Assembly (NCBI GenBank): GCA_021297815.1 | Contig: JAJTGK010000011.1 | Coordinates: 1-41,916 of the forward strand | From: Planctomycetaceae bacterium | GTDB taxonomy: Bacteria; Planctomycetota; Phycisphaerae; Phycisphaerales; SM1A02 | DNA length: 41,916 bases | Reading direction: 5' to 3' | Shown here: one piece after another, positions 1 through 41,916 of the stretch | Numbering within the stretch: the first letter of the stretch is position 1 | Layout of the letters: every line of letters starts with the position of its first letter | Position numbers and translations under genes: made by a program | Notes under the pieces: model-generated | Told to the model about the DNA's origin: nothing | Seen by the model: the letters and a program-made list of their open reading frames with translations, nothing else | Database searches by the model: none

Positions 1-136
1 AGCCGCGGAAGCCTCGTGAGCGCGCGCCGAACGGGGCCTACGCCCCAAGGACTTCGCGAACACGCCTGCGAACCATGAGGCTCCAAGAAAGACACGCACG
101 CGACCGCGCGTGCCACAACTCAGGAAGGATCAAAAG

Positions 137-667
137 ATGAACTCCAAGAACCGCACTCTCGTCGTTGCCATCGCCACCGTCGCCGCAGGAATCGCTGCAG
201 TCGCGGCCAGTGCAGGCGACGCCGTCGTCCGCCAGCAGGGCAACGCCTTCTCGCCGAACTCGGTCAACCTTTCGGTGGGCGAGACCGTGCGCTTCGAGTG
301 GACGGGCGGCAACCACACCGTGACCTGCGGCATCGCCTGCGTGCCCGACGATGTGTTCCGCGCCGAACTGAACTCGCTCAACCCCTCGTTCGAGTGGACC
401 ATCCCCGCGGAGGCGTTCGGCCTCGATGTCTACTACTTCTCCGAGTCGAGCTGCCCGCAGAACGGCAGCATGGGCGGCGTGATCGTGGTGAACCCCACCC
501 CGCGCTGCCCCGACTACAACGGCGACCTGCTCGTCGACGGCGCGGACCTCGCCTTCCTGCTCAGCCACTGGGGCACGGTCGGCCAGGCGGAGATCGACTC
601 GAACCCTGGCGTGGGCGGCTCGGATCTCGCGATCCTTCTCGGCCACTGGGGTGCGTGCAGCAACTGA
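137..667 (+). CDS. Secreted cupredoxin-like protein with C-terminal dockerin-like (EF-hand) repeats
   Basis: Signal peptide MNSKNRTLVVAIATVAAGIAAVAAS; plastocyanin-like VNLSVGETVRFEWTGGNHTVT; C-terminal DYNGDLLVDGADLAFLLSHWG. ATG at 137 preceded by AGGAAGGA. Confidence 0.8.
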   Translation: MNSKNRTLVVAIATVAAGIAAVAASAGDAVVRQQGNAFSPNSVNLSVGETVRFEWTGGNHTVTCGIACVPDDVFRAELNSLNPSFEWTIPAEAFGLDVYYFSESSCPQNGSMGGVIVVNPTPRCPDYNGDLLVDGADLAFLLSHWGTVGQAEIDSNPGVGGSDLAILLGHWGACSN

Positions 668-779
668 GCCGCGCAGCAAGCCTGGAACGGTTCGCGCCGT
701 TGTCCGCAAACTCACGCGGGCAGCGGCGCGTTCGGCTTCTGGAGGTCTACGCGCGGCCACGGCTTGCGTCTGCTACAAA

Positions 780-1748
780 ATGCGCCTCACGCACGCGCCG
801 ATGCGACCCGAGACGCCACCAGTCCTGCTGACCGCGTTCAACCGCACCGACACCCTCGAGGGTGTGCTGCGCAGATTGGCGCCGCTTGCGCCGCGCAGGC
901 TGTATGTCGCGTGCGACGGGCCGCGCGCGTCGGTCGCGGGCGAAGGCGACCGCGTGCAGGCCGTGCGCGACATGCTGCGCAACCCGCCGTGGACATGCGA
1001 GGTCCGCGAGCGGTTCCTCGAGTCGAACCAGGGGTGCGGCCGCGCGATGTCGGGGGCCATCTCGTGGTTCTTCGAGCATGAGGAGCGCGGGGTGGTGCTC
1101 GAGGACGACTGCGAGCCCGCGCCCGATTTCCTGCCGTTCTGCGCCGAGGTGCTCGAGCGCCACGCCTCCGACGAGCGCGTGATGAGCGTGCTCGGCACCC
1201 GCCACGCGCGCGAGCGACCCGAGCAGCGCGAGTCGTACTCGTACTCGCGGCTCTTCACGCCTGCGGGCTGGGCCTCGTGGCGGCGCGCGTGGCAGCGGTA
1301 TCGGTTCGACATCAGCGGCTGGCGCGCGGAGTTCGGGCCGAAGGGGCTCGCGTCGCGCGGGCTTGGCGGGCCGAGCGTCGCAGGCTGGAGCCGCAAGTTC
1401 GACTGGCCCGCGTCGCACGGCGCGAACGCGCCCGCGTGGGCGTTCCAGTTCACCTACGCGCACTTCCTGCACGACGGCGTGTGCGTGCTGCCGCGCACGA
1501 ACCTGATCACGAACACGGGCTTCGGCGAGAACGCGACGCACACGGCCAAGGGCTCGCCGTGGGCCAACATGCCGTGCGGGAAGATCGGGTTTCCGCTCGT
1601 CCACCCTGCGTCGATCGAGGTCGACGCCTACGCCGACCGCATGCGCGAGCGCTTCCAGCTCAACCACCGCCCGTGGCTCGAGAAGAAGTACTGGCATGTG
1701 CGCAAGAATCTCGGTCTCGTCTCGCTGCGTCAGGCGCGAGGCTGGTAG
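780..1748 (+). CDS. Glycosyltransferase family 2-like / nucleotide-diphospho-sugar transferase
   Basis: Translation PVLLTAFNRTDTLEGVLRRLAPL...RLYVACDGPRA...VVLEDDCEPAPDFLPFCAEVL...GWASWRRAW; start could be 780 or 801. Confidence 0.7.
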   Translation: MRLTHAPMRPETPPVLLTAFNRTDTLEGVLRRLAPLAPRRLYVACDGPRASVAGEGDRVQAVRDMLRNPPWTCEVRERFLESNQGCGRAMSGAISWFFEHEERGVVLEDDCEPAPDFLPFCAEVLERHASDERVMSVLGTRHARERPEQRESYSYSRLFTPAGWASWRRAWQRYRFDISGWRAEFGPKGLASRGLGGPSVAGWSRKFDWPASHGANAPAWAFQFTYAHFLHDGVCVLPRTNLITNTGFGENATHTAKGSPWANMPCGKIGFPLVHPASIEVDAYADRMRERFQLNHRPWLEKKYWHVRKNLGLVSLRQARGW

Positions 1749-1751
1749 CGC

Positions 1752-3605
1752 TCACTCGTCGTCGGGCTCGCCGACGATCGATGCGACGGTGGCGCTTTCC
1801 TTCGCGTCCTTCAGTTGAAGGAGCGAGCGCTCGCGCTCGGCCGCAAGCTGGCTCGTGCAGAGCTCCCAGTAGCGGCCGCGCCGCGCGAACAGCTCGCGGT
1901 GCGTGCCCTGCTCGGCGATGCGGCCCTTCTCGATGACGAGGATGAGGTCGGCGCGCCGGATCGTGCTGAGCCGGTGTGCGATCACGAAGGAGATGCGCCC
2001 CTTGAGCACCTCCTCGACGCCCGCCTGCACGAGCTGCTCGGTGGCGGTGTCGACCGAGCTCGTCGCCTCGTCCATGACGAGGATCTGCGGGTCGCGCAGC
2101 ACCGCGCGCGCGAGCGCGACGAGCTGGCGCTGGCCCGTCGACAGACGCTCGCCGCCCTCGCCGACCTCGGTGTCGTAGCCATGCTCGAGCGCGGCGATGA
2201 ACCCGTGCGCCTTCACGCGCCGCGCGGCGGCCTCGACCTCGGCGTCGGTCGCCTCGAGCCGGCCGTAGCGGATGTTCTCGCGCACGGTGCCCGCGAAGAG
2301 ATGCGCAACCTGCGGCACGATGCCGATCCGCTCGACGAGCCAGGCGAGCGGGATCTCGCGGTAGTCGACGCCGTCGATCGCGATGCGGCCGCTCGTCGGC
2401 TCGTAGAAGCGCGTCGCAAGCGAGACGATCGTGCTCTTGCCGCCGCCCGTCGCGCCGACGAGTGCGATCGTCTGACCGCGCTGCGCGACGAGCGAGAAGT
2501 CCTCGAGCACGGGCACGCCCTTGCGGTACGCGAAGCCGACATGCTCGAAGCGGAGTTCGTGCATCGTGTCCTGCGCGGGCGCGCGCACGGCGGCGGTGTC
2601 GGCGATCGTGGGCTCGGTCGCAAGCAGCGACGCGATGCGCTCGGCGGCGCTCGAGGCGTTCAGGATGTCGGCGAACCGCTGCGCAAGCTCCTGCACGGGT
2701 TGCGCGAAGAGCGCGGCGTACTGCATGAACGCGATCAGCGTGCCGAGCGTGATGCCTTCCCTGGCGAGCACGCTGCCCGCGCCCTGCCAGAGGACGAGCG
2801 CGGCACCAAGCGCCGCAAGCGATGCGATGAGCGGCATGTACACGCTCGAGAGGAGCGCGCTGCGCATCGCCCAGTGGTTCATCTCGGCCGAAAGCCGCTG
2901 GAATTCGGCGAGATTCGCCTCCTCGCGCACGAGCGTCTTCGTGGTGCGCGCGCCGAGCAGCATCTCGCCGTACGACGCCGTCATCGCGCTCGACACGCGG
3001 CGCGCCTCGCGGCCTGCGCGGATCAGGTAGCGCTGGAACACCGCGCTCACCACCGCCATCGCAGGCACCGCCGCAAGCGCCCACAGCGCAAGCCGCGCGT
3101 CGGTCCAGAACATCACCACGGTCACGCCCGTGAGGATCGCCGTGCACCACGCGAAGTCGAGGAACACCCACGGCAGCATGCCCGACACCTTCGAGCAGTC
3201 GGCGGTGAGGCGCGACACGAGCCAGCCCGTGGGGCGCACATCGAAGTACGCGGGCTCGAGCGACTGGAGCTTCGCGAAGCAGTCGCGCCGCAGCCTGTCG
3301 GCGGTGCGCGTGGCCACGCCTCCTGCGCCCGCGATGAACAGCCACACGCCGCCCGCGAAGAAGACGAACACCGATGCGTAGATCGCCAGAAGCCCCGCAA
3401 GCCGCGCATCGCCGCCGCGCGCGGCCTCGTCGACGATGCGCCCCACCATGCTCGGAAGCGCCGTCTCGATCGCCGCGACCATGATGCCGCCGCCGAGGAG
3501 TGCGGCGAGCGGCCCACGGTGCGCAAGCGCGCGTACGACCACGGGTCGCCAGACGCGCAGCGAGAAACGCGCCCGCGAATCGTCGTGCCGCTCGACCTCA
3601 GACAT
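1752..3605 (-). CDS. ABC transporter ATP-binding/permease protein (exporter half, subunit B)
   Basis: N-terminal TMD, Walker A GATGGGKST, signature LSTGQRQL, Walker B ILVMDEATSSVD. Confidence 0.93.
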   Translation of the reverse strand: MSEVERHDDSRARFSLRVWRPVVVRALAHRGPLAALLGGGIMVAAIETALPSMVGRIVDEAARGGDARLAGLLAIYASVFVFFAGGVWLFIAGAGGVATRTADRLRRDCFAKLQSLEPAYFDVRPTGWLVSRLTADCSKVSGMLPWVFLDFAWCTAILTGVTVVMFWTDARLALWALAAVPAMAVVSAVFQRYLIRAGREARRVSSAMTASYGEMLLGARTTKTLVREEANLAEFQRLSAEMNHWAMRSALLSSVYMPLIASLAALGAALVLWQGAGSVLAREGITLGTLIAFMQYAALFAQPVQELAQRFADILNASSAAERIASLLATEPTIADTAAVRAPAQDTMHELRFEHVGFAYRKGVPVLEDFSLVAQRGQTIALVGATGGGKSTIVSLATRFYEPTSGRIAIDGVDYREIPLAWLVERIGIVPQVAHLFAGTVRENIRYGRLEATDAEVEAAARRVKAHGFIAALEHGYDTEVGEGGERLSTGQRQLVALARAVLRDPQILVMDEATSSVDTATEQLVQAGVEEVLKGRISFVIAHRLSTIRRADLILVIEKGRIAEQGTHRELFARRGRYWELCTSQLAAERERSLLQLKDAKESATVASIVGEPDDE

Positions 3606-5472
3606 CGGCGGCCTCCGGCTCGAGATCGCTTGCGTGCTGGATCTCCCAGAGCGTGCGATAGAGGCCAGGCTGCGTGACGAGATCGTCGTGCGTGCCCGAC
3701 TGGGTGATGCGCCCGTCCTCGAGAACGATGACGCGGTCGGCGTCCATCACCGCCGACAGACGGTGCGACACGATGACGCGCGACTGCCCGCGCTGGCGCG
3801 TGCGCAGCGCGTCGAGAATCGCCGTCTCGGTGTGCGCGTCGACCGCCGACAGCGCGTCGTCGAGCACCAGCAGCCGCGGCGTCGACACGAGCGCGCGCGC
3901 GATGGCCACGCGCTGGCGCTGCCCGCCCGAAAGCGTCATGCCCTTCTCGCCGACCACGGTGTCGTAGCCCTCGGGGAACGAGGCGATCGTGTCGTGCACG
4001 CACGCGATCTGCGCGCTTGCCTCGATGTCGTGCTGCTCCATCTCGGAGGCGCGCGCCGCGGCAACGATGTTCTCGCGCAGCCGCTTCGAGTAGAGGAACG
4101 GCTGCTGCAGCACCGTGCCGACCGCCGCGCGGATCGACGCGCGCGGAACCCGCCGCAGGTCGAGCCCGTCGACCTCGATGACGCCTGCGTCGGGCTCGTG
4201 GAACCGCAGCAGCAGCTGGACGATCGTGGTCTTTCCCGCGCCCGAAGGCCCGACGATGCCGAGCGTCTCGCCCGCGCGAAGCTCGAACGAGACTTCGTCG
4301 AGCACGGTGGGCCCGCCGCGGTACGCGAAGCGCACCTCGCGGAAACGCACGGAAAGCCCGTGCACCGCCCGTGCGTCGAGCGGCGTGGCCTCCGCCGCGC
4401 GCGGGTCGAGGTCGCGCTCCTCGGGCTTCGCGAGGATCTCGTCGAGCCGCGCGACCGCCGCGAGCGCCTTGCCCGACTCGACCACCATGCGGCCAAGCAT
4501 GCGCACGGGCCAGATGAACATGCCGACGACGGTGAGGAAGTAGAAGAACGCGCCGAGCTCGAGCGAACCGCTCGCGAGGAGCCACGCGCCGAGCCCGACC
4601 ACGATGACCTGCTGCGCGAAGCAGAGGAGGTCGGAGGCCGCCCAGAAGTTTGCGTACAGGCGGAAGAGCCGCGCGTCGGCGTCGCGGAACGCCGCGGAAC
4701 TTGCGGCGAAACGCGCATTCTCATGGTCGGCGCGCCCGAAGGCCCGCACCGTGCGGATGCCCGTCAGGTTCTCGGTGACATTCGTCGTCATGCGGCCTTC
4801 GGCCGTCTCCTTCGCGGCGAACGACGGCCCCATGCGGCGGAAGTTCGCCGCGGTGAACCAGAGCATCGCGGGCACGCACACGATCGACGCGAGCGCCATG
4901 CGCCAGTCGAGCGCCGCCATGATCGGCAGCGGAATGAGCAGCATGAACACCGCGCGGCAGATCTCGGGCGCCTGGTTCGCGAGGAAGAGGCGCATCGTCT
5001 CGATGTCGCTCGTGCAGCGCTGCACGAGGTCGCCCGACGGCAGCTGGTCGAGCGTGGCGTTCGGCAGGCGCTGCACATGGTCGTACATGCGGTCGCGCGT
5101 GCGCCGCGCGACGCGCTCGGCGGCGCCCGCGGCGAGCCGCGTCTTGACATGCAGCATCGCGCCCGAAAGGACGGCGCACGCCACCATGACGGCGGCGGGC
5201 CGCCAGAGCTCGGCCGTCACCGCGTCGACTCCGCCGAGCCAGCCGACGACCGTGCGCGAAAGCCCCGAGGCCTTCGCCGCATCGCCAAGCACGAGGTCGA
5301 ACACGCTCTGCGGCACGAGCGGCGCGGCGTACAGGAAGAGCGCCGACACGAGCAGCGCGGCCGCCGCAAACGCGAGGTTCGAGCGTTCGCCCGCCGCAAG
5401 GCGCAGCACCGTGCGCAGGCCGTCGCGCGCGCTCTGTGGTGGTGGGGTTGTGCCGGTCTGGCCGCCCTGCAT
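3598..5472 (-). CDS. ABC transporter ATP-binding/permease protein (exporter half, subunit A)
   Basis: TMD plus NBD: Walker A GPSGAGKTT, signature LSGGQRQRVAIARAL, Walker B LLVLDDALSAVD; overlaps the next gene by 8 nt. Confidence 0.93.
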   Translation of the reverse strand: MQGGQTGTTPPPQSARDGLRTVLRLAAGERSNLAFAAAALLVSALFLYAAPLVPQSVFDLVLGDAAKASGLSRTVVGWLGGVDAVTAELWRPAAVMVACAVLSGAMLHVKTRLAAGAAERVARRTRDRMYDHVQRLPNATLDQLPSGDLVQRCTSDIETMRLFLANQAPEICRAVFMLLIPLPIMAALDWRMALASIVCVPAMLWFTAANFRRMGPSFAAKETAEGRMTTNVTENLTGIRTVRAFGRADHENARFAASSAAFRDADARLFRLYANFWAASDLLCFAQQVIVVGLGAWLLASGSLELGAFFYFLTVVGMFIWPVRMLGRMVVESGKALAAVARLDEILAKPEERDLDPRAAEATPLDARAVHGLSVRFREVRFAYRGGPTVLDEVSFELRAGETLGIVGPSGAGKTTIVQLLLRFHEPDAGVIEVDGLDLRRVPRASIRAAVGTVLQQPFLYSKRLRENIVAAARASEMEQHDIEASAQIACVHDTIASFPEGYDTVVGEKGMTLSGGQRQRVAIARALVSTPRLLVLDDALSAVDAHTETAILDALRTRQRGQSRVIVSHRLSAVMDADRVIVLEDGRITQSGTHDDLVTQPGLYRTLWEIQHASDLEPEAADV

Positions 5473-5511
5473 GAAGCGGCGAGTCTATGCGAGCCGCCGC
5501 GCGCGCCGCGC

Positions 5512-8500
5512 CTACGGTTCGACCTGCCCGCGGCCCGGGCGGGGAACCGACGCAGGTGGTGTGCGGGTGCTCCAAGTCCGCAGGGTTCCGCGCGAGGTGA
5601 GCACCGAGATCTCGTCCGAGCCGCCGTCGACCGAGATCGCGATCGGGTAGCCCGCGGGCAGCTCGAGCTGGAGCAGCTCTTCCTTCGACTCGGTGTCGAA
5701 CACGCGGAAGGTCCCGTCGCGCGCGGCCTGCACGATGCGCGAGCCGTCGGGCGAGGTCGCGGTGATGCCGCCGTTGCGGCTTCCCGGGAAGTACTGCACA
5801 GGCTGCCCGCGCTGATAGACGAGCAGTTCGCCCGTCATGTTGATGGCGACCATCGCGTCGCTGCCTGGAAGCCCGGCGAACCATTCGCCTTCGCCGCCTT
5901 CGCGCAGATACTCGCCCACCGTCGCGCCGTCGCGGACCCTGAACACAGGTTGCTGCGCGTGCGTGGCTGTGCAGAAGAAGGTGACGGTCGCACCACGATC
6001 GAGGAACAGCGGCCGCCGCACCCGACGGCGGTCGGGGCCCGCGCGCCCTTGCGGAAGCTCGGACTTCCAGACGGCTGCACCTGACTCTGCGTCGAGCATG
6101 GCGCAGGCGATCGACCCGCCGCCGCAGGCGATGTGACGCGCGTCGGGCGACCATGCGAGTGCACTCGCGTCGCCCGCGAAGACGGGCGTCCGCCAGCGAG
6201 GCGCATAGGTGCCGTCGGCAGCGCGGTCGAGGCGCGCCACGCTTCCATCCGCGAACCCGACGAGCAGCGACTCGCGATCGTTGTCGATGCTGCGCGGCAG
6301 GCCGTCGATCTTCGCAACGAGCCGCGATGCACCCGAACGCGTGTCGATCTCGTAGAGCGAGCCGTCGCGCGACGCGCCGACGACGCGGTGCGAACCCGCC
6401 GCGCAGTTCGCGGTGGTGAGATCGCTACCGACCGCGGCATCGCGTTGCGAGGCGCTCTTCTCGAGCGAGTACGCCGCAAGCCACTCGCTGTCGCGCAGAT
6501 TCATCGGCCAATCGCTCGCGGACACGATGCAGCGCCCATAGACGCGCGTGCCCGCACGGTCGAAGTCGATGTCCCAGATGTGGCTCTTCGTGCCGATCCT
6601 GTCCACGATCTCGAGGCGGTCGATGTCGATCACGCGCAGATCGCTTGTCCATGAGCTTGCCACCGCGAGTCGCCCATCGGGCGTCACGGCAATGTCGTAG
6701 ACCGATCCTCCGGGCAGATCGGTCTCGAGGAGCGTCGTACCGTCGGTTCCGCGGAGCAGGCTGATCGCCCCGTCGCGCCATGTCACGACCGCGGCCGATC
6801 CATCGGGTGCCATCGCGTGTGCACGCGAGTACTGCGATCTCGACGGCGTCGACCAGCGTCGGGAGATGCGGTGCGCGGCCTCGTCGATGTCGAGCATGAC
6901 GAGCGAGCCGTCGGGTGCCGAGCCGAGCAGCGAGCGGTTGTCCGCCGAGATGCTGAAGTCGACGGAGATCATCGGTTCGACGGGCGCCATGAGCGGCGCG
7001 CCCGTCGTGAAGTCGAGCATCTGGAAACCTTCGTGGTTGAACACGAGGAGCGATGTCTCGAGCGCCCGACACCATCCGATCTCGCGGTTCTTGTCGATGA
7101 GACGGATCTCGCGTGTCGGTCGGTCGATCGCGACGATCTGCGTGCCCGAGAGCGCGGCGAAGATCGTTCGTCCATCAGGCGACGCAGTGATGGCGTTGAA
7201 GTACGGCTTCTCGCCGTCGCGAACGAACGACCGAAGGTCGTACAGCTCGTATGGCTCGGGCCGCTTCGGATCGACGACGATCACATAGCCGCTCGTGATG
7301 CCGCAGGCGACCTCTTCGGTTGCCGCGATGCGGCTCACCCGCAGGATCTCGGCGCGGACGAGCGCAAGCAGTTCGTGCCGCGCGAGGGACGCCTCGAGGT
7401 GGCGGGCCTCCCAACCGCGCATGGCGGGGTCGATGCGATCGAGCAGCCGCACCGCGTCGGCAGGGTCTCCTGCGCGGGCGGCGGCCGAGGCGGCGCGCTG
7501 GAGCGCGCGATTCGACTCCCGATGGGCGAGCAGCGCCGCGTCGTTCGCCTTGACGGCGGAGCGGCCAGCGACCACCGCCGACCCGAGCGTCGCAAGCAGG
7601 CCGAGCACGATCACCGTCGTCGCGATGGGGTACCTGCAGATGACGCGGAGAAGGGTCTGCGCGCTGTTTTCCGGATTCGCCACCAACGCGTCGCCCGCGA
7701 GCCATCGGCGCAGGTCGTCCGCGATCTCGGCTGCGGTGCCGTAGCGCGCCTCGCGGTCGTGCGCGAGGCACTTCATGGCGATCGCGGCCAGGCCCGCAGG
7801 AATCGCGGAGTCGAGCCTCCGCGGGTCGACGATCGCGGCTTCCTCCGCGATTCGCGCGGCATCGGCCGTCGACGCACCCTCCGTCGAGTACGGCAGCACG
7901 CCTGCGAGCAGTTCGTACAGCACGAGTCCGAGCGAATACACATCGCTTCGCGAATCGGGCTCGCCCGCCGCGCGCCTGAACTGCTCGGGCGCCATGTACT
8001 GCGGCGTGCCGACGAATGTGCCGTCGGCCGAGCCGTCGCCGATCGAGCGCGCGATGCCGTAGTCGATCACGCGCGCGACGCCTTCCGACGACACAAGCAG
8101 GTTGCCTGGCTTGATGTCGAGGTGTACGACGCCGCGGCGGTGACCGTGTCCGACCGCGTCGCACGCCTCGGCGAACACGCGCGCGATGTCGCGGTGCGAC
8201 GCGCGCGCCTCCGAGGCCCAGCGGTTGATCGCACGGCCGCCCTCGACGAGCTCCATCGCGAAGTACGGGTGGTCGTCGCTCTCGCCGAAGCGCATCGTGC
8301 CCGCGGCGATCACGCGCGCGATGTTCGGGTGGTCGAGCCGCGCGAGGAACTCGGATTCGCGGCGAAAGCGCGCGAGCAGCGCGGGCCGCGTGAACGATTC
8401 GTGCAGCACCTTGAGGGCGACGCGACGCGTGGGGAGATCCTGCTCGGCCTCGAACACCAGCCCCATGCCGCCCGACCCGAGGAACGATCGGATGGTGAAC

Positions 8501-8769
8501 CCGCCCGCGCGCGTGCCGATCAGAGTCTTCGGATCGACCGAGAGGCGGGCGCCTCCGCCGATCGTCGGAGTCGCCTCGCGGTCGTAGCGGAGCAGCGAGC
8601 GCACCTCGCGGCGTATCTCGTCGGAGACGGCCGCCGCATCGATGCGCTCTTCACGCGCGGCCTGCGGCAGCGAACGCACCGACTCGAAGAGCTCCTCGAT
8701 GCGCGCATGGAGTGCACGCGCGTCGGCGCCGTCGTTCGCGTTGTTCGGCTCGATGTCCATGTTCTCCAT
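5512..8769 (-). CDS. Ser/Thr protein kinase with TM helix and C-terminal WD40/beta-propeller-like region
   Basis: FLGSGGMGLVFEAEQ...VALKVL; VVHLDIKPGNLLV; VIDYGIA; GTPQYMAPEQ; SDVYSLGLVLYELL; TM IATTVIVLGLLATLGSAVVAG; repeated propeller-like segments (SPDGSRIVQAARDGTFRVFDTES). Confidence 0.92.
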   Translation of the reverse strand: MENMDIEPNNANDGADARALHARIEELFESVRSLPQAAREERIDAAAVSDEIRREVRSLLRYDREATPTIGGGARLSVDPKTLIGTRAGGFTIRSFLGSGGMGLVFEAEQDLPTRRVALKVLHESFTRPALLARFRRESEFLARLDHPNIARVIAAGTMRFGESDDHPYFAMELVEGGRAINRWASEARASHRDIARVFAEACDAVGHGHRRGVVHLDIKPGNLLVSSEGVARVIDYGIARSIGDGSADGTFVGTPQYMAPEQFRRAAGEPDSRSDVYSLGLVLYELLAGVLPYSTEGASTADAARIAEEAAIVDPRRLDSAIPAGLAAIAMKCLAHDREARYGTAAEIADDLRRWLAGDALVANPENSAQTLLRVICRYPIATTVIVLGLLATLGSAVVAGRSAVKANDAALLAHRESNRALQRAASAAARAGDPADAVRLLDRIDPAMRGWEARHLEASLARHELLALVRAEILRVSRIAATEEVACGITSGYVIVVDPKRPEPYELYDLRSFVRDGEKPYFNAITASPDGRTIFAALSGTQIVAIDRPTREIRLIDKNREIGWCRALETSLLVFNHEGFQMLDFTTGAPLMAPVEPMISVDFSISADNRSLLGSAPDGSLVMLDIDEAAHRISRRWSTPSRSQYSRAHAMAPDGSAAVVTWRDGAISLLRGTDGTTLLETDLPGGSVYDIAVTPDGRLAVASSWTSDLRVIDIDRLEIVDRIGTKSHIWDIDFDRAGTRVYGRCIVSASDWPMNLRDSEWLAAYSLEKSASQRDAAVGSDLTTANCAAGSHRVVGASRDGSLYEIDTRSGASRLVAKIDGLPRSIDNDRESLLVGFADGSVARLDRAADGTYAPRWRTPVFAGDASALAWSPDARHIACGGGSIACAMLDAESGAAVWKSELPQGRAGPDRRRVRRPLFLDRGATVTFFCTATHAQQPVFRVRDGATVGEYLREGGEGEWFAGLPGSDAMVAINMTGELLVYQRGQPVQYFPGSRNGGITATSPDGSRIVQAARDGTFRVFDTESKEELLQLELPAGYPIAISVDGGSDEISVLTSRGTLRTWSTRTPPASVPRPGRGQVEP

Positions 8770-8772
8770 GCG

Positions 8773-9402
8773 TCAGGCGGCCTCGTCGATCGCACGGCGA
8801 AGCCACGCCTGTGCGAAGTTCCACCGTTTGCTGACGGTCCGCGGCGAAATCTCGAGCGCCGCCGCCGTCTGCTCGATCGAAAGGCCCGTGAGGAAGCGCA
8901 GGCGCGCCACCTGCGCGGTCTCGGGCGACAGCGCCTCGAGGCGGTCGAGCGCCTCGAGCGCCTCGGAGGCGCTGGCGCTCAGCGCCCGCTCGGCATCGGC
9001 GAGTTCGCCCGCCGCGATCTCGAGGTCGATGCGCGGCCGCCCTCCGCCCCTGCGCGCGGCGCGCTCATGCCGCGAGAGATCGACGAGGTACTGCGACATG
9101 GCGCGGCCGACCGAGCCCCAGAAGTGGCGGCGGTTGTCCCACGGCGCGCGCGCGATCTCGGGCCCGAACATCTTGAGGAAGAGCTCATGCACCACGAGCG
9201 TGGGCTGCAGCGCCGCACGCTGCGCATCGACTGCGCAGGCGCGCGCCGCCATCGCATGGACATCGTCGTAGATCGTGCGCCACGCCCGCGACGCGGCGTC
9301 GCGATCGCCGTCGACGGCGGCGTTCACAAGCCTCGTGAGTTCCTCGGTCGGCGGTCCAAGCGACATGGGCCGCATGATCCCAAGACCTGCGGCTTCCTTC
9401 AA
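8773..9402 (-). CDS. ECF-type RNA polymerase sigma factor (planctomycetal Sig-70_X6-like)
   Basis: Translation ELTRLVNAAVDGDRDAASRAWRTIYDDVHAMAARAC...QPTLVVHELFLKMF...LSIEQTAAALEISPRTVSKRWNFAQAWLRRAI; located 3 nt upstream of the kinase gene. Confidence 0.88.
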   Translation of the reverse strand: MKEAAGLGIMRPMSLGPPTEELTRLVNAAVDGDRDAASRAWRTIYDDVHAMAARACAVDAQRAALQPTLVVHELFLKMFGPEIARAPWDNRRHFWGSVGRAMSQYLVDLSRHERAARRGGGRPRIDLEIAAGELADAERALSASASEALEALDRLEALSPETAQVARLRFLTGLSIEQTAAALEISPRTVSKRWNFAQAWLRRAIDEAA

Positions 9403-9421
9403 CCAAGATCAACTATGCTTG

Positions 9422-9652
9422 TCAGAACGGCGTCTTGAACCCCATCGCCCGAACCGCGCACCAGCCGACGACCGCCTCGAAGATCACAAAGATGCCCGAA
9501 ATCCAAATCGCGGCCGCTGGGTAGATGGCCCAGCTCGGCACGACCTCGAAGAACCAGAGCACGCCGAGCAGGATGCCGATCGTCTCGAGAAACGCGCCGA
9601 TGAAGAGACGGATCGTCTTGCCGCGCTGGTCGATGTTGCAGGTGAACGCCAT
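9422..9652 (-). CDS. Small DUF2892/YgaP-like membrane protein
   Basis: MAFTCNIDQRGKTIRLFIGAFLETIGILLGVLWFFEVVPSWAIYPAAAIWISGIFVIFEAVVGWCAVRAMGFKTPF: CNID/RxxR start and two TM segments typical of the family. Confidence 0.7.
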   Translation of the reverse strand: MAFTCNIDQRGKTIRLFIGAFLETIGILLGVLWFFEVVPSWAIYPAAAIWISGIFVIFEAVVGWCAVRAMGFKTPF

Positions 9653-9698
9653 GCGGAGAGCGTAGCAGGGCGATGGCGCCAAGCGCCGCGCGCGCCGC

Positions 9699-11108
<1,410 letters not shown>

Positions 11109-11446
11109 GGGTCTTCGTGGGGTTGCAGGGCGGTCGGCCCTAGGGGTGCGAACGGGGCGGCGCGGCAGCCGTGCTGCTTGCGCCGAGCGGAAACGGTATC
11201 GGATCGCGGTTGCTGGCTTGGGGAGAAGGTGTGCCAACTTGGCAGACGATCACGCGTGCGGCGGCGGAATCCCGCAGTCGGCGGCGGCATGTGCGTGCGG
11301 GTTCCGCTCGAGCTTTGCTGCCGTAACCATTTGTGTGAAATGGCTTTGCGTGTCTATCTCGCATCTAGGTCCGTGTAGCCCACCCGCCCCGGGCCCGAAC
11401 CCCGCTGGCACACCCGTTGCATCCGCGCCCGCCCTCGAGACGCCCG

Positions 11447-11968
11447 ATGCGACTTCGCCTGCACAGCCCCGACCCAAGCGACCCTGCCGCCGCCCCGCGG
11501 TCGGGCCGCTCGCCGTCGCGTCGGCTGAACCTGCTGCTGACCTACGGCGGGTGGCGCGAGCATGCCTTCGCCGACCAGCTGCCGCCCATCCTTGATCGGA
11601 TCGGCATCGACTGCTGGCGCGCCGAGAGCGGCGACGAGGCGTCGGATGTGATCCGACGCGCCCAGGTCCACATCGCGGTCATCGATCTTTCGATTCCGAT
11701 GCACGGCCACGCCCCGAACGCGGGCACGCGCTCGGCCCCCGCGGGTCCGCGCGTCCTCCAGCTCCTGAAGCGCCTCGACCAGCCGCCGCCGACGATCGTC
11801 GTGCGCCCGCGCCAGGCCGACCCGTCGGAGAGCGCGCGCACGCTCGCCGAGGCGCTCCGCGAGGGCGCCTTCACGGTGCTCGACGACCCTGTGCCAATCG
11901 AATCCATGCTGCAGGCCCTCGAGCGGGTCGTGCGGCGCCACTACCGCGACCACTGGCCCGCCGCCTGA
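11447..11968 (+). CDS. Response-regulator receiver-like (pseudo-receiver) protein
   Basis: LNLLLTYGGWREHAFADQLPPILDRIGIDCWRAESGDEASDVIRRAQVHIAVIDLSIPMHG...LREGAFTVLDDPVPIESMLQALERVVRRHY: receiver-like fold pattern. Confidence 0.55.
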   Translation: MRLRLHSPDPSDPAAAPRSGRSPSRRLNLLLTYGGWREHAFADQLPPILDRIGIDCWRAESGDEASDVIRRAQVHIAVIDLSIPMHGHAPNAGTRSAPAGPRVLQLLKRLDQPPPTIVVRPRQADPSESARTLAEALREGAFTVLDDPVPIESMLQALERVVRRHYRDHWPAA

Positions 11969-12073
11969 GCGAGCCACGCGCCCCCAAGCCAACAGCCGCG
12001 CCGAAGTCGGAGTCGGATGCGGTGTCAGAGTGAGAGAGACCAAGATTCCATCAGTCCAGCGAAGGAGAAACAC

Positions 12074-12348
12074 ATGAAGTTCCGTCCACTCGGCGACAAG
12101 ATCCTCGTGAAGCGCGACGAAGCCGCCACCAAGACCGAAAGCGGCATCTTCCTTCCCGAGTCGAGCAAGGAGAAGCCATCGCCCTCGGCAATGGTCACCT
12201 CAGCAAGGACAACGGAAAGCTCACGCCGTTCACCGTCAAGAAGGGCGACAGCGTGATCTTCAGCTCGTACGCGGGCACCGAGATCAAGATCGACGGCGAG
12301 GCCTACCTCATCATGACCGAGGAGGACATCCTCGGCGTCATCGACTGA
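12074..12348 (+). pseudogene. groES: 10 kDa co-chaperonin GroES, apparent frameshift/small internal deletion
   Basis: MKFRPLGDKILVKRDEAATKTESGIFLPESSKEKP in one frame to about 12177; then IALGNGHLSKDNGKLTPFTVKKGDSVIFSSYAGTEIKIDGEAYLIMTEEDILGVID in another frame, ending TGA 12346-12348. Total length 275 nt is not a multiple of 3. Confidence 0.85.
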
Positions 12349-12374
12349 CGCGAGGCACGCATGAGCATGACACC

Positions 12375-12584
12375 ATGAGCATGACACCCAGCGTCCTCCG
12401 GCTCGCGTTCCGCGAGCTCAACGGCCAGCGCGACCTCCGCATCGAGTTCGACCACGCGTCGAGCTGCATCGTGAAGAGGGCCATGCTGATTCCCGAGGAG
12501 TCCGACGGGCTCGTCAAGGTCACCGACGGGTCGCATGTCTACATCGTCGACTCCGAACGCGTGGCCTGGGTGGAGATCGGATAG
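12375..12584 (+). CDS. Small uncharacterised protein encoded between groES and groEL
   Basis: 69-aa [72 protein letters not shown] filling the groES-groEL gap in the same direction. Confidence 0.6.
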
Positions 12585-12626
12585 CACATCAATCGCGCCA
12601 ACGCGCCACACAGAAAGAAGCACACC

Positions 12627-14258
<1,632 letters not shown>

Positions 14259-14296
14259 TCCGAGGCAGAGCCCGGACCAGATCGCATGTTGAACGA

Positions 14297-14331
14297 ACGA
14301 GGCCCGCCGAAAGGCGGGCCTCGTCGCTTTT
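14297..14331 (+). terminator. Rho-independent-like terminator after groEL
   Basis: 12-bp perfect stem acgaggcccgcc-GAAA-ggcgggcctcgt followed by cgctttt. Confidence 0.8.
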
Positions 14332-14349
14332 GCAGGTCGCGTCGCGCGC

Positions 14350-16110
14350 TCAGTCGACATCGCCGATCACGGCGATGTCCTCGGGCCAGCTGGTGCGCGT
14401 CCTCCACGAGATCGTGGCGGGCTTCGCGTCCTTGCCGTCGGCGCGCGCGGGCAGCGACAGCACCCACTTCAGCAGACCCTGCGGCTTCGCATCGCGCACA
14501 TACTTCTCGTCTGTCGCGGTCGCAGGCGACATCTCGCGGGTCTCGACCTTGATCTTCTCGTCGCGCGACACGGGGATACGGTCCCACACCTCGATGTCGG
14601 TCGCGCGCGCAAGCGTGTTCGTGACCGAGATGCGGTAGTCGCGCTCGGTGCCCTTCGACTTCGAGAAGACGCCCGACTCCGAACCGCGCTTGGCGACGAG
14701 CTCGCGCTTCACGGTCACGCGCGGCTCCTTGCCGAACCAGAGCTCGAGCTCGCCGCCGACGGGCGTTTCGGCAAGCGCGGCCTGACCGATAGAGTCGGAG
14801 CCGAGGTACATGCGTGCGGCGCCCGGCAGGAGGAGGAACGGCGTCTCGTTGCGGAAGCGCGCGCGCAGGTAGACATCGGGGTCGACGAGCGGCCGCGCCA
14901 CGAGCGTGAATTGCGGCGTGGCGTCGATCGACGCCACGCGCGTACGGCGCTCGGCGTTCGCGTCGCTCGCCGCGGTGAAGGTGCGCGGAATGCGGTACTC
15001 GACCGCGGGCCCCGTGCCGCCGACATCGGCGTTCGCCGCCATGCCCGCAAGCCGCTTGCCGCGCGCGCCACCCTCGCCGCCGCCCGGGCTGCCGGGGCGG
15101 TTCTCAGGCGCGGCGTCTGCCATCTCCGCCGCCATCATGGGCGCGGGCGCGCCTGGCGCCATGCGCGACGCCACGACGGGCGGCTGGTAGACCTCGAGGT
15201 ACGCGGGGCCGATCTCGCGCGGGTTCGCGGCGCGCGTCGGCTGCGAGGTCGAGAGGAGGAGCGCCACATCGTTCCAGTCCTCGCCCGTCGCCTGCATCAC
15301 GGTCGCGTCGAACTCGAGCGCAAGCGTGCCCTTGTCGGGGTCGCCGCGCACGGTGTAGGTCGGCGCCCAGCTCGCGTTCGACACGAGGTAGGTCACGCCG
15401 ACGGGAATGTCGCCGCCCTCGGGCGCCACCACGGTGACGAGCGCGAAACGCTCGATCGGCGGCGCGCCGCCCGCGGCGGCAAGCGCGTTCTGCGCCGCGG
15501 CGAGTTCGCCGGCGGCGTCCTTGGCCTCCTTCTTGAGCCCGAGCACCGCCGCGGTCAGCCGCTCGCGTTCCGACTCGATGAAGGACAGCTGCGTGCGCAG
15601 CTTCTCGGGGTCGAGCGAGCCTCCCATCGACTTCGACGCGTCGTCGGACACCTTCGCGGCGATCGAGTCGATCGTCTTCTGGGCCGCCGCGTTGTTGGCC
15701 ATGCGGCGCTCCACCTCGGCCACGCGGGCCTGCGCCGCCTCGACGCGCGCCAGCGCCTCGCGCACGCGCGGGCTGTCGCTCGTGGGCGACGGCTTGACCA
15801 CGGTCTCGGTCTTCACCTCGAGCAGCCGTCCACCCGTCCCGACCTTCGCCTGCACGCTGTCGAGGTCGGCGGCCTCGGGAAGCGGTCCCACGCGGAGTTC
15901 GAACACACCAAAGCCGAGCGTGGTCTTGCCTTCGCGGGTCACCGCGGCGCGACCGCGGTAGAGCGTGACCGATGTGATTGGAAGTTCCGCCCGTATGGCG
16001 ACGGGGCGGTCGGTGTCGTCCTGCGCGGCGAACGCCGTGGCGGCGGGCAGCAGGAACGGCGGCGAAAGAAGCGCGATGGCGGCCGAGAGAGCGAGTGTTG
16101 CGGTGCGCAT
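14350..16110 (-). CDS. MuiA-like / DUF4139 domain protein with signal peptide
   Basis: Signal peptide MRTATLALSAAIALLSPPFLLPAATAFA; ITSVTLYRGRAAVTREGKTTL; VTYLVSNASWAPTYTVRGD; central coiled coil. Confidence 0.75.
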   Translation of the reverse strand: MRTATLALSAAIALLSPPFLLPAATAFAAQDDTDRPVAIRAELPITSVTLYRGRAAVTREGKTTLGFGVFELRVGPLPEAADLDSVQAKVGTGGRLLEVKTETVVKPSPTSDSPRVREALARVEAAQARVAEVERRMANNAAAQKTIDSIAAKVSDDASKSMGGSLDPEKLRTQLSFIESERERLTAAVLGLKKEAKDAAGELAAAQNALAAAGGAPPIERFALVTVVAPEGGDIPVGVTYLVSNASWAPTYTVRGDPDKGTLALEFDATVMQATGEDWNDVALLLSTSQPTRAANPREIGPAYLEVYQPPVVASRMAPGAPAPMMAAEMADAAPENRPGSPGGGEGGARGKRLAGMAANADVGGTGPAVEYRIPRTFTAASDANAERRTRVASIDATPQFTLVARPLVDPDVYLRARFRNETPFLLLPGAARMYLGSDSIGQAALAETPVGGELELWFGKEPRVTVKRELVAKRGSESGVFSKSKGTERDYRISVTNTLARATDIEVWDRIPVSRDEKIKVETREMSPATATDEKYVRDAKPQGLLKWVLSLPARADGKDAKPATISWRTRTSWPEDIAVIGDVD

Positions 16111-16128
16111 GGGCGCAGCGTACCGCTC

Positions 16129-16479
16129 TCAATGCGTCAGGATCAGTGCGAGGATTCCCCCGATCGCCGCGATCGTGCCGCCGATGATGGCGCCGATGCG
16201 CCACTGCCGCTGCCGCGCCTTCGCACGGTCGAGCCAGATGCGTCCGTCGGCTTCCTCGACGACGACGCCTTGGCGGATCAGCGGTTGCAGCGGGGCCGCC
16301 GCGAGCCCGAGCGTCGACGGCTTGCGCGCCGTGTCGGGCGAATCGGCGCCCGCCTTGTCGAGCGTGCGCACGGGGCCTGGCTTCTGCAGGGCGATCGCGA
16401 GCATCATCGCGGGTCCGACGATCGCGCCGAGCATGCCGAACGCGCCGCCGAGCCCTCCTGGGGTCGGAGGAACGGGCAT
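16129..16479 (-). CDS. Small hypothetical membrane protein
   Basis: 116-aa ORF with N-terminal hydrophobic segment and C-terminal TM (WRIGAIIGGTIAAIGGILALILTH). Confidence 0.5.
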   Translation of the reverse strand: MPVPPTPGGLGGAFGMLGAIVGPAMMLAIALQKPGPVRTLDKAGADSPDTARKPSTLGLAAAPLQPLIRQGVVVEEADGRIWLDRAKARQRQWRIGAIIGGTIAAIGGILALILTH

Positions 16480-16569
16480 GGACGAAGCGTATCGCGGAAC
16501 GAACGCGGCGGCCCGCGTCAGGTCGGCAGACGGGGTTCGCGAAGGGTCAGGAACGGCCGTGAGCGGCGC

Positions 16570-17670
16570 TCAACCCTCGGCTCCCAGCATGTCGCGGCCC
16601 TCGATGCCTTCGCTCGTCAGGATGTGGAAGCTCGTGTTGACCAGGAAGTCGTACGACTGGTTCCCGTAGTAGCCCGCGGTCCAGAACGGCGTGTTGCGCG
16701 CCCAGAGCTTGCCCGCGCGCTGCTCGGCCTGCTGGGCGCGCTGGCAACCCACGAGCTCGACATGGCCGTCGTAGAACAGGCACGCGGGCGCCGAGTTGTA
16801 GCCATGGTTGAAGAACCAGGGGGTCTTGCCGCCCACGAAGTTCGGGTTGATCGGCGAATCGGGCGTGTTCTGCAGCCAGTTGTGCTCGATCATCCGCGTC
16901 TTGAGCGATGGATGCCTGCACCGCGATGCAGAGGGGCTGCGATAGGCCGCGGGCAGTTGCGTGGGGTAGGTGAAGGAGTTGCCATCGAGCGCAGGGCCGT
17001 TGCGGCCGAACACCTTCGGATCCCACATCGCGGCGGGCGAGAAGCAGTACGAACTGTCCTCGTACGCAAGCCCATCGAAGGTGAACTGCGCGGGGCTCGT
17101 GAAGTAGTGGCTGATCTCGCCGAGCACGACCCCGTCCTTCGGCGCATAGAGCACGGGATCGTAGAAGCGGCCGTTCAGGTAGTTGCTGAAGCTCATCACG
17201 CCGGGCATGCGGAACGAGCCGAAGGCGTTCGCGCCACCTGGGTTTGCTTCCGAGCCGAACTGCATCGGCACATAGGTGATCCAGTTGTAGCAGGCCTCGG
17301 GCCAGCCGAACTGCGAGCATCTGCCCGTCGACCCGAGGAAGTAGCCCCACACTCCGAAGGTGTCCCACCCGATGAACTGCTGCGGCGGGCACGCCACCTG
17401 GTTGAGGTAGATGCCGCAGTGCCCGTAGGCCAGGCCCGCGTCGTCGGGGCACGAAGTCCACTGCCGGCCGTTCCAGTCGGCTGCGTAGTGCTCGTTCGCC
17501 GCACCGAGGTTGCGCAGGTTGGAGGTCGACTGCGAGATCAGCGCGCGGTCGCGAGCGCGCGAGATCGCGGGAACGAGCAGCGCGAGCAGCAGGGCGGTGA
17601 TCGCAACGACCACGAGCAGCTCGACGATGGTGAAGCCGGCTTGGAGCTGGCGCGGACGGTCGCAGCGCAT
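16570..17670 (-). CDS. Type II secretion/type IV pilin-like pseudopilin (paralogue 1)
   Basis: GFTIVELLVVVAITALLLALLVP prepilin motif; C-terminal FYDGHVELVGCQ...GNQSYDFLVNTSFHILTSEGIEGRDMLGAEG. Confidence 0.85.
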   Translation of the reverse strand: MRCDRPRQLQAGFTIVELLVVVAITALLLALLVPAISRARDRALISQSTSNLRNLGAANEHYAADWNGRQWTSCPDDAGLAYGHCGIYLNQVACPPQQFIGWDTFGVWGYFLGSTGRCSQFGWPEACYNWITYVPMQFGSEANPGGANAFGSFRMPGVMSFSNYLNGRFYDPVLYAPKDGVVLGEISHYFTSPAQFTFDGLAYEDSSYCFSPAAMWDPKVFGRNGPALDGNSFTYPTQLPAAYRSPSASRCRHPSLKTRMIEHNWLQNTPDSPINPNFVGGKTPWFFNHGYNSAPACLFYDGHVELVGCQRAQQAEQRAGKLWARNTPFWTAGYYGNQSYDFLVNTSFHILTSEGIEGRDMLGAEG

Positions 17671-17780
17671 GCGTGACCTCCTTCGTGTCGCGGGCGTTCA
17701 TCGGACCCACACTGGATCTGAACGCCACGACAACACTTCAAGTCGGTCAACGCGTCGCCACCCTGCACATTTACAGTGTT

Positions 17781-17810
17781 AAGAAAATCGGCCCGCGCAT
17801 GGCGGGCCGA
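17781..17810 (-). terminator. Rho-independent-like terminator for pseudopilin paralogue 2 (minus strand)
   Basis: Stem tcggcccgc-gcatg-gcgggccga (17788-17810); on the minus strand followed by ttttcttaac. Confidence 0.7.
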
Positions 17811-17873
17811 GCTCGATGCCTTGGATGTTCGTCGACGGCGCTGCGAGTCAGGCGTTCACCCGATGGTTCGCGA

Positions 17874-18986
17874 TCAGCCTTCCGCGCCAAGCACATCGCG
17901 GCCTTCGATGCCGTCGGTCGTCAGGATGTGCATGCTCGTGTCGACCAGGAAGTCGTACGACTGGTTGCCGTAGTAGCCGCCCGTTCCGAGCGGGGTGTTG
18001 CGCGACCAGAGCTTGCCTGCGCGCTGCTCGGCCTGCTGGGCGCGCTGGCATCCGACGAGCTCGATGTGGCCGTCGAAGAACAGGCACGCGGGGGCCGAGT
18101 TGTAGCCGTGGTTGAAGAACCACGGGGTGGTTCCGCCCGCGAAGTTCGAGTTGACCGGCGAATCGGGCGCGTTCTGCAGCCAGTTGTGCTCGATCATGCG
18201 CGTCTTGAGCGACGGGTACTTGCAGCGCGACACGGGCGGGCTGCGGAACGCCGCGGGCAGCGTTCCCGGAGCGGTGTAGCCGCTGCCGTTCAGCGTGGCG
18301 CCGTTGCGGCCCATGACCTTCGGATCCCACATCGCCGCGGGCGAGAAGCAGTACGAGCTGTCCTCGTACGCGGTCCCGTCGTAGGTGAACTCCGAGGGGC
18401 TCGTGAAGTACTTCGAGATGTTCGCGAGCGGCACCAGGTCCTTCGGCGCGTAGAAGGTCGGGTCGTAGAACTTGCCGTTCACATAGTCGTGGAACGCCTT
18501 CGTGCTCGGCATGCGGAACGAGCCGAACGCGTTGCCTCCGCCAGGGTTCCCCGCCGTGCCGAACTGGATCGGGATGTAGACGATCCAGTTGTAGCAGGCC
18601 TCGGGCCAGCCGTACTGCGAGCACTTGCCGCTCGAGCCGAGGAAGTAGCCCCAGATGCCCGCGCCGTCCCAGCCGAGGAACTGCTGCGGCGGGCAGGCGA
18701 TCTGCGAGAGGTAGGTGTTGCAGTTGCCGTTCGCAAGGCCCGCGTCGTCGGGGCAGGTCGTGAACTGGCGGTCGTTCCAGTCGCCCGCGTAGGTCTCGTT
18801 CGACGCCGCGAGGTTCTTCAGGTTCGACACCGACTGCGAGATCAGCGCCTTGTCGCGACCCTTCGCCACGGCGGGCAGGAGAAGCGCGATCAGGAGCGCG
18901 ATGATCGACACGACGACGAGAAGCTCGACGATCGTGAAGCCCTTCTGGAAGCACTTGCGATTGGCGGTGAATGGCGCGTTCGTCAT
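17874..18986 (-). CDS. Pseudopilin (paralogue 2)
   Basis: GFTIVELLVVVSIIALLIALLLP; C-terminal FFDGHIELVGCQRAQQAEQRAGKLWSRNTPLGTGGYYGNQSYDFLVDTSMHILTTDGIEGRDVLGAEG. Confidence 0.87.
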   Translation of the reverse strand: MTNAPFTANRKCFQKGFTIVELLVVVSIIALLIALLLPAVAKGRDKALISQSVSNLKNLAASNETYAGDWNDRQFTTCPDDAGLANGNCNTYLSQIACPPQQFLGWDGAGIWGYFLGSSGKCSQYGWPEACYNWIVYIPIQFGTAGNPGGGNAFGSFRMPSTKAFHDYVNGKFYDPTFYAPKDLVPLANISKYFTSPSEFTYDGTAYEDSSYCFSPAAMWDPKVMGRNGATLNGSGYTAPGTLPAAFRSPPVSRCKYPSLKTRMIEHNWLQNAPDSPVNSNFAGGTTPWFFNHGYNSAPACLFFDGHIELVGCQRAQQAEQRAGKLWSRNTPLGTGGYYGNQSYDFLVDTSMHILTTDGIEGRDVLGAEG

Positions 18987-19080
18987 GCTGGGTCCTTTCG
19001 ACAGGTCACACCATCATGGCACGGCGGCCGCACTCGCAGAAGGGGGTCTCCGAAGAAAGCACGGAAGTTCAGCGCGTCGA

Positions 19081-19119
19081 CAAAAAGACAGCCCCCCGCG
19101 GGTTCGCCGCGGGGGGCTG
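19081..19119 (-). terminator. Rho-independent-like terminator for pseudopilin paralogue 3 (minus strand)
   Basis: 13-bp perfect stem cagccccccgcgg-gttcg-ccgcggggggctg (19089-19119); minus strand continues tctttttgtcg. Confidence 0.8.
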
Positions 19120-19171
19120 CAGTCAGGCATGTCGAGTGGTCCTCAGGCCAAGGCCCGAGGCCACGCGCGCA

Positions 19172-20251
19172 TCAACCTTCCGCACCGAGGACATCGCGTC
19201 CCGTGATGCCGTCGGTCGTGAGCATGTGGAAGCTCGTGTCGACGAGGAAGTCGTACGACTGGTTGCCGTAGTAGCCGCCCGTTCCGAGCGGGCTGTTGCG
19301 CGACCAGAGCTTGCCGGCACGCTGCTCGGCCTGCTGCGCGCGCTGGCAACCGACGAGCTCGATGTGGCCGTCGAAGAACAGGCAGGCAGGGGCCGAGTTG
19401 TAGCCGTGGTTGAAGAACCACGGGGTGTTGCCACCCGAGAAGTTCGAGTTGATCGGCGAGTCGGGCGCATTCTGGAGCCAGTTGTGCTCGATCATGCGCG
19501 TCTTGAGCGCGGGGTACTTGCAGCGCGAGACCGGCGGGCTGCGGTAGCCGGCGGGCAGGCCCGTGGGAGCCGTGTAGCCCTGGCCGTTCAGCGTGGCGCC
19601 GTTGCGCTGGAAGACCTTCACGTCGTACATCGCCGCGGGCGACCACACATACGAGCTGTCCTCGTAGGTGCTGCCGTCGTAGGTGAACTCGGCCGCGCTC
19701 GTGAAGAACTTCGAGGCGTTCGAGTACGGAAGGACATCCTTCGGAGCGTAGAAGGTCGGATCGTAGAACTTGCCGCTGACATAGTCGTGGAACGACTTGA
19801 TGCCGGGCACGCGGAAGAAGCCGTAGCCCGAATCCGCGCCGCCGAGGCCGATCGGCAGGTGGACGACCCAGTTGCCGCAGTTGCCGGGGTAGCCGAACTG
19901 CGAGCACTTGCCGCCCGAACCGATGAAGTAGCCCCACATGGCGCCGTTGGTGTCCCAACCGAGCAGCATCTGCGGCGGGCAGGCGATCTGCGACAGGTAG
20001 GTGGCGCAGTTGCCGTTCACAAGACCAGCGTCGTCAGGCACGCCCGTCGGCTGACGGTCGTTCCAGTCGCCGGCGTAGGTCTCGTTGGCCGCGGCGAGGT
20101 TCTTGAGGTTTGCGACAGACTGGGAGATCAGGGCCTTGTCGCGACCCTTAGCCACTGCGGGAAGCAGCAGCGCGATGAGGAGGGCGATGATCGACACGAC
20201 GACGAGGAGCTCGACGATCGTGAAGCCGCCCTTGCGGTTCTGGCGAGTCAT
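19172..20251 (-). CDS. Pseudopilin (paralogue 3)
   Basis: MTRQNRKGGFTIVELLVVVSIIALLIALLLP; same C-terminal block as paralogues 1 and 2. Confidence 0.87.
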   Translation of the reverse strand: MTRQNRKGGFTIVELLVVVSIIALLIALLLPAVAKGRDKALISQSVANLKNLAAANETYAGDWNDRQPTGVPDDAGLVNGNCATYLSQIACPPQMLLGWDTNGAMWGYFIGSGGKCSQFGYPGNCGNWVVHLPIGLGGADSGYGFFRVPGIKSFHDYVSGKFYDPTFYAPKDVLPYSNASKFFTSAAEFTYDGSTYEDSSYVWSPAAMYDVKVFQRNGATLNGQGYTAPTGLPAGYRSPPVSRCKYPALKTRMIEHNWLQNAPDSPINSNFSGGNTPWFFNHGYNSAPACLFFDGHIELVGCQRAQQAEQRAGKLWSRNSPLGTGGYYGNQSYDFLVDTSFHMLTTDGITGRDVLGAEG

Positions 20252-20619
20252 GATGGACTCGACCTTTCTGCGGGGAGACCCCGCCAGAGTGAGCGCCTCT
20301 CGACCGACATCGCTCCGTTCGATCCGGTGCACTTCGGATCTCGTGATGTCGGAACGCCCGAACTTCGGCAGGCCGAAGACATGCAACGGCGGGCCCGCCA
20401 TGGTGGACGCACGGCCGAGAGTGGCCGTGCGGTGCCGTCAGGGAAAAGGTACTCCGCTCGGGTGCGAAGTGCTGCAGCCAAAGGGGAATTTGCGGCATTT
20501 TGGCGACGCGGCGCGGCGTGCGCGCCACGCGCGCCGAGCGTGCCCGAGGCGGCGGTTATTCGGCCCTTCGCTCCGCCCGGCGGCACCCGCGACCGCTCGC
20601 ACGACGCCACAATGCGCCC

Positions 20620-21594
20620 ATGCGCATCGCCAGCACTTGGTCGTTCGGACTGCGGGCCAACGAGGAGGCCTGGCCGCACCTCGTTTCCGAGGGCGCCCTT
20701 GCCGCCGTCGAGGCCGCGTGTGCCTTCGCCGATCGGGCTCCCGACATCGACAGCGTGGGGTACGGCGGGCTGCCCGACGCATCGGGGCGTGTCAGCCTCG
20801 ACGGCTGCGTGATGCTGTCGCCCGCCCGCTGCGGGTCGGTGGCGGGGTTGCGCTCGCACCTCCACCCCGTGTCGGTGGCGCGGCGGGTCATGGAGCGCAC
20901 CCCGCATGTCATGCTCGTCGGGCCCGACGCCGACGCGTTCGCCGATGCCCAGGACCTTGCGCGTGCGGAACTCCTCTCGCCCGAGGCGCGCGCGACCTAC
21001 GAGAAGTGGCTGCGGGAGGGCGGCACGGTCGACCAGAGCAAGGACAGCGGCCTCGGCTTCGAGCCGCTGCGGCCTGTCGACAGGCGCCACGGCGACGACG
21101 GCCGCCTGTTCGGCGGCTCCGACGGCGTGCCCGCCGACGAGGCGCGTTGGAAGCACCACGACACGATCGGCTGCCTGGCGATCGACGCGCGCGGCGTGCT
21201 TGCGGGTGGCTGCTCGACCAGTGGAACGCCCTTCAAGGTGCCTGGCCGCGTGGGCGACTCGCCCATCATCGGGCATGGCCTGTATGTCGACCCCGCGGCG
21301 GGAGCCGCGACGGCGACAGGGATGGGCGAACTCATCATGGGTGTCTGCGGCGCGTTTCTCGTGGTCGAGTCGATGCGCCGCGGGGCGAGCCCGCTCGACG
21401 CGGTGCGCGACGCGGTCGAGCGCATCGCGAAGACCTATCCGCTCGAGCCGCACCACCAGGCGGGCTTCATCGCGATGGGGCGCGATGGCCGCGTGGCCTC
21501 CGCGGCGTTGCGGCCTGGATACCGCACGGCGATCCGCGACGCCGAGGGCGCGCGGGCGGTCGAGCCGGATTTCGTCGCGATTCCCGAGGTGTGA
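20620..21594 (+). CDS. Glycosylasparaginase / isoaspartyl peptidase-like Ntn-hydrolase
   Basis: HDTIGCLAIDARGVLAGGCSTSGTPFKVPGRVGDSPIIGHGLYVDPAAGAATATGMGELIMGVCGAFLVVE. Confidence 0.88.
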   Translation: MRIASTWSFGLRANEEAWPHLVSEGALAAVEAACAFADRAPDIDSVGYGGLPDASGRVSLDGCVMLSPARCGSVAGLRSHLHPVSVARRVMERTPHVMLVGPDADAFADAQDLARAELLSPEARATYEKWLREGGTVDQSKDSGLGFEPLRPVDRRHGDDGRLFGGSDGVPADEARWKHHDTIGCLAIDARGVLAGGCSTSGTPFKVPGRVGDSPIIGHGLYVDPAAGAATATGMGELIMGVCGAFLVVESMRRGASPLDAVRDAVERIAKTYPLEPHHQAGFIAMGRDGRVASAALRPGYRTAIRDAEGARAVEPDFVAIPEV

Positions 21595-21609
21595 GCGCGA
21601 CTTGGCGCG

Positions 21610-22080
21610 TCAGTCGGCCTGCGCCGTGGCGGGGGGCGCGCTGGCCGCCGCAGCCGCCGCGGTCGCGCGCGGCTCGGGCTCGGTGGCGTACGGGTTGAGC
21701 GGCGACGCGGTCACGGGCTCGCAGTGCTCGCCCCAGCAGCGCATGATCACGCCGTCCTTCGTCTCGAACCACCAGCAGGTGCGCTCGATGGTGTTCGAGC
21801 TCGAGGCGAACAGCATGAAGATGTACCAGCCCTCGGTGGTCCTGCGGTCGGAGTCGTAGCGCAGCAGCTCGACGCCGTCCGTGAGGGTCGTGCGCGTCTT
21901 CGGCTCGCCCGCGAAGGCGAAGAGCCACTCGGTGGTCGACTTCCCGGGTTCGACGGCGGCAAGGCTCTCCTTCGAGAGCTGCGGCCCGACATCGCGCACC
22001 GTGCGGCCTTCGGTGTACACGCATCCGCCGAGCAGGGTCGACAGGGCGCAGAGAAGGATGGTCGGGCGCGTCCGTGGCAA
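21610..22080 (-). CDS. Putative lipoprotein (SmpA/OmlA-like size and layout)
   Basis: Lipobox-like LLCALSTLLGGC. The longest ORF starts at 22149 and overlaps the divergent gene start, so a downstream start (for example TTG at 22080) is likelier. Confidence 0.5.
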   Translation of the reverse strand: MPRTRPTILLCALSTLLGGCVYTEGRTVRDVGPQLSKESLAAVEPGKSTTEWLFAFAGEPKTRTTLTDGVELLRYDSDRRTTEGWYIFMLFASSSNTIERTCWWFETKDGVIMRCWGEHCEPVTASPLNPYATEPEPRATAAAAAASAPPATAQAD

Positions 22081-22147
22081 GGCCGAAGTATAAAGCGCGT
22101 CGCCGCGGCGAATCCACGCCGCGGGGCGCCCCGAACGAGGCTTTTCC

Positions 22148-22717
22148 ATGAAGCTCTACACGCGCACTGGCGACGACGGCACGACGGGCCTTTTCTCGGG
22201 CACGCGTGTGTCGAAGGACCATCCGCGCATCGAGGCGTACGGCACGGTCGACGAGTTCAACGCGGTCGTGGGTCTCTGCATGAGCGCCTGCCGCCGCGAC
22301 GATGCGTTCGAGGCGCGGCTGCTCGAGATCTTCGCGCAGGTCCAGTCGCGGCTCTTCGACATCGGCGCCGACCTGGCGACGCCCGAGGGCGCGGCCAACA
22401 GCGCCAAGATCGTGCGCATCGACGAGAACCATGTGGCCGAGGTCGAGGGCTGGATCGACGAGGTCGACGGCGCGAACCCGCCGCTGCGCGCGTTCGTGAT
22501 GCCGTCGGGCTGCGAGCTGGCGGCGCGGCTGCACCTCGCGCGCACGGTGTGCAGGCGCGCGGAGCGGCTCATGGTGTCGCTCGGGCAGCTCGAGCCCGTG
22601 GGCGCGGGGCCGCTGCGCTACATGAACAGGCTCAGCGACCTGCTGTTCGCCATGGCCCGCCGCGCGAACCACAACGCGGGCGTGGGCGATGTGCCGTGGG
22701 TGCCCGCGCGGCGCTGA
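22148..22717 (+). CDS. Cob(I)yrinic acid a,c-diamide adenosyltransferase (PduO type)
   Basis: MKLYTRTGDDGTTGLFSGTRVSKDHPRIEAYGTVDEFNAVVGL; RTVCRRAERLMVSL; YMNRLSDLLFAMARRAN. Confidence 0.93.
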   Translation: MKLYTRTGDDGTTGLFSGTRVSKDHPRIEAYGTVDEFNAVVGLCMSACRRDDAFEARLLEIFAQVQSRLFDIGADLATPEGAANSAKIVRIDENHVAEVEGWIDEVDGANPPLRAFVMPSGCELAARLHLARTVCRRAERLMVSLGQLEPVGAGPLRYMNRLSDLLFAMARRANHNAGVGDVPWVPARR

Positions 22718-22724
22718 GCGCGCG

Positions 22725-23372
22725 TCACGCCGTTCCGAAGATGCGGTCGCCCGCGTCGCCGAGGCCAGGCACGATGTAGAAGCGCTCGTTCAGGCGCTCG
22801 TCGATCGCCGCCGCGTGGATGCGCAGGTCGGGGTGCGCCTTGCGCAGCGCGTTGATGCCCTCGGGTGCCGCCACGAGCACGACCATCTGGATGTCGGTGC
22901 AGCCCGCGTTCTTCAGGAGGTCGACCGCATGCACCGCGCTGCCGCCCGTCGCGAGCATCGGGTCGACCACGATTGCAGGCCCGCGCGCGATGTCGGGCGG
23001 CATCTTCGCGTAGTAGGTCACGGGCTTCGCGGTCTTCTCGTCGCGGTAGATGCCGATGTGCGCGACATGCGCCTCGGGGAAGAGCGCGAGGAAGCCGTCC
23101 ATCATGGCGAGGCCCGCGCGCAGGATCGGCACGATCGTGGTCGGCGCCGCGAGCTGCGTGCCGCGCGCGATGGCGACGGGCGTCTCGACATCGACCGCGC
23201 GCACGGGCAGGTTGCGGCTCACCTCGTACGCCATCAGGCCCGCGATCTGGTTCAGGAGCTGCCTGAACTGCTCGTGCCGCGTGCGCTTGTCGCGCATGAT
23301 CGTGAGCTTGTGCTGGATCAGCGGGTGGTCGTAGACCTTGACATTCGCGAACGCGGGGTGCGATGAGGGCAT
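22725..23372 (-). CDS. upp: Uracil phosphoribosyltransferase
   Basis: MPSSHPAFANVKVYDHPLIQHKLTIMRDKRTRHEQFRQLLNQIAGLMAYEVSRNLP; VPILRAGLAMMDGFL; VVDPMLATGGSAVHAVDLLK. Confidence 0.95.
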   Translation of the reverse strand: MPSSHPAFANVKVYDHPLIQHKLTIMRDKRTRHEQFRQLLNQIAGLMAYEVSRNLPVRAVDVETPVAIARGTQLAAPTTIVPILRAGLAMMDGFLALFPEAHVAHIGIYRDEKTAKPVTYYAKMPPDIARGPAIVVDPMLATGGSAVHAVDLLKNAGCTDIQMVVLVAAPEGINALRKAHPDLRIHAAAIDERLNERFYIVPGLGDAGDRIFGTA

Positions 23373-23403
23373 GCGCGCAGCATACTTGCGCGCGGAGCGG
23401 CGC

Positions 23404-25257
23404 TCACATGCGCTCGGGCGCGACGATGCCGTAGAGCGACAGGCCGTCGGCGAGCACCGTGCGCGAGATCGCGCAGAGGCGCAGGCGCGAGAGGCGCGTG
23501 GCGGCGTCGTCGGCCTTGAGCACGGGGCACGCCTGGTAGAACGCGTTGAAGAGCTCGGCGAGCGTGCGCAGGTAGAGGCCGACGCGGTTCGTCTCGAGCG
23601 AGCGGCCCACATCGAGCGTCATCTGCGCGTAGCGCAGGAGGTGGAGCGCAAGCGCCTTCTCGGCGGGTTCGGCGAGCGAGAGCGGCGCGGAAGAGATCGC
23701 ATCGGCGCCTTCGCCCGATTTCGCAAGGATCGACGCGATGCGCGCGTGCGCGTACTGCAGGTACGGGCCCGTGTCGCCCTCGAAGGCGACCATGCGGTCG
23801 AGGTCGAACACATAGTCCTTGGTCAGGTCGCCCGAGAGATCGGCGTACTTCACCGCGGCGATGCCGACGGCGGCGCCGATCGCGCGCAGCTCGGCCTCGG
23901 GCAGCCCGTGCGTGGGGCTCGTGGCGTCGGCGGCGCGGCGCATCACCTCGGCGGTGCCGCGCTCGCAGGCCTCGTCGAGCAGGTCCTTCAGCGTGAAGTT
24001 CTCGCCCGAGCGCGTCTTGAGCGGCTTCTTGTCGGCGCCGAGCACCGCGCCGAAACCGAGGTGGACGAGCGTCGACTCGGCGCCGTCCTTCGTCGTGTTC
24101 CAGCCGATCAGGCGCGCGGCGTCGAACACATCCTTGAAGTGGTCGCGCTGGCGCGCGTCGACGACATAGACGACGAGGCTGCCGTCGAGCTCGTAGGTGC
24201 GGAAGCGCACGGCGGCGAGGTCGGTGGTCGCGTACAGGAAGCCGCCGTCCGACTTCTGGATGAGAAGCGGCCGCTCGCGGTCGGCGAAGGGCACGACCAT
24301 CGCGCCCTTGTCGCTCTTCGCAAGGCCCGACTTCGCGAACGCCTCGACCACGCCCGCCAGGCGGTCGCGGTAGAAGCTCTCGCCGCGGTTGTTCTCGGGG
24401 CCGACCTTCACATTCAGGGTGCGCGCGGCCTCGTAGACCTGCTCCATCGTGACCTCGATGAGGCGCTCCCAGAGCCGCACGATCTCGGCGTCGCCCGACT
24501 GGAGCCGCACGAGCGTGCGCTTCGCGTGCTCCATGGCCGCACGCGCGGGCTCGTACTGCAGCTCGAGCTCGGCGATGCGGTGCGGACCGCAGCGGAACTC
24601 GTAGGCCGCGTCGAGGTCGGCGGTCGAGGTCTCCTTCTGCGCGCCGCGGTAGGCGGCGTTGAGGTCGTCGAGCGTGAGGCGCGCGAAGTCGGCCTTCTCG
24701 CGCACGAGCCGCGCGAGCGTCATCGCGATGGGAAGGCCCCAGTCGCCGAGGTGGTTCTCGCGCCAGACCTTGCGGCCGAGCCGCTCGAACACGCGCGCGA
24801 GCGAGTCGCCGATGATCGTCGCTCGCAGGTGGCCGACATGCATCTGCTTCGCGACATTCACGCCGCAGAGGTCGATGACGACCGCGTGCGGGTCGGCCGC
24901 GGGCGGGATGCCGAGCGTGGGCGAGACGGAGAGTTCTCCAAGCCGCGCCGCGACGAACGCGGGTTCGAGCGTGACATTGATGAAGCCGGGGCCCGCGACC
25001 TCGCACTTCGCGGCGATTCCCGCAAGGTCGGTCGCCTTCAGGATCTCGTCGGCGAGCGCGCGCGGGTTCGTGCCGCGCTCCTTCGCGAGGCTCATCGCGG
25101 CGTTCACCTGGTAGTCGCCGAACTTCGGATTGCCGCTCGCGCGCACCTGCGGGTCGGCCGCGCGGCCGCACACGGCCTCGATGGCGCGGTTGAAGCGCGC
25201 GTCGAGCACGGTCGCGGGGTCGCAGGCAGGGCGCTGGGCGTGGGTGGCGTCGGTCAT
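23404..25257 (-). CDS. argS: Arginyl-tRNA synthetase
   Basis: GNPKFGDYQVNAAMSLAKERGTNPRALADEIL; CGVNVAKQMHVGHLRATIIGDSLARVFE; DTGPYLQYAHARIASIL. ATG at 25257. Confidence 0.96.
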   Translation of the reverse strand: MTDATHAQRPACDPATVLDARFNRAIEAVCGRAADPQVRASGNPKFGDYQVNAAMSLAKERGTNPRALADEILKATDLAGIAAKCEVAGPGFINVTLEPAFVAARLGELSVSPTLGIPPAADPHAVVIDLCGVNVAKQMHVGHLRATIIGDSLARVFERLGRKVWRENHLGDWGLPIAMTLARLVREKADFARLTLDDLNAAYRGAQKETSTADLDAAYEFRCGPHRIAELELQYEPARAAMEHAKRTLVRLQSGDAEIVRLWERLIEVTMEQVYEAARTLNVKVGPENNRGESFYRDRLAGVVEAFAKSGLAKSDKGAMVVPFADRERPLLIQKSDGGFLYATTDLAAVRFRTYELDGSLVVYVVDARQRDHFKDVFDAARLIGWNTTKDGAESTLVHLGFGAVLGADKKPLKTRSGENFTLKDLLDEACERGTAEVMRRAADATSPTHGLPEAELRAIGAAVGIAAVKYADLSGDLTKDYVFDLDRMVAFEGDTGPYLQYAHARIASILAKSGEGADAISSAPLSLAEPAEKALALHLLRYAQMTLDVGRSLETNRVGLYLRTLAELFNAFYQACPVLKADDAATRLSRLRLCAISRTVLADGLSLYGIVAPERM

Positions 25258-25374
25258 CGCAGGAACTTGGAAGGGAGCCTCGGAAGGTCGGCCGCGGAAG
25301 GGGGGCGATGGTATCGGAGCCTGCCCGCATCGTGCGTGCCCCGCGACTACCATCGCCGCCCCGAGGAGCACGAA

Positions 25375-26721
25375 ATGCCCGTCAAGAAGCGCGCCGTGAA
25401 GGCGAAAGAGGCCGCAACAAGCACCCGCAGGCCGCGGGCGAGGTCCGCGAAGGGCGCTGCGGCGCCCAAGGCCGTGCGGTCGAAGTCCGCGCGCGTGAAG
25501 GCTACGCGGGCGAAGGCCACTTCGGAGAAGCCGTCGCCGATGGCCGCGCGACGCGCGCACGAGGAGTTCCTGCTCGAGGTCACCTCGCTGCCGACCGCGG
25601 CGGGGCGCGAGGAACGCGTGATCGAGTTCATCGAGCGCTGGGTCGCCGCGCGCGCCGAGCGCTGCGTGCTCTCGCGCGACCGCTTCGGCAACCTCACCAT
25701 CGCGCAGCACGGGTTCCTTCAGGCGTGCGCGAAGGGCGCGCGGCCGCTCATGATCACGGCGCACCTCGACCACCCTGCGTTCGTGGTGACCGCGGTGCGC
25801 GCGCGCCGTACGACGGCGGAACTCGACCTCGAGTTCCGCGGCGGCGTGAACGACCCGTACTTCAAGGGCGCGGCGCTCGAGGTGTTCGACCGCGACACGA
25901 GCGCGTCGTTCGCCGCGCGCATCGTGAGCCTCGACGCCACGACCGACCCTGCGAAGAAGCCGTTCAAGACGGTGGTCGCGCGGCTCGCGAAGGCGAGGGA
26001 CGCGGGCGCGATCGCGCCAGGCTCGATCGCGCGCTGGAAGTTCCCGCGCGCCGAGGTGAAAGAGGGTCTCGCGCATACGCACGCGTGCGACGACCTGGCG
26101 GCGGTGGCCGCGGCGCTCGTCGCGTTCGATCGAATCTCGCGCGACGCGGCGCTCGCGCATGTGGCGCTGCTCTTCACGCGCAGCGAGGAGATCGGGTTCA
26201 TCGGCGCGATCGGCGCCGCGCGCGCGGGCACGGTGCCCGCGGGCGCGCGGCTCGTGTGCCTCGAGAATTCCCGCAGTTTCCCGCATGATTCGCCGATCGG
26301 CGCAGGACCGATCGTGCGCGTGGGCGACCGTCTCAGCGTGTTCACGCCCGAGCTCACGAACCGTGTCGGCGACCTCGCGGCCGCGCACGCGAAGGAGCAC
26401 GCGGGCTTCCGCTTCCAGCGCAAGCTGATGCCTGGCGGCGCATGCGAGGCGACGGCGTTCGCGAGCTTCGGCATCGCGTCGACCTGCGTGTGCCTGCCGC
26501 TCGGCAACTACCACAACATGCGCGACATCGACGGCGTCGCCGCGAAGCGCACGAAGGCGCGCGTCGGGCGCGAGTTCATCTCGACCGACGACTTCCACGG
26601 GCTCGTCGAGCTGCTCGAGGTCGTCGCGCGCAGGCTCGACGACCCTGCGGTCGCCGCGGGCCACCGCGCGCTCATGGACACGCTCTGGTCGCGCCACGCG
26701 CGGATCGTGGGTGGCGCATGA
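25375..26721 (+). CDS. M42/M20-like metallo-aminopeptidase with basic N-terminal extension
   Basis: TAHLDHPAFVV; HACDDLAAVAAALVAFD; TRSEEIGFIGAIGAA; PLGNYHNM. GAGGAG upstream of ATG 25375. Confidence 0.8.
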   Translation: MPVKKRAVKAKEAATSTRRPRARSAKGAAAPKAVRSKSARVKATRAKATSEKPSPMAARRAHEEFLLEVTSLPTAAGREERVIEFIERWVAARAERCVLSRDRFGNLTIAQHGFLQACAKGARPLMITAHLDHPAFVVTAVRARRTTAELDLEFRGGVNDPYFKGAALEVFDRDTSASFAARIVSLDATTDPAKKPFKTVVARLAKARDAGAIAPGSIARWKFPRAEVKEGLAHTHACDDLAAVAAALVAFDRISRDAALAHVALLFTRSEEIGFIGAIGAARAGTVPAGARLVCLENSRSFPHDSPIGAGPIVRVGDRLSVFTPELTNRVGDLAAAHAKEHAGFRFQRKLMPGGACEATAFASFGIASTCVCLPLGNYHNMRDIDGVAAKRTKARVGREFISTDDFHGLVELLEVVARRLDDPAVAAGHRALMDTLWSRHARIVGGA

Positions 26722-27923
26722 CGGCGTTCGCGTCGATTCCCGAGATCCTGGCGGACCTGCGCGCGGGCAAGGCGATCGTGCTCGTCGACGACGAGAACCG
26801 CGAGAACGAGGGCGACTTCGTGGTCGCGGCCGAGGCGATGACGCCCGAGATGGTGAACTTCCTCACGCGTGTCGGCGCGGGATACCTCTGCGTCGCGCTC
26901 GACGCCGAGAGCTGCGACAGGCTCGACCTCGGGCCGCAGACGGGCGTGAACACGAGCGTGCGCGGCACGGCGTTCACGGTCACGGTCGACGGGCACCCGA
27001 AGCACGGCGTGGGCACGGGCATCAGCGCGCGCGACCGCGCGACGACGATCCGCATGCTTGCCGACCCGAAGGCGACGGTCGACGACTTCGTGCGGCCAGG
27101 CCACATCAATCCGCTGCGCGCGCGCGCGGGCGGCGTGCTCGTGCGCACGGGGCAGACCGAGGGTTCGGTCGACCTCTGCCGCCTCGCGGGGCTGCGGCCC
27201 GCGGCGGCGATCATCGAGATCGTGCTCGAGGACGGCGAGATGGCGCGCGTGCCCGACCTCGAGCGGATCTGCGTGCAGCACGGCGTGAAGATGTGCTCGG
27301 TCGAGCAGATCATCGAGCACCGACTGGCACGCGAGACGCTCGTGCGCCGCATCGAGCCCGCGAGCGGCGCGCGCATCGAGACGCCTGAAGGCGACTTCAC
27401 GCTGCTTGCGTTCGAGAGCGCGGTCGACCCCGTGCCGCACCTCGTGCTCTCGTACGGCGGCGTGGGCATTCCCGACGCGTCGGGCCGCGTGCCCGCGATC
27501 GACGAGCCCGTGCTCGTGCGCATGCATCGGCGTTCGCTGCTCGGCGACATCTTCGGCGTCGCGCGCCGCGCGGGCGAGTCGAGCTCCGCCGACGACCTGC
27601 GCGCGGCGATGCGCGCGATCCGCCGCGAGGGCCGCGGTGCGATCGTCTACCTGCGCCCTGAGGGAAGCGGCGAGGACTTCTTCGAACGGCTGCAGCAGAT
27701 CAGGCGCCCAGGCGACGATGTGAACGCGCCCGACCTCACGCGCACCGAAGGCGTCGGCGTGCGCGCGATGCCCATGGACAGCCGCGAGTTCGGCGTCGGT
27801 GGCCAGATCCTGCGGGATCTCGGGGTCTCGAAGCTGCGCGTGCTGTCGCGTCACCCGCGTGGGGCGATGCCGGGCCTGCACGGATTCGGCCTCGAGATCG
27901 TCGAGCAGGTGTCGTTCGGCTGA
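26718..27923 (+). CDS. ribB: 3,4-dihydroxy-2-butanone 4-phosphate synthase fused to a degenerate GTP cyclohydrolase II-like domain
   Basis: VLVDDENRENEGDFVVAAEAM; HGVGTGISARDRATTIRM; RPGHINPLRARAGGVL; C-terminal RibA-like VLVRMHRRSLLGDIFG...EFGVGGQILRDLGVSKLRVLSRHPR. ATGA overlap with upstream gene. Confidence 0.9.
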   Translation: MTAFASIPEILADLRAGKAIVLVDDENRENEGDFVVAAEAMTPEMVNFLTRVGAGYLCVALDAESCDRLDLGPQTGVNTSVRGTAFTVTVDGHPKHGVGTGISARDRATTIRMLADPKATVDDFVRPGHINPLRARAGGVLVRTGQTEGSVDLCRLAGLRPAAAIIEIVLEDGEMARVPDLERICVQHGVKMCSVEQIIEHRLARETLVRRIEPASGARIETPEGDFTLLAFESAVDPVPHLVLSYGGVGIPDASGRVPAIDEPVLVRMHRRSLLGDIFGVARRAGESSSADDLRAAMRAIRREGRGAIVYLRPEGSGEDFFERLQQIRRPGDDVNAPDLTRTEGVGVRAMPMDSREFGVGGQILRDLGVSKLRVLSRHPRGAMPGLHGFGLEIVEQVSFG

Positions 27924-27948
27924 GCGCCGCGCCGCGGCGCGTCTTGCG

Positions 27949-28803
27949 TCACTTCTTCTCAAGCGCGCGGATGTCGATCGTCCACTCGCGCGGGTCGAGC
28001 GTGGGAATCTCGAGCAGCGCGCGGTCGGTGTCCTTCACCTCGCCGTTGACGACGGGCGACGAGATGCGCGCGACCGTGCGGTTGCCGTTGCGCGCCACCA
28101 CCACGATGCCCGTCGGCGCAAGCGTCGTGCGGTCGAAGAAGAGGTCGAAGCGCTCCGTCTCCTTCGCCATCTCGGTGCCTTCCTTCGGGACGAGCCGCAG
28201 GCCTGCCACATTGCGCATCGAGCCGAGCATGGGGATGTCGACGGGAACTTCGGTCTCGCCGACCTCGAAGCGCGCGAGCACCTCCGAGCGCTTCTGTCCG
28301 ATCGGCAGGGGAATCGGGCCTTCGCCGAGGCGCAGCGGGTCGAAGTTCTCGCCTGGGCCCACGATCTGGCGCTTGGTGAAGCTCTTGTTGCGGTGGTCCT
28401 GCTCGCACAGCCAGCCGTCCGAGTAGATCCAGCGGTTGAGCGAGCGGTCGCTGCGCCCCGTGCTGTCGACGAACTCGTCGAACTGGATCGCGAAGCGACG
28501 CTTGCCGTCCTTGCGCTCGACCACGACGCGCCCGTAGCGGCGCTCGACTTCCTCGGCGACGGCGTCGTACTTCTCGAGGCTCAGCGCGCCGCTGAGCGTG
28601 GCGATCGTGTCGCCCGAACGCTCGAGGTCGCCGAGAAACGCTTCAACGCGCGCGCGCGAAGCTTCCTGCGGCGAGGCCTCGGCGGCGGGCGGCGACACGG
28701 CGGGGGCGGCGGGCTGCTCCTGCGCGGGCTTTGCGGCGGGCGCCGCATCCTGCGGAATCGCGGCGAGAAGGGCGCAGAGGGTCGCGGTGGCGAGTGTCGA
28801 CAT
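27949..28803 (-). CDS. Secreted hypothetical protein (LolA/outer-membrane-lipoprotein-sorting-like)
   Basis: Signal peptide MSTLATATLCALLAAIPQ, Pro/Ala-rich linker, GALSLEKYDAVAEEVERRYGRVVVERKDGKRRFAIQFDEF...RWIYSDGWLCEQD. Confidence 0.55.
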   Translation of the reverse strand: MSTLATATLCALLAAIPQDAAPAAKPAQEQPAAPAVSPPAAEASPQEASRARVEAFLGDLERSGDTIATLSGALSLEKYDAVAEEVERRYGRVVVERKDGKRRFAIQFDEFVDSTGRSDRSLNRWIYSDGWLCEQDHRNKSFTKRQIVGPGENFDPLRLGEGPIPLPIGQKRSEVLARFEVGETEVPVDIPMLGSMRNVAGLRLVPKEGTEMAKETERFDLFFDRTTLAPTGIVVVARNGNRTVARISSPVVNGEVKDTDRALLEIPTLDPREWTIDIRALEKK

Positions 28804-28873
28804 CGGTGAGGAGACGGTAGCCGACCACGCAGGATTCCGCCGCTCCGCGGCCGCATGCGCTACGCTCGTCGCC

Positions 28874-31582
28874 GTGGCCCGCCGTGCTCGACTGCTTCTC
28901 GCCGCCACCGCGCTCGCCGCGGCGGCAGCGGCGTCGGCGCAGGAATCGCCCTTCCCGAGCTACATGGCGCCATCGCCTGCAGTGGTCGAGGCCGCCGCAG
29001 CCGAGTACCTGAAGCCCGCCGAACGCGCCGATTTCCGCGTGCGCCACGGCCTGTGGAGCGACCTCGATCTCGATGCGCCCTCGCGTCGCGCAGCGGTGGC
29101 GCTGAACGCGTGGCGCCTCGACGACGCGGTCTTCGCCGAGAACGGAGTGGACCCGCGCATGGCGGTCGACGCGCGGCTGCGCGCGGGGCGCTACGCCGAG
29201 GTGGTCGCGCGTACCGAGGGCACCGACGACCTCGCGATGCTCGCCCTGCGCGCGCACGCGCTGGCGGCGCTCGGGCGAAGCGACGAGGCGCGGGAAATCG
29301 CCTCCTCCGAGGCGGTATCCCAGGCGCTTGTGTCGCCCGAGAACGCGGACACGGCGCTCGCCGCCATCGAGCTCGCCGCGCTGCGCATCAGGCTCGATGC
29401 GGCGCAGGCGTCGCGCTACCCAGAGCTTCTCAAGGCGCTTGCGCGCGCGCGCCAGCAGATCGACCGGCTCGATCCGCGCATCCGCGCGCTCGAGGCGCGC
29501 CTCCTCGCCGAACGCCACGCGACGGGCGACGCGCTCAAGGCGCTCTCCGAGGCGCTCTCGCTCTGTCCGCGCGACGCGTCGTGCTGGCGGCTGCTCGGCG
29601 ACATCGCGCTCGATCGATTCGATTTCACAGGCGCGGCGAACGCCAGCAAGGCGCTGCGCAGGCTCGACCCCGTGCATCCGCATGCGGCGATGCTCGACTG
29701 CCGCAGCGCGCTGATGCAGGACGATCCGACGGCTGCCGCCGCCGCGCTCGCGCCCGTGCTCGCGCTGCCGTCGCCGCCGCCAGAGGCGATCGCGTGGAGC
29801 GCGGCCTGCGCCGCGTCGCGCTACGACTTCGCGGCGATGCGCGGCGAACTCGCGCGGTTCGACACGATCGCGCCAGGCAGCGCCGAAGCGCTCGTCGTCG
29901 CGGGCCGCCAGCTTGTGTTCGACCGCCAGTACGCCGAGGCGCGCGAAACGCTCGGGCTTGCCGCCGCGCGCGAACCCGCGTGGGCGCTGCCGCGCGCGGA
30001 GCTTGGGCTTCTCTCGATGCAGGACGGGCGCGAGGCGACCGCCGTCGCCGACCTCCGCCGCGCGGTCGAGCTCGATCCGCACGACGAGCGCACGGTGTTC
30101 ACGCTGCGCCTCGCCGAGGAACTCGCGGGCTGGAAGCGCATCGAGACCGCGCACTTCGTGATCCGTCATCCCGACGGCGACGCGGCGCTCGTTGCGCGGC
30201 TTCTTGCGGGCGTGCTCGACCAGATGCACCGCGAGATCTGCGCGCGCCTGCGCCACGAGCCCGCGCAGAAGACGATCATCGATGTGATGCCCGACCACCG
30301 CAGCTTCGGCGTGCGCATCACGGGCCTGCCGCGCATCCACACGATCGCGGTGTGCACGGGGCCGACCATCGCGATCGAGATCCCGAAGGAAGGTCCGCAG
30401 CAGAAGCATCTCGGGCTCTTCGACCCGCTCGCGGTGCTGCGGCACGAGTATGTGCACACCGTCACGCTGTCGATGACGAAGAACCGCATTCCGCATTGGC
30501 TCACCGAGGCGGTCGCGGTCGCGCTCGAGGACACGCCGCGCACCTTCGAGACATGCCAGATGCTGGCGACCGCGTCGCGGCGCGGCGAACTCTTCGACCT
30601 CGACGGCATCAACTGGGCGTTCGTGCGGCCCGAGAAGCCGACCGACCGCGCGATGGCCTATGCGCAGGGCCGCTGGATGGTCGAGTACGCCGAGAAGAAG
30701 TTCGGCTGGGACGCGATGTGCGCGCTGCTCTTCTCGTACGCCGAGGGCATTCGCGAGGACGAGGCGATGCGCCGCGCGTTCGGCGTGTCGCGCGACGAGT
30801 TCCACAAGGGTTTCCTCGCGTGGGCAACCGACGAGGTGCGCGCGTGGGGCCTCGATCCGCAGCCGCCGCTGCGCGACATCACCATGCGCCTCGTCGAGGG
30901 CGACGACGCGCTCGAGAACTTCATGAAGGACGCGCGCGCGAAGCGCCTCGACGCGGTGGTGAAGGCGTGGACGGCCTCGATCGGCGTGCCAGGTCCGCGC
31001 GCGACGCCGCTGCGCGGCAGCGAATGGCCCGAGCTGCCTCCGCCGCCCGTCAAGCTCGACGATGCGTCGCTGCGCGCGTTCCTCGCCGAACATCCGCAGC
31101 ACCCCGACCTGCTCGAGCTGCTCGTGCGGCGCGTGCGCGACAACGACACCACCGAGACGCGCGATGTGCTCGTGCGCTACGCGAACGCGCGGCCCGTCGA
31201 CCCGCTGCCGCACCGCGCGTGGGCGAAGCTCGCGGGCGCTGCAGGAGGCGACGGTCTGGCGGCGGGTGGCGACGAGCAGGCGTTGCGCCATCTCGTCGAG
31301 CTCGACCTTCTCAGCGACAAGGACAATGTGTACGCCCTCGCCATCGCGCGTAACCGCCGCGCGGCGGGCGATGCGGCGGGCGCTTCAATGGCCGCCGAAC
31401 GGGCGGTGCGCATGAATCCGTTCAGCGCGACGGTCCGCGAACTTGCCGCGGCGATCGCGGTCGAGGCGGAGCGGCTCGACCTTGCCGAGGTGCATGTCGA
31501 GGCCCTGACTGCGCTCGAGCCCGACCGCGACATCCACAAGCGGCGCCTCGAGCGGGTCCGCCAGATGAAGGCCGCGAAATAG
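28874..31582 (+). CDS. Secreted TPR protein with peptidase-MA-like gluzincin domain
   Basis: GTG start giving signal peptide ARRARLLLAATALAAAAAASA; TPR-like repeats; HExxH in LRHEYVHTVTLSMTKNRIPHWLTEAVAVALED. Confidence 0.72.
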   Translation: MARRARLLLAATALAAAAAASAQESPFPSYMAPSPAVVEAAAAEYLKPAERADFRVRHGLWSDLDLDAPSRRAAVALNAWRLDDAVFAENGVDPRMAVDARLRAGRYAEVVARTEGTDDLAMLALRAHALAALGRSDEAREIASSEAVSQALVSPENADTALAAIELAALRIRLDAAQASRYPELLKALARARQQIDRLDPRIRALEARLLAERHATGDALKALSEALSLCPRDASCWRLLGDIALDRFDFTGAANASKALRRLDPVHPHAAMLDCRSALMQDDPTAAAAALAPVLALPSPPPEAIAWSAACAASRYDFAAMRGELARFDTIAPGSAEALVVAGRQLVFDRQYAEARETLGLAAAREPAWALPRAELGLLSMQDGREATAVADLRRAVELDPHDERTVFTLRLAEELAGWKRIETAHFVIRHPDGDAALVARLLAGVLDQMHREICARLRHEPAQKTIIDVMPDHRSFGVRITGLPRIHTIAVCTGPTIAIEIPKEGPQQKHLGLFDPLAVLRHEYVHTVTLSMTKNRIPHWLTEAVAVALEDTPRTFETCQMLATASRRGELFDLDGINWAFVRPEKPTDRAMAYAQGRWMVEYAEKKFGWDAMCALLFSYAEGIREDEAMRRAFGVSRDEFHKGFLAWATDEVRAWGLDPQPPLRDITMRLVEGDDALENFMKDARAKRLDAVVKAWTASIGVPGPRATPLRGSEWPELPPPPVKLDDASLRAFLAEHPQHPDLLELLVRRVRDNDTTETRDVLVRYANARPVDPLPHRAWAKLAGAAGGDGLAAGGDEQALRHLVELDLLSDKDNVYALAIARNRRAAGDAAGASMAAERAVRMNPFSATVRELAAAIAVEAERLDLAEVHVEALTALEPDRDIHKRRLERVRQMKAAK

Positions 31583-31693
31583 CGACTTTCGGGCGTGGAA
31601 CTTCGGGTCTTCCTTGGGAGCGGCGCCGGCTTGGTCTAGGCTATCGGCTCCGAGATGGGCCGCGTCCGCGCCCGACCCGGCAAGGAGAACCGC

Positions 31694-32746
31694 ATGCGCC
31701 ACACCACGACGGCCGCCCCCGCACTCAGCATCGCGCTCGCGTTCGCCGCGCCCGCGTTCGCGAACGAGATCACCTACGACTGCTCGGTCGTGACGAGCTC
31801 GAGCTCCGTGCTGCAGACGCTTGACCTGAGCGCGCCGTTCAACGGCACGCTGAAGGGCAACTACGACGCGGCGACCAACCCGACGGGCACGCTCACGCTC
31901 CCGGGCCTCTTCGGCGGCAGCGGCAACAACCCGATTCCGTACACCGCGTCGTTCGTCCTCGCGGGCGACATCGACACGCAGCCGACGGGCTCGCTGCGCC
32001 TCGGCGTCGATACCGAAGGCCTGCAGATCCGCGTGGCGAACCTCGCGTTCGATCTCCTCGGCAACGAGGACGGCGTGCTCGCCGCGACGCTGAACATCAA
32101 CTACCAGACTTTCCGCACGCAGAATCCGTCGTCGCTCTTCCCGGGTGGCGTCACCATTCCGATTCCCGTCGGCAACGGCTCGGTGAGCACCTTCACGGCC
32201 ACGCAGGTCGGGCCCGCCGTGTTCGGCTCGCTCACGCCGCAGAAGTCGGGCAGCGCGTTCACCTTCAATGTCGCGGTGCCCGTCGAGTTCGTGATCGTGG
32301 CCGATGTGCTCGGGCAGCCCGTGTCCGACGGAACGCCCGTCGCGGGCGTGCTGCCGCTGTCGGGAACGCTGCTCGAGACGCCGACTGGCGTGTCGATCAC
32401 GCTCGACATCGCACAGACCGATTCGCAGACCACGCCGATCGAGGCCGATCCGTTCACCGACGTCGCCTTCGCGCTTCCCACGGTGTTCCCCACGGGTGGC
32501 ACCGCGAACCTGCTGCTTTCGGGCGATGTGACCAGCCTGACGGTCGCCAACACGCTCGATGCGACCGTGGTCGCGACGGGAACCGTGACGATCCGCACGG
32601 GCGACCTGAACGCCGACGGCGCGGTCAATGTGCAGGATGTCACCATCATGTTCGGCAACTGGGGCTCGTCGGGCCTCGGCGACCTCGACGGCAACGGCCG
32701 CGTCGAGGCGCCCGATCTTGCGATCCTTTGCACGAACTGGGGTTGA
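31694..32746 (+). CDS. Secreted protein with C-terminal dockerin-like repeats
   Basis: Signal peptide MRHTTTAAPALSIALAFAAPAFA; C-terminal GDLNADGAVNVQDVTIMFGNWG...GDLDGNGRVEAPDLAILCTNWG. Confidence 0.75.
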   Translation: MRHTTTAAPALSIALAFAAPAFANEITYDCSVVTSSSSVLQTLDLSAPFNGTLKGNYDAATNPTGTLTLPGLFGGSGNNPIPYTASFVLAGDIDTQPTGSLRLGVDTEGLQIRVANLAFDLLGNEDGVLAATLNINYQTFRTQNPSSLFPGGVTIPIPVGNGSVSTFTATQVGPAVFGSLTPQKSGSAFTFNVAVPVEFVIVADVLGQPVSDGTPVAGVLPLSGTLLETPTGVSITLDIAQTDSQTTPIEADPFTDVAFALPTVFPTGGTANLLLSGDVTSLTVANTLDATVVATGTVTIRTGDLNADGAVNVQDVTIMFGNWGSSGLGDLDGNGRVEAPDLAILCTNWG

Positions 32747-32770
32747 TCGGCGCGCGTGTGGAGGGAACGG

Positions 32771-34198
32771 ATGACGCGGCGCGCGCCCAACACCAGCTTC
32801 CTCGCAGGCCTGTGCCTTGCGTCGTTCCTTGCGTCGTTCCTTGCGTGGAGCGGCGCGTTCGCGGCGCGCGCGTCGGCGCAGGAGCAGCCGCTGGTGTTCG
32901 CGCAGCCCGTGTTCGACGCGTTCGAAGCGCCGTACTTTCCCGCGGCGATCGTGCCGTGCGACTTCGACCTTGACGGCAATGTCGACCTCGTGGTGCCCGG
33001 CCGCGACCCCGACGGCCGCCTGTTCACGATGCGCGGGCTTGGCGACGGGCGCTTCGCCATCGCGCAGACGCTGGTCGCCGAGGGCTTCATCGACTTCGCG
33101 TGCGTGGCCGACATGAACGGCGACTCGCGCGAGGACATCGTGGCGATGTGGCGCGGCGATCTGCCGCGCCTTGTCGTCTACAAGGCGCTGGCGAGCGGCG
33201 CGTTCGAGCCCGTGGCCGAGGTGCTTTCGCCGCTCGCGCGCGATCCGCAGGGGCTTGCGGTCGCTGACTTTGACGGCGATGGCGATGTCGACATCGCCGC
33301 ACTGGCGTATGTCGGTGCGGAGGCGGAGATCTTTGCGAACGACGGCAAGGGCGCGGTTTCGCGCGTATCGCGCGTGCAGATGGGACGGTTTCTCGGCGGG
33401 CTCGCGTATCCGCGCGTCGTGCAGGCGGGCGACATCGACGGCGACGGCGACGCGGATCTCGTCGCGGTTGAGGTCGGCGGCAGCCGCATCGCGGTGATGC
33501 GCAACGAGGGCGGCCGATTTGCACGCGCGGTCGAGTACCGCGGCCCGCAGATCGGCAACGAGCGGCCCGGGATGTCGAGCCTCGTGCTCGCCGACATCGA
33601 TGGCGACCGCGACCTCGATGCGGTCACGCCCGCGCTCCTCCTCGAGGGCGCGCAGAAGATCGTCGCGTTCGTGAACGACGGCTCGGGCGGGTTCGCATCG
33701 CGGCTCGTCGGCGAAGGGCCGCCGCTTGGATATGCGTTCTCGGTGCTGATCGCCGATTTCGATGGCGACGGAGACGCCGACAGCGCGGCAGGCGCGGCGC
33801 TTCCTGGACTTGTCACGGTCGGCCGCCGCACGGGCGCCGCGTTCTCGTTCACGCTCGACGGGCTGCTTCCCTTCGGGCAGTTGATCCGCGACATGCGCGC
33901 GATCGATGTCGACGGTGATTGCGACCTCGACATCGTGGGTGTCGACGGGCCCGCGCGCGCCGTGTTCACATGCATCAACAACACGCCGCAGGCGGGCTGC
34001 GGCGGCGGCGTGGCTGCGAAGCGCGCGGCGACGCCGCAGCGCGAAGTTGCTGCGCCGCCCGCGCGCGAGCCCGCGCCAGGCGACTTCAACGCCGACGGCG
34101 TGCGCGACGCGAGCGATGTGGCGGTGTGGCTCTCGGGCCTCTCGCGCAGCGCCGCCGAGGGCGAGCCCGTGCGCGCGAAGGAAGGAAGGCAGCCATGA
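32771..34198 (+). CDS. Secreted FG-GAP/VCBS beta-propeller protein with a dockerin-like half-repeat
   Basis: Repeated CDFDLDGNVDLVV, ADFDGDGDVDIAAL, GDIDGDGDADLVAV, ADIDGDRDLDAV, DVDGDCDLDIVGV; C-terminal GDFNADGVRDASDVAVWLSGL. Confidence 0.8.
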   Translation: MTRRAPNTSFLAGLCLASFLASFLAWSGAFAARASAQEQPLVFAQPVFDAFEAPYFPAAIVPCDFDLDGNVDLVVPGRDPDGRLFTMRGLGDGRFAIAQTLVAEGFIDFACVADMNGDSREDIVAMWRGDLPRLVVYKALASGAFEPVAEVLSPLARDPQGLAVADFDGDGDVDIAALAYVGAEAEIFANDGKGAVSRVSRVQMGRFLGGLAYPRVVQAGDIDGDGDADLVAVEVGGSRIAVMRNEGGRFARAVEYRGPQIGNERPGMSSLVLADIDGDRDLDAVTPALLLEGAQKIVAFVNDGSGGFASRLVGEGPPLGYAFSVLIADFDGDGDADSAAGAALPGLVTVGRRTGAAFSFTLDGLLPFGQLIRDMRAIDVDGDCDLDIVGVDGPARAVFTCINNTPQAGCGGGVAAKRAATPQREVAAPPAREPAPGDFNADGVRDASDVAVWLSGLSRSAAEGEPVRAKEGRQP

Positions 34199-35247
34199 GC
34201 GCGCGCATCGCAACACTCGTTGCCGCTGCAGCGCTCGCCGTGCGTGCGTTCGCGCAGTGTCCCGCGGAGGGCGATTGCCGTGAGGTGCACGAGACCCCTG
34301 GCTGCATCATGCCCGAGTGCTGTGCGCTCGTCTGCGAGGCGAACCCGCTCTGCTGCGAGGTGACCTGGGACCTCGCGTGCGTGAAGGCCGCCGAGGAATT
34401 GTGCGGGGGGATCAACTGCCCCGCAGCAGGCAGCTGCACCGTGCCGCACGATGGACCTGGTTGCGAGGACTACGAGTGCTGCGACTTCATCTCGTCGCTC
34501 GACCCGTGGTGCGAGGGCGTGCAGTGGGACGCGACCTGCGCGCGCGAGGCGGCGGCGTGGTGCGGGATTCCGAAGTGCGAGCTCTCGTTGCCCGCGGTCG
34601 CCGACGAGAACGAGCCGTGCTACGAGCGCTTCAACGACGGGTGTGCGACACCGCTCTCGATCGGCCGCATTTCGCTCGCCTGTGGCGGCGCGGTGCGCGG
34701 AAAGATCTCCGACGGCGGACCGCGCGACACCGAGTGGTTCGCGCTCGACGGCGTGACGCCGCGGCGGTTCCGCATGACGGTGCACGCCGAGTTTCCTGCG
34801 GAACTCTCGCTCGTGACGGGTGGTTGCGAGGGGCCGAACGAAACGCGCTGGCTCGTGGGCGAGACGCCGTGCGGCGCACCCAAGTCGCTGGTGTTCATCG
34901 CGCCAGCCAGCGAGGTGTCGTTCGTGCTTGGCGCGGGCGGCGACGACCGCACGATCCGCAACTCGCTCGACTGCGACGAGATCGACCCTGAGTTCCCGCC
35001 AGGACCGAAGGATCCGCCGCCGTTCCAGGCCTACGGATTGCGTTGGACCGCGACGCTCGAGTGCCTTGCGCTTGCCGACATCAACGCCGACGGGCTGGTG
35101 AACGCCGCGGACCTCGCGCTCGTGCTTGGCGCGTGGGGGCCGCGCGACGCGGGCCTGCCGTTCGACCCGCGCGTTCCCGACAGCGACCTCAACGACGATG
35201 GTCAGGTAAACGCCGCAGACCTCTCGCTTGTCCTCGGCGGCTGGTGA
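34195..35247 (+). CDS. Secreted cysteine-rich protein with dockerin-like C-terminus
   Basis: MSARIATLVAAAALAVRAFAQ signal; two Cys-rich units (PGCIMPECCALVCEANPLCCEVTWDLACVKAAEELC; PGCEDYECCDFISSLDPWCEGVQWDATCAREAAAWC); DINADGLVNAADLALVLGAWG...DLNDDGQVNAADLSLVLGGW. ATGA overlap with upstream gene. Confidence 0.78.
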   Translation: MSARIATLVAAAALAVRAFAQCPAEGDCREVHETPGCIMPECCALVCEANPLCCEVTWDLACVKAAEELCGGINCPAAGSCTVPHDGPGCEDYECCDFISSLDPWCEGVQWDATCAREAAAWCGIPKCELSLPAVADENEPCYERFNDGCATPLSIGRISLACGGAVRGKISDGGPRDTEWFALDGVTPRRFRMTVHAEFPAELSLVTGGCEGPNETRWLVGETPCGAPKSLVFIAPASEVSFVLGAGGDDRTIRNSLDCDEIDPEFPPGPKDPPPFQAYGLRWTATLECLALADINADGLVNAADLALVLGAWGPRDAGLPFDPRVPDSDLNDDGQVNAADLSLVLGGW

Positions 35248-35344
35248 GGTCCGCGGAACCGCGGGGCTGTGGCCGCGAAATCGGCGCGATATGCAGCGGA
35301 AGCGCGACGGATCGGTTCGCTTCAGGCATCCTGACCCGACCCCG

Positions 35345-36001
35345 ATGGACTCCCCGAACGACGGCACAGCCCTGCTCGATGGCGCCGACCGCGAGACACC
35401 GCGGGCGCTGCGCTCGTTGGCCGAGGCGCGGCTGTTCGCGCGTGCCGCCGAGGGCGATCGCGCCGCGCTCGAGGAGGTGTGGCGCGCGAACCGCCGCTGG
35501 ATCGCGGCCGTCGCGGCTGCGCACGCGCCGCGCGGCGTCGATGTCGAGGACATCCTGCAGGAGGTCGCGGCGACGCTCGTCGCGAAGTGCCATCACCTGC
35601 GCGACGCGGCGAGCCTGCGCGGCTGGCTGAGGGTGGTCGCGGTGAACGCGGCGCGCATGGCCGCGCGCTCGACGCTCGCCGAGCGCAAGGCGTTGCGTAC
35701 CGTCGCGGCCGAGGCGCGGGCGGTCCGTGCGCGCGACACGGCAGACGAGGTTCGGGAGACGCTCGCACGCATCGCGCGGCTTTCACCCGCGTACGCCGAG
35801 CCGCTCATGCTGCAGGTCGGGCAGGGGCTCTCGCAGCGCGAGATCGCCGAACTGCTCGATGTGCCCGAAACGACGGTCGAGACGCGGCTCGCGCGCGCGC
35901 GACGCATGCTGCGGCAGATGGCGATCGACGAGGAGCGTGGTGGTGGCGCTGCTGCGATCGCCATGCGCGCACCGTCGAATGGACAGGAGTCAACGCAATG
36001 A
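35345..36001 (+). CDS. ECF-type RNA polymerase sigma factor
   Basis: ARAAEGDRAALEEVWRANRRWIAAVAAAHAPRGVDVEDILQEVAATL; GLSQREIAELLDVPETTVETRLARARRMLRQM. Confidence 0.88.
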   Translation: MDSPNDGTALLDGADRETPRALRSLAEARLFARAAEGDRAALEEVWRANRRWIAAVAAAHAPRGVDVEDILQEVAATLVAKCHHLRDAASLRGWLRVVAVNAARMAARSTLAERKALRTVAAEARAVRARDTADEVRETLARIARLSPAYAEPLMLQVGQGLSQREIAELLDVPETTVETRLARARRMLRQMAIDEERGGGAAAIAMRAPSNGQESTQ

Positions 36002-36639
36002 ACGACGCACATCCACATGTTCCTTCAGGTGACGCCGTAGACGAGTTCGATGCGCTGCTTTCGCGGGCGGTGCAGGGCGACGCCGAGGCGCTGCGCGCGG
36101 TGCGTGCGCGTGGCGCGGCGAACCCTGCGGTGCTCGAGGAACTCGCGCTCTGGCAGGCCGACGAGCTGCGGCTCGCGCGCGCGGCGCTCGTGCTGGCGCA
36201 GCAGGCCGACACGGTGGAGCTTCCTGCGACGGCATCGCGCGCCATGTCGGCGCGACGCCCGCATCTGGGCTGGGCGGTTGCGGCGACGATCGCGCTCGCG
36301 TGGCTTGGCAGCATCGCGTTTCCGCGGCCTGCGGAGCCGAGGACGAGCGTCGCGGGCATCGCAGGGCCGTCGTTCGCCTCGAGCGACGAGGCGTTCGACG
36401 CCTATGTCGCCAAGGCGCGCGAGGAAGGCGTGGTGTACGGCGAGGTCGCGCCGCCCGTCCTCGTCGGTTCGCGCGAGGTGCTCGGCTCGGGCGGCGCGAA
36501 CGAAGGCTTCGAGGTCATCATCGTGCGGCAGGTGTATGAGCGCCGCCGCGCGCCTGAGCTGTACGGGCTCGAGCGTGTCGGCGAAACAGGCCGAATGCAG
36601 CCGATCGTGATCCGTCCTCGGACGGAAATGGTGCAGTGA
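35998..36639 (+). CDS. Putative anti-sigma factor-like single-pass membrane protein
   Basis: Overlaps sigma stop (ATGA); cytoplasmic-like N-terminus, TM WAVAATIALAWLGSIAF, C-terminal extracytoplasmic region. Confidence 0.55.
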   Translation: MNDAHPHVPSGDAVDEFDALLSRAVQGDAEALRAVRARGAANPAVLEELALWQADELRLARAALVLAQQADTVELPATASRAMSARRPHLGWAVAATIALAWLGSIAFPRPAEPRTSVAGIAGPSFASSDEAFDAYVAKAREEGVVYGEVAPPVLVGSREVLGSGGANEGFEVIIVRQVYERRRAPELYGLERVGETGRMQPIVIRPRTEMVQ

Positions 36640-36734
36640 CGCATCCCATGACGCATCCCATGACGCACCGCTTGGCGCGATGCGCGCCGCGGCGTGGTTG
36701 AAGACGAATCCCAGGCATACCCGAAAGTAGATCC

Positions 36735-38042
36735 ATGCAGCTCCTGAACCCCCGTCATCTCATCGCGGCCGCGCTGGTCGCCTCATCGTTCGTCGTCGCC
36801 TCTCGCGCGTTCGCGCAGGAAGGCGATGAGCCGCGTCCGGCGCGTTCCGCGGTGAGCACCTTCCGCTACGAATCGAACGACAACGGCCGCTCCGTCTCCC
36901 TCGAGGTCACGAACGGCAAGGTCGTTCGCGCCGAGGTCGCGGGTGAGCGGATTCCTGTCGATCGCGTGCGCCGCACGAAGACGGGCTGGGAGATGCTCGC
37001 GGCCGACGGCACGCTGCTCGCGCGTGTCGAGGGCGGCGCGGCGGTGTCGCCCCCCATGCCTGCGCGTGCAGGCGAAGGCCGCATGCAGGGCCAGATGCAG
37101 GGGGCTGGGCCGAACTGGCAGCCGCGCGACGGTGGTCGCAGCATGGAGCGCGAGGTCCGCGTGCGCGTCAATCCGCAGTCGGTTGCCGACCCGACGGTCG
37201 TCGAAGGCATGCCGCTCCCCAAGGTGATGATCGGTGCGGGTCTCGGCAAGGTCGACGAGGCGCTTGCCGCGCATCTCGGCATCGATGCAGCGAAGGCCAC
37301 CATGCTGACGACGGTGCTCGAAGGCCTGCCCGCGCAGAAGGCGGGGCTGCAGCGGTTCGATGTGCTTGTCTCGGTGAACGGGTCGGCCGATGCGTCGCCC
37401 GACGCGATTCGCGCGGCCATGAAGGATCTGTCGCCGGGCGCGAAGGTGAAGCTCGGGTTCCGACGCGGCTCGAAGGACGAGGCGGTTGAGCTCGAGGTCG
37501 CGGCGTTCGACGCCGAGAAGATCGCGTCGATCGAGCGTGAGCTTGGCGCCACGATGCCCGAGGAATTCTCGAGGGACGAGATGGAGATCGAGGTGATCGA
37601 GCCCGACATGCAGGGCCCAGGCATGCGTCCGAACGGCCGCAGCCGCATGTTCTTCATCGGTCCCGACGGAGCGCGCCGCGAGTTCACCTTGCCTGCAATG
37701 CCCGCGATGCCCAACATTCCCGAGTGGCGCGAGATGATGGATCCTGCGCGCATCGAGCGCTTCGAGCAGGCCATGCGCGACATGGAGCGCCGCATGCAGG
37801 AGTGGGGCGAGCGCCTGGAGCGCCGCTGGAACGACCGCGGCGAGCGTGCGATGCCGCAGGGTCCTGGCCTCGACGGCATGCGCGAGGGTCGCGGAGCGGA
37901 TCGGCCCGGAATGCGCGAGGAACCTCGCGAGGGCGCGCCCAGCGACGAGCGCATTCGCCGCCTCGAGGAGCAGATGGAGCGCCTCATGCGCGAGCTCGAG
38001 AAGTCGAACGCGCGCGACAAGAAGCCCGCGAGCGACGCGTGA
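36735..38042 (+). CDS. Secreted PDZ-domain protein
   Basis: Signal peptide LIAAALVASSFVVASRAFAQ; PDZ-like TTVLEGLPAQKAGLQRFDVLVSVNGSADASPDAIRAAMKDLSPGAKVKLGFRRG; Met/Arg/Glu-rich C-terminus. Confidence 0.75.
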   Translation: MQLLNPRHLIAAALVASSFVVASRAFAQEGDEPRPARSAVSTFRYESNDNGRSVSLEVTNGKVVRAEVAGERIPVDRVRRTKTGWEMLAADGTLLARVEGGAAVSPPMPARAGEGRMQGQMQGAGPNWQPRDGGRSMEREVRVRVNPQSVADPTVVEGMPLPKVMIGAGLGKVDEALAAHLGIDAAKATMLTTVLEGLPAQKAGLQRFDVLVSVNGSADASPDAIRAAMKDLSPGAKVKLGFRRGSKDEAVELEVAAFDAEKIASIERELGATMPEEFSRDEMEIEVIEPDMQGPGMRPNGRSRMFFIGPDGARREFTLPAMPAMPNIPEWREMMDPARIERFEQAMRDMERRMQEWGERLERRWNDRGERAMPQGPGLDGMREGRGADRPGMREEPREGAPSDERIRRLEEQMERLMRELEKSNARDKKPASDA

Positions 38043-38063
38043 GCAGATGAACGATCTGAGGCG

Positions 38064-38100
38064 AAGCGCGCGGCCCCCATCGGAGGCCGCGCGTTTCATT
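38064..38100. terminator. Hairpin between convergent genes, terminator-like
   Basis: 9-bp stem cgcgcggcc (38067-38075) / ggccgcgcg (38085-38093) followed by tttcatttcgg. Confidence 0.55.
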
Positions 38101-38110
38101 TCGGGTCGCT

Positions 38111-39091
38111 TCAGAAGGGCAGCGCCGAAAGATCGACATTGCCGCCACAGAGCACCACGCCGACATCGGCGAGCTCTGGGCGCGCGCGTATCCAGTCGCC
38201 GCACGCGGCCGCGACGCCGACGGCGGCGCTCGGCTCGATCGTGAGCTTCATCCGTTCCCAGGCAAGGCGCATGTGCGCCGCGATGTCGGCTTCGCTCACG
38301 AGCACGATGTCGTCGACGAGGTCGCGCACCACGGGGAATGTCAGCGGTCCGAGCGCCGCGCGCAGGCCGTCGGCGATCGTCACGGGCTTCATCGGGGGCT
38401 GGATCGAGCCTTCGCGCTTCGACGCCGCGGCATCGCCCGCGAGCTCGGGTTCGGCGCCGATGATGCGGATCGACGGCTTGAGCGCCTTCGCGGCGATCGC
38501 GATGCCCGAGATGAGCCCGCCGCCGCCGAGCGGCACGACGATCGCGTCGAGGTGCGGGCACTCGTCGAGCAGTTCGAGCGCGATCGTGCCCTGGCCCGCC
38601 ATCACATCGGGGTGGTTGTAGGGCGGGATCATGGTCGCGCCTGTCTCGGCGATCACGCGCGCCGCGGTCGACTCGCGCGCCTCGAGCGTGGGCTCGCACT
38701 CGATGATGCGGCCGCCGTACCCGCGCACCGCGGCCTTCTTCACTTCCGCCGAGTTCGACGGCATCACGACATGCGCGGGAATGCCGCGCATGCGCGCCGC
38801 AAGCGCGAGCGCCTGCGCGTGGTTTCCCGAGGAATGCGTGACCACGCCGCGCGCGGCGCCCGCATCGTCGAGCATGCGGACCGCGTTTGTCGCGCCGCGG
38901 AACTTGAACGAGCCTGTCCGCTGCAGGAGCTCGCACTTGAACCACAGTCGGCGGCCCGAGATGGCGTCGAGGGTGGCGTTCGTGGCCACAGGTGTGCGGT
39001 GCGCAAACGGCTCGATGCGGCGTTGCGCGGCGCGGATCGCGCCGAGATCGGTGGCGTAGGTGGCGGCGGTGGGTGCGGGGGCGTGGCCCAT
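38111..39091 (-). CDS. PLP-dependent threonine/serine dehydratase-like or racemase
   Basis: LLQRTGSFKFRGATNAVRML (PLP lysine), SSGNHAQALALAA, VPLGGGGLISGIAIA. Confidence 0.88.
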   Translation of the reverse strand: MGHAPAPTAATYATDLGAIRAAQRRIEPFAHRTPVATNATLDAISGRRLWFKCELLQRTGSFKFRGATNAVRMLDDAGAARGVVTHSSGNHAQALALAARMRGIPAHVVMPSNSAEVKKAAVRGYGGRIIECEPTLEARESTAARVIAETGATMIPPYNHPDVMAGQGTIALELLDECPHLDAIVVPLGGGGLISGIAIAAKALKPSIRIIGAEPELAGDAAASKREGSIQPPMKPVTIADGLRAALGPLTFPVVRDLVDDIVLVSEADIAAHMRLAWERMKLTIEPSAAVGVAAACGDWIRARPELADVGVVLCGGNVDLSALPF

Positions 39092-39108
39092 GCAGGTAGC
39101 CTACCCGC

Positions 39109-39876
39109 GTGGCCACCGAGCGATCGCCCGTTCGCATGCTCTACAGGCGCGAAGCGCCGTCATTCGCGGCGCTGCGCGAGTCGCTCGCTGCCGCACGCTA
39201 CGCCGCCGTGTCGCCGCCCGATGCGCTGGCGGAGTGGGAAGCGCGCGACGGCGTGGGAACACGCGTGCGCGCATGGCGCGGCGCGGTGCTTGTCGAGGCC
39301 GCGGACCGCGCGCATGCCGAGGAGTTCGACCGCGTGTTCCGTCGATCGCTGCCGTCGGACGGCCCGATTCCCGACGGCGGCGCCGCGCCCGCGTGGATCG
39401 AGCGCGTCGCCGCAAGCGACGAGTCGGGCAAGGGCGAGCGCACGGGCGCGCTCGCGGTGGCAGCGGTCGTCGTTCCGATGGCCGATGAGGATGCGGCGCT
39501 CGAACAGGGCATTCGCGATTCGAAGGAATGCACGCGCGCCGAGGTCGTGAAGCTCGCGGAATGGACCTGCGCGAGATTCCCGCACGAGATTCGCGTGATC
39601 GCGGCAAGCGACCGCGAGGCCGCGCTTCACGCGTGCGGAGGAAACGAATCGCGGCTGCTCGCAGATCTGCACGCGGAGTGTCTCGCGGCTTTGTGCGCGC
39701 GGGAACCGTTCGCCTTCGCCGTGGTCGACCGCTTCGCCCCCGCGCGCCCCGTTGCGGCACAGCTCGCGCGCACGCACCGCTCGATCGTCGTCGACGAGTG
39801 CGCGCGCGGAGAACGGCATGTCGCGTGCGCGGCCGCATCGATCCTGGCTCGGAACGCCGTCGCCACCGCGCGCTGA
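39109..39876 (+). CDS. Ribonuclease HIII-like protein, C-terminally short
   Basis: AASDESGKGERTGALAVAAVVV, DSKECT, AVVDRF, ERHVACAAASILARNAV; stop follows at once, with no LPKGAS-type C-terminal segment. Confidence 0.72.
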   Translation: MATERSPVRMLYRREAPSFAALRESLAAARYAAVSPPDALAEWEARDGVGTRVRAWRGAVLVEAADRAHAEEFDRVFRRSLPSDGPIPDGGAAPAWIERVAASDESGKGERTGALAVAAVVVPMADEDAALEQGIRDSKECTRAEVVKLAEWTCARFPHEIRVIAASDREAALHACGGNESRLLADLHAECLAALCAREPFAFAVVDRFAPARPVAAQLARTHRSIVVDECARGERHVACAAASILARNAVATAR

Positions 39877-39884
39877 TCCCAACA

Positions 39885-40159
39885 GGTGCCTGGCATGTGC
39901 CATGCAACTCCACGGCACTTCCCGTACCCGTGCACGGCATGTGCCAGCCACCTCCATGGCACATGCCGCGAAGGTGCCTGGCACCTGCCTGGCACCGATG
40001 CTCCACGCGCAAAGTGCGACGGCGCTCGACCTTGCGTCGCACACGCGGGTGCCAGGCACGAGCCAGGCACCGACACGGCATGTGCCAGTCACCTCCACGG
40101 CACATGCCGTGCACGGGCACGGGAGATGCCAGGCACTTGCGTGGTACATGCCAGGCACC
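39885..40159. repeat. Giant imperfect inverted repeat (two ~112-bp arms, 51-bp centre) containing nested hairpins
   Basis: 39885-39996 pairs in register with 40048-40159. Ends ggtgcctggcatgt / acatgccaggcacc are perfect over 14 bp; 39921-39945 pairs with 40099-40123 at 24/25; hand-counted total about 89/112. Confidence 0.92.
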
Positions 40160-40180
40160 GTCCCGCGGTACGGTTCGCCC

Positions 40181-40687
40181 ATGGACTCCGCCACCACCAT
40201 CCGCCGCCTGCACGAACACCGCCTCTGGACCCGCGCCAAGCTTCTCGCCGCCGCGCGCACCTGCACGCACGACGAGCTCACCCGCCCGTTCGAGATGGGC
40301 ATGGGTTCGCTTCTCGCCACGCTCACCCATCTCTGGGGCGCCGAGATGGTCTGGGCCTGCGTGCTCGAGCAGCACGACCCCGCACAGCCCTTGCCGCCGA
40401 TCGACAAGTTCGCCACGCTCGACGCGCTCGAGGCCGCGTGGCCCGCGCTCGATGCGCGCTGGGCGCAGATCCTCGCCCACGCGGCCGACCCCGCCTACCT
40501 CGCGCAGCCGAAGCCCCGCATCCGCGACGGCAAGACCTACACCACGAACGCGCACGACATCCTCGTGCATGTGTGCACCCACCAGCACTACCACGCGGCG
40601 CAGGTCTCGAACATGCTGCGCCAGATGGGGAAGCAGCTGCCTTCGTGCGACCTCATCTTCATGGCCCGCGAGCAGTGGACCGCCTGA
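40181..40687 (+). CDS. DinB-family protein
   Basis: MDSATTIRRLHEHRLWTRAKLLAAARTCTHDEL...LLATLTHLWGAEMVWACVLEQ...HVCTHQHYHAAQVSNMLRQMG: conserved His pattern of the DinB four-helix bundle. Confidence 0.8.
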   Translation: MDSATTIRRLHEHRLWTRAKLLAAARTCTHDELTRPFEMGMGSLLATLTHLWGAEMVWACVLEQHDPAQPLPPIDKFATLDALEAAWPALDARWAQILAHAADPAYLAQPKPRIRDGKTYTTNAHDILVHVCTHQHYHAAQVSNMLRQMGKQLPSCDLIFMAREQWTA

Positions 40688-40732
40688 GCGCGTCTCGCGC
40701 GCATGCCTCCGACCCGCAGCGGCTACACTGCA

Positions 40733-40822
40733 CGCTCGCTCGGGGCGCGTTCCGCAGCCGCGGAACGCTGAGAAGCACCCGTTGAACCTGATCCGGCTCG
40801 CACCGGCGTAGGGAAGCGAACG
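40733..40822 (+). promoter_or_regulatory. TPP (THI-box) riboswitch
   Basis: cggggcgcgttccgcagccgcggaacgCTGAGAagCACCCgttGAACCTGATCcggctcgcaccgGCGTAGGGAAgcg; P3 stem gcgttccgc/gcggaacgc; directly upstream of thiC. Confidence 0.95.
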
Positions 40823-40899
40823 GCGCCGTCCGCGCCGCTCCTTCGACGCCAACGGCCGGCGCGCAACGCCGCGCGACACGCGCGACGAAGGAGTCACCA

Positions 40900-41916
40900 G
40901 TGATCACCACCGCCCACACCCTCGGCACGAACTACGAACTCCCGCAGCACGGCGCGTTCAACCCCTCGAGCACCGCGCAGGGCACCACGCCAGGGTCGTT
41001 CGCGCGCCGCGCCGATGTCGGCGGCCCGTACGCGTTCTCGTCGCCCGACACGCCTGGCATGCCCGCGCCGAGCACGAAGACCGCGTGGGACTTCCTTCCT
41101 GCGGGCTGGTCGACCGTCGAACTCGCCGAAGCGCCCCTCGCGGGCAAGGCGTGCGCGAACTGCTGCGGCGACGCCTTCGCAAGCGTGGAGTTCGCAAGTG
41201 CCCGCGGCGCGTGGCGTCGCGTCATCTACCCGAAGACCTTCACTCCGATCACCCAGCTCGAGAGCGCGCGCCTCGGCATCGTCACCCCGGAGATGACGCG
41301 CGTCGCCGAGCGCGAGCCGCACCTCAGCGCCACCGCGGTGCGCGACGAGGTCGCCGCGGGCCGCATGGTCATTCCCGCGAACCGCACGCACCTCCGCCAC
41401 AGGCTCGACCCGATGGCGATCGGCCGCGCGTCGCGCACGAAGATCAACGCCAACATGGGCGCATCGCCCGTCTCGAGCGGCACCGACGAGGAGGTCGAGA
41501 AGCTCAAGTGGGCGGAGAAGTGGGGCGCCGACACCGTCATGGACCTCTCGACGGGCGGAAATCTCGATGAATGCCGCGACGCGCTCATCCGCAACTCGAC
41601 CGTGCCCATCGGCACCGTGCCGATCTACTCGATGATCATCGGCCGCAAGATCGAGGATCTCGACGAGGCGATCGTGCTCGCCACGCTCGAGCACCAGGCG
41701 AGCCAGGGCGTCGACTACTTCACCATCCACGCGGGCGTGCTCAAGGAGCACCTGCCGTTCATCAAGCGCCGCCTCATCGGCATCGTCTCGCGCGGCGGAT
41801 CGCTGCTTGCGAAGTGGATGCTCGTCCACAACACGCAGAACCTCATGTACACGGGCTGGGAGAAGATCTGCGAGGTCATGCGCCGCCACGATGTGACCTT
41901 CTCGATCGGCGACGGA
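40900..41916 (+). CDS. thiC: Phosphomethylpyrimidine synthase (partial, runs off the window)
   Basis: GTG start after GAAGGAG; RTKINANMGASPVSSGTDEEVEKLKWAEKWGADTVMDLSTGGNLDECRDALIRNSTVPIGTVPIYSMI...QGVDYFTIHAGVL. Confidence 0.95.
   Translation, partial: MITTAHTLGTNYELPQHGAFNPSSTAQGTTPGSFARRADVGGPYAFSSPDTPGMPAPSTKTAWDFLPAGWSTVELAEAPLAGKACANCCGDAFASVEFASARGAWRRVIYPKTFTPITQLESARLGIVTPEMTRVAEREPHLSATAVRDEVAAGRMVIPANRTHLRHRLDPMAIGRASRTKINANMGASPVSSGTDEEVEKLKWAEKWGADTVMDLSTGGNLDECRDALIRNSTVPIGTVPIYSMIIGRKIEDLDEAIVLATLEHQASQGVDYFTIHAGVLKEHLPFIKRRLIGIVSRGGSLLAKWMLVHNTQNLMYTGWEKICEVMRRHDVTFSIGDG

Follow-up and report, generated by a model that had tools for sequence, protein, structure and literature searches.

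Two co-directional genes of a freshwater planctomycete, an rnhC-like gene of the RNase HII/HIII type (39,109-39,876, + strand) and a gene for a DinB-family protein (40,181-40,687, + strand), are separated by a very large palindrome, and the locus raises the question of whether this sequence belongs to the junction or was brought there by a mobile family. The window, which is the whole stretch of DNA analyzed, was 41,916 nucleotides long. The two neighbours were assigned by Pfam matches to PF01351 (E 8.7e-11) and PF05163 (E 2e-17), respectively, and the upstream gene also matched the NCBIfam rnhC model TIGR00716 (E 2.2e-17), with a score under the cut-off of that model. The stop codon of the rnhC-like gene ends 8 bp ahead of the palindrome. 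Further downstream, a TPP riboswitch (RF00059, 67.6 bits; 40,731-40,831, + strand) was found between dinB and the next gene. As set out below, the palindrome is probably a non-autonomous, transposase-associated pair of the REPIN or TIR-dimer type and an enlarged, diverged copy of its family, and the family itself consists of paired palindromes that lie between genes of freshwater planctomycetes and were very probably spread by a small transposase with like palindromes on either side. The spreading of REP-type palindromes by Y1 transposases is still poorly understood, and the genus offers a natural experiment, with about ten species, transposase types matched to palindromes, and both empty and filled orthologous sites. 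Unusual features are the arms made of 11-base blocks and the recurrence, from species to species, of related copies next to the same genes.

The left arm (39,885-39,996) and the right arm (40,048-40,159), like the other parts of the palindrome given without strand, were complementary at 89 of 112 positions (79.5%), ungapped and with a coordinate sum of 80,044, around a centre of 51 bp (39,997-40,047). The original prediction, made from the letters alone, had described this geometry with a pairing of about 80%, and it was borne out. With the identical pairing test, other centres in the window reached at most 0.52 outside the palindrome locus. Registers offset by 11 or 22 inside the locus gave only 0.57-0.58 compared to 0.79 at the true axis, indicating that the mirror symmetry is real and exceeds a by-product of the repeat. 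The predicted RNA fold had an energy of -204 kcal/mol (z -15.2), and none of 200 shuffles was equally good, which answered the folding check proposed with the prediction. The DNA fold was also strong (z -13.7), and both strands folded far better than shuffled sequence.

The left arm was composed of ten 11-bp blocks, in the order GGTGCCTGGCA TGTGCCATGCA ACTCCACGGCA CTTCCCGTACC CGTGCACGGCA TGTGCCAGCCA CCTCCATGGCA CATGCCGCGAA GGTGCCTGGCA CCTGCCTGGCA, followed by CC, and its autocorrelation at lags 11, 22 and 33 was 0.54, 0.56 and 0.57, respectively, against a shuffle 99th percentile of 0.44. The right arm, inverted relative to the left, likewise contained ten 11-bp blocks plus CC (0.53, 0.67 and 0.54 at the same lags), and TRF reported a period of 22 with 4.8 copies at 40,055-40,160. 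The block consensus of both arms was (C/G)GTGCCTGGCA, most positions being conserved at 65-100%. No 11-bp periodicity was detected in the 51-bp centre (0.28 at lag 11), and only 10 of 25 positions of the centre paired about the large axis. The centre has its own stem, as predicted, formed by gtgcgacg (40,014-40,021) and cgtcgcac (40,035-40,042), with an axis sum of 80,056 that does not coincide with the large axis. The two local hairpins of the prediction, ggcatgtgcc and ggcacatgcc around a loop, were present at 39,936-39,967 (loop agcCACCTCCAt) and 40,077-40,108 (loop agtCACCTCCAc, oriented as in the left arm); the loop length of 11 to 12 given there has to be corrected to 12 in both. CACCTCCA occurred in both loops in one orientation, and the flanking stems suited both folds, again as had been noticed. 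Since the block is close to its own reverse complement, the arms match directly and inverted alike (79% identity over 76 bp as direct repeats), and the same near-palindromic blocks account for a directly repeated loop between stems that fit both folds. The left outer flank (39,877-39,884, TCCCAACA) occupies the position of a C-rich tag in other copies of this genome and is degenerate here, and the right outer flank (40,160-40,167, GTCCCGCG) partially matches the outward tag of the genome.

When the 3.03-Mb genome carrying the window (G000) was searched for related palindromes, as the prediction had recommended, 83 exact matches to GGTGCCTGGCA were found, compared to 2 for the reversed control. 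Most of them fell into about 25 clusters; copy counts were taken from pattern and BLAST searches, and the BLAST result agreed with the pattern count. The canonical copy consisted of two palindromic units of 55 bp, GGTGCCTGGCACGTGCCGTGCAGTGCCTGGCACTGCCTGGCACGTGCCAGGCACC, and the inverted doublet defined by its outer ends was the unit of the family, with 19 pairs in this genome. The units were 94% identical among themselves. Eight pairs had convergent, ten co-directional and three divergent neighbours, and three were at contig ends. Intergenic status was derived from a simple codon-usage gene call, approximate within the loci, by which none of the approximately 25 pair loci was inside a called gene except for one pair enclosing a transposase gene. 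A few GGTGCCTGGCA matches were single and had no surrounding palindrome (e.g. L061, L062 and L072). Long arms were found in the window copy and in L084 (C146:39658), which is also built of 11-bp blocks and is cut by a contig end. Contigs ended in or beside elements in G000 (C38, C124 and C146) and many times in G012; because contigs of draft genomes often end inside repeats, the copy numbers are underestimates. A similar CATAAGTC...GACTTAC hairpin was observed in the spacers of L084 (C146:39740-39786) and of L098, the rnhC site of G006, possibly representing a shared spacer type.

The perfect phasing of ten 11-bp blocks in both arms, together with tandem arrays elsewhere such as L203 in G012, could also be produced by a local 11-bp satellite that was turned palindromic by slippage or template switching and is unrelated to any mobile family. 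Such an origin is very improbable: it is largely refuted by dispersal, the same motif and pair architecture being present at about 25 loci and around a transposase gene, and the mirror symmetry at the true axis far exceeds that in shifted registers. Array growth may nevertheless explain the oversized window copy.

The prediction had stated that the window contains no transposase, and no Y1 transposase was found anywhere on the window's contig. The search that it proposed for a transposase carrying flanking copies identified an ORF of 202 amino acids on another contig (G000:C180:6935-7540) with family units on both sides. The product matched Pfam Y1_Tnp (E 1.9e-11) and NCBIfam REP_Tyr_transpos (E 1.7e-18, under the cut-off of the model), and the profile of its clade matched the solved TnpAREP structure 4ER8 (E 6.5e-5). 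The HUH histidines and the tyrosine of YIERNP were invariant in ten aligned sequences. The motifs NHVH, WEGR, YIERNP and WSSA of the alignment were compared with the table row for subclass 2.1 (PMC6006769), which gives NHVH, W[EQ], YIELNP and SS, the Y motif having L in place of R. By these motifs the enzyme fits TnpAY1 subclass 2.1 (TIRYT), whose members typically have a C-terminal HTH extension. Homologues were present in nine congeners, most of them flanked by palindromes on both sides and a few on the one side that was covered; for one G006 gene (L157) no palindrome was evident within 260 bp. Dispersal and a transposase gene with the same units together lend good support to the REP/BIME-type, trans-mobilised reading of the original prediction, with mobility and cleavage being what we infer from sequence. 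Counted against a role of the transposase were the sub-cut-off NCBIfam score, tags other than GTAG/GTGG, and elements in G011, where no transposase was detected in a genome that is 84% complete.

A second Y1 transposase of G000 was observed at L095 (G000:C94:11570-11782; locus coordinates 1429-1956). Behind it, at about 2020-2180, is a palindromic repeat of another kind (GGTGCCACCCGGGGGAGGCACC-like), which appears to represent a separate REP family. G000:C87:2460-2774 (L158) gave a third hit resembling Y1 transposases, more remote than the others (34% identity).

Each transposase type was accompanied by its own palindrome sequence. CCAGGTTGGTGC, taken from the flanks of the G007 gene, had 35 copies in G007, 13 in G014 and 31 in G012, compared to 0-1 in each of the remaining 13 genomes, and its dispersed copies were often in 11-bp steps. 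GGTGCCGGGTAGCT, from the G005 and G010 flanks, was found only in G003, G004, G005 and G010. The GTGCC type was abundant in 10 genomes, nine of them with the transposase, and the well-separated clade of G001, G009, G013 and G015 had neither the GTGCC type nor a transposase homologue. In database sequence JASGCF01 (L218, L224), titled Limnohabitans sp. MAG13 after a betaproteobacterium, an exact match to the congener G010 was observed; this entry is probably a mislabelled planctomycete MAG.

The outer flanks of the pairs carried a genome-specific tag (GNTCGGG-like in G000, GTTTCC in G004 and GTCTGGC in G003), and no tag was found by flank consensus on the spacer-facing flanks in the same genomes. 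A CGTC-tagged REP super-family was rejected, as CACCGTC occurred at some right ends and was not a general tag. A sigma-54 promoter reading of GG-N10-GC in the unit was set aside as a likely by-product of the GGCAC lattice. The spacers of G000 were 86-88 bp long in 11 of 19 pairs and had no detectable homology, the best spacer-spacer local score being 25 compared to a shuffle maximum of 29. Shared spacer ancestry was rejected on these scores and on those of 14-19 between spacers at orthologous sites. An exception in appearance is L203 (G012:C31:17641-18017), with four tandem units in exact 108-bp steps and visibly similar spacers; this locus stands apart from the others as a local amplification.

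Distances between unit centres fell into classes near 131, 142, 154 and 163 bp, and the main value elsewhere was 108-109 in G003, G012 and G002. These classes around unrelated spacers, the exact 11-bp lattice of the arms and the recurrence at the same gene ends are what would be expected of a helically phased binding array for a nucleoid protein, a gyrase/IHF-type protein or a partition-like system, with spacing under selection and the transposase a mere passenger. For classes above 100 bp, a comb with a period of about 11.2 bp was supported at p = 0.0002; with all classes the p value was 0.0096, and it was 0.29 once identical classes were merged across genomes. Strict helical phasing was thus not adopted, being suggestive and unproven, since the classes near 80 and 91 bp were also off phase. 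In addition, the block sequence changes wholly between transposase types, tracking the transposase and not a conserved host protein, and tags on the outer ends only fit transposition ends. We regard a binding array as improbable.

The rnhC-dinB junction was filled by pairs in G002, G003 and G010. The pair was cut by a contig end in G006 and G011, and the G012 contig stopped in GGTGCACGGCACGT just past rnhC, making an element at that site probable. In the empty-site comparison that the prediction had suggested, rnhC was followed directly by dinB in five congeners (G001, G004, G005, G007 and G008); G009, G013 and G015 were without dinB at the rnhC site. One genome represented each species, and filled and empty sites were compared between species only. 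On a tree of rnhC and threonine dehydratase, filled and empty species were interleaved, also between sisters. The rnhC-dinB gap was short in the empty species, so the spacer probably arrived with or after the element and is not old intergenic DNA.

Nine of 24 other G000 loci adjoined a well-conserved gene (at least 60% identity) that also neighboured an element in G003, G004 or G012, the element always being on the same side of the gene. This count was obtained by tblastn of called genes against just 48 sampled congeneric loci; chance sharing is expected, by a rough estimate that assumes some 25 pairs over 3 Mb, near 1% per locus. Such recurring sites are not predicted for a freely dispersing element. 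Units at orthologous sites were 84% identical, like non-orthologous units of different genomes (82-84% for G000 versus others), and the spacers there were unrelated. Vertical inheritance with sequence conservation was rejected, because orthologous-site units were no more alike than others. Within G004, G003 and G012 the identity between units was no higher than 82-84%, and G000 is therefore the one genome for which strong homogenisation is established.

The very stable fold, the occupation of the same junction in G002, G003, G006, G010, G011 and probably G012, and the nine further sites common to a congener could each be explained by a regulatory element that is fixed and under selection at this junction, acting as a bidirectional terminator, an mRNA-stabilising hairpin or an ncRNA. 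We consider this unlikely, if slightly less so than a binding array, because the junction is empty in five congeners and alternates between sister species, unit and spacer sequences are unconserved at orthologous sites, and family pairs also occupy about 24 intergenic regions elsewhere, convergent, co-directional and divergent. Furthermore, no terminator U-tract was found at the palindrome, and the Rfam search of the window region matched the TPP riboswitch alone, with no family for the palindrome. The original prediction had held that presence at one orthologous site across distant relatives, with a conserved RNA structure, would point to a fixed ncRNA. Six congeners do have an element there, one of them only as a fragment at a contig end, but its sequence is not conserved, so the site seems to have been occupied repeatedly and not to hold a fixed ncRNA. 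The data are compatible both with recurrent occupation of favoured gene ends and with old sites whose units have been overwritten.

For the transposase-associated pair that we prefer, a course of events can be proposed. In a single-stranded state, on the lagging strand or in a transcription bubble, each GTGCC/GGCAC arm would form a hairpin open to recognition, and a dimer of the G000 Y1/HUH transposase, encoded elsewhere, would bind the two outward-facing arms. The YIERNP tyrosine would cut at the tags just outside the arms, and the transposase would then move or recopy the pair in trans into another intergenic site. The 112-bp arms of the window copy, compared to 55 bp in the canonical unit, would reflect expansion of the 11-bp array; with arms twice the usual length and degenerate tags, this copy may be dead. 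Any effect of so stable a hairpin on rnhC-dinB transcription would be a secondary consequence. Movement of whole pairs is hard to fit with near-identical units around unrelated spacers of fixed length, which suggests unit-by-unit rewriting or selection on spacing. Units might even be written or overwritten in place at preferred gene ends, with the transposase complex measuring their distance along the helix in steps of about 11 bp across arbitrary spacers, so that positions persist while palindromes switch to the version of the current transposase; we give this a minor chance, somewhat better than that of a regulatory element.

Functionally the system resembles a REPIN/RAYT set, and the TIRtrons are its closest relatives. 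As in REPINs with RAYTs, an inverted doublet with conserved outer ends is the unit and one transposase would serve it in trans; dispersed extragenic copies and a Y1/HUH gene flanked by the same repeat were found here. Bertels and Rainey (2011, PMC3116915), who define REPINs, already note that the length of the spacer is more important than its sequence. In contrast to REPINs, which consist of short REPs, the family has units of 55 bp (112 bp for the window copy), the tags differ, and the spacers lack detectable homology even though the units are 94% identical. Intergenic inverted palindrome pairs linked to a Y1 transposase also occur in E. coli, as REP/BIME, but the GTAG/GTGG guide at the hairpin foot is absent here and both units and window arms exceed the 20-40 bp of typical REPs, so by tag and size this is not a canonical GTAG REP. 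TIRtrons and TIRYT-associated TIR repeats (Di Nocera and colleagues 2013, PMC3733652) likewise have a RAYT-like tyrosine transposase between long, partly self-complementary inverted repeats, which also form moderately abundant families of dispersed dimers. They differ from the present family, in which the arms form 11-bp lattices and unrelated spacers have a fixed length. GGGGWSAS was not found in the canonical unit or flank consensus; as only some TIRs share this motif (PMC3733652), its absence does not exclude membership. No description of this transposase clade was found in these papers on TIRtrons, REPINs and TnpAY1 enzymes (PMC3733652, PMC3116915, PMC6006769). The motifs NHVH, WEG, YIE-NP and WSSA agree with subclass 2.1, or Bertels group 1, whereas the TnpAY1 survey saw no REP-like sequences in the vicinity of genes of this subclass (PMC6006769) and most genes here have palindromes on both sides. 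The family ties dispersed palindromes to a transposase type reported without REP-like neighbours. Remoter planctomycete transposases of the same clade (L227, L229 and L231) were also observed to have palindromes of other sequence in their flanks, and the flank of L227 had 24 identical bases (GGTGCCTGGCACCTGCCTGGCACC) in common with positions 39,973-39,996 of the window.
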